In this document: in pieces, positions 1 through 64,000 of the stretch
Position numbering within the stretch: the stretch's first letter is position 1
Layout of the letters: the number at the start of each line of letters is the position of its first letter
Assembly (NCBI GenBank): GCA_022826805.1
Contig: JAJDUH010000058.1
Location: forward strand, 45,987 to 109,986
Origin: Candidatus Poribacteria bacterium
Lineage (GTDB): Bacteria > Poribacteria > WGA-4E > WGA-3G
DNA: 64,000 nt
Reading direction: 5' to 3'
Made by a program: the position numbers and the translations under genes
The notes under the pieces: model-generated
Told to the model about the DNA's origin: nothing
Seen by the model: only the letters and a program-made list of their open reading frames with translations
The model's database searches: none

Positions 1-466
1 TCTTCAGGTTGAGTGCCTCCCATTGAGAATTAAGAATTAACGGAAACTGGAAGAAGGTAAGTTCAGGGTCCGAAATTGAATCTACTGCAACGCTTAATTG
101 TAAACCCGCGAAATCATCTTGTACCGATGCGAGGAGTTCATTTTGAATGTAGCTGTCTATCTCTCCGCTGACAGCAAAAAAAACTTGATTCTCTGTAATC
201 CGATAGTATACAGGCTTCAGAGGATCAAATTCAGTTTCCTGCGGTTGCGGCGTATCCTTGAGAATGCGATAGTGCTTTCCGTCAATGTTGGTCTCGCCAT
301 TAACTTCAACTGTCCCTTGGGTGCCGTCAGAATTTAGATAAGTCCATCGGCTTCCGACCGTATCAGGAAAATAGTTTGGTATCTGCTCTATCGGTTCAGG
401 GGTTTCATCCGAACCGCAGCCGAATAGCAATAAAATACCACAGAAAATAAGGAAAGTCAATCGCAT
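1..466 (-). CDS. Putative lipoprotein, partial (runs off the left edge)
   Basis: Reverse-strand translation from ATG at 466: MRLTFLIFCGILLLFGCGSDETPEPIEQIPNYFPDTVGSRWTYLNSDGTQG..., a signal peptide with lipobox-like LFGC; open to base 1. Not in the ORF track because it has no stop in the window. Confidence 0.8.
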   Translation of the reverse strand, partial: MRLTFLIFCGILLLFGCGSDETPEPIEQIPNYFPDTVGSRWTYLNSDGTQGTVEVNGETNIDGKHYRILKDTPQPQETEFDPLKPVYYRITENQVFFAVSGEIDSYIQNELLASVQDDFAGLQLSVAVDSISDPELTFFQFPLILNSQWEALNLK

Positions 467-684
467 CTCTTTCCTTTGCGTAACCTCTTCTTTTTTCAGA
501 TTTGTTAGTTAGATAGTATTAGATAGGACTTTACCCTTGTCTGTCGAAGTATCATCAATCCTTAATGGATAGTATAACACATTGGGAACGAAATTGACTT
601 CTTTTTTCGTTTGACAATCGCTCCAAAAGGGACTATACTTGAAGATAAGGTTCTTCTGACAATCATCACTGCGAAGGAATAAAC

Positions 685-1461
685 ATGTTAGGTGCGATTA
701 TAGGCGACATTGTCGGCTCCATCTATGAGTGGGAACCGATCAAAACCAAGGATTTTCCTTTCTTTGGGGATGACTGCCAGTTCACAGATGATTCGGTATG
801 CACTGTGGCTGTCGCTGATATTCTTCTGCACGACCTTCCGCCCGCGGAGACGATGCAGGTGTGGTGTCAGCGTTATCCAGGGCGCGGCTACGGTGGGAAT
901 TTTGGGGCCTGGATTTATGCCGATCCGCCCGAACCCTACAACAGTTTCGGCAACGGTGCAGCGATGCGTGTCTCACCAGCAGCGTTCCTGAACCGAGACA
1001 ATCTGGAAGCTGCACTCTCCGCCACCAATAAGGTAACCGAAATTACCCATAATCATCCAGAGGGCATAAAAGGTGCGCGGGCAACGACTTATGCCATCTG
1101 GCTCGCGTATCGAGGTGTGAAGCCAGAGACCATCCGCGAGATTATCATTGCCGACTGTCGCTATGACTTAACGCGAACAATTGACGAGATCCGTCGCGAT
1201 TACTTTTTCGATATAACCTGCCAAGGAACGGTGCCCCAAGCGATAACATGTGCCTTAGAATCAGTGAGCTATAAAGACGCAATCCGTAATGCTATCTCTC
1301 TTGGTGGTGATGCCGACACCCTCGCCGCCATCGCCGGTCCCATCGCCGAGGCACTCCACGGCATCCCCGACGAACTCATAGCACAGACAAAAACCCGCTA
1401 CCTCTCCGATGCCCCAGACATCCTCGAAATAATCCAAGAAATGTATCAGTCCCAATCATAA
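685..1461 (+). CDS. ADP-ribosylglycohydrolase family protein
   Basis: MLGAIIGDIVGSIYEW...FTDDSV...GGDADTLAAIAGPIAEA motifs typical of the DraG/ARH family. Confidence 0.9.
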   Translation: MLGAIIGDIVGSIYEWEPIKTKDFPFFGDDCQFTDDSVCTVAVADILLHDLPPAETMQVWCQRYPGRGYGGNFGAWIYADPPEPYNSFGNGAAMRVSPAAFLNRDNLEAALSATNKVTEITHNHPEGIKGARATTYAIWLAYRGVKPETIREIIIADCRYDLTRTIDEIRRDYFFDITCQGTVPQAITCALESVSYKDAIRNAISLGGDADTLAAIAGPIAEALHGIPDELIAQTKTRYLSDAPDILEIIQEMYQSQS

Positions 1462-1495
1462 AATTCCCTGCCCCACCGGTTTTCTCTCAAAATTG

Positions 1496-1542
1496 GTAGG
1501 CGCGGTTTCTTAGAGGAAACACCCCAGCAAAAACACCTCGCC
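1496..1542. repeat. Constant-loop hairpin element (GTTTTTGCTGGGGTGTTTC family), reverse orientation
   Basis: ggcgcggttt...gaaacaccccagcaaaaacacctcgcc; stem arms pair with one mismatch. Confidence 0.7.
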
Positions 1543-1567
1543 GGTCTTCCCTTCAAAATCCCTCCTT

Positions 1568-1592
1568 TGTAGGAGCGAGTTTTGCTCGCGAC
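1568..1592. repeat. REP-like hairpin TGTAGGAGCGAGttttgCTCGCGAC
   Basis: Palindromic GCGAG/CTCGC; resembles Pseudomonas-type REP core; related copy at about 15522 with different stem. Confidence 0.65.
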
Positions 1593-1599
1593 TTGTCTC

Positions 1600-1627
1600 T
1601 TGACAAACAGATTTAATGCGTTATACT
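1600..1627 (+). promoter_or_regulatory. Candidate sigma70 promoter upstream of the mrr-like gene
   Basis: TTGACA-N16-TATACT. Confidence 0.5.
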
Positions 1628-1676
1628 TTTAATACATTGTTCAAACTATTGCGGTCCAAAAATCGTAGAAATTTAA

Positions 1677-2576
1677 GTGCTATCGGAGATTCGAATAAAA
1701 ATGCCTATACCTACTACTGATGAAATGGTTCTACCTGTTCTTCAACATATCGCTGACGGTCAGGAATATCGCCGTCTAAGCATTCTCGATATGCTTACCG
1801 AACATTTTTCGCTTACTCAGGATGAGAGGGCGCGTCTAAGTAAAAGTGGACAGATGGAAAAGTATCTGAGTCGTAAGGGATATATAAATCAAGCCAGTAA
1901 ATGGCATTATCATATAACGGCTCTCGGGCGTGAATTTTTAAATCTAAGCCTAGAAGAATCTTCTGCTCCTGATCTGCACACTGAAGCGGGGGTAAGTCCA
2001 TCGGTTGTTAATTCTGCGGAGAACAATGGGCTTGCGGATGATAGCCGCCTCCCTGATAAGTCTATTGAGGAAAATTATCATACGATTCAAGAAAAATTGG
2101 CAGCAGACCTTTTAGAGAGAATCAAAAACAACACTCCTACTTTTTTCGAGAAACTCGTTATTGATCTTCTCGTCAAAATGGGATATGGTGGTTCACGAGA
2201 AGACGCAGGGCGAGCTGTAGGCCGCAGTGGCGATGGTGGCATTGACGGTATCATTAACGAAGATAGACTTGGACTTGATATGATTTACGTTCAAGCAAAA
2301 CGATGGCAAAGCAGCGTGAGTGAACCGCCAGTTCGAGATTTTGTAGGGGCATTAGATGGAGAAGGCGTTCAAAAGGGAGTTTTCATTACTACCTCGAATT
2401 TTAATCCAGCAGCTAGGAATTTTGCAGAGAGAACTTCTAAAAGGATTATACTTATAGATGGGAAACAACTCACGCAGTTAATGATTGAACATAACGTCGG
2501 TGTTTCCGTAGAGAAAACTTACGAAATCAAACGCGTAGATTCCGATTATTTTTCTGAAAACACTGAAAATTCCTAA
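1677..2576 (+). CDS. Mrr-like restriction endonuclease (N-terminal winged helix plus Mrr catalytic domain)
   Basis: MPIPTTDEMVLPVLQHIADGQEYR...; GRSGDGGIDGIINED...MIYVQAKRW matches the Mrr D...QxK signature. Start may be ATG at 1701. Confidence 0.85.
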   Translation: MLSEIRIKMPIPTTDEMVLPVLQHIADGQEYRRLSILDMLTEHFSLTQDERARLSKSGQMEKYLSRKGYINQASKWHYHITALGREFLNLSLEESSAPDLHTEAGVSPSVVNSAENNGLADDSRLPDKSIEENYHTIQEKLAADLLERIKNNTPTFFEKLVIDLLVKMGYGGSREDAGRAVGRSGDGGIDGIINEDRLGLDMIYVQAKRWQSSVSEPPVRDFVGALDGEGVQKGVFITTSNFNPAARNFAERTSKRIILIDGKQLTQLMIEHNVGVSVEKTYEIKRVDSDYFSENTENS

Positions 2577-2600
2577 GCATATCCACGGTAAGAGGAAAAG

Positions 2601-4202
2601 ATGAAGACTTTTGGAACTCAAGGTCCCGTAAATCCTAAAGAGAATTATGTTGTCTCCCGCACTACGGAGATCGCTGACTTCATTGACCGTGTGAAAAAAG
2701 GCAAATATATCGTCCTCTTCGCTCCCCGACAAACTGGCAAGACTACGCTCTTCCGCGCAGCTATAGACGCTCTTATAGACGAAATGTATTTCCCAATCCA
2801 ACTGAATTTCGAGTTATACGTAGACTATCCTGCCTCCGATTTTTACTGCTCTTTCTATAAGAGGCTTTGCGAGGAAATTAAGGGCGTTTTTAAGAAACGT
2901 GGTACTACGCCTTCTAAAGTGTTAAACCAATTTTTGGAGGACACGGAAGTAAGGGATCAGGTTTCAATGATGGAATTCTTTAAGCAGTTAGTCGGCTTAT
3001 TACCGCATCAAGGTAATTCCCAAAAAATCGTTCTCATCATTGACGAATTTGATGGTATTCCGCCTGAGGCTGTGCGTGGTTTCCTGCACGCACTCCGTTA
3101 CATTTACCTCGAACAATCGGACTCCCGATGCCCCTATAGGGTCGGCATTGTTGGGGTCAAGAACATTACCCAACTCAATTATGACCGATCAATCTCGCCT
3201 TTCAATATCCAAGATGAATTCCATTTGCCCAATTTTACACTCGCACAAGTTCGAGAACTACTTGAGCAGTATACCGAAGAAGTCGGGCAAGCCTTTGCTT
3301 CTGAAGTCATCACCGCTATTTATGAACAGACTGCTGGACAACCCTTTCTCGTCAATCGGTGCGCGCAGATTCTCACTGAGGAAATGAACATACCCAAAAG
3401 CAAAACGATTACGATGTCTCACTTTTCTCAGGCACATAGACGGATCCTTCGTGAACGGAACACCCACATAGAGCATTTGCTTACCAATATCCGCAGAGAT
3501 CGTCGATTTGAAAGTCTCCTCATGCGAATTGTCTCTTATGAGAGAGGTTTACTTTTCAGTTTAGACAATGACATCATGAATGAACTTACAATTTATGGCG
3601 TTATCGCAGAGGGGACAGACGGTATGTGTGAGATCGTCAATCCGATCTATCAACATCGCATTCTGCAGGCATTTAAACCGACGATTAATGGGTTGGAGAG
3701 TGATTATTTCGCTGAAGAAAACGGTGATGATTTTATTGATTATCTAATGCCTGGCGGAGTGATAGAGATGGGCGCACTCCTTGATAACTTTCAGGCGTTC
3801 ATTGCACGAGTCGGTTTTCGTATCTTGCAAGTGCCAGATACGCCGCAGGAGTATGTCGGTCAGCACCTGCTTTATGCCTATTTGGATCACTTTGTCCACA
3901 TTATCGGTGCCAATATGTTTCTGAAAGTCCAAACTGGACGAGGGAGGGTAGACCTCCTTATTGTCCACAACCAGCGCAAATACATAGTTGAAACAAAGAT
4001 TTGGGAAGGAGATCGTTACTATCAGGCAGGAAAAAAACAACTCGCAACGTATCTCAAGTTAGAAGGGACACAAGAAGGCTACTATGTTGTATTTGACCAT
4101 CGCAGCAATCCTACCTCACGCCTCGAAACCGAAACAATAGACGGTTTGAAAATCCGAAGTTACGTTATTCCTGTCCTGCAAGAACGACCTTCAGCGGTTT
4201 AG
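2601..4202 (+). CDS. AAA-like ATPase fused to a C-terminal PD-(D/E)XK nuclease-like domain
   Basis: Walker A APRQTGKTT, Walker B IVLIIDEFD; C-terminal GRVDLLIVHNQRKYIVETKIWEG (D...ExK). Confidence 0.8.
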   Translation: MKTFGTQGPVNPKENYVVSRTTEIADFIDRVKKGKYIVLFAPRQTGKTTLFRAAIDALIDEMYFPIQLNFELYVDYPASDFYCSFYKRLCEEIKGVFKKRGTTPSKVLNQFLEDTEVRDQVSMMEFFKQLVGLLPHQGNSQKIVLIIDEFDGIPPEAVRGFLHALRYIYLEQSDSRCPYRVGIVGVKNITQLNYDRSISPFNIQDEFHLPNFTLAQVRELLEQYTEEVGQAFASEVITAIYEQTAGQPFLVNRCAQILTEEMNIPKSKTITMSHFSQAHRRILRERNTHIEHLLTNIRRDRRFESLLMRIVSYERGLLFSLDNDIMNELTIYGVIAEGTDGMCEIVNPIYQHRILQAFKPTINGLESDYFAEENGDDFIDYLMPGGVIEMGALLDNFQAFIARVGFRILQVPDTPQEYVGQHLLYAYLDHFVHIIGANMFLKVQTGRGRVDLLIVHNQRKYIVETKIWEGDRYYQAGKKQLATYLKLEGTQEGYYVVFDHRSNPTSRLETETIDGLKIRSYVIPVLQERPSAV

Positions 4203-4241
4203 ATTGAATGTGGGCTAATTTGCTATCTGCCCTCTGTTTCT

Positions 4242-5423
4242 TCAAACCACTTCCATCCAAACCCCCGGCACAAACCCCGGATACTCACCTTCACTAAACG
4301 CCGGATAATAGACATCCTCGCCACTGAATTCGTGAACCGTCTCACCACCGCTGCCATCAGGAATATGTACACGGCAAGTATAATCGCTCTCACGGAACAG
4401 CTGCTGCGGTGTCGGTGCAGATGGGTCAACACGATACTCCGCTAACGCCGCTTCATCCACCGTAATCCCCAACCCAGGCGATTCCGAAACAGCAATCGTC
4501 CCATCAACAACAGTCAACCGCGTCTCAAGCAGATCGGATTCCCACAATTCATGACACGTAATCGCAGGCAATTCTGCTTGTGATAACACCGCACCCAGAT
4601 GCACTGAGTATGCCGTCGTAATCCCCGTGCCCACCATCTGGAGCCAGAACGGTTGCGAGAACGACGCACAGAGCGCATTCGTTCGCAGGAGCGCGTTCAC
4701 GCCACCACCGACAACAAACCCACCACAACACCGCGCATGCAGACACGATTCGTTGAAATGCTCAACAATCCGTTTCTGCACATTCACTTGCAACCGTGCC
4801 GCACCCATTACATCTGTGCCGAGATAGTACGGACTCTCGTAGATAGCGACGTTTGGATGTTCATCTAACTGCTGCAGCACAGGAATCGCGTTATCTGCAG
4901 TCCGCAAGAACCCGTTGAAATCGATGTCGAGCCGATAATCTGCTGGCACTGCATCACCGACCGCCTCCGCCTGCGCGAAGATGTCCCGCCACGGACGCGC
5001 CTTCAACTTTGCCGACGTGTAACCCCGTTTTACCGATTCTTGGACTTCCGCCACCCAATCCTCCGGGGGCATATCGATATCCCACCACGAAATAGGGCAC
5101 TGCTCGCGAACCTTCGGACCAATGAGTTGATAGACCGGCACATCAACGGATTTACCAATCGCGTCAAAAAGCGACATCTGAATGCCGAACCCGATGCTAT
5201 CATCGTTCATACATGCAAACGCGTTCTGTCCGATCACCTGTTCAATATTTGCCGATTCATCTCCTAAATTTTCGCCATAACCGATAACGCCGTTGCTAAG
5301 TTCAACACGGTAAACGTGAACCCGTTCGCCGTGTGTTAAGGCACGGTGCATGTGTCGGCTAACCCGCTCGTGGTAGAACGGCACGTTCAAAGGAATCGCT
5401 TCGAGATGTTTGATGCTAAGCAT
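4242..5423 (-). CDS. Enolase-superfamily (mandelate racemase/muconate lactonizing) protein
   Basis: MLSIKHLEAIPLNVPFYHERV..., GYTSAKLKARPW, DIDFNGF, CHELWESDLL. Confidence 0.8.
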   Translation of the reverse strand: MLSIKHLEAIPLNVPFYHERVSRHMHRALTHGERVHVYRVELSNGVIGYGENLGDESANIEQVIGQNAFACMNDDSIGFGIQMSLFDAIGKSVDVPVYQLIGPKVREQCPISWWDIDMPPEDWVAEVQESVKRGYTSAKLKARPWRDIFAQAEAVGDAVPADYRLDIDFNGFLRTADNAIPVLQQLDEHPNVAIYESPYYLGTDVMGAARLQVNVQKRIVEHFNESCLHARCCGGFVVGGGVNALLRTNALCASFSQPFWLQMVGTGITTAYSVHLGAVLSQAELPAITCHELWESDLLETRLTVVDGTIAVSESPGLGITVDEAALAEYRVDPSAPTPQQLFRESDYTCRVHIPDGSGGETVHEFSGEDVYYPAFSEGEYPGFVPGVWMEVV

Positions 5424-5610
5424 GAGGTCTCTCCCAAGATTTTAAAAATACGCTTACGCCATTGTATCATATTTCTAAGTCACCGTGTAAAATATTCCCA
5501 CATCGCTCCTTTTTCGCCTCCGCTGGCGAGGTTTCTAACCTCGCCATTTTGTAGACTGCAGGTTTTTGCAAGAAAACCTACACGGTTTACAACTAAAGAG
5601 GATAATTACA

Positions 5611-5644
5611 CGTAGGTTGGGTTGAACGGAGTGAAACCCAACAT
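5611..5644. repeat. Dispersed palindrome GTAGGTTGGGTTGAACGGAGTGAAACCCAACAT
   Basis: GTTGGGTT/AACCCAAC inverted repeat; further copies at 24957 and 56921, expanded copies at 31911 and 33791. Confidence 0.8.
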
Positions 5645-5686
5645 TGTACCTTATAACGCATAACTGTTAACTCACAACGCTTTCTA

Positions 5687-5715
5687 TTGACACCACCCCG
5701 TTTTGTTGCTATAAT
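5687..5715 (+). promoter_or_regulatory. Candidate sigma70 promoter for the PhyH gene
   Basis: TTGACA-N17-TATAAT. Confidence 0.65.
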
Positions 5716-5771
5716 ATCTATAACGAATACAACATTGAAATGCCCTTGTTTTCGCAAGTAAGGAGCACTAT

Positions 5772-6635
5772 ATGGCAAGCATTAAACCCTTTACTGTCTC
5801 GAATGAACTCTTGGATCAGCCTGGAAAACTCCAACAACAGGCACAGCAAGACGGGTACCTCTTTTTTCGTGGCTTAATTGACGCAGATTCCATCTACAAC
5901 CTACGTCGAGATTTCTTGGAAATCTGCCATAGACACGGCTGGGCACAAGGTGGAGACGTCCTGATGGACGGCATCCGAACGGGTGGTCCGTACATGGAAG
6001 GCGATGACGGGTATTGGCCCGTTTTAGATGAATTCCAATCCATGGAATCCTTCCACGCTTTCGCACACCATCCAGCGATTTTAGATATGTTGGATAAGCT
6101 TTTTGGTGAAAAGACACTTGTGCATCCGCGGAATATTGGAAGAATTATGTTCCCCGAAAACACGAAGTACACAACGCCAGCACATCAGGATTATATCCAC
6201 ATCCGAGGCACAGAAGATACCTATACCGCATGGATACCGCTTGGACCCTGTCCAACGGAGTTAGGCGGCTTATCGATATTATCTGGATCGCATCGAAGTG
6301 GGATCTATCCAGTTAAACCCGCATTTGGTGCCGGAGGACTCGGTATTGATACAGAACCCTTGGAAGCAGACGGACTCTACTGGGTTTCTGGAGACTACGA
6401 GATCGGCGACGCCCTATTTTTTCATAGTCACGCCGTTCACAAGGCACTGCCCAATCAGACCTCCGATCGGATCCGGCTCTCAGTCGACTATCGTTATCAA
6501 GGATCATCGCAACCCGTCACAGAGAGTTCGCTATTGCCGCACTTCAACCGAATGGACTGGGACGAAATCTATTCCGGTTGGAACTCAACGCAGTACCAGT
6601 ACTATTGGAACGCTTTCGATCTGAATAGAGTTTAA
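5772..6635 (+). CDS. Phytanoyl-CoA dioxygenase family protein
   Basis: DGYLFFRGLID...; HQDYIHIRGTEDTYTAWIPLGPC...LSILSGSHR; HSHAVHKALPN. Confidence 0.88.
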   Translation: MASIKPFTVSNELLDQPGKLQQQAQQDGYLFFRGLIDADSIYNLRRDFLEICHRHGWAQGGDVLMDGIRTGGPYMEGDDGYWPVLDEFQSMESFHAFAHHPAILDMLDKLFGEKTLVHPRNIGRIMFPENTKYTTPAHQDYIHIRGTEDTYTAWIPLGPCPTELGGLSILSGSHRSGIYPVKPAFGAGGLGIDTEPLEADGLYWVSGDYEIGDALFFHSHAVHKALPNQTSDRIRLSVDYRYQGSSQPVTESSLLPHFNRMDWDEIYSGWNSTQYQYYWNAFDLNRV

Positions 6636-6715
6636 AAGTAGTAGAATCTTTAGAAGGTTTCCGACACGCGGCTTTCTCCCGCTGTGTGCCATCCACAGCG
6701 TATTAAACATCCCAT

Positions 6716-7843
6716 GTGTTGCCCTCATTTTTCAAAGGAAACAGAAATCAATTGACTAAATTGCGACAATGGAAGTCTAATCCCCTCATTCGTTTGGTAA
6801 CAGTGCTGCTCGGATGGGGTTGTCTGGCTGTTTTGCCAGCTTCAGCAGAGAATTACACCGGAGACTTTCTGACAAACGGTGTTGGCGGTCGTGCCCTCGG
6901 ATTAGGGGGGGCGTACGTCAGTATCGCGGACGATGCCACTGCCACCTATTGGAATCCCGCCGGTATAGCAGGCGTTTCAGATAACTACCAATTCTGCCTC
7001 ATGCATGCCGCACGACGTTCGGGGTTAGGCGCATTCAACTACGTCTCTGGTACAACGAAAATCCTGCCGAAGCTCAACCTCGGACTATCATGGCTCCGTG
7101 CCGGTATTGACGACATTCCTATCTATCCACTCGTTCCAGCATTTGATCCGAACATAAGTGCTGATGAACGGAAGAACCTCGCAAAAAATCGACCGAGATC
7201 CTCGGACTTTGAGCCATCTGGATACCTAAACGATAGCGAAAACGCCTATATTCTGACCCTCGCAACAGGCTGGACAGTCAGTCAATCGTGGTGGGATAAC
7301 TTTGGAAGGGATTCTTTGCCGCCGTCGCTGATGATTGGTGCAAACGCCAAATGGATTTCACAGCGTCTCAGTGGTGGAGATCTCGATACCTACAATTATG
7401 GGAGTTGGGGTTACGGTTTTGACGTAGGTGTCCTCGCGCGTCTACCCGATCTCAATGCAATTTTCGGCTTGGAAAATGTAGGCAGCTTCTCGTTCGGTTT
7501 CAACCTTCAGGATGTCTCAAAGACGACCTTAACTTGGAACACCGAATCTGCTCCCAAAGAATCCATTCCAGCAAACTGGAATATCGGTGTGGCGTATACC
7601 AACCCCCACATTTTCGGTCGAGTACTAACCCTTTCTTACCAATGGCAGCAGCGTTATGAAGGGCAGACACATCTCGGTGCTGAATATTATATTAGCAAAC
7701 CGTTGGCACTGCGCGTCGGTTACCGAGACGACCGCATTACAACCGGGATCGGCATCCAAGTCCGCCAGTTTCGACTCGATTACGCCCTCCTCTTAGGCGA
7801 CCTCATCAGCACCCATTTTCTAAGCCTATTGTGGACTTTTTAA
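6716..7843 (+). CDS. PorV/PorQ (UPF0164)-like outer membrane protein
   Basis: GVGGRALGLGGAYVSIADDATATYWNPAGIAG; C-terminal beta-barrel FRLDYALLLGDL. Confidence 0.8.
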   Translation: MLPSFFKGNRNQLTKLRQWKSNPLIRLVTVLLGWGCLAVLPASAENYTGDFLTNGVGGRALGLGGAYVSIADDATATYWNPAGIAGVSDNYQFCLMHAARRSGLGAFNYVSGTTKILPKLNLGLSWLRAGIDDIPIYPLVPAFDPNISADERKNLAKNRPRSSDFEPSGYLNDSENAYILTLATGWTVSQSWWDNFGRDSLPPSLMIGANAKWISQRLSGGDLDTYNYGSWGYGFDVGVLARLPDLNAIFGLENVGSFSFGFNLQDVSKTTLTWNTESAPKESIPANWNIGVAYTNPHIFGRVLTLSYQWQQRYEGQTHLGAEYYISKPLALRVGYRDDRITTGIGIQVRQFRLDYALLLGDLISTHFLSLLWTF

Positions 7844-7902
7844 GCCTACCACCAGAATCCGACCTCTTCCTATAGGAGCGACCCCTGACTGCTGATAGCC
7901 TT

Positions 7903-9126
7903 CTACAAACTCGGCTTCGACAAATCCGGCTGATCGCGTAACAGAATCAGAAGCGGTGCCATCACTAACGGAATCATCACCAAACCGTCTAACACAATTG
8001 GCAAACCGAATTGATCTCCCAAGTTACCAACAAATTTATTCAATACCCCACCGACACCCCACGCTGCCCCCATCATAAAACTGGACGCTATACTTTCATG
8101 CCCGCGCAACATTATCTGCGCTAAGATAATATTAATCGTTATGGAGCTTGAGAGAATTACGTTGCCTACAAAGAGAAGTACAAGGAAGCTAAATCCGTTA
8201 GTGTGTAGCGATGCGTAAAGCAGCGGCGGCGATCCCAGAAGCGATACTAACAATAGAATGTAAGTGTTTATACGCGTCATAAGCCAACCGCTTGACATAA
8301 TGCCCATTGATCCCGCGAAGATGAAAATAGCAATAACGAGGGAACGCGCCTGATCCGAGTAGTCCCGGTCGTCTAAATGGACAGATAAAAAGGTTTCTAA
8401 ACCGGTGAGTGTGACGGTTCGAAATGCAGCGATGGTGAAAAGCACAATGAGCGGGAGCATGCGTGGGTAAGCAACCTTCCAGAAGGATTCTTGCGGTGCA
8501 GATGGATCACTTGGTATTCCACGGGTGGAAGCCGTCAGGTCGAGGTCCTTCTCAAATTTCAGCACTTTTGGTGCAAGCAGTGCCATAAGTAACCCCGGTA
8601 TCATCTCCCAAGCCAGATAGTCCAAGCCGAAATGGTACGGAATGTACATCAGTGCCAGTGGACCGAGGGCGCGACCGATGTTGCCACCCGTTAGGAAAAC
8701 GGATGTCCCCATGCCTCTCCCCTTCGCTAAGGCACCGGCGTAAGCTGTCGCCTGCGGGTGAAACGCAGCAATACCGATACCACCAATAGCCAACATAATA
8801 TACACGATGTTAACGGTAGGTGCCACCCACAACAGACTTAAACCGAGAGCAGTGAACGCTACGCCAAACGTCACAAAATGCACCGTCCGCACCCGATCCG
8901 ACAACCATCCGAAGAATATCTGTCCAAACGAGCTAAAGAGGCTGTAAATTGAGACGAAGTTACCCGCTAAACTGTTCCGTGTTGCAGCTGTGGCTAACTT
9001 TTCGAGTAAACGGGGTTGCAGATGTGAAAGGAGGGTTGCGTAGGAATCGAGGACGAGGTGCGATGCCGTCAGGAAGTAGAATTGTTTCCGAGGGGACGCA
9101 TCTGATGGAGGCTTACTGTTTTTCAT
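7903..9126 (-). CDS. MFS transporter
   Basis: About 12 hydrophobic segments; GWLSDRVRT and similar MFS loop motifs. Confidence 0.85.
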   Translation of the reverse strand: MKNSKPPSDASPRKQFYFLTASHLVLDSYATLLSHLQPRLLEKLATAATRNSLAGNFVSIYSLFSSFGQIFFGWLSDRVRTVHFVTFGVAFTALGLSLLWVAPTVNIVYIMLAIGGIGIAAFHPQATAYAGALAKGRGMGTSVFLTGGNIGRALGPLALMYIPYHFGLDYLAWEMIPGLLMALLAPKVLKFEKDLDLTASTRGIPSDPSAPQESFWKVAYPRMLPLIVLFTIAAFRTVTLTGLETFLSVHLDDRDYSDQARSLVIAIFIFAGSMGIMSSGWLMTRINTYILLLVSLLGSPPLLYASLHTNGFSFLVLLFVGNVILSSSITINIILAQIMLRGHESIASSFMMGAAWGVGGVLNKFVGNLGDQFGLPIVLDGLVMIPLVMAPLLILLRDQPDLSKPSL

Positions 9127-9353
9127 GAGGCGAAATGAGTACCGCGTTTCAATAAAGATTTAGATGGTGCATATTATAGAATACACACCGCTAAAAAGCA
9201 AACTGTTTTTTTGGGTTGTTGGTTATAAGTACTTGGTACTTGGTTAAGAGGCATGTTTCATGAGAAACCGAGTTAACTGCCACAAGGCTTAACTTATAAC
9301 CTATAACCAACAACCAACAACTGTGGTGGATTTGAAAAATAAATAGGCATGTT

Positions 9354-9529
9354 GGTGCGGTTGGATGAAGTTTAAATAAATATTTCGGTAATTTTGGATA
9401 ATATCCGGTGCGGGATGTAAAGCAAAGACATATTTTGCCTATAAAGGCAAAATTTGGAAACCGCACCTACCGGGCCTGGGGAAAATTAGAATTACCGAAT
9501 TAAATTCTGAAACTTCATGAAACCGCACC
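9354..9529. repeat. About 176 bp imperfect inverted-repeat (MITE-like/cruciform) element
   Basis: Left arm GGTGCGGTTGGATGAAGTTTAAATAAATATTTCGGTAATTTT matches the reverse complement of the right arm GGTGCGGTTTCATGAAGTTTCAGAATTTAATTCGGTAATTCT. Confidence 0.65.
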
Positions 9530-9540
9530 TACCTTACGAG

Positions 9541-9590
9541 TGGTAGGGTTTTTGCTGGGGTGTTTCTTCAAGGTTTCCTAACCTCGCTGG
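9541..9590. repeat. Constant-loop hairpin element (GTTTTTGCTGGGGTGTTTC family)
   Basis: ggtagggtttttgctggggtgtttcttcaaggtttcctaacctcgc. Confidence 0.65.
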
Positions 9591-9669
9591 TTTATAATGT
9601 CTAAGTCATTCTAATATTTACCATAATATACCCAGGGTCATTTAGTTTTCCAATAATTTGCATCCGGAC

Positions 9670-9716
9670 GCCCGAACTTGTTCGGGAAAAGTGCGCTGTC
9701 CCGAACAAGTTCGGGC
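9670..9716. repeat. Nested palindrome
   Basis: GCCCGAACTTGTTCGGG ... CCCGAACAAGTTCGGGC: 17 bp perfect inverted repeat, each arm also self-complementary. Confidence 0.75.
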
Positions 9717-9860
9717 ATCCATCGAGAGATCTCCTTCACATCAGTGAACTTATTCCTTAAAACTAAATAGTCCTACATAATATGCCCTTGACAATTAAAA
9801 CATTCCCATATACCATGATACGCATTCTAAAAAAATATCTAAAATTCAATAATAGCGAGC

Positions 9861-10868
9861 GTGCCTTTGAACAGAAAGCAATTCCAGCGGGTTGCCAAAA
9901 TCGGCGTACCTACAGTGCTGGCAGTCGTTATAGCTTACTTCCTCTTAAGACAGATCGACCTGCAACAGATACCGCAAACCCTTAGCCGGTTGTCGATAAA
10001 GGCACTCTTAATCGGGCTCGTATGCTATTGTCTGTTAGTGTTGGCGAAAACCCTCCGGTTCCGAGCACTGCTCAATCTTGAGAGTCGTATCCATCGAATT
10101 TTCCCAATCTTGGCGTTGCACACCTTTTGGGGCAATATTCTTCCGATGCGGACAGGAGATGTCTCTTATGTCTATCTCATGCAACGGCGACAGAAAGTGG
10201 ACGCAACACAGGGAATCGCCTCGCTTCTGGTGGCAAGCCTCATTGACCTTGTGCTGCTAATGGGCTTGGTAATTGCCACAGCCTGGCTCCTGCGCACCGA
10301 GCTTCGCAACACATTCTCTGGCACGGTACTTTACCTCGTGCCTTTCCTAATAGGCGGTGGTTTAGTCGCAGTCGTGCTCTTTGTATACATTGCACCAAGC
10401 GTCTGCATGAAGTTCGCAGAGCGATGTACGGTGCCACTGTTGCGTCTTAAAAAGCGACCAATCACATGGGCGGTCAACAAAGGCTTGGAAGTACTCCGGC
10501 AGCTAACAGCGTTTCGGTCGAATCGCCGTTACTTGGAAGTCTGGTTATATTCCCTACTCTGCCTCGTCATCCGTTTCGGGTTTCAGTGCTACCTCGTCAT
10601 CGAGATGGGGGTCGGTATTCCGATGCCCGAAGTGTTATTCGCACTCGCCTTTACGAACGTCTTTAACCTATTGCCTGTCCAGACAGTTGGTAACTTCGGA
10701 ACGACCGAGTTTCCGTTCGTCTGGCTGCTACACCATTTCGGTACATCGGTAGAGATCGCCACTGTCACAGGATTCAGTTTACACATTCTAATCCTACTTT
10801 ACTGTTTACCCTTAGGCGCATACGGATCTCTAACCAATGGCAAGTTTCTAAAAACTAACAACTTATAA
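9861..10868 (+). CDS. Lysylphosphatidylglycerol synthase TM region/UPF0104-type flippase-like membrane protein
   Basis: Multi-TM; LRFRALL...FWGNILPMRTGDVSYVYLM...LPVQTVGNFGTTEF; GTG start. Confidence 0.78.
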   Translation: MPLNRKQFQRVAKIGVPTVLAVVIAYFLLRQIDLQQIPQTLSRLSIKALLIGLVCYCLLVLAKTLRFRALLNLESRIHRIFPILALHTFWGNILPMRTGDVSYVYLMQRRQKVDATQGIASLLVASLIDLVLLMGLVIATAWLLRTELRNTFSGTVLYLVPFLIGGGLVAVVLFVYIAPSVCMKFAERCTVPLLRLKKRPITWAVNKGLEVLRQLTAFRSNRRYLEVWLYSLLCLVIRFGFQCYLVIEMGVGIPMPEVLFALAFTNVFNLLPVQTVGNFGTTEFPFVWLLHHFGTSVEIATVTGFSLHILILLYCLPLGAYGSLTNGKFLKTNNL

Positions 10869-10900
10869 CCAACAACCAACAACCATATCGGAGCCATAAT

Positions 10901-11722
10901 ATGAGAATCATCGATCCACATGTTCACGTTTGGAAAAACGATCCACGATTTCCGTGGGCACCAGAGACAACAAATCCACCCGAAGATGATGCCACAGCAG
11001 AAACACTCTTAGAACTGATGGCAGCGAACGGCGTTGAAAAAACCGTCCTCGTTCAGGTCATCCATTATCGCTGGGATAACCGGTACGCAGCCGACGCAAT
11101 GAAAAGATACCCCGATAAATTCATGGGCGTCTGCCGAATCAACCCCGAAGACCCGGAGGCACCCGACCATCTCAGCCGCTGGACCGAAGAGGACGGTTTC
11201 CACGGTGTGCGTCTGAGTCCGTCTACCGGACCTAACGGCGATTGGTTTGCCGGACCCTTGATGCCACCGATATTCCGCCGCGCCGAAACACTCGGCGTCC
11301 CGATGCTGATGCTCACAGGTGCCGATCGGTTAGTAGACCTCGTCCCACTTTTAGAACAACATCCCGACTTGGATGTTGTCATCGATCACATGGCGGGTTG
11401 TTCGCCTGATGCCCCTGAAAAGCATGAATTGCTGCTCGACTTAGCACGGTTTCCTCGGGTTTATGTCAAGATAAGTCACACATGGTCAATCTCAAAGACC
11501 GGTTTTCCATGGGCGGACACATACGAGCAGGTCAAGAAGGTATATCACGCGTTCGGCGGTTCTCGGATTATGTGGGGCACCGATTGGCCCGTCTGTCTCA
11601 AACAAGCCAGTTATGCAGAAACCTTAGCCGTTGTCCGTGACGAAATGGACTTCTTCACACCCGAAGATCGGGAATGGGTCTTGGGCAAAACAGCACTGCA
11701 ACTCTGGCAATTCCCAACCTAA
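10901..11722 (+). CDS. Amidohydrolase family (TIM-barrel) protein
   Basis: MRIIDPHVHVWKNDPRFPW...VIDHMAG...MWGTDWPV. Confidence 0.88.
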   Translation: MRIIDPHVHVWKNDPRFPWAPETTNPPEDDATAETLLELMAANGVEKTVLVQVIHYRWDNRYAADAMKRYPDKFMGVCRINPEDPEAPDHLSRWTEEDGFHGVRLSPSTGPNGDWFAGPLMPPIFRRAETLGVPMLMLTGADRLVDLVPLLEQHPDLDVVIDHMAGCSPDAPEKHELLLDLARFPRVYVKISHTWSISKTGFPWADTYEQVKKVYHAFGGSRIMWGTDWPVCLKQASYAETLAVVRDEMDFFTPEDREWVLGKTALQLWQFPT

Positions 11723-11763
11723 CACTCCGACAATTACTTATACACTATAAAAAGGGAGCTACA

Positions 11764-13365
11764 ATGAACATATCAGATCGCCCGAATATCCTTTGGATCT
11801 CTATAGAGGATACAACACCCCGTTTTGGTTGTTACGGGGACCCGATCGCACGTACACCCAATATTGACAGGCTCGCTGCTGGTGGATGTCGGTTTCCGAA
11901 CGCGTTTTCGACTGCTGGGGTCTGTGCACCGAGTCGTTCCGCTATTATCACCGGTATGTATCAGACTTCCATCGGAACACATCACCATCGGACAACGCAT
12001 ACACACGAAAGTACACCGGACCTACCTACGCCGTATTCTGTCGTTCCGCCCCCTTATGTGAAAACATTCACCGAATATCTGAGAGGGGCAGGCTATTATT
12101 GCACCAACAATAGTAAAACAGACTATCAGTTCACACCGCCTATCACAGCGTGGGATGACAATAGCAATCAAGGACACTGGCGAAATCGTGCGGACGGGCA
12201 ACCCTTCTTTTCCGTTTTTAACCCACTCGTTACACACGAAAGTGGTATGTGGGAAAAGGAAGATCGTCCACTGACCACGAATCCAGATGACGTGGAATTA
12301 CCACCTTATTTACCAGATACACCTAAAGCCCGCGCCGCATTGGCTCGACAGTACGATAATCTCGCCACTGCCGATGCACGTGTCGGAGAGTTGTTGGATC
12401 AACTCGAGGAAGATGGACTTGCAGAGAATACCATTGTTTTTCTCTGGAGCGATCACGGTGAAGGACTCCCACGCGGTAAACGTTGGCCCTATGATGCGGG
12501 GATCCGAATTCCGTTGATTGTGCGTTGGCACGCAGCGCTTAATCCAGGGAGTGAGAGTGATCAATTGGTGAGTTTGATTGATCTCGGTCCCACTGTGCTT
12601 TCGTTATGTGGTGTTCAAGCACCGCAGCACCTACAAGGACAACCCTTCCTTGGACCCCAAAAAGTAGAACGTGAATATATTTTTGCAACGCGCGACCGCC
12701 TTGATTTATCGTATCAGATGTTGCGTGCTGTACGTGATAAAAGGTATAAATACATCCGAAATTATTATCCCGAAAAGCCATATCTCCTCTGGGATCCTTA
12801 CCGCAATGACCATCCCGTGATGCAGGAGATGTGGCGACTTCATGCCGAAGGCAAATTAGAGGGCGATCAATTGGTCATGTTCCAATCACCCCGCCCCGCT
12901 GAAGAACTCTACGATGTGGAAAATGACAAGTATGAACTCAACAATTTAGCAGAAAATGCAGCACACGCACATGTACTTAAACGGATGCAAGAAACGTTGA
13001 CAGCGTGGCAATCGGAATTCGGGGATATGGGGAATATATCTGAAGAAGAAATGGTGGCGAAGTGGTATCCTAATGGCATACAACCACAAACGGCATCACC
13101 ACTTTTCATTCCAATTAACGCCTCTAACCCCGGCACGGAGCCTGCTCATGAAGATGGAGAATGGGACGCACCGCTGCTTCTGCAACTCTACTGTTCAACA
13201 CAAGGTGCCTCAATTGCGTATACAACCGAAGAAGGTGAAGATGTCCGATGGCAGTTGTATACAGAACCTTTGCGTTTACCGATAGGTGAAACCGTTATAA
13301 GAGCAAAAGCAATTCGGATCGGTTACAAAGAGAGCGATGAAAAATCTCTAAAATTCACAAACTGA
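11764..13365 (+). CDS. Sulfatase, with a possible C-terminal CHB_HEX_C-like beta domain
   Basis: RPNILWISIEDTTPRFGCYGDP...GVCAPSRSAIITG (CxPSR formylglycine motif); C-term LYCSTQGASIAYTTEEG...IRAKAIRIGYKESD. ATG 11764 preceded by AAAAGGGAG. Confidence 0.9.
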   Translation: MNISDRPNILWISIEDTTPRFGCYGDPIARTPNIDRLAAGGCRFPNAFSTAGVCAPSRSAIITGMYQTSIGTHHHRTTHTHESTPDLPTPYSVVPPPYVKTFTEYLRGAGYYCTNNSKTDYQFTPPITAWDDNSNQGHWRNRADGQPFFSVFNPLVTHESGMWEKEDRPLTTNPDDVELPPYLPDTPKARAALARQYDNLATADARVGELLDQLEEDGLAENTIVFLWSDHGEGLPRGKRWPYDAGIRIPLIVRWHAALNPGSESDQLVSLIDLGPTVLSLCGVQAPQHLQGQPFLGPQKVEREYIFATRDRLDLSYQMLRAVRDKRYKYIRNYYPEKPYLLWDPYRNDHPVMQEMWRLHAEGKLEGDQLVMFQSPRPAEELYDVENDKYELNNLAENAAHAHVLKRMQETLTAWQSEFGDMGNISEEEMVAKWYPNGIQPQTASPLFIPINASNPGTEPAHEDGEWDAPLLLQLYCSTQGASIAYTTEEGEDVRWQLYTEPLRLPIGETVIRAKAIRIGYKESDEKSLKFTN

Positions 13366-13539
13366 AAACCAAATCCTTCTTGACAAAATTATCCCAAATA
13401 TGTTACCATAATCAGATTAGATATCAACGGCGACTCCCATTAACTGATAGCAACACGGCAAGATACCATACACTCCCAAACCCCCAAGGTTCTTTGTTGG
13501 TGAGGTTCCAACCTCTCCCCATTCACAAGGAGAAATACT

Positions 13540-13887
13540 ATGCCGTTTTGTCCACAATGCAACGCTGAATATAAGCCGGAAGTATTGATGTGCTCGGATT
13601 GCAAGGTCCAACTCGTGCCTGAATTAGTGCAAACTGAGGTTACGGAATATGGGGATTGGTGCGTTGTTGAATCCGTACCAAATGAATTAGCGGGAAATAT
13701 CCTCCAGAGCGTTTTACAGGAGGAAGGTATTCCTGTCTATTTACGCTGCCATGAAGTGCCTTATTATGGCGGTGTGAAAGGCAATATCAAACAATCTGAA
13801 TGGGGCGATGTCCTCGTGCCAGTTAACTTACTTCCGCAGGCGCAGGCATCCCTCCAAGCTTATTTCGATTCACTACAGGAAGTTTAA
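13540..13887 (+). CDS. Zinc-ribbon/DUF2007-like small protein
   Basis: MPFCPQCNAEYKPEVLMCSDCKVQL; EYGDWCVVESVPNELAGNILQSVLQEEGIPVYL. Confidence 0.7.
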   Translation: MPFCPQCNAEYKPEVLMCSDCKVQLVPELVQTEVTEYGDWCVVESVPNELAGNILQSVLQEEGIPVYLRCHEVPYYGGVKGNIKQSEWGDVLVPVNLLPQAQASLQAYFDSLQEV

Positions 13888-13906
13888 CACGCCCAGACAA
13901 GTTGCC

Positions 13907-14113
13907 ATGAAGAAGGTAAAGCAACTCTACCTCTTTAAAGAAGTAGAATCTCACATGCGCATAACTGACAAAATTCACGTCCGAGCACACCAAAGGCGGG
14001 ACGGTAGTTACGTCAGAGAATATTGGCGAAAACGACCTGCCAGAAGGAGTAGTACTCGCAAACTGGTAACATCAGAGGAACAGATGTCTTTCTTGGAAAG
14101 CGAAAAAGATTAA
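13907..14113 (+). CDS. Small basic hypothetical protein
   Basis: MKKVKQLYLFKEVESHMRITDKIHVRAHQRRDGSYVREYWRKRPARRSSTRK...; ORF only. Confidence 0.45.
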   Translation: MKKVKQLYLFKEVESHMRITDKIHVRAHQRRDGSYVREYWRKRPARRSSTRKLVTSEEQMSFLESEKD

Positions 14114-14163
14114 GAGGCTTACACGAGAAGACCTCAAAATCGTCAGAGGGCTTTGTAAGCCCG

Positions 14164-15348
14164 ATGCAATACACTATGATCCATTTTTTCCAAAGCTTGC
14201 AGGTTCCCCGTGTTCCCATACGTTGCTTGCAAGCCTTTACCGTCTTACTGTTTTTCATCGCGAGCCCCGCACTTTTCAGTGATGTTTACCGCATCAAAAT
14301 AGGTGACACCCTCCTGATTGCGGTGATTGGACAACCGGAGTATACGCATTCCGTCCAAGTCCGTGAAGACGGTAGGATCAATTACTTCGGCGGGGACTTT
14401 GATGTTGTTGGGCAGACGGTGACAGCAGTCAATCAGCTGATTCGCGAGTTTCTCGTCAAGGATAATCACGTTAGCAACCCCATTGTTATGGTCTCACCGG
14501 TCCTACAAGAGAATGGCGTCTTCGTTGGTGGCGCCGTAAAGGCACCCGGGCGTTATCCCATCTCACCGGAGACGGATATCGGTCTGTACCGTGCCATCAC
14601 CCTTGCCGGTGGTATGGCTGAGAATGCCGATCGCCAAGGCGTGCAATTAATCCGCACTGATGCCACACAAAAGGTTGAAACCTACAACCTCTCAACCAAC
14701 CGTCCATACAAAGATATCCGCGTCAATATAAACGATCTCGTGTTTGTTATGCCCCTCAGCACCGTCGTAGTGCAAGGGCAAGTCCAAACACCCGGAAAGC
14801 TCTTTATCCGCGATGAGATTGGCATTGAACAGGCACTCGCCCGCGCAGGCGGTCCCACCCCAGAGGCGGATCTCACAGCACTCATAAGAATCGGCAAGGA
14901 CGGCACCCTTTCCGAATTTAACCGCTCTGAACAGTTCTGGAAATCCACAGAGGACAACACCCCGCTCTCTTCTCTATCGGACGGCGATGTCCTGTATGTC
15001 CCTAATGTATTCAAAGTTGAACCTATCTACGTAACGGGTTATGTCCGTAACCCAGGTGCCCAGCGCGTGCGTGGACCTTTGAGCATTACGCAAGCCGTTG
15101 CCCTCGGCGGCGGGTTTGACGTTGCAGCGAACCGCGAGGAGGTGCTTGTTCACCGCCGTGATGGCATGATTGAAGAGGTCTCGTTGATACCCGACCCCGT
15201 TGAAGGCGCACCATCGCAGCAGACGTTACTCTATCCGGGGGACATTTTAGAGGTAAAAAAGGAATTTCAGGTGAATTGGGGGCTCGTCAGTACATTCGCC
15301 TACATCCTCATCAGCGGCATCGGCATCATAATTCAGCTGACGAGGTAG
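14164..15348 (+). CDS. Polysaccharide export protein (SLBB domains)
   Basis: YRIKIGDTLLIAVIGQPEYTHSVQVREDGRINY...; repeated GGAVKAPGRYPI / GQVQTPGKLFI / GYVRNPGAQRV. Confidence 0.88.
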   Translation: MQYTMIHFFQSLQVPRVPIRCLQAFTVLLFFIASPALFSDVYRIKIGDTLLIAVIGQPEYTHSVQVREDGRINYFGGDFDVVGQTVTAVNQLIREFLVKDNHVSNPIVMVSPVLQENGVFVGGAVKAPGRYPISPETDIGLYRAITLAGGMAENADRQGVQLIRTDATQKVETYNLSTNRPYKDIRVNINDLVFVMPLSTVVVQGQVQTPGKLFIRDEIGIEQALARAGGPTPEADLTALIRIGKDGTLSEFNRSEQFWKSTEDNTPLSSLSDGDVLYVPNVFKVEPIYVTGYVRNPGAQRVRGPLSITQAVALGGGFDVAANREEVLVHRRDGMIEEVSLIPDPVEGAPSQQTLLYPGDILEVKKEFQVNWGLVSTFAYILISGIGIIIQLTR

Positions 15349-15383
15349 ATTGTTAAATGAGTTTGGTATAAGGCATTTTTTTT

Positions 15384-15409
15384 GTAGCATAAACTGTCAG
15401 TTTGTGCAA
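15384..15409. repeat. Dispersed palindrome GTAGCATAAACTGTCAGTTTGTGCAA
   Basis: Inverted copy near 19070 (GGCACAAACTAACAGTTTATGCTAC). Confidence 0.7.
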
Positions 15410-15666
15410 TTTGGGATATGGCAGTATCAAAATGTTTGAACTTTGAAACGGGATGCTTTTCCTGTTCTTAGAAAATGGACACAGACCATTATATTGTTGT
15501 TTCTCACAAAAACATAATTTCTTGTAGGAGCGACCTCTGGTCGCGACATTCAAACTTAAAATTTAGACAGACAAAGCACTATCCTCAAATCACAAGAAAT
15601 GGGAAAGTATAAATAACACCTCGAGTCCTTTATGGCTAAATAGATGGAGGAAAGGAGCATCCAGTT

Positions 15667-18600
15667 ATGCTATGCGAACAATTTGAACACATTCATGAAA
15701 TCCGCCAAACTTATCATGGTGATAGCGAATTGTCCAAGGCTAACCAAATGAGCATGATTAAAACTTTAGCGGAGGATCTTAACAAAACAAACGCTCACTT
15801 TATTTTCGAGTTGATTCAGAACGCTGAGGACAACACATACGAGACGCCTTTGCCCTATATTTCCTTCCAGTTAACAAAAACCGATCCTACCTGCACTAAA
15901 GGCTCTGATGGTGCATTGATCATCGAAAACAACGAAATTGGCTTTAATCGTAATGATGTGGCAACAATTTGTGCGGTGGGTCAAAGCAAAAAGAGAAAGA
16001 AGTTTGGAGACATCGGTGAAAAGGGAATTGGTTTTAAATCTGTCTTCCGCGTAACAGATAACCCTCATATCTTTTCCAAAGGTTACGAGTTTTGTTTGCC
16101 GGAGTTTGATGAAGAAACTGGACTTGGGTACATCGTACCAAGGTGGCTTGATATCCCACCGGAAGGTCTAAATCCTTCCATGACCTATATCGTCCTTCCA
16201 TTAACAAAATCAGATTTTGGGTATGCTAAGATTGAGTCAATGCTGGAAGATATTCAGCCAGAGGTTATTCTTTTTCTTTCAACTCTTAAACAAATTCGGA
16301 TTAAGACGGATACTGGGATAGATTTTACGATTTTCAAAGATAATGAGAGGCAGCCAGAAGTCACAATCGACGTTAAAGGCAATAAAGTTGGAAACTATAA
16401 TGGGGGTGATTTCTTGGTATGTCCTAAAACCTTTGATAAGCCTGCCAATATTACTCACAAGAAACGAGAAGGCGTGGAAGATCGAGAAGTTTCAATTGCG
16501 TTTCCTTTGGATGAAAATTCTACCGCAATCGAGAAGGTTTTTGCGTATTTACCTGTCCAGGATGACACCGGTTTACCATTTTTAATTAACGCCGATTTCA
16601 TACTAACTAGTTCGCGTGATGACATTCATGAGGATGTTCCTTGGAATCGTTGGTTGATGGAGTGCGTAGCGGATTTGGTTGTAAAGGAATTCTTGCCTCT
16701 TTTAAAGGAGCGAGAGCGTTTAAACGTTGACTTTCTTGAAGCACTCGCGAGCAAATTAAATAATCTTGCTGAGGATAAAAACAATCTGTTTTATCCTATC
16801 TTCGGCAAGGTCCGCGAGACACTTATGAATGAAGAATTTCTCCCAGCAAATGACAGGACGTATGTCTCAGCATCAAATGCTAAGCTCGCACGAGGGAATC
16901 CAATTAGAAACCTTCTTAACCACAAGCAGTTAAGTGACTTGTTTTATTCCATCAATACCACTAATGAAACCAAGTGGTTGTCCAATGAAATCACCCAAGA
17001 TCTCACTCCTGAGCTCCGCACCTATCTTACTTTGAAACTGGACGTTAACGAAGTTGATCCTTCTATGTTCGCACGCCGGCTAACCCTGCTGTTCCTTTCC
17101 AAACAATGTGACGAATGGTTTATCAAATTCTATAGATTTTTATTTGGGCAGCCAACACTATGGCGTTCCCAATGGAGCATTCTCCGAGATAAGCCTATTT
17201 TGCGTCTTCAAGATGGGGCACACGTTAATCCATTCAAGGAAGATGAATCTCCGAATGCATACTTACCTATTGAACAGAATACTGACATCTCGTTCCCAAT
17301 TGTGAAGATAGAATTAACTCAAGATGAAAAAGCAAGCGGGTTTCTGAGAGAGCTGGGGATTCCAAAATGGGACATTGTTGACGAAGTTATCAGCCATATT
17401 GTACCAAAATATGGACATGATTCCTCAACGGTTCCTCTTGCCAATCACAAGGGCGATTTTGCTAAAATTGAGTGTGCATGCGAAACAAATTCGAGAGATA
17501 AGCGAAATCGACTTTGGCAAGCTTTACAAGAAACCCCCTTTATTCTTATTGAGAGTTCGGACATAGGTAATGTAAGTTACTATAAACCAAATCAGATTTA
17601 TTTTCCAAATAATGAGCTTCGCTTGTATTTTAAGGGAAATGGCACTTGTAAATTTGTGAATCTTGATGAGTATCCGCCTTCGGCGCACGGGTTATTTAAG
17701 AAATTGGGAGTTGAAGATTCCGTGCGGATTGAGCGAAAAGAAAAAGATGTTGGAGGACGCGTTATCATCTATAAGCGTCACGGTTCCCATAAGAGAGGGC
17801 TTAATGGCTTTGATCCTGATATAAAGATTGACGGGTTGGAATATGCTTTGAATAACCCAACTCCAGAAAAAAGTGCTTTTATATGGAATGAAATTGCTCG
17901 GTCTAACGTTGATTGCATTCGCGGAACTACAGAAACATCAAGCCATCGGAACTATACATATAGTGATCCACCAGTGGAAGAGAGATCCAGTGGGTTTGGT
18001 TGTTTATTGATTGCCAAAAAGTGGCTCCCGGATTCAGATGGAAATATGCACAAACCAAGTGAACTCACCCTTAAGGAATTACCCGAAGGATTTGTTCGTG
18101 ATGAACAATTGGCATACCAACTCCGTATGAAAAAGGATGTAGTGGCTGAGCTTGCAGAAGAAAGTGGTGTTCCAATAAAATTTATTGAAGCATTCCGCCA
18201 AAACCCCGAGAAATGCGAGGAATTTCTTAGGGAGTTGGAGGCTGGGAAAAAAACTCTTGAGGAAAAAGAACAAGAGATTCCAGAACAATCTATTCAGGAA
18301 AAGAATGGCCCTTATGATAGAACCCCAACTGATGCCGGTTCAACACTCCTTGAGTCTTCGCCCAATATTGATGGAGAAAACAATAGTTCAACGACGAAGG
18401 AGAACAAAGTGCCAGAAACGGGCAACGTACACACTGATTCAGTAAGCAATGAATCTGTCTACACTTCTCCGCAGCCAAGTGTGAGTCGCCCAAGTTCGCA
18501 AGATAGTTCTCAGGGAAATACATCTCGTAGAGACAGCGGTGGGCATGGAGGTGGTGGCGGAGGTCCTGGCAAAACACATGAGGATTTAAAGGATGACCTG

Positions 18601-18924
18601 GCGAATAACCCTTCTCAGCTTGGGGAAGGATTGAGATTGATTAAAAAGGAGTATACATTCAAATCAGGTGATGGTAGAGTGGATGTCTTGTTGATGGATA
18701 ATTCTGGAAAACCTGTGCCTGTGGAGGTGAAGCCATATATCTCACCCGAAAGCGATTCTGAAATCTTGCAGGCCTTGAAGTATAAACATCTTGCTGCTAG
18801 TGACTATGATATACTATGTAAGGAGGTCCGCTGCATTCTTGTAGCACCGGAAATTCCTGATGATGTTAAGAAAAAATGCAAGCAATTGGGAATTGAGCCT
18901 TTTATACCAGCGACGGATAAGTGA
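15667..18924 (+). CDS. Sacsin/Hsp90-type HATPase protein with C-terminal PD-(D/E)XK-like nuclease domain (putative defence)
   Basis: FELIQNAEDN (N-box), GDIGEKGIGFKSVFRV (G-box); Gly-rich linker GGHGGGGGGPG; C-term GRVDVLLMDNSGKPVPVEVKPYIS (D...ExK). Confidence 0.78.
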   Translation: MLCEQFEHIHEIRQTYHGDSELSKANQMSMIKTLAEDLNKTNAHFIFELIQNAEDNTYETPLPYISFQLTKTDPTCTKGSDGALIIENNEIGFNRNDVATICAVGQSKKRKKFGDIGEKGIGFKSVFRVTDNPHIFSKGYEFCLPEFDEETGLGYIVPRWLDIPPEGLNPSMTYIVLPLTKSDFGYAKIESMLEDIQPEVILFLSTLKQIRIKTDTGIDFTIFKDNERQPEVTIDVKGNKVGNYNGGDFLVCPKTFDKPANITHKKREGVEDREVSIAFPLDENSTAIEKVFAYLPVQDDTGLPFLINADFILTSSRDDIHEDVPWNRWLMECVADLVVKEFLPLLKERERLNVDFLEALASKLNNLAEDKNNLFYPIFGKVRETLMNEEFLPANDRTYVSASNAKLARGNPIRNLLNHKQLSDLFYSINTTNETKWLSNEITQDLTPELRTYLTLKLDVNEVDPSMFARRLTLLFLSKQCDEWFIKFYRFLFGQPTLWRSQWSILRDKPILRLQDGAHVNPFKEDESPNAYLPIEQNTDISFPIVKIELTQDEKASGFLRELGIPKWDIVDEVISHIVPKYGHDSSTVPLANHKGDFAKIECACETNSRDKRNRLWQALQETPFILIESSDIGNVSYYKPNQIYFPNNELRLYFKGNGTCKFVNLDEYPPSAHGLFKKLGVEDSVRIERKEKDVGGRVIIYKRHGSHKRGLNGFDPDIKIDGLEYALNNPTPEKSAFIWNEIARSNVDCIRGTTETSSHRNYTYSDPPVEERSSGFGCLLIAKKWLPDSDGNMHKPSELTLKELPEGFVRDEQLAYQLRMKKDVVAELAEESGVPIKFIEAFRQNPEKCEEFLRELEAGKKTLEEKEQEIPEQSIQEKNGPYDRTPTDAGSTLLESSPNIDGENNSSTTKENKVPETGNVHTDSVSNESVYTSPQPSVSRPSSQDSSQGNTSRRDSGGHGGGGGGPGKTHEDLKDDLANNPSQLGEGLRLIKKEYTFKSGDGRVDVLLMDNSGKPVPVEVKPYISPESDSEILQALKYKHLAASDYDILCKEVRCILVAPEIPDDVKKKCKQLGIEPFIPATDK

Positions 18925-19067
18925 TATACCAGATGGTGTCAACAAGAGGCACTTCCGTGTAATCCGCGATTCAGACAACCGGAAATGTGATGAGTCGCCG
19001 CTAAAATTGTTCTTTTCACGTGGGTTCGATTTAGAGGTTGAAATCGCTTGAATCGGTTATACTTACA

Positions 19068-19093
19068 AGGCACAAACTAACAGTTTATGCTAC
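19068..19093. repeat. Inverted copy of the 15384 palindrome
   Basis: aggcacaaactaacagtttatgctac. Confidence 0.7.
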
Positions 19094-19205
19094 AAAAGAG
19101 CCGCGTTTTTGTGTCAGACGCGTCATCAATCACGAGTAACCATAATCCTGAAAATCCGCGAATCCTGTAAATTCTGATTCAGACAGGCACTGACAACTCA
19201 AAATT

Positions 19206-22200
19206 ATGCGCCATCTTAATATTAGACCCACACACAAACCCATCAAACAATACTACGCCGAACTGAAAGAATACGAACAACTCGGCGAACAAAACGAAGG
19301 CACCGTCCGCACCGCATTCCAAAGCCTCCTCCAACACTACGCGCGGCAAGCAGACCTCACACTCCTCTGCGAAAAGACACATACTCTCCCCCCTGATAAG
19401 GGGGGTAAGGGGGGTTATAGACGAATCCGACCCGATGGCGAAGTCGTCGATACCTTTAATCTACCATTCGGACACTGGGAAGCAAAAGACACACAAGACG
19501 ACCTCTATGTCGAAGCAGACAAGAAATTCGCCGCAGGCTACCCCTCAAAAAACATCGTCGTCCAATCCCCGACCCACGCACTCCTCTACCAACACGGTCA
19601 GCTCCAACTCGACTTAGACATCTCCGAACCCAGAAACCTCGTCCACGTCCTCCAAACCTTCTTCGCCTATCAGGAAGAGAACATCGCCGCGTGGCACACC
19701 GCTGTCGCTGAATTCAGGGAGACCGTGCCAGAACTCGGCGAAAAATTGACGGCTTTAATCGAAACCGAACGCCAAACCAACACACGATTCCAGGAAGCAT
19801 TTGCCAATTTTCACCAACAGTGCCAAGCGTTAATCAACCCGAACCTCTCCATCGCCGCCGTTGAGGAGATGCTCATCCAACACCTACTCACAGAACGCAT
19901 CTTCCGCACAGTCTTCAACAACGCCGACTTCACGCGCCGCAACATCATCGCCCGCGAAATAGAGAACGTCATCGACGCACTCACCTCTCAAACCTTTGAC
20001 CGCAACGAATTCCTCCGAGGCTTAGACCCGTTCTACGTCGCCATTGAGCAAACCGCCGCCACCATTACCGACTTCTCACAAAAACAGGGGTTCCTCAACA
20101 CCGTCTACGAGCAGTTCTTTCAAGGCTTCTCCGTCAAAGTCGCAGACACGCACGGCATCGTCTACACACCGCAACCCATCGTCGATTTCATGGTCAAAAG
20201 CGGCGAACACATCCTCAACACCGAGTTCAACCGTTCCTTCTCCGATACCGGTGTAAACATCATTGATCCATTCGTCGGCACCGGCAACTTCATCGTCCGC
20301 ATCATGCAGGAACTTGATCCCATCTCCTTAGAGCGCAAATACACCGCTGACCCACCCGAACTCCAGTGTAACGAGGTGATGCTCCTACCCTACTACATCG
20401 CCAGTTTGAACATAGAGCACGAGTTCTACAATACAACCAACCGCTATGTCCCCTACGAAGGATTGTGTCTCGTCGATACCTTCGAGTTAGCAGAGGAAAA
20501 AGAGCAGCTCCAACTCTTCACACCCGACAATACCGCACGCGTCGAAAAGCAGAAAGAATCCGAGATGTTCGTTGTCATCGGCAACCCACCGTACAATGTA
20601 GGACAAGTCAATGCAAACGACAACAACAAAAACCGGAAATATGAGACGATGGACAAGTTGGTTGCAGAGACGTACGCCAAAGATTCTAAAGCAACACTCA
20701 GAAATAAACTCTCTGATCCGTATGTCAAAGCAATTCGATGGGCATCGGACAGGATTGGTGAGGAAGGGGTTGTCGCTTTTGTGACAAATAGCGGCTTTCT
20801 TGAGGGTGTGGCGTTCGATGGCATGCGAAAACATCTTGCAGAAGATTTTGACGCTATCTACATTTTGGATTTGGGTGGAAATGTCCGCAAGAATCCAAAA
20901 CTTTCAGGGACAACACACAATGTATTTGGGATTCAGGTTGGGGTGAGCATTAATTTTTTCGTGAAAAAAACTGGTAACGCAAATTCACAAACGCAAATCT
21001 TCTATGCTTGGGTTGACGAATTTTGGCGAAAAGAGGAAAAGTACCAATATCTTGACTCGAAGCAACATTATCAAAACATTGAATGGAAGGAGATCATTCC
21101 TGATAAGCGAGATACATGGCTCAGCGAGGGGCTTCATCCTGAATTTGAAACCTTTATCCCAATGGGAACTAAGGAAGCGCGGGGAACTCAAGAAGATGCA
21201 GTGGGTGTAATTTTCAAGACTTATGGTCTAGGGGTCAGTACAAACCGTGATGCATGGGTTTACAATTTCAACAGAAGCACACTCTCCGAAAATATGAGTC
21301 GGATAATTGAAACTTACAAGGCAGAAGTCAACCGCTGGATGCAACGGACGAACCGAGATGTTGACCTTGATGATTTTGTGGTTTCTGATGATGGAATAAT
21401 TAAGTGGAGTTCAACTTTAAAACGGAAGTTGCAGAGTGGTCAAACTGCGACATTTACAAATGAAAAAATGCGACACTCCACTTACCGTCCGTTTACAAAA
21501 TTGAACCTCTACTTTGATCGAATAATGAATGATAGAGTGCTTCTGTTTCCTTCTATTTTTCCCGCGCCAGAAACTGAAAAGGAAAATCGGGTGATTTGTG
21601 TTAGTGGTATTAGCAGTAGTAAACCTTTTCAGAGCTTGATGGTAGAACAAATTCCCTCCCTTGATATACTCGAAAAAACGCAATGTTTTCCCTTCTACAT
21701 CTACGACGAGGACGGCACAAACCGTCGCGAAAACATCACCGATTGGGCACTCACTAAATTCCGCACCCACTACCAAGACGACACCATCACCAAGTGGGAC
21801 ATCTTCCACTACAACTACGGACTCTTGCATCACCCGGGCTACCGAGAAAAGTACGAGGCGAACCTCAAACGCGATCTGCCACACATTCCAACCCCCCTCG
21901 CCCCCCTTGACAGGGGGGTTGCAGCGGATTTCTGGGGATTCGCAAAAGCAGGAGAACGCTTAGCAGACCTCCACGTCAACTACGAATCCCAACCTGGATA
22001 CAGCGATCTCCAGTTCATCCAAAACCCGGAGGTCCCACTCGACTGGCACGTCGAGAAAATGAAACTCTCCAAAGACAAAACCCAAATCGTCTACAACACC
22101 TTCCTCACAATCGACAGGGTGCCCCCGGAAGTTTTCGACTACCGCCTCGGTACCCGTTCCGCATTGGAGTGGGTCATAGATCAGTATCGTGTGAAGACAG

Positions 22201-22337
22201 ATAAACGGAGCGGCATTGTCAACAACCCAAACCGCACCGACGATCCCCAATACATCGTCAACCTAATCGGCAAGGTAATCACCGTCAGTTTGAAAACCGT
22301 AGATATTGTAAAGAACCTACCCGAATTAGATCTCTAA
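19206..22337 (+). CDS. Type ISP-like restriction/modification enzyme (N6-adenine methylase with N-terminal nuclease-like motif)
   Basis: RRIRPDGEVVDTFNLPFGHWEAKD (D...ExK); GIVYTPQPIVDFMV; IDPFVGTGNFIVRIM; VIGNPPYNVGQ; C-terminal GFAKAGERLADLHVNYE. Confidence 0.87.
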   Translation: MRHLNIRPTHKPIKQYYAELKEYEQLGEQNEGTVRTAFQSLLQHYARQADLTLLCEKTHTLPPDKGGKGGYRRIRPDGEVVDTFNLPFGHWEAKDTQDDLYVEADKKFAAGYPSKNIVVQSPTHALLYQHGQLQLDLDISEPRNLVHVLQTFFAYQEENIAAWHTAVAEFRETVPELGEKLTALIETERQTNTRFQEAFANFHQQCQALINPNLSIAAVEEMLIQHLLTERIFRTVFNNADFTRRNIIAREIENVIDALTSQTFDRNEFLRGLDPFYVAIEQTAATITDFSQKQGFLNTVYEQFFQGFSVKVADTHGIVYTPQPIVDFMVKSGEHILNTEFNRSFSDTGVNIIDPFVGTGNFIVRIMQELDPISLERKYTADPPELQCNEVMLLPYYIASLNIEHEFYNTTNRYVPYEGLCLVDTFELAEEKEQLQLFTPDNTARVEKQKESEMFVVIGNPPYNVGQVNANDNNKNRKYETMDKLVAETYAKDSKATLRNKLSDPYVKAIRWASDRIGEEGVVAFVTNSGFLEGVAFDGMRKHLAEDFDAIYILDLGGNVRKNPKLSGTTHNVFGIQVGVSINFFVKKTGNANSQTQIFYAWVDEFWRKEEKYQYLDSKQHYQNIEWKEIIPDKRDTWLSEGLHPEFETFIPMGTKEARGTQEDAVGVIFKTYGLGVSTNRDAWVYNFNRSTLSENMSRIIETYKAEVNRWMQRTNRDVDLDDFVVSDDGIIKWSSTLKRKLQSGQTATFTNEKMRHSTYRPFTKLNLYFDRIMNDRVLLFPSIFPAPETEKENRVICVSGISSSKPFQSLMVEQIPSLDILEKTQCFPFYIYDEDGTNRRENITDWALTKFRTHYQDDTITKWDIFHYNYGLLHHPGYREKYEANLKRDLPHIPTPLAPLDRGVAADFWGFAKAGERLADLHVNYESQPGYSDLQFIQNPEVPLDWHVEKMKLSKDKTQIVYNTFLTIDRVPPEVFDYRLGTRSALEWVIDQYRVKTDKRSGIVNNPNRTDDPQYIVNLIGKVITVSLKTVDIVKNLPELDL
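19386..19420. repeat. Palindromic CCCCCTGATAAGGGGG element inside coding sequence
   Basis: tcccccctgataaggggggtaaggggggtt encodes in-frame LPPDKGGKGGY; similar intergenic copy at 25068. Confidence 0.75.
21891..21920. repeat. Second palindromic C/G-run element inside the same coding sequence
   Basis: acccccctcgccccccttgacaggggggtt encodes in-frame TPLAPLDRGV. Confidence 0.7.
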
Positions 22338-22367
22338 ACTCCTCCATCCCAACCTTACCTCTTTCTG

Positions 22368-22441
22368 TAGGAGCGAGTGTTTTTGCGAATCAACACAGAA
22401 TGCGCGTGTGGCATTCATCGGGGTGTTTCTTCATGCTCGCG
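22368..22441. repeat. Constant-loop hairpin element with an apparent insertion in the loop
   Basis: GTAGGAGCGAGTGTTTTTGC[gaatcaacacagaatgcgcgtgtggcattcat]CGGGGTGTTTCTTCATGCTCGCGAC. Confidence 0.55.
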
Positions 22442-22705
22442 ACGCTTCCCTTGAGTCCCAGAGGGACGCTATGTGTATAGAAAAATTTGCCCGAGAAACA
22501 TAAGCCCCAGCGGGGCAACAGGTGTATCAGTATTTTCCTTGTATCGGTAAGGATGCATTGATAATCCTGCAAATCTTCTAATCTTGCAAATCCTGATTCA
22601 GACAAACTCATAACTTATAGCTCACAACACAACAACCATGTTTGACTTCCACGCGACGGTGTGGTATACTATAGTAGATTTTGCAATTACCGGTCATTAT
22701 GACTT

Positions 22706-22746
22706 GGCGAGGTTAGGGGGAAACACCCCAGCAAAAACACCTCGCC
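22706..22746. repeat. Constant-loop hairpin element, reverse orientation
   Basis: ggcgaggttagggggaaacaccccagcaaaaacacctcgcc. Confidence 0.75.
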
Positions 22747-22784
22747 GACCGAGGGAAAGGCGTTTTTACCAACAGGAAGAAAAA

Positions 22785-23909
22785 ATGCGACGTTTCGGAA
22801 CCCAGGGGCGTGTGTACCCAGACAGACATTATGTTGTCCCTCGTACCGAGGAGATTGCCGATTTCATTCAACGCGTCAAAGAGGGACGCTACATCGTCCT
22901 TTTCGCACCACGACAAACCGGCAAGACCACCTTTTTTCGCTTAGCACTTGAGACGCTCACTACCCAAGATACCACTTACTTCCCAATACAACTGAATTTT
23001 GAGGAATATGAAGAATACGCCGCTGCCGATTTTTATGCCTCCCTCTATAGAGAGATTAAAAAAGAAATTGAAAGAGTTTTTCGGAAACACAGAAAAGTAC
23101 CTGCTGATGCATTAGTGCGCTTCTTGGAAAACACGACGATAACCGATCATGTTTCAATGCATGAGTTCTTTCGGAAATTTGGGGAGCGTCTCGTTTATCA
23201 TCATAATAATTGGCAGCGGGTTATCCTTTTCATTGATACATTTCACGGTATCCCTCTGGCACTTGAGAACAGTTTTTTGGCTTCACTTCGTTCCATCTAC
23301 CTCACTGATAGACCGTATTGCCCTCACAGTGTCTGTTTCGTGAGTGTCAAGAGCATCATCCAACGCGACATGGTCAATGCTGTATCTCCGTTCAATATCC
23401 AGGATGCATTCCATTTACCCAACTTCACATTTGAACAGGTGCGTGAACTTCTCACACAGTACGCTGATGAAGTAGGGCAGGGCTTCGGACCAGAGGTTGT
23501 CGAAGCACTCTACAAACAGACTGTCGGTCAACCGTTCCTTGTTAATCGTCTGGCGGAGATCCTTACTGAGGAGATGGATATTTTGAAAACCGAACTGATT
23601 ACAATGAGACATTTTTCAGGGGCGTACGCGCGGATACTTCAAGAACATAATACCAACTTTGAGCATCTACTTACTCATATCCGCCGAGACCTTCGATTTG
23701 AAGACATTCTAATGAGAATCGTATCTCATTCTATTAGGGGTGTATTCTTCGACCGTCATAATGAATGCATTGATGAACTTACCACTAACGGCGTAACCTC
23801 TAAAGGTAATGATGGAACTTGTCAAATTGCCAATCCGATTTATTTCGATTATATCAGGCAGATATTTGGTACACAGCTTAAAGAAATTGAGCAGGAGTCC
23901 TTATCTTGA
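22785..23909 (+). CDS. AAA-like ATPase paralogue of 2601..4202, without the nuclease domain and with altered Walker B
   Basis: MRRFGTQGRVYPDRHYVVPRTEEIADFIQRVKEGRYIVLFAPRQTGKTT; Walker B reads VILFIDTFHG. The longer ORF start (22638) runs through a repeat. Confidence 0.78.
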   Translation: MRRFGTQGRVYPDRHYVVPRTEEIADFIQRVKEGRYIVLFAPRQTGKTTFFRLALETLTTQDTTYFPIQLNFEEYEEYAAADFYASLYREIKKEIERVFRKHRKVPADALVRFLENTTITDHVSMHEFFRKFGERLVYHHNNWQRVILFIDTFHGIPLALENSFLASLRSIYLTDRPYCPHSVCFVSVKSIIQRDMVNAVSPFNIQDAFHLPNFTFEQVRELLTQYADEVGQGFGPEVVEALYKQTVGQPFLVNRLAEILTEEMDILKTELITMRHFSGAYARILQEHNTNFEHLLTHIRRDLRFEDILMRIVSHSIRGVFFDRHNECIDELTTNGVTSKGNDGTCQIANPIYFDYIRQIFGTQLKEIEQESLS

Positions 23910-23987
23910 AAACACCAGTGCGAACTTTGTTGAGAAATCAGTAGAGAACACCTTGCCAACTTACGTTGTACTGTGCGGAGAAACTTT

Positions 23988-24920
23988 ATGAACCAACGCT
24001 TTATATACATCTTCATCGCAATCTTTATTCTTACATCCCAACCCGCAGCAGCGGATAGCTCAGACATCCACGAAAACGCTGGCACCCGTGCCATGACGTT
24101 CCTCAAAATCGGCGTCGGTGCCGAGGCGATGAGCATGGGCGAATCCCAAGTCGCCGTCACCGATGACCTCTACGCATCCTACTGGAATCCCGCAGGTCTC
24201 ACAAGACTCCAAAAGCCGCAAATCGCCCTCATGCATAACGAATGGTTCGCCGGCATCAACCACGAATTTGTCGGCTTCGCAGTACCGCTTGAAGACATCG
24301 GGACCGTCGGCGTGAGTTCAAGTTACCTCTCTTTTGGTGAATTACAGGGGCGTGACCGAGATGGGAATGAAACGACTATCTTCCGTCCCTACGATCTGGC
24401 ACTGATTCTCTCGTATGCCCGCAGCTTCGGAAGCGCGCTCGCCTTCGGCACGAACGCAAAATTCTTGCGTGAACAGATTGCTGACGAAACTGGCAGCGGC
24501 ATCGCCTTCGATTTCGGTGCGCTATATAACTTTGCTAAGACGCCGCTCTCCTTGGGATTTAACGCACAACACCTCGGACCGAGGGTGAAGTTCATTGAGG
24601 AGGCTTTTGGACTACCCGTCACTTTTAGGATCGGTGTCGCCTACAAGCTCTGGAATGATGCACTCACGTTAGCAACGGACATCATTCGTCCGTCTGACAA
24701 CGACATCGCTATCGGTGCCGGTGCAGGCTACACGATCGGCAATATCTTACATCTCCGAACCGGTTATAAGTACAAAATCGGAGGCAACGATTTAGGCGCA
24801 ATCTCTGGACTCACGGGAGGTTTCGGATTAACGCTCCGCCAGTTCCAACTCGACTACGCACTCGTCCCCTTCGGCATCCTCGGATTAACCCACCGCTTCT
24901 CCTTAGTCGCCAATTTTTAG
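23988..24920 (+). CDS. PorV/PorQ-like outer membrane protein (second copy)
   Basis: AGTRAMTFLKIGVGAEAMSMGESQVAVTDDLYASYWNPAGL; FQLDYALVPFGILGLTHRFSL. Confidence 0.82.
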   Translation: MNQRFIYIFIAIFILTSQPAAADSSDIHENAGTRAMTFLKIGVGAEAMSMGESQVAVTDDLYASYWNPAGLTRLQKPQIALMHNEWFAGINHEFVGFAVPLEDIGTVGVSSSYLSFGELQGRDRDGNETTIFRPYDLALILSYARSFGSALAFGTNAKFLREQIADETGSGIAFDFGALYNFAKTPLSLGFNAQHLGPRVKFIEEAFGLPVTFRIGVAYKLWNDALTLATDIIRPSDNDIAIGAGAGYTIGNILHLRTGYKYKIGGNDLGAISGLTGGFGLTLRQFQLDYALVPFGILGLTHRFSLVANF

Positions 24921-24956
24921 AAATCCTTCATTTTCGCCATGGATTCGCTGTAAGAC

Positions 24957-24989
24957 GTAGGTTGGGTTGAACGAAGTGAAACCCAACAT
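24957..24989. repeat. Dispersed palindrome GTAGGTTGGGTTGAACGAAGTGAAACCCAACAT
   Basis: Near-identical to 5611..5644. Confidence 0.8.
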
Positions 24990-25067
24990 CAACCTGACAA
25001 CAGATGCTCCAAAATCCGCGTCCTCTGCGTAATCCGCGATTCAGATTTTAGGAAGTATATATTGCAA

Positions 25068-25098
25068 GTCTCCCTGATAAGGGGGATTTAGGGGGTTT
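25068..25098. repeat. CCCTGATAAGGGGG(ATTTAGGGGG) element, intergenic copy
   Basis: gtctccctgataagggggatttagggggttt. Confidence 0.65.
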
Positions 25099-25149
25099 CT
25101 CGGCGGAAATACTGAGCGAAACCCAATGCCTTTCTAACCGCAAAAGGTT

Positions 25150-25836
25150 TTAGGAACAAACCCTAATAAACGCCTCAAATAATTTACGTCTGTGTTCCCG
25201 AAATTCAGGCGTCTCAAGCATCCGTTCAGGATGATACTGCACACCCAACACAAACCGTTTCGACCTATCTTCCATAGCCTCGACAATACCATCTGCCGAC
25301 CGCGCAGTAATCACAAATTCCCCGCCAATTTCACCCACGGCTTGATGATGCGATGAGTTAACTTCGTCTGCCGTTTTACCTACGAGTTCACTGAGTAGAC
25401 TATCGGATTCAATTTGTATATTATGTCGAGCATCCCCTACCTCTATCTTATGTGGTAGTGCCTCTCGTGAATATTCCGATGGTATATCTTGGTACAGGTT
25501 TCCACCCATCGCGACACTCATAATCTGGATACCTCGGCAGATGCCAAAGGTGGGCAGATCGGCTTCCAATGCCTGTTGACATAGCGGTATTTCCAAGCCA
25601 TCGCGATCTTCATCAACAGATTTTAATGTTGGGTGCCATTCTTCACCGAAATTATCTGGGTGAATGTCACCCCCACCTGTGAGTAAAAGCCCATCTAACT
25701 CGGCAAAATTAAAATCTGGTACACCCGGATACACAGGATAAGGGATACCCCCATGATCTCTAACAGCGCGAATGTAGTTATTCGTACAGTCATCTCCAAC
25801 ATCGTGTCCGTATGTAACGCCAATAACAGGTGCCAT
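25150..25836 (-). CDS. Gamma-glutamyl-gamma-aminobutyrate hydrolase family (peptidase C26)
   Basis: LLTGGGDIHP...PTFGICRGIQIMSVAMGGNLYQDI...GVQYHPE. Confidence 0.88.
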   Translation of the reverse strand: MAPVIGVTYGHDVGDDCTNNYIRAVRDHGGIPYPVYPGVPDFNFAELDGLLLTGGGDIHPDNFGEEWHPTLKSVDEDRDGLEIPLCQQALEADLPTFGICRGIQIMSVAMGGNLYQDIPSEYSREALPHKIEVGDARHNIQIESDSLLSELVGKTADEVNSSHHQAVGEIGGEFVITARSADGIVEAMEDRSKRFVLGVQYHPERMLETPEFREHRRKLFEAFIRVCS

Positions 25837-25859
25837 ATATAAATACCTCTGAACAAATG

Positions 25860-26591
25860 TTACAATCGCTGCTTGATTTTTCCCCAAGTGGTCGCGAGTT
25901 TGTCTGAGGCGGAAACCGCTTGAGGTTTGCCAGCCGTTTCGCCTTCACCGTCTCCCATTTCAATGTCATCAATATAAGCAGTCACATCAGTGGGATGGTC
26001 CCAACCGAAGAAGATCCAGCTTAGACTCGGATTCACGCCGCCTTTGCCGCCTTCGCCTCTAAAACCGTAAGCATCAACAACTTGTTCGTCATCGACGTAA
26101 AAGTCATAAGTTTTATCCTTAAAGTCAAGCACTATGCGGAAATGCTGCCATTCACCCAGTTTTCCCGGCATGACCACTTGTCCTGTATTGCCATCGAGCG
26201 CATTGATAGTGCCATCCCCAGAAATATTAAACACGGCAGCCCCACCCCATTTGATGGCATCTCCACCGATGTAAAACAGCATTGTGCCTGCACCCTTTTC
26301 CCGCTGCGTGAATAATGAAGCGTACTGAATGCCATCATGCTTGCCATCGAAACTTCTGACGACCATTGTGTTTTCTGTGATTAGAATGCTTTTGCCTGTG
26401 TCACCACGCTTTACCTCGCTTCCAATTTGACAAGTTTTTTGGTTCATTACTGTTTTCCAGTCATCTTGCCCAGCGATGTCACCATCTTTGAAGTTGTCAA
26501 AATTTTCACTGTACCACGCGTTGCCAAGCGCATTGACCCCCAAAAACAGTATCCCGAAACTGAATGCCAAACTTCGCATTAACATCATCAT
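25860..26591 (-). CDS. Secreted LamG/concanavalin-like protein with C-terminal KLATTWGKIKQRL motif
   Basis: Signal peptide MMMLMRSLAFSFGILFLGVNALGNA; WQHFRIVLDFKDKTYDFYVDDEQV; tail SASDKLATTWGKIKQRL. Confidence 0.7.
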   Translation of the reverse strand: MMMLMRSLAFSFGILFLGVNALGNAWYSENFDNFKDGDIAGQDDWKTVMNQKTCQIGSEVKRGDTGKSILITENTMVVRSFDGKHDGIQYASLFTQREKGAGTMLFYIGGDAIKWGGAAVFNISGDGTINALDGNTGQVVMPGKLGEWQHFRIVLDFKDKTYDFYVDDEQVVDAYGFRGEGGKGGVNPSLSWIFFGWDHPTDVTAYIDDIEMGDGEGETAGKPQAVSASDKLATTWGKIKQRL

Positions 26592-26827
26592 AATAAACCC
26601 TCTGAAAGTTTTGCTGTCATATCCTATCATGCCACCAATTGCCGCTTCTATGTCGAGAAATTTAGTGCCTATTATACCAGAATTTCTGACCGAAGTCAAC
26701 GTTTTTTAAAGTGTGCAAGGCTATTTATGGTAGATTTAGAGTTGCCTATCAAATCCCGATTCTTAACTGATAACTAAATACCCTTGCATTATCTCAGGAC
26801 ACATGGTATAATTTAGATATAAAATTT

Positions 26828-27595
26828 ATGTTACACCGCGAAGTTACCGAAAAAGAAATATCCATCACAGAAGACGGCGCACCGATACTCACATGCTGTT
26901 ATGGTGATCTTGAACGTCCGTCCTACTGCCATCCGCTCTACGTCCCCAATGGACAGGTCGTAACGGAAGGCGCGGAAACCCGAGCGCAGTATCCCCCAGG
27001 GGTCTGTTTCGCACTCGGAACCGCCAACGGCGAAAGGCTTGATCAGCAACCACTAACACGCCAACGGATACCTTCTGTTGGAGAGACTTCGGGAGCATTC
27101 ACGATCGTCACAACGTGGCGCGCCCAAGAGCCGCTACTGATAGAGACGCTTACGGTGCAAGTGCAACCCCGTCAAACCGAGGCACAGGTGCTGGACATAG
27201 AAATCTCACTACACGCACCTACCACTTCGCTTGAATTTGCCGGGAACACAGGCATCGGCTATTACGCCGTTGAGATGGAATATCGGAGGGCAATGAACGC
27301 CGACGGACGAATCGGCGAGTCAGAAGTCAACGGGGGTGTATCGGTATGGGGGACACTCTGCGGCATCACGGCGGCTGAGCAAGAAGGCGTCGGGGTCGCT
27401 ATCTTTCCGCATCCTGAAAACGGAGAAACAACCTTCTCCGCCGAGGACGCATCGTTCGGATTTCTCTTCGCACAGGCAACACCCTTCAGTGTCGAAGCCG
27501 GTGAAACGCACATTTTGAAATACCGTGTACTCGCTTACATCGGCGATCTCTTTACCGTGGATGTCTGGCAGTTCCATCAAAATTACATCGGTTGA
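26828..27595 (+). CDS. DUF6807/PmoA-like hypothetical protein
   Basis: GAPILTCCYGDLERPSYCHPLYVPNGQVVTEG...; weak pattern resemblance. Confidence 0.5.
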   Translation: MLHREVTEKEISITEDGAPILTCCYGDLERPSYCHPLYVPNGQVVTEGAETRAQYPPGVCFALGTANGERLDQQPLTRQRIPSVGETSGAFTIVTTWRAQEPLLIETLTVQVQPRQTEAQVLDIEISLHAPTTSLEFAGNTGIGYYAVEMEYRRAMNADGRIGESEVNGGVSVWGTLCGITAAEQEGVGVAIFPHPENGETTFSAEDASFGFLFAQATPFSVEAGETHILKYRVLAYIGDLFTVDVWQFHQNYIG

Positions 27596-27690
27596 GTTCC
27601 CGTAGGAGGGATTTCCAAATCCCGACTGATAACTGAAAACTAACAACTCTTAGAAACTGACGACTGAAAACTGACGACTGAAAACTATCC

Positions 27691-29109
27691 ATGAATAACC
27701 AAACGCTTTTCCCACTCTATGGCAAAGACAAGCAAGCAGACGCACCGCAAGCATCGCAGGTAGAAACACCTACACATGCCCGCCGTGTCTACATCGAGAC
27801 CTACGGATGTCAGATGAACGTCAGCGACAGCGAACTCATGGCAGGCATCTTGATGCAGAGCGGACACCAAACCGTCTCGGTTCTTGACGATGCGGATGTC
27901 GTCCTTGTCAATACCTGCGCCATACGGGAAAACGCTGAAACCAAAGTCATTAATCGTCTCACGCAGCTCAACCATCACAAACGCCGCCACCCCGACCTGA
28001 TTATCGGAGTTTGCGGCTGTATGGCACAGCATCTTCGGGACAAGCTCATAGATGCCGCACCTTATGTTGATCTCGTTATGGGACCCGATGCATATCGCGA
28101 TCTACCCATCGCACTCGACTCTTTGGCACGTGGTGTGGAATCGCACGTCTCTATGACAGACCGAGATCCGTTTGTCGGATTACGATTGGATAAAAGTGAG
28201 GATTACGCCGACATCGCTCCTATCCGAAAAGAGGGAATCCGGGCGTGGCTTACGATTCAACGCGGGTGCGATAAGATGTGTACCTTCTGCATCGTCCCCT
28301 TCGTCCGCGGCAGAGAGCGGAGCCTTCCGCTGAAACTCCTCGTTGAAGATGTCGAAAAACTCGTCGATCAAGGGTTCAAAGAGGTCGTCCTGCTCGGTCA
28401 GACCGTGAACTCCTATCACGACAACGATGCCGATTTTGGAGATCTCCTCTACGCCATTGGAGACGTTGACGGGTTAGAACGCGTACGGTTCACTTCCCCG
28501 CACCCCGCCGACGCAACGGACAGCATGATTGATGCGATGGCAAATTCGCCAAGCGTTTGTAAACACTTGCATCTTCCATTACAATCGGGTTCAACTGAAG
28601 TCCTTGAACGGATGCGCCGCACCTATACAGCAGCGGAATACCGGGACCTCGTCTCGAAACTCCGCGAACGCGTCCCTGATATCGCCATCACAACCGATGT
28701 GATTGTCGGTTTCTGCGGTGAGACGGATGCAGAGTTTCAACAGACGTATGAGATGATGGCAGACATCCGCTACGATTCGGCGTTCATGTTCAAGTATTCC
28801 GAGCGTGAGGGAACCCTCGCACACAAAGCCTTACCCGATGATGTTCCGGAAACAGTCAAGGGGGAACGCCTTAAACAGATTATAGGACTCCAAGAAAAAA
28901 TCTCCGCAGAAATCAATACAGCAACCGTTGGTGATACTGTAACCGTGCTGGTAGAGGGCGAATCCCGTCGGGATGCGGATAAATACCACGGGAAGTCAGA
29001 CGGTTTCAAAACCGCGGTATTCCCGAAAGCCGACAGCAAAATTGGCGATGTCGTCAACGTTCGCGTCGAGCGTACAACAGCGCATACCTTAATCGGACAG
29101 ATTGTTTAA
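27691..29109 (+). CDS. miaB: tRNA-2-methylthio-N6-dimethylallyladenosine synthase
   Basis: RVYIETYGCQMNVSDSELM...RGCDKMCTFCIVPFVRGRERS; C-terminal TRAM-like region. Confidence 0.95.
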   Translation: MNNQTLFPLYGKDKQADAPQASQVETPTHARRVYIETYGCQMNVSDSELMAGILMQSGHQTVSVLDDADVVLVNTCAIRENAETKVINRLTQLNHHKRRHPDLIIGVCGCMAQHLRDKLIDAAPYVDLVMGPDAYRDLPIALDSLARGVESHVSMTDRDPFVGLRLDKSEDYADIAPIRKEGIRAWLTIQRGCDKMCTFCIVPFVRGRERSLPLKLLVEDVEKLVDQGFKEVVLLGQTVNSYHDNDADFGDLLYAIGDVDGLERVRFTSPHPADATDSMIDAMANSPSVCKHLHLPLQSGSTEVLERMRRTYTAAEYRDLVSKLRERVPDIAITTDVIVGFCGETDAEFQQTYEMMADIRYDSAFMFKYSEREGTLAHKALPDDVPETVKGERLKQIIGLQEKISAEINTATVGDTVTVLVEGESRRDADKYHGKSDGFKTAVFPKADSKIGDVVNVRVERTTAHTLIGQIV

Positions 29110-29136
29110 TGAACGCACACCAATATTTGTAGGAGG

Positions 29137-29303
29137 AAATTTTGCCCACACGCGGCAAAATTTGTCTTAGCCTTATATTTTTTGTCCCGGTGAATGCCCT
29201 ACGGCATTCATACCGTTGATTTACGCGGCAAAATTTGTCTTAGCCTTATATTTTTGGTTTCCCACACGCGGAGACCAAATTTGTCTTAGCCTTACATTTC
29301 CCG
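29137..29303. repeat. Cluster of hairpins with CACACGC loop and TTTGTCTTAGCCTTATATTT tail (three copies)
   Basis: AAATTTTGCCCACACGCGGCAAAATTT; ACGCGGCAAAATTTGTCTTAGCCTTATATTT; TTTGGTTTCCCACACGCGGAGACCAAATTTGTCTTAGCCTTACATTT. Confidence 0.75.
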
Positions 29304-29338
29304 ACTTATAACTCATAACTTATAACCCACAACCATAT

Positions 29339-30124
29339 ATGGACAAACTCAGAATCAAAAGCAAAGTCGAAATCGAAAAAATGAAACGGAGCGGTCAGGC
29401 TGCTGCAACTGTGCTCAAACGCGTTGGGGAGGCAATTGCACCGGGTGTATCCACTGCCGAATTAGAACGCATCTCACGTGAGACAATCGCCGAAGTTAAT
29501 TCCATATCCTCCTTCTTAGGCTACCAACTCCCAGATCACGAACCCTATCCCGCGACGATATGCCTCTCCATCAACGACGTTGTTATCCACGGAATCCCGA
29601 ACGAAAATCAGGTGCTGAAAGACGGGGACATCATCGGGATTGATACTGCTGTCAGTATTGACGGCTATCACGGCGATAACGCATACACTTTTCCTGTTGG
29701 AGACATCTCACCCTCAGCCGCCCGCCTGCTTAAAGTGACACGCAGTTCTCTCTACGATGCGATTGCCGAGGCGAAACCCGGAAACCGTATCGGGGACATC
29801 TCTTCTCAATTGCAAGAGGGCGCGGAATCTAATGGGTTCTCTGTACTCCAGAACTTTTCGGGGCACGGCATCGGACGCAGCCTCCATGAAGCACCAGAGG
29901 TCCCCTGCATGGGCGTTGCAGGGCGCGGTTTACGTCTCAGACCGGGGATGGTGCTCGCGATTGAGACGATGGTCAACGTCGGACTCCCCGACGTCCAAAT
30001 ACTCGCAGACGGATGGACGGTCGCAACAGTAGATGGAAGCCTCTCTGCCCTCTTTGAGCATACAGTAGCAATTCTCTCAGACGGACCCGAAATCTTAACA
30101 GGAAGCACACTCTGGGATATTTAA
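29339..30124 (+). CDS. map: Type I methionine aminopeptidase
   Basis: IKSKVEIEKMKRSGQAAATVL...GIDTAVSIDGYHGDNAYTF...GHGIGRSLHEAPEVP...LAIETMV. Confidence 0.93.
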   Translation: MDKLRIKSKVEIEKMKRSGQAAATVLKRVGEAIAPGVSTAELERISRETIAEVNSISSFLGYQLPDHEPYPATICLSINDVVIHGIPNENQVLKDGDIIGIDTAVSIDGYHGDNAYTFPVGDISPSAARLLKVTRSSLYDAIAEAKPGNRIGDISSQLQEGAESNGFSVLQNFSGHGIGRSLHEAPEVPCMGVAGRGLRLRPGMVLAIETMVNVGLPDVQILADGWTVATVDGSLSALFEHTVAILSDGPEILTGSTLWDI

Positions 30125-30286
30125 AAATAACTATCATAGGACTTATGGATTTCCTCTTAAAGTTCCCCTGATAAAACAGTCGAACCTCATGGTAGTTGAG
30201 TTTATCTTGAATGCCACAAAAGACGCTTAACTGAAAACTGAAAGTATTTCGTAGAAATCCGTACTGACAACTGGCAACTATAAACC

Positions 30287-30949
30287 ATGAAAATCATAGC
30301 CAGCATCACCGCACTCCTCATCTTCGTCTCTCTCTACCTCATTTTCGGGTATGCCCGAATCGAAGGCACGATGCTTGAGGTCCAGAAAATCTTCTACTAC
30401 CACGTCTCTGCCGCATTGACCGTGTTTGTAGCGTTCGGTGTCAACTGCGTCTTCAGTATCAAGTACCTCATCCAGCGGAAACCCAACGACGATCTGCTGG
30501 CAGTTGCTGCTGCTGAACTCGGCATTGTCTTTTGCACAATCGCGCTCCTCTCAGGACCCATCTGGGCGCGATACGCGTGGAACACATGGTGGAATTGGGA
30601 GGCGCGCCTTACCAGCACACTTGTCCTTTGGCTCATGTACATCGGCTATTTTATTCTCCGATCGGCGCTGGAAGGCGACAAACGTCGGATCTATTCTGCT
30701 GTTCTCGGCATTATCGCTTATCTTGATGTACCGATTGTCTATTACGCAGTCGATATTTGGCAGGGGGGATTGCATCCCGACCGCGGAACGAAGTGGAGTC
30801 TTGAAGCAACGATGCGACAAACATGGATGGTCGCACTCGTCGCACTGATTATGCTGTTTACGTTGCTACTCATCGTGCGGTATCGTATGAAAAAAGCGCA
30901 GACGCGTTATGAGATCATCCGACAGAAACAGCTCGGGGAGGTATCTTGA
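30287..30949 (+). CDS. Cytochrome c biogenesis protein, CcmC/CcsA family
   Basis: KIFYYHVSAA...GPIWARYAWNTWWNWEARLTSTLVLWLMYIGY (WWNWE motif). Confidence 0.88.
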   Translation: MKIIASITALLIFVSLYLIFGYARIEGTMLEVQKIFYYHVSAALTVFVAFGVNCVFSIKYLIQRKPNDDLLAVAAAELGIVFCTIALLSGPIWARYAWNTWWNWEARLTSTLVLWLMYIGYFILRSALEGDKRRIYSAVLGIIAYLDVPIVYYAVDIWQGGLHPDRGTKWSLEATMRQTWMVALVALIMLFTLLLIVRYRMKKAQTRYEIIRQKQLGEVS

Positions 30950-31287
30950 TGAAAATAGCAGTTTTAGTCAGTTTTTTAGCAGTGTTGATAGTGTTCTTTT
31001 TCGTGGCACAAATTCCAATCACCTTAACTTCCGATGAAGTTGACAAGGCCGTCTCGGAGGCTACCGCTGCGTCTGGAGGGATGGTGGATGAAGCGTTACT
31101 GACACAGGCAGTTCAGTTGTCTGTTGAGAAACTCGAAAAGGGACAACGCACGCGCCTGAAATACCTCGCATCCGCCTATCTCGTCATCTGGTTGGTGTTT
31201 GTTCTCTATGTGTTGCAACTCGATCGACAACAACAAGCACTCGACAAACGCCTCGCTCAGCTCGAACAAGAATCCGACGACACGTAG
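30946..31287 (+). CDS. CcmD-like small membrane protein
   Basis: Overlaps the CcmC stop (ATGA); LKYLASAYLVIWLVFVLYVLQLDRQQQALDKRLAQLE. Confidence 0.65.
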   Translation: MMKIAVLVSFLAVLIVFFFVAQIPITLTSDEVDKAVSEATAASGGMVDEALLTQAVQLSVEKLEKGQRTRLKYLASAYLVIWLVFVLYVLQLDRQQQALDKRLAQLEQESDDT

Positions 31288-31449
31288 CCGTATCCCAAAA
31301 TCTATCCTAAAATTATCATCCTATCGTAAACCATCAAAATATACAGACGTTCATAGACTGTAGACAGACTTCTCCTTTTTAAAATACCCGAACACTCCGA
31401 AATATCAGCGAAACCCAACGCTGCAACTCCACAATTACGGAGGCTCAAA

Positions 31450-31899
31450 ATGAAAACCTTCCTTTTCAACACACAACAAACGCTTGAGCAGCCACTTGAG
31501 AAAGTCTTTGCATTCTTTTCTAATGCACATAACCTTGCTGAGATTACACCGCCATGGCTCCGCTTTGAAGTCCTAACGCCTGCCTCAATTGAGATGTCAC
31601 CCGGGACACTTATCGATTATCGCTTGAAACTCCGTGGGATCCCAATCCGTTGGCAGAGCGAGATTACCGAGTGGAACCCACCACACGCTTTTGTTGATAT
31701 CCAACGCCGCGGCCCCTATCGGCTCTGGCGGCACACGCATACCTTTAGCGAGACAAAAGATGGCGTCGTCGTAGGTGATTCAGTCGAATATGCTGTCTGG
31801 GGTAATGCATTGGTTAACAAACTTCTTGTACGTCCCGATATAGAGAAAATCTTTGCCTACCGCACAGCGCAGCTGAGCGAGATCTTCCGTCAAGGTTGA
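31450..31899 (+). CDS. SRPBCC family protein
   Basis: TLEQPLEKVFAFFSNAHNLAEITPPWLRFEVLTP...GTLIDYRLKLRGIPIRW. Confidence 0.88.
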   Translation: MKTFLFNTQQTLEQPLEKVFAFFSNAHNLAEITPPWLRFEVLTPASIEMSPGTLIDYRLKLRGIPIRWQSEITEWNPPHAFVDIQRRGPYRLWRHTHTFSETKDGVVVGDSVEYAVWGNALVNKLLVRPDIEKIFAYRTAQLSEIFRQG

Positions 31900-31910
31900 C
31901 TCTTTAGTCG

Positions 31911-32012
31911 TAGGTTGGGTTGAGCGGTCAATCCACAAGAACGATCTTCTTTACCCAAGGAATTCTGTTTTTTGATCGTCTATTTTTATGATAGATGTAG
32001 CAAAACCCAACG
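31911..32012. repeat. Expanded GTTGGGTT...AACCCAAC palindrome with about 75 bp in the loop
   Basis: gtaggttgggttgagcgg ... gcaaaacccaacg. Confidence 0.55.
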
Positions 32013-32994
32013 AATCATAAATATGGAGGAAACCCAAACTGTGGCACCCGGAATCATGTTGGTTTTAATGGGACTTGCATCATCCCAAATTATTAACAAC
32101 AACAGAATAGAAAGTATTGAAGTAACCCCCAAAATCGAAATCGTAGACATCCCAAGCGAATTTTCTGTTTTCAGACAGATGGGCTGTAATAGATATATCA
32201 GCGTTTTCGGGGTGCATATCTTCGCAACCCCAACGACACCTGAGGAAAAACTCTCACACGCCGCAGGCGTTTTGGCACAATACCTCGATAACGACGAGGA
32301 TGGTGTGCCTGACAACACGTCAGTCCTCAGTCAACTGGTCAGCCGAAACGTCTTCATCATTATGCCCGGAACAGATGCGGAGATGGAGGAGTTGGAAATG
32401 GAGTTGGTAGAAGAGGCAGGCTATCGATTTGGTCAAGACCTGTATGGCGAAGAAACCAAACCGGATTTTCTTGTTGACGGCAAAATCAATGCCCCGGATG
32501 GCGGATACTACGACGGCGCATTGGAAGAAATTCTGCACCCTATTACACATTACGGTTATGCCAACGCCTATCCCGAAGTGTTCGGAACGAGACGAGGAAC
32601 CACCTTGGCGAAGTGCATGGATGCCGCCCGTGGTGGATATTTTGAACGAGTGCCACAAGGGGGACCCAAAAGCGGGTATCCGGCGGAAGCTTGGTATCAC
32701 TATACCGACGAGACTTGTGACTATGGTTGCATGATTACGGAGTATATCTACTGGGCGCTAACATCAATATTAGGAACACAGGACTTTCCAGGGCGACAGG
32801 AGAATCTCGAAGTCGAATGGGAATTGAATACCAGAGAACGGGTTAGAACTGGGGATGCCGCAGTATATGAACTTCTAACAGATCCTCAGTACAGATTCCC
32901 GACCAAGGCACCAGATGGAAACTACCAACCATCGGCATTTCCCGTTACAGTTGTTCCTATCATCACTATCAAGGATGAAGATTCCTCACAATAA
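31972..32994 (+). CDS. Hypothetical protein; start uncertain (may be about 32023 or later)
   Basis: Long ORF; LAQYLDNDEDGVPDN acidic Ca-binding-like stretch; ALEEILHPITHYGYANAYPEVFG. Confidence 0.6.
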   Translation: MIVYFYDRCSKTQRIINMEETQTVAPGIMLVLMGLASSQIINNNRIESIEVTPKIEIVDIPSEFSVFRQMGCNRYISVFGVHIFATPTTPEEKLSHAAGVLAQYLDNDEDGVPDNTSVLSQLVSRNVFIIMPGTDAEMEELEMELVEEAGYRFGQDLYGEETKPDFLVDGKINAPDGGYYDGALEEILHPITHYGYANAYPEVFGTRRGTTLAKCMDAARGGYFERVPQGGPKSGYPAEAWYHYTDETCDYGCMITEYIYWALTSILGTQDFPGRQENLEVEWELNTRERVRTGDAAVYELLTDPQYRFPTKAPDGNYQPSAFPVTVVPIITIKDEDSSQ

Positions 32995-33058
32995 GTAGGC
33001 GAGGTTTCTAACCTCGCCTGACGCGCTATGTTTTGCGAGGATGGCTTCGGCTTGAACG

Positions 33059-33733
33059 CTATAACAAAAACAGAAATCCTCCGTACAACTGGATTCTATC
33101 GTAATAATGCATAACCCGCTCTACGAAATATAGCGTCTTGTCGGATCCCTCAAAATAACCGTGAGGAGGTTTCCCGCTTTCCCACACTTTTCTGTGTATA
33201 TCCGCATGCGTCCTCGTCAGTTGGCTCAGTGCTATACTCACTGGACGCCACAGTGTTGGGTTTGCCATTTTACTATAGCGAATGAGTGCTTGTGCATCGC
33301 GCACCCGTCCGAGTCCACCGTTATAGCTCGCCAACACCAACCGATGCCGATCCTCGTCCGGACTATCTGGAAAGGCGTTGTATAATATGTTTAGGTAACG
33401 CGTCGCACCTGCGACGCTCTGTTCAGCATCAAAAGGGTCTTCCACCCCCAGCTCCTTTGCCGTGTTGGGCATCAGTTGTGTCAATCCTAGGGCACCTACC
33501 GGACTTTCTGCCTTTTCGTTAAATCCAGATTCCTGAGTAATCAACGCGCAGATAAGCCGAGCGTCCAAGTCTTCTTTGGCAGCGTATTTCTGGATTAATC
33601 CCCTATATTGGAGTATCTTCGGTGTAAGCGCGAGCAACCGCACATCCGGCGGGAAGCCGTTGATAAGACCGCTGATTAGAAAAATCAAGACAACCGTCGT
33701 AATAATAATGAGAACAGTGTGTTTACGAATCAT
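33059..33733 (-). CDS. Lytic transglycosylase (SLT domain)
   Basis: LDARLICALITQESGFNEKAESPVGALGLTQLMPNTAKELGV...ATRYLNIL. Confidence 0.9.
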   Translation of the reverse strand: MIRKHTVLIIITTVVLIFLISGLINGFPPDVRLLALTPKILQYRGLIQKYAAKEDLDARLICALITQESGFNEKAESPVGALGLTQLMPNTAKELGVEDPFDAEQSVAGATRYLNILYNAFPDSPDEDRHRLVLASYNGGLGRVRDAQALIRYSKMANPTLWRPVSIALSQLTRTHADIHRKVWESGKPPHGYFEGSDKTLYFVERVMHYYDRIQLYGGFLFLL

Positions 33734-33790
33734 TTTTCTCTTTGGATCATAGGTTATGAGTTATGGGTTGTGAGTTGTGGGTTATGAGTA

Positions 33791-33898
33791 CTGTAGGTTG
33801 GGTTGAGCGGAACATGAAAAATTGGCACATTTCATGCAAGAGTCGCCGCATTTTCAAAGGACTCGAACACTCCCAAATCTCAGTGAAACCCAACACTT
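33791..33898. repeat. Expanded GTTGGGTT...AACCCAAC palindrome with about 80 bp in the loop
   Basis: gtaggttgggttgagcgga ... cgaacactcccaaatctcagtgaaacccaacact; right half resembles 31385..31423. Confidence 0.6.
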
Positions 33899-33900
33899 TG

Positions 33901-35439
33901 CTAAAATACATACCCTACATGAAACACAACCCGATGCGTCTGACGACTTTTTCCCAGACGGTGTTCACTGTTCTGCGTGTGCTCCCACGCATAAAACAGC
34001 GAAGCATTCCAGGCATCCAATGGACGATAAGACAACTGCCCACCGATTTCCGTCACGCGAGCAACAATACCTGTAGGAAATGGAAGCGACTCGTAATCCT
34101 CACCATAAAACCTATCAGCAATTGTCCCTTCACCGTGTCGGGTCAAGACGGCACGCATTTCTGCTACCGTGGAGACAGTAAACTGATAAGAGGCTGACAA
34201 CCTCACCGTATCAGTGTCAGTACCAATCGGGTGTCCAATCGCATAGCCGAAATGCGTGAACTGATTATCGGGCACAAGGTGTGTGTATGCCCATCGATTA
34301 ACGCGCGCATATTCGCTATGGATGCCGAGCTGACGTTTTAACCACCGCGGATACCATGTCAATCCCAAGACCCATGCAACCGCATGTGGATCGTTTGAAG
34401 TCGGTACATACTGAATATCGTCGATGACCCACTCACCGTAAAGACGCACACCCTCAATCGGTCGGATAGCAACATCAAACGCAAACATCATATTATCATC
34501 CGCTTTAGCGTTGTATTGGAGCGCGTAATAAAAGGTAACCGGATTTGCGTATTTCCAATTCAGCGTCTGTGCATCACCGCCGTAAAGCACCCACTCAGCG
34601 ACGCCGATTTCCACACGGTCGTTGAACTGATAATCGAGGCGATGCCCACTCATATAGCGTTTCGCCAGATAGCGTTTTTTCCCGTCATCGTACCATGTTG
34701 AATCCAGTTGTGTCGTGAAGGCGGTCGCTTTAAGTTTCTTGCCGAGTTTACCTGTCAACCGAACTTGGTCAAACGGCGGTGAATTGTCCGAGATACCAAC
34801 AGTTTTGTACGGACTCGCACCCCAGAAAAGCCAATCTCTACCCACGACTAAGTTCAGGTGCGTGCTGTTTACTTGTAGGTAGCTTCGCTTGAAGTCTATG
34901 ATATACTCGCGGGCGCGGTGCCACGGTTCATAACGTTGCTCTGCGGTTTTCCCATCAAGCGGACGGCTTTCAAAATTCTGTGCCTCAAATTCAGAGTAGA
35001 GCGTTAAGCGTGGCGCAGTGCCTTTTTCAAGGTCTCCAAGTGTGTACTGGAACGCACTTTCAACCGCTGGCGCTATTTTTTTTTCTGTTGCCCGGAGTTG
35101 TGGGAACGCTTCTATCGCTAATCCGTGCTCGCCCGCAATTTCCGATCTAAATTCCCGTTTCAGTTTCTCAAGCAGTTTCCTATCTATCGCCGATATAACA
35201 ACCTGACCCTTCCGAATTCGCCGTTCTGCCTGTTGTATAATCTCTGCTATTTCTACACGTGAGAGGGGTGCCGTTTGCCGATGAAAACCGCCCGTGATAC
35301 CGTCAGTCTCTAACCTCGCAAGTGCCTCGGTAATCCATCCATCAAAGTTCAACGGCACATCGGGGGCGCCGTACACAGAATTCAATATGAACACGAAGGC
35401 AAGGAGAACGTAGAATAATCGTTGTCGGTTATCCGTCAT
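33901..35439 (-). CDS. Wzi-like capsule assembly/outer membrane protein
   Basis: ALARLETDGITGGFHRQTAPLSRVEIAEIIQQAERR...; VVGRDWLFWGASPYKTVGISDNSPPFDQVRLTGKLGK. Confidence 0.75.
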   Translation of the reverse strand: MTDNRQRLFYVLLAFVFILNSVYGAPDVPLNFDGWITEALARLETDGITGGFHRQTAPLSRVEIAEIIQQAERRIRKGQVVISAIDRKLLEKLKREFRSEIAGEHGLAIEAFPQLRATEKKIAPAVESAFQYTLGDLEKGTAPRLTLYSEFEAQNFESRPLDGKTAEQRYEPWHRAREYIIDFKRSYLQVNSTHLNLVVGRDWLFWGASPYKTVGISDNSPPFDQVRLTGKLGKKLKATAFTTQLDSTWYDDGKKRYLAKRYMSGHRLDYQFNDRVEIGVAEWVLYGGDAQTLNWKYANPVTFYYALQYNAKADDNMMFAFDVAIRPIEGVRLYGEWVIDDIQYVPTSNDPHAVAWVLGLTWYPRWLKRQLGIHSEYARVNRWAYTHLVPDNQFTHFGYAIGHPIGTDTDTVRLSASYQFTVSTVAEMRAVLTRHGEGTIADRFYGEDYESLPFPTGIVARVTEIGGQLSYRPLDAWNASLFYAWEHTQNSEHRLGKSRQTHRVVFHVGYVF

Positions 35440-37525
35440 CGGTTTCCAGTTTTTTTACGTATGCATCAATGTGGCGAAACTGCCATGTCCATCGTGTGTT
35501 GTAAAGGAACTGACGGAGATCGAAGCGGTTATCGTCTGGAGAATAAGATTCAGCGTGATAAGATGGCGTCAATGTCGTCATTTTGTGGCGATTGATGGAA
35601 TAGTATCTAAAGAACCGTTTTACCTTTTCAGCGACCTCCCTCGGCGGCAAATCGGCCCACTCCTGCACTAATTTCTCGAACATGCTGAACGGACCGCACT
35701 GCTCCATTTTTCGGAGTTGTCCGAATCGGCTCAATTCGGCGTAGGTCATTCCCATATCATCTTCATCTGTTTGCGTGTAGGTTTCGGTTATCGGTTCGAG
35801 TTCCGCCGTCGGTGGGGCATCAACAATTTCAGCAAGCGCAGAATAGCCGAGCTCATCTTTTGCCCAAATCAGAAACCGACGCAGATCGTGTTTGCTAATA
35901 CCACCGATGGGGTTAATGTCTCCGCTACTGCAGTCGTACTTTGTAAGGTATCCGCGTAGTGCCTCGTCAACGTTCCCTGTTCCTAAAACAAGAAGCGTCC
36001 CTTGACGTTTTCGCGTCCACGGCATCATCTGTGCAAAGAGATAACTAATCACCATCCGCAACCGTGCCTGTATGTTTTGGAGTGCTTGGTTCTCTATGTA
36101 CGTGCCACCTTCGACCTTGAACCGCGGCGTCTTCTGCGTGATACGCGTAAACAGTGATTGCAGAGCCCTAACGAGGCCATCCATGTTAATGTTCAGATGG
36201 TATGCCCCTATCTGTTCAGCGAGGAGTTTCGCACGTTTCTGTGTCTCACGCGAACTGTTTTCTGTCCCGATATAGCATGTATACAGCAAGCGATTGGCGA
36301 GAACACACGGGTCTGTAAAAACATCGGGCGTTTCACCCTTTTCCAACCATCGCGCAACGTCCCTGATAACCATCGCGTTCTTTTCACGGACGGCTTCAGC
36401 AACGAGTTGACACATCGAACCCACAAGCGTCGCAACCGCGCCGCTATCGGCGCCACCAGAGAGTGGAATAAAATATCCCGCTGCCTCAGATCTACGCAGA
36501 TAGTCCCAAAGCCAACACGCCGGACCGAGAGCTATCTCCTCTTCTGGCTTGTGAAAGTGTAGAGGTGTTTTTGGACTCGCTCTTAATACATTTTCCGAAT
36601 ATGAGAGGTCAAGTTCAAAATCAATCTCAATCTGTGGAAGTGGTTCTGTTTTGCTCGCTTGAATAGCCCGACTCGCCTTCGCACCCCGATAAGCACGAAC
36701 ATCGTTAAGGTTCACCGTCGCCGTGATAACCTCTACATCTTTCAGTGAGAATTGAGAACTCCAGTTTAAAATTTCGCCATTTTGAGCGATCAGGGCAGAA
36801 CCATCAAAATACAGTCTACCCCCGTCACACCCTTGTTGATTCGCGTAAAGATAGACGCCACCGTTTTTCTCGCTCGCGTTTCGGATAAGGGCGATGCGCG
36901 TATCCAATTTCCGCAGTTCGTGATGTGAGCCTGACCCGTTCGCGATAATCTCAACACCCGCATTGCCAAGGTGGATATGCGGACTCATCGGCACAAACAG
37001 TTCTTCGCAAGTCTCGGATGCCAAGAGTGTGTCACCAGTAGCAATCGCAGCAATACCGATAGGAACCTTCTCTTGCCCTGTCAGTTCGCGAATCTCACGC
37101 GGAAGCGTATAAGGTTCAGTTGTCCAGCCGTGTTCCCATGCCGTGAACCACCGATGCTCCCGATAGTTCCCGTCGCTTGCCAGTACCATCTTCGGGCGAA
37201 TCAACAACAACTTACCATCCAACACAAAAACCCGGCAGTTATACCTCACATTTTTGTGCATGACCGGCATGCCGATGTCACATAGGATACCATCTGTGTA
37301 CTTCCCTTTCAGGATATATGCCAGCGATTCCCAACTGTGTCGCAGCGTGTCCAATTCCAGAAAATGGTCTTCGCAGGAATATCCCGTGATCTCCAATTCC
37401 GGTCCCAGTCGATACCGCGCACCCTGCGCTTTCGCTATCTCGATTGATTCAATAATACGCGCCGTATTCCCTTCAAAATCGAGACTCCACTGGTTCAGAT
37501 TGCACGTCGCAACAACAGCTTTCAT
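35429..37525 (-). CDS. nadE: Glutamine-dependent NAD+ synthetase
   Basis: N-terminal nitrilase domain; PLSGGADSGAVATLVG; GTGNVDEALRGYLTKYDCSSGDINPIGGISK. Confidence 0.93.
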   Translation of the reverse strand: MKAVVATCNLNQWSLDFEGNTARIIESIEIAKAQGARYRLGPELEITGYSCEDHFLELDTLRHSWESLAYILKGKYTDGILCDIGMPVMHKNVRYNCRVFVLDGKLLLIRPKMVLASDGNYREHRWFTAWEHGWTTEPYTLPREIRELTGQEKVPIGIAAIATGDTLLASETCEELFVPMSPHIHLGNAGVEIIANGSGSHHELRKLDTRIALIRNASEKNGGVYLYANQQGCDGGRLYFDGSALIAQNGEILNWSSQFSLKDVEVITATVNLNDVRAYRGAKASRAIQASKTEPLPQIEIDFELDLSYSENVLRASPKTPLHFHKPEEEIALGPACWLWDYLRRSEAAGYFIPLSGGADSGAVATLVGSMCQLVAEAVREKNAMVIRDVARWLEKGETPDVFTDPCVLANRLLYTCYIGTENSSRETQKRAKLLAEQIGAYHLNINMDGLVRALQSLFTRITQKTPRFKVEGGTYIENQALQNIQARLRMVISYLFAQMMPWTRKRQGTLLVLGTGNVDEALRGYLTKYDCSSGDINPIGGISKHDLRRFLIWAKDELGYSALAEIVDAPPTAELEPITETYTQTDEDDMGMTYAELSRFGQLRKMEQCGPFSMFEKLVQEWADLPPREVAEKVKRFFRYYSINRHKMTTLTPSYHAESYSPDDNRFDLRQFLYNTRWTWQFRHIDAYVKKLETDDG

Positions 37526-37679
37526 GGTTGAATAGTGGTCGGTTGTCAGTTGTCGGTTAAGAGGCTCTTTTGTTAATCAGACGTTTCTTTAACCGACAAC
37601 CCAAGACTGGTAACCGACAACCTCCTCCTGTGTCTTTTGTGGTTTTATGCGCCGATGGGAACAAGATGCTCCGTCTCCG

Positions 37680-37722
37680 TAGGCGAGGTGTTTTTGCTGG
37701 GGTGTTTCCCCCTAACCTCGCC
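37680..37722. repeat. Constant-loop hairpin element
   Basis: GTAGGCGAGGTGTTTTTGCTGGGGTGTTTCCCCCTAACCTCGCC. Confidence 0.8.
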
Positions 37723-37745
37723 GCTTTCTTACAACTTATAGCCCC

Positions 37746-39089
37746 TCACGTTTTCTGCGGTTTCTTACGGGCAGCTGGGAACAAAATATTGTTCAGGATG
37801 AGTCTATATCCAGGTGAATGTTTGTGCAAATCAAGATTCGTCGGGATTTTACCCTCGCCGACGAGGTGACGATAGTCCTCTGGATCGTGTCCACCAAGGA
37901 ACGTAAAAGTTCCTTTCCCTAATTTGCCGTGGATATATTTCGCGTAATTACTGCCTTCCACCTCTCCCAAAATCGTGACAGAACCACGAATCTTGTCCAT
38001 GTTAAACGAGGTCGTCTGTCCGAGGTAGCCCGGTATAACACTCACATGGTTTTGCGTCAGCATCGTCGGTATCGGGTCGTGCTTCGCCGCAAACTCAAAA
38101 AGCTTGAAATCCTCAACCCCGCTCTGTGCATCCCTGTCAGGATTTGGATTGTCTATATCCGAGAACTCGTATCGGAACGGGTTGGTGTAGAGTTTGAAAT
38201 TCTCAAACGCCAAGGTCCGCTGAAAATCGAGGTGGGTCTCCGCATCTGGCGCAATCGGTGTCCCATCCAATTCAGGGGCAACAATGTCAATCGCACCGCC
38301 AAGTGTCGCCAATGCGATATCCAATGTTTCTGGCGCGGAGCACATCGCGAACACAAAGCCACCATTGGCGATATAGTCGGCGATCGTCTGTGCTGTCTCC
38401 CCTTTGTGCGATGCCACCCGTCGAAATCCAGATTCTGCGGCAGCCTGTTCAAACATCAGCATCCGTTGCTGATACCACACCTGCGTGGAAAACGAGGCGT
38501 GGAACTTACCGTGCTGACCCGTGAAGTCCTCATGATGCAGGTGTAACCAGTCGTAACTTCCTGTCTCTAAGACACCGCTTTGGACCTCTTTATCCCAGAT
38601 TTCGTCGTACGGAATCTGAGCATAGTCCAACGCGATTTTCACCGCATCGTCCCACGGATCTCGATAGGGTGACGCTTCCGACGGCGCATATACCGCAATT
38701 TTCGGTGCCTTTTCTAATAGTATCTCGTCCATGTTGCTACCTTGCAGAATGGATTCTTTGATGTTGCTATACGTCGCATTATCCATCGGCTCAAAACGAA
38801 CACCCATGAGTGCAGCACGCATTCGGACATCTGGTGAATCTGGCAGTACAAACGCACCACCTCGGTAATTCAGCCACCAATAGCAACGATACTCACGCGG
38901 TACCTCTAATGCCCAGTAGGTCAAACCATACGCTTTCAGATGATTGGTCTGTCCACCTAAATCCATCGGTATCAAAAGCCATTGCGCAGCGGCACTGTTT
39001 ACGCCAATAAGGAGCAATATAAGGATACCGAGCGAGACACAGAGAACTCTCTTTACGATATGGATGGGTTTGATTTGAAACATCTTCAT
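37746..39089 (-). CDS. Secreted protein of the family often annotated 'asparagine synthetase B'
   Basis: Signal peptide; AQWLLIPMDLGGQTNHLKAYGLTYWALE...WWLNYRGGAFVL...YDWLHLHHEDFTGQHGKF. Confidence 0.7.
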   Translation of the reverse strand: MKMFQIKPIHIVKRVLCVSLGILILLLIGVNSAAAQWLLIPMDLGGQTNHLKAYGLTYWALEVPREYRCYWWLNYRGGAFVLPDSPDVRMRAALMGVRFEPMDNATYSNIKESILQGSNMDEILLEKAPKIAVYAPSEASPYRDPWDDAVKIALDYAQIPYDEIWDKEVQSGVLETGSYDWLHLHHEDFTGQHGKFHASFSTQVWYQQRMLMFEQAAAESGFRRVASHKGETAQTIADYIANGGFVFAMCSAPETLDIALATLGGAIDIVAPELDGTPIAPDAETHLDFQRTLAFENFKLYTNPFRYEFSDIDNPNPDRDAQSGVEDFKLFEFAAKHDPIPTMLTQNHVSVIPGYLGQTTSFNMDKIRGSVTILGEVEGSNYAKYIHGKLGKGTFTFLGGHDPEDYRHLVGEGKIPTNLDLHKHSPGYRLILNNILFPAARKKPQKT

Positions 39090-41830
39090 TAATTTCTCCC
39101 CTGAATATCTGCTTGAGGGTTACCTGATGCAGCTGCCGGTTCACCCCCGAATACGACCTGTCCGTTGTGCATCAGTACGGTCTCAGTGGTTGCTGGACTC
39201 ATCGTATCTATTTTCCAGAGTTGTCCACTGTTTTCATAGATGATCCACCTACCTTCTGGCGGCACCCAAACCGGATGAGATCCGCCTTTTCGGGTCAACT
39301 GCTGTTCCGTGGGAACGCCTTCATTTGAATAGGTAGTGAGCCAGATCTGTTCGTAATCGCCAACCCTGCGCGTAAATGCCAGTTGATTCGGGTTCGCAGG
39401 GGACCAAGTCGGTTCTGTATCGTCTGTTTCCAAAGACACCACAATCGGCTCCACACTCTTTGCCACTTGGTCGAACGCATAGATATTTCGTAGCTGTCCA
39501 CCCGTATCTGCAATCACAGAATCTGGATTCTCGATCGTTCCGGCTGTAACGTAAGCCAGCATCGTGCCATCGCTGTTCCAAGCAGGCGTGAAACTTTGCA
39601 TCGCTGTTGACGGCACAACGAACTCCGATTCACTCGAAATATGCTGTATAACGACACGACTTCGATCCCCGAACTCCGGACGTATATAGGCAACATATTG
39701 TGCATCGCTTGAGATTGCCACATCATCTGCCATCTTCCGTCTATCAAGAAGCAAATCACCATTCGGCATATCGCTGTTCCAGACAATAACGTTTCCATCT
39801 CTATCTTGGTAAACGAGCGTCCCGTCATTGGCGACTGTCGGATTGTGTCCGACGCCTAAAGGCGTACTATTACCATCGGGCGAAATGCCCCAAATTACAT
39901 CGTCGTATACAAAGTAGATGAACGCTGATAGCTGCCCCTCGGTTTCCATTGCGGACTTAGCGGCGTCTTCACTATTTCCAAGCCCGGGCATCTGTGTTTC
40001 ATTTTTACCTATCAGATGCGTGTCAATCCCTTTTTTCGTGGTGAACTCTTCCATGTCTCTTAATTCCCAACCTGCGCCTTTTTCTACCCAGAGAAAACCG
40101 AGACCTTTTGTCCAGTATTTCCACTCCTCGTTTAAAAGTCCATTGCGGGTAATGCGAAAAATATCTTCGGGTTCCCCATAACGCTTCCTCATTTCCCAAC
40201 GACCACCATCCTCAATTTCTGCCATATTTCCATCATCGTCAATATAAATTGCGAGAATATCAATGTCAATATGTGCTGTCGTTTCTCCCGGAAACACATT
40301 AATGGGTGTAGGTTCGCCGCGGACAGGATGCCGTGTACCATATATCCCAACGCCGTCGGCTATACCTGTCGTCTGATCGTTGTTTGCGTCCATGATTGCC
40401 ATGACATAATAACTCCCCGGTAGGACATCGACCTGATAATGTCCACCGTCAGAGATAGAAATCGGCATCGCAATCGGCGCACTGAAGTCAGGTGTATAGG
40501 AGAGCGTCAAAATCCCATGTGCAATAGCCTGTCCGTTCCAAATGATGCGACCGGCAATATGTCCCTGTTCAATGTGTGTTTCGATACCCGGTCGAGCGGC
40601 GTGAAGTAGTCCGTTGGCATCGTAGCGAGCACTTATCACGAGTTCAATGTTTCGGGTATCACCTTTTGCCAAGGCTAATGCAGCTGGAGGTTGGGTTGTG
40701 ATGTCCACTGTACCATAACCCCCTAAACCGTCGCCTTCACTATATCTGCCGTCTTGGTCAGCATCCAGATTGGCGATGACATAGTATTCATCGGGCGGGA
40801 GCAAGAAGCGAAATTTACCGTCAGCGTCCGTTTCAGCACTCACAACAGGCGCGACTAAGGCAGCGTCCGAATATACTTCAATCCGTGCCTTCGCATCTCC
40901 CGAAATCGGAGATACGATGCCTGCCAGTGTGCTGGTGGCTTCTTTTTCTGTCTTTTTGCGATTCTGATAGGTAGCGGTAATTGTTATTTCTATATTTTCG
41001 GTGAATCGGTTCGGGGAAATCAAAACAGGCTGTGGAAAGCTGCCGCGCTTCCGCATATCTTCAACCCCGTAAAATCCGAAGTCGTCGTCGCTATCCAGTT
41101 TATTTGTCCTGTTGTTATCAACAATCGCCATCAGGTAATACTTCCCCGGCGGAAGATTGAGCATCCAGTTGCCAGTGTCCGTCACTCTGGTAATACCCGC
41201 ACGATATTTCCAAGATAAATCTGTATACGCAAGGATTAACGCTTGTGAATTATCTCGGCGGGATCTCGGAATTTCTGGTGCCTGACGAAAAAAATTGAGT
41301 CTACCACTACAACCAGATGTGGCTTTGCGCAGCTCCGTCTGAAATTGCTGGAATTGGCTCGGTTCATACTCAGATATTGAAACGACTCCGGGTTTGCCAT
41401 CGGTATAGGTCGCTCGTGCTGTTATCGGGATCTCTAAACCTCGGATCTTTTCCCTGTCCTTGACTTCGATTGCCTGTTTCCGCTGCTCCTTATCATTCCA
41501 GTCGGTAAGTCCGAACATACCCAGACCGTCCCCCACATCAAAGCTACCAGATTTGTCGACATCAACGTAGGCAACGAGATAGTACCGTCCCGGTTCTACG
41601 CGAAGTGTAAAGCGTCCATCACCGAGTTGTGGGATGCCACTGATATAAACCAGTCGCAGTTCTTCATCCCGATAGACCGACACACTTGTATGGGACAGAT
41701 CTTGTCCCTCCCAGATGACTTGTCCTGACAAGGTCGCTGTCATCCGTTTCGCCGTAGCATCTTCCTGACAGAAAGCCCCATTTACAAGCCCAATATTGAT
41801 GGTAAATAGCAGTAGCATCAACCGTTTCAT
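39089..41830 (-). CDS. Large secreted protein with repeated carboxypeptidase-regulatory-like beta domains and a TolB/PD40-like propeller
   Basis: Signal peptide; repeats of GRYYLVAYVDVDKSGSFDVGDGLGMFG / GKYYLMAIVDNNRTNKLDSDDDFGFYG / DEYYVIANLDADQDGRYSEGDGLGGYG; PAWNSDGTMLAYVTAG. Confidence 0.75.
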   Translation of the reverse strand: MKRLMLLLFTINIGLVNGAFCQEDATAKRMTATLSGQVIWEGQDLSHTSVSVYRDEELRLVYISGIPQLGDGRFTLRVEPGRYYLVAYVDVDKSGSFDVGDGLGMFGLTDWNDKEQRKQAIEVKDREKIRGLEIPITARATYTDGKPGVVSISEYEPSQFQQFQTELRKATSGCSGRLNFFRQAPEIPRSRRDNSQALILAYTDLSWKYRAGITRVTDTGNWMLNLPPGKYYLMAIVDNNRTNKLDSDDDFGFYGVEDMRKRGSFPQPVLISPNRFTENIEITITATYQNRKKTEKEATSTLAGIVSPISGDAKARIEVYSDAALVAPVVSAETDADGKFRFLLPPDEYYVIANLDADQDGRYSEGDGLGGYGTVDITTQPPAALALAKGDTRNIELVISARYDANGLLHAARPGIETHIEQGHIAGRIIWNGQAIAHGILTLSYTPDFSAPIAMPISISDGGHYQVDVLPGSYYVMAIMDANNDQTTGIADGVGIYGTRHPVRGEPTPINVFPGETTAHIDIDILAIYIDDDGNMAEIEDGGRWEMRKRYGEPEDIFRITRNGLLNEEWKYWTKGLGFLWVEKGAGWELRDMEEFTTKKGIDTHLIGKNETQMPGLGNSEDAAKSAMETEGQLSAFIYFVYDDVIWGISPDGNSTPLGVGHNPTVANDGTLVYQDRDGNVIVWNSDMPNGDLLLDRRKMADDVAISSDAQYVAYIRPEFGDRSRVVIQHISSESEFVVPSTAMQSFTPAWNSDGTMLAYVTAGTIENPDSVIADTGGQLRNIYAFDQVAKSVEPIVVSLETDDTEPTWSPANPNQLAFTRRVGDYEQIWLTTYSNEGVPTEQQLTRKGGSHPVWVPPEGRWIIYENSGQLWKIDTMSPATTETVLMHNGQVVFGGEPAAASGNPQADIQGRN

Positions 41831-42032
41831 CTCTATTCCTTCGTGCTTTGTTATATTGTGTTTTGATGGTTATAATACTACCACATACAACGATCTTTTG
41901 CAAATACAGATTCTTTTCGCTTAGACTTGGTAGATGCGGTTTCCCTTATTTGTAGGTACGGTTGAAAACCGCACCGTGGGGTCAATTTTAGATAGCAACT
42001 TAATCGTATTATTTGTCAGGTTTACCATAAAT

Positions 42033-42062
42033 TTGACTTTTGCCTTTAAGATATGGTATAAT
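42033..42062 (+). promoter_or_regulatory. Candidate sigma70 promoter
   Basis: TTGACT-N18-TATAAT upstream of the LamG-like gene; similar sequence upstream of the paralogue near 43009. Confidence 0.5.
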
Positions 42063-42155
42063 ATTTAGACTTTACCTACACGAGTAGGACGTAGTATGTT
42101 TTCCATCCTTGGGGGCGAATCCGCCCCGATGAACGCAAAGAGGAGGCACGTAGAC

Positions 42156-42920
42156 ATGAAAATGAAAGGTTATTACATCTGTGCAGTCCTGCTGATGCTG
42201 TGTATGTCGATGCCAGCATTCGCACAAGATGCACAAGCAGACGAGCTGCTCGGCTGGTGGCTATTTGATAGTGAAAAGGACGAGATAGGCAACTGGGACG
42301 ATATAGAACTTCACGGTGCTGAGCTCAAAGACGGTCAGCTCATTGTTGAGACCGGAAAATGGGCACACGCTCTTGAGTATTCCGGACCCGATATCGAAGA
42401 GAAGACTTTGATGACCTGGGTTGCTTTGGACAGCCTCGCCGCAACGAAAGGCTCCGCGCTCACACTCGATAAAGCCACTGAAGACCAATTCAACGCCATC
42501 GTCTATGCCGAACGCCAACCGAGTCAATGGATGTCCGGGAGCAGTTGGTTCCACCGCACTGAAGACTTCCCAAAAGCGCACAATGAAAAGAAAGAAGGCG
42601 AAATGGTTTATTTAGCCTTCACTTATGAAGATAAGGGTGGAACTTACAAGATTACTGGATACCGTAACGGAGAAAGTCTCGGTAGTTATGAAAAAGGCGA
42701 GATCAAAACCTGGCCCACAGGCGACGCAGAGGCTATCTGGGGAAAACGCCATACTAATGGTCTCGGCGGTCCCGGAGACCTCAACGCACACATTGAGGAA
42801 TCCCGTATCTATGCCGTCGCATTGACTGAAGACGAAGTTAACGAAATGGAAATCGGCACGCTTTCCGTTGATCCACAAGGCAAACTCGCCACCAGATGGG
42901 CGAAACTTAAAGCGAAGTAA
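42156..42920 (+). CDS. Secreted LamG-like protein with C-terminal KLATRWAKLKAK motif (copy 1)
   Basis: Signal peptide MKMKGYYICAVLLMLCMSMPAFAQ; GWWLFDSEKDEIGNWDDIELHGAELKDGQL; tail SVDPQGKLATRWAKLKAK. Confidence 0.8.
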   Translation: MKMKGYYICAVLLMLCMSMPAFAQDAQADELLGWWLFDSEKDEIGNWDDIELHGAELKDGQLIVETGKWAHALEYSGPDIEEKTLMTWVALDSLAATKGSALTLDKATEDQFNAIVYAERQPSQWMSGSSWFHRTEDFPKAHNEKKEGEMVYLAFTYEDKGGTYKITGYRNGESLGSYEKGEIKTWPTGDAEAIWGKRHTNGLGGPGDLNAHIEESRIYAVALTEDEVNEMEIGTLSVDPQGKLATRWAKLKAK

Positions 42921-42931
42921 TTCCTTAATTA

Positions 42932-42964
42932 TAGGGCAAGGTCCTTCGACCTTCGCCCTATTTT
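42932..42964 (+). terminator. Rho-independent terminator
   Basis: TAGGGCAAGGTCCTTCGACCTTCGCCCTATTTT. Confidence 0.7.
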
Positions 42965-43111
42965 AGTTTTCTGTATGCCAACACTTCCTTCCAGGGAATT
43001 TGACTTTTGTCCGATATATGTAGCGTAATATTCATGATTTATCTCATCGGGTTGAAGCATAAGGGTTCCCTTACTTGGCGGAATCTACCGGTGTAAACAC
43101 AAAAAGGATCA

Positions 43112-43876
43112 ATGAAGATGAAGCGTTATAGTATTTGTACTGTTTTACTGATGCTGTGTTTATCAATGCCCGCGTTCGCACAGGGCGCGCAAGAAGATAA
43201 ACTGGTCGGCTGGTGGCTATTTGATAACCTCAAAGATGAAACCGGGAATTGGGATGATCTAACGCTCCGAGGTGCCAAACTCAAAGATGGGCAGCTGGTT
43301 GTGGATAGAGGACTCTGGGCACACTCCCTTGAATACTCTGGACCTAATATCGAAGTGAAGACGTTAATGTCCTGGGTCAGCTTGGACGACCTCACATCAC
43401 CACATGGATCCGCGCTTACGCTGGATAAGGTGACGGAGGACCAGTTTAATGGAATCGTCTATGCCGAGCGTCAACCCAACCAGTGGATGTCAGGAAGCAG
43501 CTGGTTCCACCGCACTGAGGACTTCCCGAAAGCCCACGATGAAAAGAAGGAAGGCGAAATGGTTTACTTAGCCTTCACTTATGCAGATGAGGGTGGAAAG
43601 TACAAGATTACTGGATATCGCAACGGTAAGAGCCTCGGTAGTTATGAAAAAGGGGACATCAAAACTTGGCCCACAGGTGATGCAGAAGCGATCTGGGGAA
43701 AACGCCATACAGAAGGGCCTGATGGCGAGGGCAATCTGGTCGCGCACATTGAGGAATCCCGAATTTATTCCGTCGCATTGACTGAAGACGAAGTTAACGA
43801 GATGGAAATCGGCACGCTTTCCGTTGATCCACAGGGCAAACTCGCCACCAGATGGGCGAAACTTAAAGCGAAGTAA
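43112..43876 (+). CDS. Secreted LamG-like protein with C-terminal KLATRWAKLKAK motif (copy 2)
   Basis: Near-identical paralogue of 42156..42920; identical tail SVDPQGKLATRWAKLKAK. Confidence 0.8.
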   Translation: MKMKRYSICTVLLMLCLSMPAFAQGAQEDKLVGWWLFDNLKDETGNWDDLTLRGAKLKDGQLVVDRGLWAHSLEYSGPNIEVKTLMSWVSLDDLTSPHGSALTLDKVTEDQFNGIVYAERQPNQWMSGSSWFHRTEDFPKAHDEKKEGEMVYLAFTYADEGGKYKITGYRNGKSLGSYEKGDIKTWPTGDAEAIWGKRHTEGPDGEGNLVAHIEESRIYSVALTEDEVNEMEIGTLSVDPQGKLATRWAKLKAK

Positions 43877-43886
43877 TTTCTTAATT

Positions 43887-43919
43887 GTAGGGCAAGGTCC
43901 TCTGACCTTACCCTACTTT
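43887..43919 (+). terminator. Rho-independent terminator (paralogous to 42932)
   Basis: GTAGGGCAAGGTCCTCTGACCTTACCCTACTTT. Confidence 0.65.
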
Positions 43920-43955
43920 GGTTTTTATTTGCGTGTGATAGATACCCATAAAAAT

Positions 43956-44630
43956 ATGAAAAACCTAATCTTCCTTTTTTTGGTATGTATCGGTTTTTTT
44001 CTCTCCGCCGTCGTGAGTGCCGATGAAATGACTTGGACATTCGACGACAATGCCGACGATTGGATGCCCGCAAACGGCGACTGGGAAGTACAAGATGGTG
44101 TCTATAAACAGACACTGCGCTGGGGTAAGGCACAGAAGACATTAGCTGACACAGTGGAATGGACAGACCACACAATTGAAGCGAAGGTCCGCGTTGAGTC
44201 AGGACACTGGGCTGGTATCGTTTTCCGCGCACAAAATGAATTTGAGTACTACGTCTATCTCATCTGCCCTAAAGAAAACAAGTCAGAATTGTGGCGACAC
44301 CGGCGCAGCACCGCCTTTAAAGATGGGTTTGAGGGACGTGATGAGATTGAGCACGATATCAAACCTGTTGGGCTTACGCTAACCAAAAACGAATGGTTTA
44401 CGCTGAGCGCAACCGTTGAGGGAAGTCGAATCGCACTCGCCATCAACGGTATAGAACAAGCGGTGTTTGTTGACGATACATATCCTCGCGGTAAAATCGG
44501 CGTCTGGACATGGGACACCCGAGCCAGTTTTGATGATGTCAGAGTCAATAGCACTACTACAACTTCTCTCACGGCAGTCGAACCCCAGGGAAAACTCGCG
44601 ACATCCTGGGCAACCTTAAAGAGAAAATAA
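43956..44630 (+). CDS. Secreted LamG/DUF1080-like protein with C-terminal KLATSWATLKRK motif
   Basis: Signal peptide MKNLIFLFLVCIGFFLSAVVSA; MTWTFDDNADDWMPANGDWEVQDGVYKQ; tail AVEPQGKLATSWATLKRK. Confidence 0.75.
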   Translation: MKNLIFLFLVCIGFFLSAVVSADEMTWTFDDNADDWMPANGDWEVQDGVYKQTLRWGKAQKTLADTVEWTDHTIEAKVRVESGHWAGIVFRAQNEFEYYVYLICPKENKSELWRHRRSTAFKDGFEGRDEIEHDIKPVGLTLTKNEWFTLSATVEGSRIALAINGIEQAVFVDDTYPRGKIGVWTWDTRASFDDVRVNSTTTTSLTAVEPQGKLATSWATLKRK

Positions 44631-44699
44631 GCTTACGCAAACCTAAACCAAATAAACTTATTCTTAACACGCTTTTCATGCGTACATAGGAGACTTTTT

Positions 44700-45164
44700 A
44701 TGGCAAATGTAGGAAGTGCTGCACCAGATTTCACGCTAACGGGTGCAGTCAACCAAGATGATGTTGAAGTTTCTTTGAGCGATTATGCAGGTAAGAATTT
44801 AGTCGTTCTCTTCTATCCACTCGCTTTTTCCCCAGTCTGCGCTGAGCAGGTCCCGGATTTCAACGAAAAGTTGGGCGCAATTCAGGCAAAAAATGCTGAA
44901 GTTATCGCTATCAATCGGGATTCAACCTTCGCACATAAAGCCTGGAGCAAAGAACTCGGCGGGGTCGATTTTCCACTGCTTGCTGATATGAATCTTGGAG
45001 TGTCCAAAGAGTTCGGTATGGCACTCGAAGAAGTCGGTATTAGCACGCGCGGCGTGTTTATCATTGATGGAGCAGGAAACATCGCTTTCAAACACGTCGA
45101 AGCCGCGCCACCAGAGAATACGCTGACTGCTGATCAGGTTTTGGGCGAATTAGACAAACTGTAA
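44700..45164 (+). CDS. Peroxiredoxin (AhpC/TSA family)
   Basis: VGSAAPDFTLTGAVNQDDVEVSLSDYAGKNLVVLFYPLAFSPVCAEQVPDF. Confidence 0.9.
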   Translation: MANVGSAAPDFTLTGAVNQDDVEVSLSDYAGKNLVVLFYPLAFSPVCAEQVPDFNEKLGAIQAKNAEVIAINRDSTFAHKAWSKELGGVDFPLLADMNLGVSKEFGMALEEVGISTRGVFIIDGAGNIAFKHVEAAPPENTLTADQVLGELDKL

Positions 45165-45280
45165 TAGATGCAGGCGAAGCCTATTTCGTATAGATGGGAA
45201 AGCGGGTATCTGGCAAAACTGACAAGCCATTGTTGTACATCATGCCGACACCCGCTTTTTACTTTCAATATTTTGAAATT

Positions 45281-45309
45281 TTGAAAATGTCGAAGGAGTG
45301 TGCTATAAT
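45281..45309 (+). promoter_or_regulatory. Candidate promoter for tRNA-Gly
   Basis: TTGAAA-N17-TATAAT about 130 nt upstream of the tRNA. Confidence 0.5.
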
Positions 45310-45437
45310 AATTAAAGCGGGGGCGACTCGTAATATTATATAGCGTCGTAACAGGCTAATAGAGCATTTATCCATAAAGACTCTGACTATCAACGATTAG
45401 CCTACTTACAGTCATCTTATTGATTGCTGAAACAAAT

Positions 45438-45509
45438 GCGGGTGTAGCTCAGCGGTAGAGCGTCAGCTTCCCAAGCTGAGGGTCGCGGGTTCAATTCCCG
45501 TCACCCGCT
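45438..45509 (+). tRNA. tRNA-Gly (anticodon CCC)
   Basis: gcgggtgtagctcagcggtagagcgtcagcttcccaagctgagggtcgcgggttcaattcccgtcacccgct; cloverleaf folds by eye. Confidence 0.93.
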
Positions 45510-45547
45510 TGAATATTCTATCCAATCGCGTAAATCTGAGGGAAAAA

Positions 45548-46651
45548 ATGGCACGAAACCAACGGTTAACAAAAGAAGAAATACAAGAAGATAAATTTAT
45601 TGAGGGTGTGCTGAAAGTGTACGCCTTCCTGCAGGAAAATCTGCGAACCATCGTCATTATTGTAGGCGTCATCCTTGTTGTTGTCGTGGGCTACGCAGCG
45701 TACTATCAAAATCAAGAAAACGTCCGCACTGAAGCAGCTGTCGCGCTCCGACAAGCAAGCGAAGCCTACCAGACCGCAGAAGACAGTCTCTTTGACACAG
45801 AGAAATTAGCAGAAAGTGAAGAATCACTCAAAACCGCACAGACGCAACTCCAAGAGGTCTTTGAGAAATATCCGAATACATCTTTTGGTGACAAGGCACG
45901 GTACCAATACGCGAAAACACTCTATTATCAGCAAAACTACCCTGAAGCCCGTTCACAATTTCAACAGGTAATCGACCAACACCAACCCGAAAATCAAATC
46001 TATACCCTATATGCACAAAAGGCAATAGGTAGTACTTACGAACAGGAAGGCGACTACGAAAAAGCCATTGCCGCCTATCAAGCGAAAGCATTTCCACCCA
46101 CCCCGGAACTCTCTCCAGAAATTCGGAAATTCGTGCTTGCCAGTGCTAAGTTTAATCAGGCACTCGCTCATGAAAAATCTGGGAACCCAGATGCTGCACG
46201 TGCTGCATATAAAGAAATTATGGACGAATTCCGAACTACTCTTGAGGCAGGGCTTGCAGAGAAAAGTCGTGAGTTGATTGAAGACGCAAAAATTGTTATC
46301 GCAGCTATTGGCGAGACGTTAGATATATCGAATGCTCAAAAACTCGAAGACGAAAAGCGTTCCTACGAAGCTTACGTCGCCTACACAGATGCCATCCGCA
46401 ACTATAAAGTGAGCAAAGACATTGCAGGTGGACTCTCCTCAGAACTCCGAAAACAAATTGGCAATTTTGAGAAACAGGCTATGGAGGTAATCACCAGCAT
46501 TCAAAATGCCCGTCGCGCCGATGATCAAGAAAGAGAAAGTTCAGCACTGTATAGTTACGATCTTGTTGTTGAGTTTGAAAAACTTGGATTAAGTCGTCGC
46601 CTCTATGAAAATGCCCTTCTCCATTACAAGCGGCTTGAATCTGTCCAATAA
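45548..46651 (+). CDS. Membrane-anchored TPR protein
   Basis: N-terminal TM IVIIVGVILVVVVGYAAYY; TPR-like repeats KYPNTSFGDKARYQYAKTLYYQQNYPEARSQFQQVI. Confidence 0.82.
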   Translation: MARNQRLTKEEIQEDKFIEGVLKVYAFLQENLRTIVIIVGVILVVVVGYAAYYQNQENVRTEAAVALRQASEAYQTAEDSLFDTEKLAESEESLKTAQTQLQEVFEKYPNTSFGDKARYQYAKTLYYQQNYPEARSQFQQVIDQHQPENQIYTLYAQKAIGSTYEQEGDYEKAIAAYQAKAFPPTPELSPEIRKFVLASAKFNQALAHEKSGNPDAARAAYKEIMDEFRTTLEAGLAEKSRELIEDAKIVIAAIGETLDISNAQKLEDEKRSYEAYVAYTDAIRNYKVSKDIAGGLSSELRKQIGNFEKQAMEVITSIQNARRADDQERESSALYSYDLVVEFEKLGLSRRLYENALLHYKRLESVQ

Positions 46652-46683
46652 TTGTGGATTATCTTACTACGTAAGGAGCGGCA

Positions 46684-47712
46684 ATGACACATAAATATGA
46701 CCTGATACCTTTTTATACTTCCAAGTGCATTAAACTCACACTTTTGAGTGTATTCTGTCTAAGCCTTATTTCTTTTACCTCACAAAGTGAAGCCGAACCT
46801 TCTGGACAATTGGCTTATGCGGTCAACGGGTTTGACGAGAATTTAGGGCGTTTTGATTGGAATCTCTATGCTACTGCACTCAGGGGTACGAAAGATTTCA
46901 CAGCCATTCCCTTGAATCACAAAGGTATGTACCCGTCTTGGGGGCTCAATGGAGATTTACTCTATTTCGTCCAACGCAATAAGGGACAATCTGATATCTA
47001 TTCCATTAATCCTGAAAACCCGAAGAACAAAAAACGAATTACACCCATCTCTGGCACGTATCGCTTTCTTTCTGTCTCTCCCAACGGCAAAAAACTCGCC
47101 TTCAACGGTTATACGATAGACCAAATTCCACAAGAGAACCAGATTTGGCTACTTGATGTCGAAACCGGTGAAATGGAGGTGATGACCCAAGTCCCACACC
47201 TCGGATGGCCCTATTCATTTCGGGGGATTTCATGGTCACCTAATGGAAAACGACTCGCCTTTTCGCTCTCCAGACCCGGATGGTTGGAACACCTCTATCT
47301 TTTAGACGTTGAAACGAAAGAGATAGAAGTCTTGACGGAACTCAATAAAGATTTTTATCCCGTCTGGAATCCCAAGGGAGACCGTATCCTCTTCCTTCGG
47401 TGGAACTGGGAATTTGATACGTTTTGCACAATTGATGTTGAAACCAAAGAAATTGAACCTCTGTTTGATGTCGATAAAGCCACTGGTTATTGGTCTGACT
47501 GGTCACCTGAGGGAGATTACATTGCCTATTCCCGGTGGGGATCCGTTTATCTTTATGACTTCGCTACCGGTGAAACGCAAGAGATCGTCGAGGTTGATGG
47601 GAGTATTTTCATCGTTGCATGGTTACGGGACATAAAAATATTACCCGTCGAGCCGCAGGAAAAATTGGTCACAACCTGGAGCAGTATTAAACGCAGAGCA
47701 ACGGAAAAATAA
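46684..47712 (+). CDS. Secreted TolB/PD40 beta-propeller protein with C-terminal KLVTTWSSIKRR motif
   Basis: FLSVSPNGKKLAFNG, ISWSPNGKRLAFSL, DWSPEGDYIAYSR; tail PVEPQEKLVTTWSSIKRRATEK. Confidence 0.82.
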   Translation: MTHKYDLIPFYTSKCIKLTLLSVFCLSLISFTSQSEAEPSGQLAYAVNGFDENLGRFDWNLYATALRGTKDFTAIPLNHKGMYPSWGLNGDLLYFVQRNKGQSDIYSINPENPKNKKRITPISGTYRFLSVSPNGKKLAFNGYTIDQIPQENQIWLLDVETGEMEVMTQVPHLGWPYSFRGISWSPNGKRLAFSLSRPGWLEHLYLLDVETKEIEVLTELNKDFYPVWNPKGDRILFLRWNWEFDTFCTIDVETKEIEPLFDVDKATGYWSDWSPEGDYIAYSRWGSVYLYDFATGETQEIVEVDGSIFIVAWLRDIKILPVEPQEKLVTTWSSIKRRATEK

Positions 47713-47749
47713 CATTTCCCAGACGCTATTTGTAGGCGCACAACTCCGT

Positions 47750-47999
47750 TGGTGAGGTTTTGCGACGTACTCGCCCCCGGTAATGCCCTCACGGGCATTA
47801 TACCGTTGATTGAATGCCATTAAGGCATTCATACCCGGTTCATGCCCCGGTGAAGTCCATACGGACTTCACACCGTTGATTCGAATGCCATAAGGCATGA
47901 ATACCGTTGATTCAAGGCATGAATACCCGGGGAAGTGCATAAGCACTTCATACCGTTGATTCAGATTCTGATTCATGCGATGTGCATTCTAACCTCGCC
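47750..47999. repeat. Composite repeat: array of five hairpins with CCGTTGATT spacers nested inside a GGTGAGGTTTTGCG...CTAACCTCGCC element
   Basis: Hairpins 47782-47799, 47812-47830, 47852-47869, 47883-47899, 47932-47949; host element resembles 56791..56840. Confidence 0.8.
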
Positions 48000-48067
48000 T
48001 GTTTGAGGACATACCAATACAATCTCGTTGGTGAGGTTTCTAACCTCGCCTGTTTGAGGACAAACCC

Positions 48068-50482
48068 GTGTTAGCCAATGTTGACAAGGCATTAGAATAC
48101 GATAAAATCCGTGAGCTTTTAAAAAAATACACCGCTTCTCGACTCGGAACAGCGCGTGTTGAGGCACTCACGCCGTCCTATGACGTTGACACGGTTCGCT
48201 ACCTACAGGCGTTGTGCAGTGAAGCTAAATTCTTTCATCAGCTCTACGGTGGGATTCCTTTAGGCGGCTTGGCAGATGTTCGCGAATCGCTAACCCACGC
48301 TGCCAAAATCGGCGCAATCTTGGATCCTGAGGAACTTCTTAAAATCCAAAAGGTCGCGCGAATTCCAACAGACATCCACAAGGCGTTTGAAAAGCGCGAC
48401 CGAGAGGAATTTCCTAATCTCTTTGCCATCGTTGACGCACTCCCCGTCTTTTCAGAGTTGGTCGAAGCGATCGTTTACTGCATTAACCCTGAAGGTATCA
48501 TATTGGATCGCGCAAGCTCCGAATTACGCACAATCCGCCGTAAATTGTCGCGCCTCCGTGAAAAAGTCCATCAAAAACTCGAAGCCACACTCCGCTCTCC
48601 AGAACACCAAAAAGCAATTCAAGAACCTGTCATTACTTCCCGAAATAATCGATATGTTATCCCGATAAAGCAAGAGGCACGCGCATTTTTCAAGGGGGTC
48701 GTCCAAGGACAATCCACAAGCGGTGCAACCTTTTTTATGGAACCGCTCGATATCGTTCAGATGAATAATGAGTTGCACGAAGTCGCTGAGGCTGAACACC
48801 AGGAAATTCGGCGTATTCTCCTTGACCTGACAGATCGTGTGCGCGACAATCTACACGAATTGGGACTCTCGCTTGACCTCTTAGCAGAACTTGATTTTGT
48901 AAACGCCAAGGCACGTTTCAGTCTCGCCTTGAACGCTGTTGAACCGAAAGTCAATACCCGTGGGGTTGTTAAGTTAATTGAAGCGCGACACCCAGTCCTT
49001 GAATCCCATATCCAGAACGCCAATGCATCTGATGCCGATGGAAACGAGGAGCTTCCAGAGCGCGTCGTGCCAACGAACGTCCATATTGGAAAGACGTTTA
49101 GCACGCTAATTATCACCGGTCCAAATACCGGCGGTAAGACGATTGTTCTCAAAACGGTCGGCTTGCTCACACTCATGGCGCAATCCGGGTTACATATCCC
49201 TGCGGAACACGGGAGCGAAATCGCTATCTTTGATATGATTTTTGCCGACATCGGCGACGATCAAGGGATAGAGCAAAGTCTGAGTACCTTCTCCTCCCAT
49301 ATTACTAAAATCGCAGACATGCTCAAGAAAATCGATCACGCCGAGTATTCGCTCGTGTTGTTAGACGAAATCGGGGCTGGTACAGACCCCAGCGAAGGCA
49401 CCGCCCTCGGTATGGCGCTCCTTGATTGGCTCGGAAAAAGACAAGTGAATACCATCGTCACAACACACTATGGTGCCCTTAAAGCTTACGCACACACACA
49501 AGAGAACATGGAAAACGCTTCCATGGAGTTTGATTGGACAACGCTCCGCCCCACATATCGGCTCCAGGTCGGTATTCCCGGAAGTAGCAATGCCGTAAAA
49601 ATTGCAGCACGGCTTGGAATCCCGCCCGAAATTCTTGACGAAGCAGAGAACCATTTAGGGAATAACACCGTTGCCGTTGAAGACCTACTCGTCCGTTTGC
49701 AAGAAACACAGAATGCGTTGGAGACGGATCGGGAACTCCTACAGCGTAAACTTCGAGATGCCGAAACCACACATCAAAAACACACACACATCCTTCAAAC
49801 CCTCCAAGAAGAGCGACAGAAGTTGAAAGACGAAGCGGAAAGCGAAGCCCGCCATATTGTTGCTGGTGCACGACGCACCATTGAGAACCTCGTCGCCAAT
49901 ATCCGTAGAGAACAAGCCTCTAAAGTTAGTATCCAAGACGCTTTCTCAAAAATAGAAACTACCAAAAAGTCGATACAACAAAAACAGCCGAAAAAACAAC
50001 ACCCCAAGCAACCAAAACTCAAGGTCTCTGTTGGTGATAAAGTCCGTGTCAAAAGACTTGGCAAATTCGGAGAGGTCACTGCTATAAAACCGCGTGGGAA
50101 AATGCCCTTGCAGATCCTGGTGGGGAATATGCAAATGCAAGCCGCGTACCACGAAATTGACTCCGTTCAACCCAAGCAAGAGACTTCGCACTTATCGACT
50201 TCCGTACTTGATATTCAGTACAGCAAAGCCAACACAGTTAGCAGTGAACTTAATATCCGAGGACTACTTGTAAAAGAGGCTTTGGATGTCACCGATAAAT
50301 ACCTTGATGACGCTTATCTCGCAGGTATCCCAACAGTCCGAATCCTGCACGGTAAGGGAACGGGAGCACTACGGAATGCCGTTCACACAGAGTTGCGTGA
50401 GAATCCGCATGTAACTAAATTCCAATTCGCGCCCAATAGTCAAGGCGGCGAAGGTGTAACCATTGTCACGTTTAAGGAGTAA
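48068..50482 (+). CDS. mutS2: Endonuclease MutS2
   Basis: TGPNTGGKTIVLKTVGLLTLMAQSG; DEIGAGTDPSEG; C-terminal Smr domain IRGLLVKEALDVTDKYLDDAYLAGIPTVRILHGKGTGALR; GTG start. Confidence 0.94.
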   Translation: MLANVDKALEYDKIRELLKKYTASRLGTARVEALTPSYDVDTVRYLQALCSEAKFFHQLYGGIPLGGLADVRESLTHAAKIGAILDPEELLKIQKVARIPTDIHKAFEKRDREEFPNLFAIVDALPVFSELVEAIVYCINPEGIILDRASSELRTIRRKLSRLREKVHQKLEATLRSPEHQKAIQEPVITSRNNRYVIPIKQEARAFFKGVVQGQSTSGATFFMEPLDIVQMNNELHEVAEAEHQEIRRILLDLTDRVRDNLHELGLSLDLLAELDFVNAKARFSLALNAVEPKVNTRGVVKLIEARHPVLESHIQNANASDADGNEELPERVVPTNVHIGKTFSTLIITGPNTGGKTIVLKTVGLLTLMAQSGLHIPAEHGSEIAIFDMIFADIGDDQGIEQSLSTFSSHITKIADMLKKIDHAEYSLVLLDEIGAGTDPSEGTALGMALLDWLGKRQVNTIVTTHYGALKAYAHTQENMENASMEFDWTTLRPTYRLQVGIPGSSNAVKIAARLGIPPEILDEAENHLGNNTVAVEDLLVRLQETQNALETDRELLQRKLRDAETTHQKHTHILQTLQEERQKLKDEAESEARHIVAGARRTIENLVANIRREQASKVSIQDAFSKIETTKKSIQQKQPKKQHPKQPKLKVSVGDKVRVKRLGKFGEVTAIKPRGKMPLQILVGNMQMQAAYHEIDSVQPKQETSHLSTSVLDIQYSKANTVSSELNIRGLLVKEALDVTDKYLDDAYLAGIPTVRILHGKGTGALRNAVHTELRENPHVTKFQFAPNSQGGEGVTIVTFKE

Positions 50483-50558
50483 CATATTAGGGCGGTTTAG
50501 TTTTTGTTTTTCAAAACATTTCTGATTTCTGGCAACTTATAACTGAGGCTAACGCATC

Positions 50559-52373
50559 GTGAACACAGCTCGAACAAGGAACTACATACCACGCGAAACA
50601 ATTGATGAAATTCGGACTCGTACGAATATCGTCGAAGTCGTCTCCGAGTGTGGTGTCGCGCTGCGTCCCGCTGGGCGTGATTACAAAGGGCTTTGTCCGT
50701 TTCATGAGGAGAAAACGCCCTCTTTTACCGTCTCAGTCCAAAAACAGATTTTCTACTGTTTCGGTTGTCAAACTGGTGGCAATGTCATCTCTTTTGTTCA
50801 AAAACATGAAGGTAAATCCTTCATAGAGACGATGGAATGGTTAGCCGGACGCCTGAATATTTCTCTACCAAGTCAAGATGTCCGTGAAACTGCGAATCGA
50901 AAACGGATTACATCTTTGGAGGATCTCAATCGCTTTGCGGTGGAATACTACCATCGGCAACTGCTTACCGACGGAATTGGCACTTCAGCCAAGCAGTATC
51001 TCAAACACCGTGGTGTCCAGCCAAAAACTGTCCGAGACTTCCAATTGGGATACGCGAAATCTGGTCGGCGAGATCTCGTAAAGGTTGCCACAGACGAAGG
51101 GTTTACTATTCAGCAGTTGGTCGATGCCGGGTTAATTAAGGACGAGGACCGGGGCCCTCAAGATAGGTTTTGGAATAGAATCCTTTTCCCAATTTGCAAT
51201 GAACGTGGCGTGCCAGTCGCCTTTGGTGGTCGCTCACTTTCTGAAGAACACCAGCCGAAGTACTTAAATTCGCCAGCAACTGTATTGTACGACAAAAGTA
51301 ACCTCCTTTACAACCTCGACAAAGCCCGCCAATCGATTTACAAACAACAGCACGTGCTTCTTGTCGAGGGTTACATGGATGCCTTGATGCTTTATCAATC
51401 TGGAATTGAAAATGTAGTGGCATCCTCCGGCACTTCACTGAGTGAAAACCATGCAGGTCTGTTAAAACGCTTTGCCCCCGAAGTCATTATCGTATATGAC
51501 GGAGACGCCTCGGGTTTCCGAGCAGCGCATCGTGGACTCGACCGGATACTCGCTGAAGGATTGCGCGTCCGAATCGCACTGCTCCCCACTGGAGAGGATC
51601 CGGATTCATTTACACGCCAACACGGTCCCGCCGCCTTCAGGGAACTCACTGATAAAGCCATAAACCTCATCGAATTCCAGATTCAAGCCGCAATTCAACG
51701 ACAGGATATACACCGAGTTGATGTGAAAGCGCAGGTCGTCCGGGAGATTACCGAGACGCTCCTGAATCTTAAGAATCGGGTGGAGCGAAGTGAATACGTC
51801 AAATACGCCGCAAGGGAACTCCACGTTGATGAGCGTATGATTTGGCAGGAGTTGCAAGATGCCGGGCTTAAAGCGGAACAGACCCCTCAACGTACGCAAC
51901 GCGCAAAGCGCGTCCCTGAAAAGTTATCCCCGCGTGCAAAAATCGAGATTCAACTGCTTGAAGCATTAATCCAAAATCCGAAATTGATTCCGGACGTCAA
52001 AGCCCAATTCCATTATCAGGATTTCACGGATCCACGTTTCTCCAAGATTGCGCAATTGTTGTGGGAGGCGTGCAAAGACAATGAAGACGTTGATATCCAG
52101 GTACTCATCAGTGAATGTCCTGATGAAAGCCTAAGAGCACTCATCTCAAACGCCCTGCTCCGTAGAACGCCACCATCGAATTTGCTACAAGCAAGGATTG
52201 ATGGATGCCTCAGGAAACTTCGGAATTTTCTCTTACAAGACTTAGAACAGCGCGTGCGTTCGCATGCTCTTGCTGAAGGGGCAGACGAGATAGAAACCCT
52301 CAAGGAGCTAATGGAACTTTCAAACCAAAGACACGCCTTAACCGCGCATCCATCCGAAGAGTTGGATGCATGA
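50559..52373 (+). CDS. dnaG: DNA primase
   Basis: GLCPFHEEKTPSFTVSVQKQIFYCFGCQTGGNVISF; LLVEGYMDALMLYQSGIENVVASSGTSLSENH. Confidence 0.95.
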   Translation: MNTARTRNYIPRETIDEIRTRTNIVEVVSECGVALRPAGRDYKGLCPFHEEKTPSFTVSVQKQIFYCFGCQTGGNVISFVQKHEGKSFIETMEWLAGRLNISLPSQDVRETANRKRITSLEDLNRFAVEYYHRQLLTDGIGTSAKQYLKHRGVQPKTVRDFQLGYAKSGRRDLVKVATDEGFTIQQLVDAGLIKDEDRGPQDRFWNRILFPICNERGVPVAFGGRSLSEEHQPKYLNSPATVLYDKSNLLYNLDKARQSIYKQQHVLLVEGYMDALMLYQSGIENVVASSGTSLSENHAGLLKRFAPEVIIVYDGDASGFRAAHRGLDRILAEGLRVRIALLPTGEDPDSFTRQHGPAAFRELTDKAINLIEFQIQAAIQRQDIHRVDVKAQVVREITETLLNLKNRVERSEYVKYAARELHVDERMIWQELQDAGLKAEQTPQRTQRAKRVPEKLSPRAKIEIQLLEALIQNPKLIPDVKAQFHYQDFTDPRFSKIAQLLWEACKDNEDVDIQVLISECPDESLRALISNALLRRTPPSNLLQARIDGCLRKLRNFLLQDLEQRVRSHALAEGADEIETLKELMELSNQRHALTAHPSEELDA

Positions 52374-52521
52374 TAACAGGTTTCGGTTACCCTTTATCTA
52401 TAGCGGCGGTAACCTGAATCGCATCTATCTTCGGAAACATTCGCGTCCCAATATGAAACGCGATTGAGATGCTATACCGAATTGCAGCAAGAAAGAATTT
52501 AAAGCAAGGAGCAAATTAATC

Positions 52522-54060
52522 ATGGATTTTAAAGACTATTCTACCGTCGATTATCTGGATGCTGAAAGCGGCGATGAGCTCGAATATGACGAGGAAATGG
52601 CAGAGTTGGCCGCACTTGGCGGCAGCTACACAGATGATTCGGTGAAAGTCTATATGCGTGAAATGGGAAGATTCCAATTGCTTGATCGTACCCAAGAGGT
52701 CGAACTCGCAAAACGGATTGAGGCGGGACACCGCGCCGCGCTTGAAGCAACTTTCGGGACCACACTCGCAATTACAGAAATTCGGAAGATGCTCTATAAA
52801 GTCGTCACCGCCAAAAAACGCGCCTCCGATATCATTGATATGCCTGTTAAGAGCACTTCAACACAGGATAAGGAACGAAAACTCCGTGAACAGGTGAAAA
52901 AAGCACTTGATGCCCTTGAGAAATTGGAGACGGAACGTCTCGAGGCTGCCGATGCGGCATCTAAAGGCAACGGAACTGCGTCCGCAGAGAAATCGAAAAT
53001 GCGTAAAAAAGTGATTAAAACGCTCGAACGACTGAAAATTGACCGCGAAGAGATTAGCAAAATCTCTGACCTCGTCAAGCAGGCAGAATATCAGATTAGC
53101 ATGTGGGAGAACCAAATTCAGCAGCTTCAACATGTACACGATATTCCCCGCGAATGGTTCAATGCCACTAATGGCGCCAAAAAGGAGTTCGACACCGGTG
53201 AAGCTAAAAACGCCTACGTGGAGATTGTCCGTTGTGAGCGCAGTATCCGACAACACATGAATGAAATTGGTGTTTCACGGGACCGACTCAAATCGCTTAC
53301 ACAGCAGATTGACAAAGGCGAATCGGAGGCGCAAGGCGCAAAGATGGCAATCGTCGAAGCAAATCTCCGCCTCGTTGTCAGTATTGCCAAAAAGCATAGG
53401 CACCGTTCATCGGGGCTTGAGTTCCTCGACTTGATTCAAGAGGGAAACATCGGTTTGATGCGAGCCGTTGACAAATTCGATTACCAGCGCGGCTATAAGT
53501 TTAGCACCTATGCTACATGGTGGATTCGACAAGGTATCACGCGTGCCATTGCTGACCAAGGACGGACTATCCGTATTCCCGTTCACATGCACGAACGAAT
53601 TAACAAGATACGACGCGTTCAACGTTCCCTGCTTCAAGAGTTAGGGAGTGAACCGACAGCCGAACAAATCGCACAAGACCTGAGAATTTCAACCAGCAAA
53701 GTCAATGAAGCTTTAGCGGTTGCCCCAGAAACCTCCTCCTTAGACACACCCATCGGCGAAGAAGACGATAATCCTCTCGGTGCGTTCATTGTTGATGTTG
53801 ACTCTCCGTCTCCGGTCCAAGAGGCAGAATTGAATATACTCAAAGAACAGATCCAAGATGTTCTTGCCGACCTGAACGAACGCGAAAGACGGGTTATTTC
53901 TCTCCGCTTCGGGATTGAAGACGGTTATCCGAGAACGCTCGAAGAAGTCGGGAGCATCTTCAACGTGACACGGGAACGTATCCGGCAGATTGAAGCGAAA
54001 GCGCTCCGTAAATTGCGACACCCGCGTCGAAGTCGAAAACTCCGCGATTTTATCCACTAA
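52522..54060 (+). CDS. rpoD: RNA polymerase primary sigma factor (sigma70)
   Basis: [118 protein letters not shown]. Confidence 0.96.
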
Positions 54061-54105
54061 TCCAAAAACGCACGCCTCTGGGTAGGCGAGGTTTCCCTTA
54101 GAATA

Positions 54106-54149
54106 GGTAGGTGCGGTGTTTTTGCTGGGGTGTTTCCCTTAACCGCACC
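54106..54149. repeat. Constant-loop hairpin element
   Basis: GTAGGTGCGGTGTTTTTGCTGGGGTGTTTCCCTTAACCGCACC. Confidence 0.8.
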
Positions 54150-54226
54150 GGTTTCCTTCACACTCCCCGATTTTGCTGATCCCATTGACTACTGACCGCT
54201 GATAGCCAATAATCACCATTAAAAAT

Positions 54227-54256
54227 TTGATTTTTAATACAAAATATTGTATAATT
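54227..54256 (+). promoter_or_regulatory. Candidate promoter for the tRNA-Met/tRNA-Val pair
   Basis: TTGATT-N18-TATAAT. Confidence 0.55.
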
Positions 54257-54282
54257 TTTATACCAACATGCTAAAAAGCGCG

Positions 54283-54355
54283 GGCCCATAGCTCAGTGGT
54301 CAGAGCCGTCGGCTCATAACCGACTGGTCCTAGGTTCGAGTCCTAGTGGGCCCAT
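54283..54355 (+). tRNA. tRNA with CAT anticodon (Met; Ile2 not excluded)
   Basis: gggcccatagctcagtggtcagagccgtcggctcataaccgactggtcctaggttcgagtcctagtgggccca. Confidence 0.93.
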
Positions 54356-54365
54356 ATCCCTACGT

Positions 54366-54438
54366 GGGGCGTTAGCTCAGGGGTACGAGCGCTACCTTCA
54401 CACGGTAGAAGTCACTGGTTCAAATCCAGTACGCCCCA
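54366..54438 (+). tRNA. tRNA-Val (anticodon CAC)
   Basis: ggggcgttagctcaggggtacgagcgctaccttcacacggtagaagtcactggttcaaatccagtacgcccca. Confidence 0.93.
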
Positions 54439-54562
54439 TCGGTTGCAAATCAAGGGTCATTAATTCTTTTGTAGGAGGCGGGCTATGCCATCAGGCATAG
54501 ATACCGTTGATTTCTCCGAATCCCGACCCTAAATAGCACTATCTCAAATCAAGGAGAGGTAG

Positions 54563-55639
54563 ATGGAAAGTAAAGATGCCCCGCATTTTGTCCAGGCTGG
54601 CATCCAAGCTATCGACTGCGACATACATAACGAAGTCCCAAACATACAGGCACTTTTCCCGTACATGTCTGAATTCTGGTCTGACTATTGTAGCACCTCC
54701 GGTTTTAGAGGTCCCGATGCAAACGATTATCCGCGCGAAGCACCACTAACATCGCATGCCGACGCCCCCACCCCGTGGGACGTTGATCTCGAACATGTTC
54801 GCGAAAATCTACTTGATGGTTGGAATCTCGAATACGGGATCCTCAACTGTGCATTTCGCGTGCAAAGCGTCCATAATCCAGACCTCGCCGCTGCTATCGC
54901 ACAGGCGGTAAACGATTGGCAAATAGAACACTGGCTCGATCCTGAACCTCGACTCCGTGCCTCCCTTGTTATTCCAAGCCAGCTTCCAGACCTCGCCGCA
55001 AAGGAAATCGAGAGAGTCGGCGGGCATCCAGGCTTCGTCCAAGTGGTAATGCCTGTTCGTTCACGTACCCCTTACGGCAATCGTATTCACTATCCGATTT
55101 ACGAGGCAGCCGTCAAACATAATCTTGCTATCGGTATTAATTACGGCGGTGCCCCCGGCAATCAGCCCTCTCCGACTGGGTGGCCCTCGACCTTTTTAGA
55201 AGAATATAGTGGAATGACCCAGGTCTTTCAAGCACAGGTCATTAGCCTCGTTGCAGAAGGCGTTTTCAACCAATTCCCAGAACTACGCGTCGTCCTAATT
55301 GAAAGCGGCTTTACATGGCTTCCTGCCGTTATGTGGCGGATTGATAAAGAGTGGCGGGGCCTCCGAAGCAACACACCGTGGCTAAAACGTCCACCTTCTG
55401 AATACATGCGAAAACACATTCGGTTCACCTTACAACCTGTCGATGCACCACCGACACCCAAGCAGCTCCTTCAGATTATCGGGCAATTGGAATCTGATGA
55501 GATGTTGATGTTTTCAACCGATTATCCGCATTGGCAGTTCAATACCCCCAACGACGCGCTACCGGCAGAATTGCCGGGTTCACTCGCTCGTAAAATTTTA
55601 CACGAGAACGCACGTGCCTTCTATCAACTGGTTGAGTAG
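54563..55639 (+). CDS. Amidohydrolase 2 family protein (copy 1)
   Basis: QAIDCDIHNEVPNIQALFPYMSEFW...LVIPSQLPDLAAKEIERVG...FSTDYPHWQFN. Confidence 0.88.
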   Translation: MESKDAPHFVQAGIQAIDCDIHNEVPNIQALFPYMSEFWSDYCSTSGFRGPDANDYPREAPLTSHADAPTPWDVDLEHVRENLLDGWNLEYGILNCAFRVQSVHNPDLAAAIAQAVNDWQIEHWLDPEPRLRASLVIPSQLPDLAAKEIERVGGHPGFVQVVMPVRSRTPYGNRIHYPIYEAAVKHNLAIGINYGGAPGNQPSPTGWPSTFLEEYSGMTQVFQAQVISLVAEGVFNQFPELRVVLIESGFTWLPAVMWRIDKEWRGLRSNTPWLKRPPSEYMRKHIRFTLQPVDAPPTPKQLLQIIGQLESDEMLMFSTDYPHWQFNTPNDALPAELPGSLARKILHENARAFYQLVE

Positions 55640-55697
55640 CTGTTAGTATGGGTTGCTACGCATCCCTTTTAACCGATAACCAATAGGAGATAACGCA

Positions 55698-56774
55698 ATG
55701 GAAAAAAAGACGAAACGTTCTAAATTCCCAGTTATTGATTGCGACATCCACAACTCCGTCCCACCGGGAGGCTTGTCCCCTTACCTATCTGAGCGGTGGC
55801 AAGAGCACTACAAGACTTTCGGGCTCCGAAGCGGCGGTATCGGCGGTTATTATCCGCGTGCGCTGATGCATGCCGCACGACGGGACGCATGGCCCCCCTC
55901 AGGACTTTCACCGGGCGCTGATTTAGAATTCATGCAGGAACAACTCCTTGACGCATACGACATGGAGTACGGTGTACTTAATCCGCTCATGCCTGTGGGT
56001 GAGCAGCTGAATCTTGAATTCGGTGCAGCCATGGCGAGTGCCGTCAACGATTGGCAGGTCGCCGATTGGGTTGAACCTGAACCACGTCTCCGCGCATCTA
56101 TCGTCGTTCCTTACGAGGATGGAGACCTCGCTGCTGAGGAGATCCACCGATGTGGTCCCAATCCAGCGTTCGTCCAGATATTACTCATCGCTCGCACAAA
56201 GGACCCGCTTGGCAACCGTAAATATTGGAAAATTTACGAAGCAGCCAGTGAGTATAATCTGCCTATCGGTATCCACTTCGGTGGAGTCGCCGGTCCTATC
56301 ACGGGTGCCGGATGGCCCTCTTACTACATTGAAGACCACGGCGGCATGCCCCAAGCCTTCCACACAAACGTCATCAGCTACGCCATCGAAGGTGTGTTTG
56401 ACCGTTTCCCGAACCTCAAGATTGTCTTGATTGAAGGTGGATTCGCGTGGATGCCACCGCTTATTTGGCGACTTGATGCGACATGGGAGAAGCTAAAAGT
56501 AGAGGTGCCAGACCTGAAACGGAAACCCTCTGAATACATCCGGGATCATTTTTGGCTCAGCACGCAACCTATGGAAGAGCCACCCAAACGCGAGTATTTC
56601 GAGCAGATGCTTGAGCAGATGGACATGAACGACAAACTCATGTTTGCCACAGACTACCCGCATTGGGACTTTGATTCGCCTGAACGGGCACTGCCCAGTT
56701 ACCTGAAACCGGAACTGCGTCGGATGATTTTGGGAGAAAACGCCCGTAAGCTTTACGACTTCGACAAACTGTAG
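55698..56774 (+). CDS. Amidohydrolase 2 family protein (copy 2)
   Basis: PVIDCDIHNSVPPGGLSPYLSERWQEHY...IVVPYEDGDLAAEEI...FATDYPHWDFDSPE. Confidence 0.88.
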   Translation: MEKKTKRSKFPVIDCDIHNSVPPGGLSPYLSERWQEHYKTFGLRSGGIGGYYPRALMHAARRDAWPPSGLSPGADLEFMQEQLLDAYDMEYGVLNPLMPVGEQLNLEFGAAMASAVNDWQVADWVEPEPRLRASIVVPYEDGDLAAEEIHRCGPNPAFVQILLIARTKDPLGNRKYWKIYEAASEYNLPIGIHFGGVAGPITGAGWPSYYIEDHGGMPQAFHTNVISYAIEGVFDRFPNLKIVLIEGGFAWMPPLIWRLDATWEKLKVEVPDLKRKPSEYIRDHFWLSTQPMEEPPKREYFEQMLEQMDMNDKLMFATDYPHWDFDSPERALPSYLKPELRRMILGENARKLYDFDKL

Positions 56775-56790
56775 CTTTAAAATAGATAGG

Positions 56791-56840
56791 CGAGGTTTTG
56801 CGGCGTACACGCCCAAATGCGACGTGCATTCTTAACCTCG
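56791..56840. repeat. Dispersed repeat GGCGAGGTTTTGCGGCGTACACGCCCAAATGCGACGTGCATTCTTAACCTCGCC ('empty' version of the 47750 host element)
   Basis: Direct comparison with 47750..47999. Confidence 0.75.
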
Positions 56841-56920
56841 CCAGTTTTGAATCGTAGGTTGGGTTGAGCGTAGTTTTTCTTTTTTTAGCAAAGGCCGTCA
56901 CCCTGTGCCATGTCTTACTC

Positions 56921-56953
56921 GTAGGTTGGGTTGAGCGTAGCGAAACCCAACAC
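56921..56953. repeat. Dispersed palindrome GTAGGTTGGGTTGAGCGTAGCGAAACCCAACAC
   Basis: Same family as 5611 and 24957; a half copy lies at 56853..56871. Confidence 0.8.
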
Positions 56954-56984
56954 TATTAACTAACAACTATTAACCAACAACTAA

Positions 56985-57422
56985 ATGCCTAAATACGTAG
57001 TAGCAACAGCAGACGAAATTGCCCCCGGTGAACGCAAAATCATCGAGATCGGTGGACGCTCCATCGGTGTCTTTAATATTGACGGCGAATATTTTGCCAT
57101 CCGTAACAGCTGCCCACACCAAGGTGGACCCTTATGCAGCGGTCTCGTCACAGGCTTCTTAGAATCCGCCGCACCCGGCGATTATCACTACACCCGCCAC
57201 GGCGAGATTCTCCGATGCCCATGGCACAGTTGGGAATTCGACATCAAGACAGGACAATCTTGGTGGAGTCCCGCACAGCGACGCGTCAGAAAATACGAAG
57301 TCCACGTCGAGAGCGGTGAGGAAATCGAGACATCCGATTCTGATCGCCAAAAAGGCCCCTACGTCGCCGATACCTTCCCAGTCACCGTCGAACAGAAGTA
57401 CGTCGTCATTGACATCGATTAG
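56985..57422 (+). CDS. Rieske [2Fe-2S] protein
   Basis: CPHQGGPLCSG ... RCPWHSWEFDIKTGQ (CxH...CxxH). Confidence 0.92.
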   Translation: MPKYVVATADEIAPGERKIIEIGGRSIGVFNIDGEYFAIRNSCPHQGGPLCSGLVTGFLESAAPGDYHYTRHGEILRCPWHSWEFDIKTGQSWWSPAQRRVRKYEVHVESGEEIETSDSDRQKGPYVADTFPVTVEQKYVVIDID

Positions 57423-57437
57423 CGCATACTTTCTTCT

Positions 57438-57482
57438 GTAGGAGCGAGTGTTTTTGCTGGGGTGTTTCTTCATACTCGCGAC
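57438..57482. repeat. Constant-loop hairpin element
   Basis: GTAGGAGCGAGTGTTTTTGCTGGGGTGTTTCTTCATACTCGCGAC. Confidence 0.78.
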
Positions 57483-57507
57483 CTTGCTGCCGGCTGATTG
57501 CTGACCG

Positions 57508-58311
57508 CTAACTATCCTCATCTAATCCGCTGATTAATTTCTCCTGATCTCCCGGAGAATAGAAATACGAACCCGGTTTCCATTCACCGATATCTCCGAT
57601 TAACCGACGCTGACGCGGTGTGCATCGCTCCATAAGTTCGGGCGACGCCTTTTCGTAGTCAAACGCCCGGAAACAGTGATGACTGTAACAATAAATTAGC
57701 GTTTTACGAGCTTGTTCCGATCGGTTTGCGGCAACACCGTGCCATAAAGCATGTGGAAAAACAGCAGCATCACCCGCCTTCACGCACAACTGCACGGCTT
57801 CAGGAATGTAGGGACCGTCTTTGACTCCCGTTTCTGGAAAAGTGCGATTATGGCTCCCGGGCACAACGGTAAAGTTCCCACTGTCTCGACTCTCAAGATC
57901 CGTTAAGAAATAGTGGATTTTGACCTGCAGTGGTGAACTCGATCTGCTGACTCGAATCGTTCGCATAGCCTGCCCACCGTCCGTATGCAAATAGCCTGGA
58001 TCTTTCGGATTCGGAGGACGGACGATAACCTCAGACATACTCAGCTGAATAAAGTCGCCCATCAACTCACGCACAATCGGAAACGTACCCGGATGATCCA
58101 TCAGATCTACGAAGATGTCGTTATCTTCCATCACATTCCGTTTGTCGAAAACAGAATCGGCAGTGACATTCTCACCTTTTCGAAACTCCGCATCCATCGC
58201 ATCCACCGTTGCCAACAGTGCTTGTACTTCTTCAGGCGTGAGTGCCTTTTTCAGCACGAAGTAACCGTCTGTCTTCCATTGCTTACGCTGATCCTTCGTT
58301 AAAATTCCCAT
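57508..58311 (-). CDS. Phytanoyl-CoA dioxygenase family protein
   Basis: DGYFVLKKALTPEEVQALL...YLHTDGGQAMRT...NFTVVPGSHNRTFPE...FPHALWHGVAANRS. Confidence 0.88.
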   Translation of the reverse strand: MGILTKDQRKQWKTDGYFVLKKALTPEEVQALLATVDAMDAEFRKGENVTADSVFDKRNVMEDNDIFVDLMDHPGTFPIVRELMGDFIQLSMSEVIVRPPNPKDPGYLHTDGGQAMRTIRVSRSSSPLQVKIHYFLTDLESRDSGNFTVVPGSHNRTFPETGVKDGPYIPEAVQLCVKAGDAAVFPHALWHGVAANRSEQARKTLIYCYSHHCFRAFDYEKASPELMERCTPRQRRLIGDIGEWKPGSYFYSPGDQEKLISGLDEDS

Positions 58312-58543
58312 CTACTTATGACCTCCATCGTCCAGTTTTACGACCTCGTCTACTTACTCATTCTGTTAACTGACCACTGACAACCGATAACCAATAACCC
58401 CTAAAATAGATGACAAATCAATTCATGTCAAGCAAAATAACCGCTCTCACTCCACTGGCGAGGTATTCCTTTAACCAAACCCTTCCACTCCACTTAAACG
58501 CCAGCCGAGAAGGGTATACCTCCGACGATTTTTTGAAAAGAAT

Positions 58544-58573
58544 TTGACATTTCCTTTGGATTCTGTGTATACT
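58544..58573 (+). promoter_or_regulatory. Candidate sigma70 promoter
   Basis: TTGACA-N18-TATACT; shares extended similarity with 60318..60346. Confidence 0.55.
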
Positions 58574-58610
58574 TAAAAACCAAGCGCGATTCGTCAGAGA
58601 AGGTAAACAG

Positions 58611-58973
58611 ATGACATCTACCACAAACCCGAAAACCGATACCGATCTTGTACGAGAACCCAAAAATGACCCGACCTATTGTCAGAGCGTCTCAATTCTT
58701 GATCCCGTCCTTCAGGAAACCTACACCGTCCATCTCAGAAAAGAGACGCTTGGATGGCGCGGCTGGATTCCCCAACTTCCCGAAGTCGACTGTAAGGCGA
58801 AAACCAAAAAAGAACTTCTGAATATGCTGGCAATCAGACTCCGTGAAACCCTTCAGGCGCGCGAGGATGCTTGGGATAAGCAGCTTGAAGCGGATGTAGC
58901 GGCAGGAGAATTGAAGCATCTACGATCAGATGCGCGCCGCGCGAAAAACGCTGAAACGCTCATTGATCTATAA
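58611..58973 (+). CDS. Hypothetical protein, possible antitoxin partner of the adjacent toxin-like pseudogene
   Basis: LGWRGWIPQLPEVDCKAKTKKELLNMLAIRLRETLQAREDAWDKQLEADVAAGELKHL; immediately upstream of a toxin-like sequence. Confidence 0.6.
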   Translation: MTSTTNPKTDTDLVREPKNDPTYCQSVSILDPVLQETYTVHLRKETLGWRGWIPQLPEVDCKAKTKKELLNMLAIRLRETLQAREDAWDKQLEADVAAGELKHLRSDARRAKNAETLIDL

Positions 58974-58977
58974 AACA

Positions 58978-59220
58978 ACGCCTGAATTTTGGGGTATTGT
59001 CAGAAACTCCCACAAGATATTCAAATTCGTGCTGACAAACAATTCCAACTGCTAAAGAAAAATCCGAACCATCCGTCACTCGTGCTAAAAAAGTGCGATG
59101 GGCGAATTATTGGGCTGCCAGAATTAACGACGACTACCGCGCCCTGGCACTTCAAGACGGACGGATAGAAGTCCCCGCTGTCGGGGACGTAACGTCCGAT
59201 CCGAAAGTAATGGTAATTTA
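58978..59220 (+). pseudogene. Frameshifted RelE/ParE-like toxin remnant
   Basis: Across three frames: PEFWGIVR / KLPQDIQIRADKQFQLLKKNPNHPSLVLKK / KVRWANYWAARINDDYRALALQDGRIEVPAVGDV; two apparent 1-nt shifts. Confidence 0.65.
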
Positions 59221-59222
59221 AT

Positions 59223-60008
59223 ATGCGCCTTCCTGAACTTACACTGGATCAGATTCAAGACCGCTGCACCGCACAGAGTTTCGCGCGCGGTGAAGACTAC
59301 TTCAACATGGAGATGATCGGCAATCCGATACTTCACGGATGCACATTGGCATCGACATGCGAAGGGACAGAAGAAGAGCCGTATCGTGTCTCTGTGGAAC
59401 TGACACCTACAGGGATTGCTGACACAAAGTGTTCCTGTCCGTACGATTGGGGAGGCGATTGTAAACACGTTGTCGCACTGCTGCTCACTTATATGTATGA
59501 ACTGGAGACAATCTCTTCCCTGGATGCCTTGCTGATCGTGCTCGCCGAAAAACCCAAGGAGACCCTGTTACGCGTGATTTCGGAATTGCTCACACGATCG
59601 CCGGAGTTGGTGGATATCGCGCGGTTCCATGCTGACATACCCGAGGCACCGGAGGAAGAAATAGAACCGATCCCACCCGAACTCAGCGTTTACGTAACAG
59701 TCGTAGACAAGGAGATGGAAGAGTTTGAAGAGTTTGAAGACACGGAACTCGAAGATCTCGGAGAGATGGAAGAGCTCGCAGATCCCCAAAATCCCGCTAT
59801 CCCGCTATATCACAGCCTTATTGAACAAAAAGTGCTTTCCGGAAATCGTAAAGCTTACGAGGAAGTTTTGGAGTGTTTGATCGTGCTAAGAGAAATCCAC
59901 GAGGACCTTGATCTGGAAGATGAGTGGACGCTTTATCTGGAAAACTTCCGAAAACGACACGCTCGCAAGCGGGTGTTGCTACAAATGATGGATGCGCAAC
60001 ACCTTTAG
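59223..60008 (+). CDS. SWIM zinc-finger protein
   Basis: CSCPYDWGGDCKHVVALLLTY (CxCx(n)CxH). Confidence 0.88.
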   Translation: MRLPELTLDQIQDRCTAQSFARGEDYFNMEMIGNPILHGCTLASTCEGTEEEPYRVSVELTPTGIADTKCSCPYDWGGDCKHVVALLLTYMYELETISSLDALLIVLAEKPKETLLRVISELLTRSPELVDIARFHADIPEAPEEEIEPIPPELSVYVTVVDKEMEEFEEFEDTELEDLGEMEELADPQNPAIPLYHSLIEQKVLSGNRKAYEEVLECLIVLREIHEDLDLEDEWTLYLENFRKRHARKRVLLQMMDAQHL

Positions 60009-60208
60009 CACAACCTACCAATTTCCTCAACCCACCCTTTTGCGAAGATCCTCAAACCACTTGAGCAGGTCAGACTCTGTCGCAATACCGAACCTCGCCC
60101 GATCCCGAAAAAAGGTGAAAACTCCCAAGCAAATTCTTAAAACTATGATGGATCCGAAAAATAAGTAAACATTCCAATAAACTGCGGATACACTCGCGGC
60201 CTTGATTC

Positions 60209-60254
60209 GGTAGGGTTTTTGCTGGGGTGTTTTTCAAGGTTTCCCAACCTCACC
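60209..60254. repeat. Constant-loop hairpin element
   Basis: ggtagggtttttgctggggtgtttttcaaggtttcccaacctcacc. Confidence 0.65.
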
Positions 60255-60317
60255 GATCCTTGGTGCCCAATTAATTATAGGTTTTACCATAAATGATCCT
60301 AAATTTTCATGAAAAAT

Positions 60318-60346
60318 TTGACGTTTTTTCTAATTTTGTGTATAGT
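60318..60346 (+). promoter_or_regulatory. Candidate promoter upstream of the CRISPR array
   Basis: TTGACG-N17-TATAGT, similar to 58544..58573. Confidence 0.35.
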
Positions 60347-60581
60347 CAATAAAAACAAACGCGATTCACCGATCGCGTGCAGATGAATCATAAATTGCCC
60401 AAGAATCCAGATGGCACTTGACCTTAGAGTCCATTTTGATAAAAAATCGCGTTGGGTCCAATGGTTACGTGGGTTTGTCGGAATTTTGGGTTGAATTTTT
60501 GCGTTAAAGAAACCCTCGCTCAGTTCGCGTTTGGTTTTGGGTCTACGGAGCCACATCTGGGCTGGGCTGAAATTGGGGGCA

Positions 60582-60911
60582 GTCCGAAAGGATTTTCCCG
60601 TTTGAAGGGAATTGAAACTATATAGCTGTTTCTATTAGAAGAAGATCTTCTTCAGTCTTAAAAGACTTTCCCGTTTGAAGGGAATTGAAACCTAAGCGTA
60701 GTGAGGCCGTGTGTTTTCAATGCTAATTGTCTTAAAAGACTTTCCCGTTTGAAGGGAATTGAAACTTTGGCTGTATAAGATTCCCACTTTAAGTTTAGTG
60801 TCTTAAAAGACTTTCCCGTTTGAAGGGAATTGAAACTTATAGAAATAACTAACTACAAATGCCTCCGTTGACTTGTCTTAAAAGACTTTCCCGTTTGAAG
60901 GGAATTGAAAC
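60582..60911 (+). CRISPR. CRISPR array segment 1: five 37-bp repeats, four spacers of 34-38 bp
   Basis: Consensus GTCTTAAAAGACTTTCCCGTTTGAAGGGAATTGAAAC at 60655, 60729, 60800, 60875; degenerate first repeat at 60582. Confidence 0.95.
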
Positions 60912-61134
60912 ACAGCTTCCAGTTTGTCCAATGTGAAAGCGAGAATTTTCAGACGTTCCGAAATCTTCAAAATCAAACTCGGATCGTCAGAATTGTACGG
61001 AATCTCCGCACGACAATCCTCCAGTTCCGTCCGAGCATAACCAATAACCAGATTCCACATAGTAGGATCAGGCTTGTCGGTAGTAGTATTATTGCTATTC
61101 TGATTCGCTATTAGTAGTTTTTTTAGGAGGGATT

Positions 61135-62259
61135 ATGTTGTTTAGAAAATTGAGTTTAGTTTTGGTTCTGTTGTTTTGTGTTAATTTAGGATATGCGAAG
61201 TTAGAGATTATTGTGAAGGACTCACCGGATTGGGGAGATGTTTTGGATGAAGATGTTGAGTATTTATGTCAAGAGATTGTTGATCAGTTTGAGAAACATT
61301 TACACCCGGCGAATGAGATCCATGCGTCGGTCAATGTGTCTCGGACAACTGTTGGATATAGTTTTCTAAATCTTGATTTAAAGGATCCTCATGTAAAATA
61401 CAAGATAAGTGTCCAGATGGGAGAAAATATAGATCTTAGATCTATGGGGCATTTGTGGGATTTTATTATTAGATTTGGACATGAAATTACGCATATATTG
61501 CAAGTTGAACAGAAAGGATTATCGTATAGAGCAACTGATAATGTCAATTTGTGGTTTCAAGAGGCTATTGCTCAAATGGGATGTGTCTGGGTAATGAAAA
61601 GTATGGCAGATGCTTGGAAAGATGGTTCACGTTTTGGAAAAGGTATATCAGAACCGGGAGGGTTCGCTGAATTTAGCGAAAATTTTGATTTCTATGCGGA
61701 TTGGTATATGGGTATTAATCCTTACTATGGCACTGCTAAAGAATGGCTTGAGAGATATGAAGATCAGATGAGAGTTGACTATCGGCAAGAGATTGCTGAA
61801 CAATTAGGCTATAAGCTTTTGTCTATTTTTGAGGATAATCCCGAAGCTTGGAACGCGGTTAGAAAAATGCCTCTTGCCAATACAGAAAAAATGTCTAAAT
61901 ATATGCAGATTTGGTATGATGCAGTGGATGTTCAGGATAGGCAGTATGTAGAAGCAATGGCTGATATAATGGGGGTTGAGGTGAAATCCATTGTTGTTGC
62001 CAGTAGAAAATCAGGTATACAGATAGACGCAGACATAGACAATAACGGGTTTGTTGATTTATCAGATGTTCTGCTTGTCCGAAGTGCTATGCAAAATCTA
62101 ATAGCTTATGATACTGATGTTAATAATGATGGGGTTACGAATGAAATTGATCTCTTACTTGTAAAGCAAGTTGCAACTGCAGCAATAGTAGCAGCTGCAC
62201 CGAGTCTTAAAAGACGAAAAATTGTAGCTACTACATGGGGATCGTTGAAACAACGATAG
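61135..62259 (+). CDS. Secreted zinc metalloprotease-like protein with dockerin-like repeats and C-terminal VATTWGSLKQR motif
   Basis: Signal peptide MLFRKLSLVLVLLFCVNLGYA; FGHEITHILQVEQKG...LWFQEAIAQMG (HExxH...E); DADIDNNGFVDLSDVLLVRSAM and DTDVNNDGVTNEIDLLLVKQV; RBS AGGAGG. Confidence 0.8.
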   Translation: MLFRKLSLVLVLLFCVNLGYAKLEIIVKDSPDWGDVLDEDVEYLCQEIVDQFEKHLHPANEIHASVNVSRTTVGYSFLNLDLKDPHVKYKISVQMGENIDLRSMGHLWDFIIRFGHEITHILQVEQKGLSYRATDNVNLWFQEAIAQMGCVWVMKSMADAWKDGSRFGKGISEPGGFAEFSENFDFYADWYMGINPYYGTAKEWLERYEDQMRVDYRQEIAEQLGYKLLSIFEDNPEAWNAVRKMPLANTEKMSKYMQIWYDAVDVQDRQYVEAMADIMGVEVKSIVVASRKSGIQIDADIDNNGFVDLSDVLLVRSAMQNLIAYDTDVNNDGVTNEIDLLLVKQVATAAIVAAAPSLKRRKIVATTWGSLKQR

Positions 62260-62314
62260 AATTTTTAGAGGAGTCCACAATGTTTAAAATTTTCAATAAT
62301 ATTACGAGTATCTC

Positions 62315-62342
62315 GTCTTAAAAGACTTTCCCGTTTGAAGGG
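62315..62342 (+). CRISPR. Left part of a CRISPR repeat interrupted by the IS
   Basis: GTCTTAAAAGACTTTCCCGTTTGAAGGG; right part GGAATTGAAAC at 63589..63599. Confidence 0.9.
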
Positions 62343-62382
62343 TTGTAGTGCATACGCTTATTTAGGCCACAATTTCGCAAAG

Positions 62383-63234
62383 TTAAGATAAGGTTTGTCG
62401 TTGAAATTCGATAGGTGTCAAATACCCTAACGCCGAATGTGGGCGTTTCTGATGATACACCTGTGTGATAAAATGACTGATGCGATCTCTCACCTCGGTG
62501 ATGTCTTGATAGTCATTGATGTCAACTTCTTCTTCTTTGAGCGTGCGGATGAGTCTTTCAGCATATCCGTTCTCCCAAGGGCGTCCGCGCGCTGCGACGG
62601 AAATCTCAATGTGATGTGCTTGGAGTGTGGCGATATAAGCTTTTGAAAGATACTGCACACCTTGATCGGAATGATGAATCTCACAGACGCTGTGGCAGAA
62701 TGCCGCTTTGAGCGGTTTGAGCGTCAGAGATTGGTTCAAGTGCTGACTGAGCTGCCACGCTCTGATCATACGCGTGAAGACATCCATGAGCAGGCAGACA
62801 TAGATAAAACGTCCCTTGAGACGCACATAGGTAATATCAGACACCCAGACCTGATCCTGACGAGAGACCTCAAGGTTTACGAGCCGGTTGCGCCAAGGTT
62901 TTTCACCTTGAAGCGATTTTGTTGTTTGACAGGCACGCTTGACGGCAATCAACAGATTATTGGCTTTCATCAAGCGTGCGACGCCTCGGGTTCCAACAGT
63001 GTATCCCTGACGCAGTAGCAACTGCGTGATACGCCTATACCCGTATCTCGGATACCGTCCAGCGAGTTTCTCTATTTCAGTTCGCAGGACGGAAACCTCG
63101 GACGGATCCTCTCTGGGGTGATAATAAAAACTACTGCGGTTGAAACCGAGTGTTTGACAAATCTCTCGCACGGAATACTCTGGGTGCAATGCCGAAATGA
63201 GATTTCGCTTTTCGGATAAGCTCATTTCAACCAA
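62383..63234 (-). CDS. IS3-family transposase OrfB (rve/DDE integrase core)
   Basis: VWVSDITYVRLKGRFIYVCLLMDVFTRMIRAWQLS...HHSDQGVQYLSKAY...GRPWENGYAERLIRTLKEEEV. Confidence 0.95.
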   Translation of the reverse strand: MVEMSLSEKRNLISALHPEYSVREICQTLGFNRSSFYYHPREDPSEVSVLRTEIEKLAGRYPRYGYRRITQLLLRQGYTVGTRGVARLMKANNLLIAVKRACQTTKSLQGEKPWRNRLVNLEVSRQDQVWVSDITYVRLKGRFIYVCLLMDVFTRMIRAWQLSQHLNQSLTLKPLKAAFCHSVCEIHHSDQGVQYLSKAYIATLQAHHIEISVAARGRPWENGYAERLIRTLKEEEVDINDYQDITEVRDRISHFITQVYHQKRPHSALGYLTPIEFQRQTLS

Positions 63235-63509
63235 TCCAAGGAAACCTTTTTTTGGATGTCTAAGGCAACAGTTAATCTCCCAACGAGCTGCTCAAGGTGA
63301 GCGATACGCTCCTCGGCATCACTCGACTGCTTATGAGAAGACTCAAACAGGGATGCCGCATTTTCAAGGAGCTGTCGTTTCCACTGTGAGAGTTGATTTT
63401 CGTTGAGATTATGACGCCGACATAGTTCTGCTTGTGAAGTCGCACGACTGAGGACTTCGAGAACAACTTCGGCTTTAAACTCGGGGGTGAACTTTCTTCG
63501 TTTTGCCAT
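63222..63509 (-). CDS. IS3-family transposase OrfA (HTH)
   Basis: MAKRRKFTPEFKAEVVLEVLSRATSQAELCRRHNLNENQLSQWKRQLLENA. Confidence 0.93.
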   Translation of the reverse strand: MAKRRKFTPEFKAEVVLEVLSRATSQAELCRRHNLNENQLSQWKRQLLENAASLFESSHKQSSDAEERIAHLEQLVGRLTVALDIQKKVSLDWLK

Positions 63510-63588
63510 TGGAGACTCCTTTCAATGAGATTGTTATTGTAGCACAATCTTCCTTTAGGGAGTGGTCTAAAAAACCGTAGGCAGTACA

Positions 63589-63680
63589 GGAATTGAAACG
63601 AAACAAAATGATAAAGGTTCGGATTTTATCTATTCTTTATTTAGTCTGAAAGAACTTTCCCGTTTGAAGGGAATTGAAAC
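63589..63680 (+). CRISPR. CRISPR array segment 3: right part of the interrupted repeat, one 44-bp spacer, terminal degenerate repeat
   Basis: GGAATTGAAAC at 63589..63599; GTCTGAAAGAACTTTCCCGTTTGAAGGGAATTGAAAC at 63644..63680. Confidence 0.9.
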
Positions 63681-63930
63681 GAAAAGCAACTTGATTAATG
63701 TTCGCCTTTCTGATATACTATTCAAACCAGTTTGGGTGACGCTGCAATGAATGGAATCCTTTTCCGTTTCTGCCACCCTCCCACCATCGCACTTACTGTT
63801 ACCCATAAGTATAGCGGGTGAGATAAGGTTCGTTGAGTTTTTCTTGTGTAGGGTTGTCTCCTGTGTTATGTTTAAAAGATCTTCTGAGTTTGGTCGTCCA
63901 AAGTATCTATTTCTTATAGAGGAGCTAAGA

Positions 63931-64000
63931 ATGTCTTCACATCCACACGGGTCTACGCCGTCTTGGAGTCGTCAGGAGTTTGCGGATCTTGATTTGGGAG
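63931..64000 (+). CDS. Start of an IS4/Tn5-like transposase, partial (runs off the right edge)
   Basis: MSSHPHGSTPSWSRQEFADLDLG...; resembles the N-terminal W..xEF...LGD motif of Tn5-type transposases; RBS-like GAGGAG upstream. Confidence 0.5.
   Translation, partial: MSSHPHGSTPSWSRQEFADLDLG

Follow-up and report, generated by a model that had tools for sequence, protein, structure and literature searches.

How a complete gene came to lie between two repeats of a CRISPR array is the question raised by this locus. The window, meaning the whole 64,000-nt stretch of DNA analysed here, is the end of contig C17 in a bin of 80 contigs (5.09 Mb), placed by kinship among sponge-type Poribacteria, with 320 nt between the end of the array and the end of the contig. 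Seven repeats in a single orientation start at 60582, 60655, 60729, 60800, 60875, 62315 and 63644, and the chance expectation of the repeat in shuffled sequence was 0 (100 shuffles). On the forward strand, repeat 1 (60582..60618, the variant GTCCGAAAGGATTTTCCC...), repeat 2 (60655..60691), repeat 3 (60729..60765), repeat 4 (60800..60836) and repeat 5 (60875..60911) are followed by an interval of 1403 nt (60912..62314, +), the interrupted repeat 6, a last spacer of 44 nt (63600..63643, +) and repeat 7 (63644..63680, +), a terminal variant with three mismatches. Apart from the 44-nt spacer, the normal spacers are 34-38 nt long, and all are unique. Since conventional spacers measure about 30-45 nt, the 1403-nt interval is not a conventional spacer by length. 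These coordinates confirm the initial annotation, which had described repeats across 60582-60911, a 1403-nt interval with a full gene, and further repeats at 62315 and 63644.

The interval contains the complete gene of a secreted HExxH/dockerin-type protein (374 aa, 61135..62259, +), which reads with the repeats and starts 223 nt after the start of the interval. The protein has a signal-peptide-like start, an HExxH motif and a Pfam match to Dockerin_1 (3e-5); an AlphaFold model based on four sequences was unusable (mean pLDDT 35). The interval is single-copy in the window genome, bar two short partial matches, and DNA searches found no donor either in this genome or, with the interval flanks as queries, in the family. 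A transposon at 60912-62314 was rejected, as the interval has neither terminal inverted repeats nor a transposase, and a CreTA-like toxin pair was set aside because a 1.1-kb protease-like gene fits it poorly. At the left edge, a reverse-strand ORF (MWNLV...LDKLEAV, 60878..61060, -) runs into repeat 5 and had been read as a fragment cut at the repeat. It had no Pfam match and no relative in a protein search of 85 Poribacteria genomes (best E 0.14), so that it may be a chance ORF, and the new ORF start proposed at the right edge is just 12 codons long. Near the end of the dockerin gene, positions 62204-62215 carry the same 12 bases (GTCTTAAAAGAC) as the start of the window repeat variant, perhaps by chance.

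The second gap in the array has a different origin. An IS3-type insertion sequence (62343..63588, -) splits the repeat at 62315 into a left part of 28 nt (62315..62342, +) and a right part, GGAATTGAAAC (63589..63599, +). Its OrfA (63222-63509) and OrfB (62383-63234) carry rve domains, and its ends, TGTAGTGCATACG / TGTACTGCCTACG, could be read in the sequence together with a 2-bp GG duplication. The OrfA/OrfB DDE transposase with its rve core, the inverted ends and the target duplication are shared with the IS3 family, although the duplication is 2 bp long instead of the usual 3-4 bp. The element accounts for the second gap, and the first interval is not its product. The array is thus interrupted by a gene at 60912-62314, as had been proposed, whereas the IS3-type element in the second gap had been missed.

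We then considered the machinery to which this array belongs. In eight genomes with the window's repeat family, a reverse transcriptase (RT; RVT_1 2e-35, YADD) and Cas1 (3e-93) lie directly ahead of the leader and array, and some of these loci have Cas6, RAMP and APE2256 genes nearby. Beside the array, relatives carry the type III genes Cas10, Cas6, RAMP and APE2256, while the window contig stops right after the array; the repeat family in intact loci is type III, with RT adjoining Cas1. The window array retains the conserved leader ahead of repeat 1 (compared part 60482..60581, +), which is similar to the 100 nt preceding the first repeat in many related arrays. It also retains a SWIM zinc-finger gene (261 aa, 59223..60008, +, Pfam SWIM 5e-7). 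In tblastn comparisons with RT-Cas1 loci, the SWIM gene of intact relatives precedes RT and Cas1, and that of the window lacks about 200 internal residues found in these relatives. RT and Cas1 are missing ahead of the window leader, the window is devoid of cas genes, as was correctly noted at the outset, and the suggested search for cas genes elsewhere, when run, found no Cas1 in the whole window genome. The window genome has lost the RT and Cas1 of its array.

Whole genes also lie between repeats in other Poribacteria. In the congener G026 (JAJEIE010000033.1), an array at the same chromosomal place as that of the window, preceded as there by two amidohydrolase genes, a Rieske gene and a PhyH gene, contains an orthologue of the dockerin gene (71% aa) between repeats at 4816 and 6276 of L034. 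After the orthologue comes a truncated glycosyltransferase gene, of which the initial 69 codons remain before the repeat cuts it off; further along, later repeats of this array enclose a DUF805 gene. At this place in G037 there are 12 repeats without interruption, with Cas10 afterwards. The proposed search for homologues of 60912-62314 yielded the G026 orthologue, itself between repeats, and no donor. Between the window and G026 the dockerin gene has a dN/dS of 0.15 (dS 1.2), which indicates purifying selection, either ahead of capture or since. In the tree these two copies group as sisters, and their interval flanks do not visibly align, so both a single ancestral capture and two captures are possible.

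The G007 array consists of 11 repeats of one type, an interval of 1061 nt and then four repeats of another type. The interval carries a dockerin metallopeptidase gene other than that of the window, together with the truncated start of a glycosyltransferase gene; the repeat type changes exactly at the gene interval (L107:8309-10369). Further gene-bearing intervals were found in G035, G001, G010/G009, G020, G054 and G002. The RT-family interval of 836 nt in G031 has no convincing sense gene. An assembly join within the metagenome bin could be suspected from the 80 contigs and from the contig end 320 nt past the array. However, separately binned genomes have the same arrangement, in G026 even with the orthologous gene at the same place, and other whole genes lie between repeats in other Poribacteria, which makes such a join very unlikely. 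The genome of G035 is one closed contig and carries a gene interval, which rules out a short-read artefact there. Regarding the content of these intervals, those of G020 and G010/G009 (L154, L152) encode small coiled-coil membrane proteins of similar appearance. Leaderless repeats of the window's family in G002 are spaced by 2516, 36, 1797 and 694 nt (L111:7548-12775), and the long intervals contain seven ORFs, all sense to the repeats.

To compare this family with others, we took as controls the arrays beside other Cas1 genes in related genomes, mostly of the Cas4-Cas1 fusion type, and applied a single detection rule, an interval of 300-4000 nt, to both sets. A search of the control loci for RT homologues found none. 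Such intervals occurred in 9/27 arrays of the RT-linked repeat family, which includes arrays that no longer have RT beside them, and in 0/18 control arrays (Fisher p = 0.007); these counts are partly non-independent, since related species share arrays and the window was picked for its interval. Counted by repeats, 13 intervals, one of them the window IS, were found among 655 repeats, against 0 among 667 in the controls (p 9e-5). In this comparison, therefore, long intervals are restricted to the RT-linked family.

The 3' edges of three intervals could be compared with ordinary genomic copies of the same sequence. For G007, 1.0 kb of the interval aligns at 90% identity with an ordinary locus in G006, where the glycosyltransferase gene continues, and this homology breaks off exactly where the next repeat begins. 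Compared with G005, the match of the glycosyltransferase fragment of G026 extends to the final base before the repeat. A 217-aa gene from G002 is a member of a tandem family, of which many genomes carry ordinary copies; its homology to about a dozen of these copies ends within a few bases of the repeat. The flush joints of these three relatives are all on the 3' side of the interval, with 0 uncoded nucleotides; on the other side, the opening stretch of each interval lies outside the region of homology, 46 nt in G007, about 40 nt in G026 and about 9 nt in G002. A lone repeat relic truncates the same glycosyltransferase gene in G023 at yet another point, and since G026, G007 and G023 have three different break points in it, the joins are independent. 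The alignments thus indicate at least three independent joins flush with the 5' end of a repeat, one of them (G002) to within a few bases. In G008 (L199), the 217-aa gene is preceded by just the last 8 bases of a repeat (ATTGAAAC).

Two ways of making such joints by recombination were weighed. The initial annotation had offered either a captured DNA segment or two arrays recombined across their repeats. Capture is supported by the whole genes between repeats in relatives and by the three flush joints, whereas ordinary copies lack a repeat at the position of the break, so that homologous recombination between repeats is a poor account of the joints and the second option is disfavoured. The cut edges that had been read in the window itself, for which no donor was found, are putative. 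Alternatively, a normal 36-nt spacer derived from the downstream part of a gene might have served as the primer for break-induced replication that ran into the native locus and brought the upstream gene along. This would account for the flush 3' joint; nevertheless, it leaves both the restriction to RT-linked arrays and the consistent sense orientation described below unexplained, and we regard it as improbable.

Cas1 is known to join the 3' end of a spacer to the 5' end of a repeat. On balance, we favour Cas1-type integration of gene-length fragments in an RT-linked type III array, of which the window would be an orphan remnant. According to this proposal, the small array in the window is left from a type III family served by RT and Cas1, and, as long as the adaptation genes were there, the Cas1 integrase would have joined a fragment of about 1.4 kb, with the complete dockerin-type gene, between repeats in the manner of a 36-nt spacer, thereby placing the gene between two direct repeat copies. 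RT and Cas1 would have been deleted later, and the IS3-type element would have jumped into the next repeat. We infer both that Cas1 made the joints seen in the relatives and that the same event took place in the window. The Cas1-Cas2 complex normally measures about 36 nt, which counts against integration of kilobase fragments. Other points against are that no donor was found for the window interval, that the homology in the three relatives begins inside the interval on the 5' side, that most intervals are close to the old ends far from the leader, where repeats are degenerate and decay of another kind may have acted, that the repeats flanking the G007 gene differ in type between left and right, and that the G031 interval has no convincing sense gene. 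A literature search on gene-length spacers and kilobase integration, covering few subscription journals or preprints, returned nothing relevant.

The location of the intervals bears on whether ordinary insertions or rearrangements in array ends undergoing decay, through transposition, inter-array deletion or relics scattered between resident genes, could produce the same picture. The intervals tend towards the leader-distal end: that of G035 follows repeat 58 of 61, those of G010 and G054 are near the end, and those of G007 and the window follow 11 of 15 and 5 of 7 repeats, respectively. Many leader-distal intervals have degenerate repeats. Either the leader-distal intervals are old, or leader-proximal ones have been lost via recombination between identical repeats. 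In addition, an IS is present in the window's next repeat, and the murB next to the G002 gene is also its neighbour in G008 and G011, where repeat relics occur only upstream of the gene. On the other hand, three joints are flush with a repeat edge, 0/18 control arrays have such intervals, and 60912-62314 lacks terminal inverted repeats and a transposase. The repeats flanking the gene interval are intact in the window (the IS aside), G026 and G007 and degenerate in several others, making ordinary decay a live rival at the latter and less so at these three. Overall, we consider it rather unlikely.

The integrated material, if Cas1 joined it, may have been DNA or RNA. We examined nine conservatively independent intervals with a credible gene, and all nine genes are sense to the repeats (9/9, two-sided p 0.004). 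These genes retain their own start and ribosome site, the distance from repeat to start is about 34-53 nt in 6/9 intervals, and the 3' ends of the intervals lie inside a downstream gene. A PHROG search for a phage origin of the interval genes gave weak matches only. The RT-Cas1 of Marinomonas mediterranea joins RNA and its cDNA into arrays, adding 1-6 uncoded nucleotides to spacers of 34-35 nt (PMC11014452). It shares with the intact relatives an RT beside or fused to Cas1, type III genes and an array served by the module (PMC11014452, PMC5513706), and differs in its 34-35-nt spacers from the gene-length intervals here and in its retained RT and Cas1 from the window, where both are gone.

As a special form of the Cas1 explanation, RT-Cas1 might therefore have joined an mRNA or a long cDNA, leaving a 'retro-spacer', a bacterial processed gene copy. 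If the 3' end of the RNA were joined to the 5' end of the repeat, the gene would be sense, its 5' edge near the transcript start and its 3' edge anywhere downstream. The sense bias and the start distances fit the joining of RNA or cDNA, as do the 3' ends inside downstream genes, the confinement of long intervals to RT-linked arrays in this comparison and the activity of the Marinomonas enzyme. However, the three joints have 0 uncoded nucleotides where Marinomonas adds 1-6, the window interval begins 223 nt ahead of its gene, and a sense bias would equally result if genes expressed from the leader were selected for. RNA is favoured by the sense bias and the lack of added nucleotides speaks against it, so that a DNA and a cDNA source both stand; we hold the RNA route to be a possibility, less probable than Cas1-type integration as such. 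The fuller claim that RT-linked Cas1 modules insert gene-length, reverse-transcribed host mRNAs and thereby generate intact sense gene copies, or CRISPR-made retrogenes, is offered slightly more tentatively still.

The window and its relatives suggest that CRISPR machinery of the RT-linked kind can insert gene-length pieces and not just 36-letter spacers. If gene-length inserts do recur solely in RT-linked arrays, the Cas1-Cas2 ruler, generally taken to set spacer length, would be open to bypass, CRISPR arrays would be able to serve as gene-capture platforms, and bacteria would possibly make retrogenes. As RT-Cas1 systems are already functional in the laboratory, the question is directly testable. 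Integron gene cassettes are likewise whole genes in the same orientation with short repeats between them and a leader-like side. The window's family appears to resemble them in its gene-repeat layout, although its separators are CRISPR repeats, accompanied by normal spacers, Cas1 and a leader.

Two observations concern the old ends of arrays. In G001 (L109:7200-8800), relic repeats alternate with short MITE-like elements and small genes. A 92-aa gene family with no assigned function was seen solely at array ends, either between CRISPR repeats or next to them, in 3/85 genomes of two genera (L128, L170, L166, L168): G035 has it between repeats, G016 immediately behind the final degenerate repeat, and G045, from another genus, has it twice, between or beside repeat relics.
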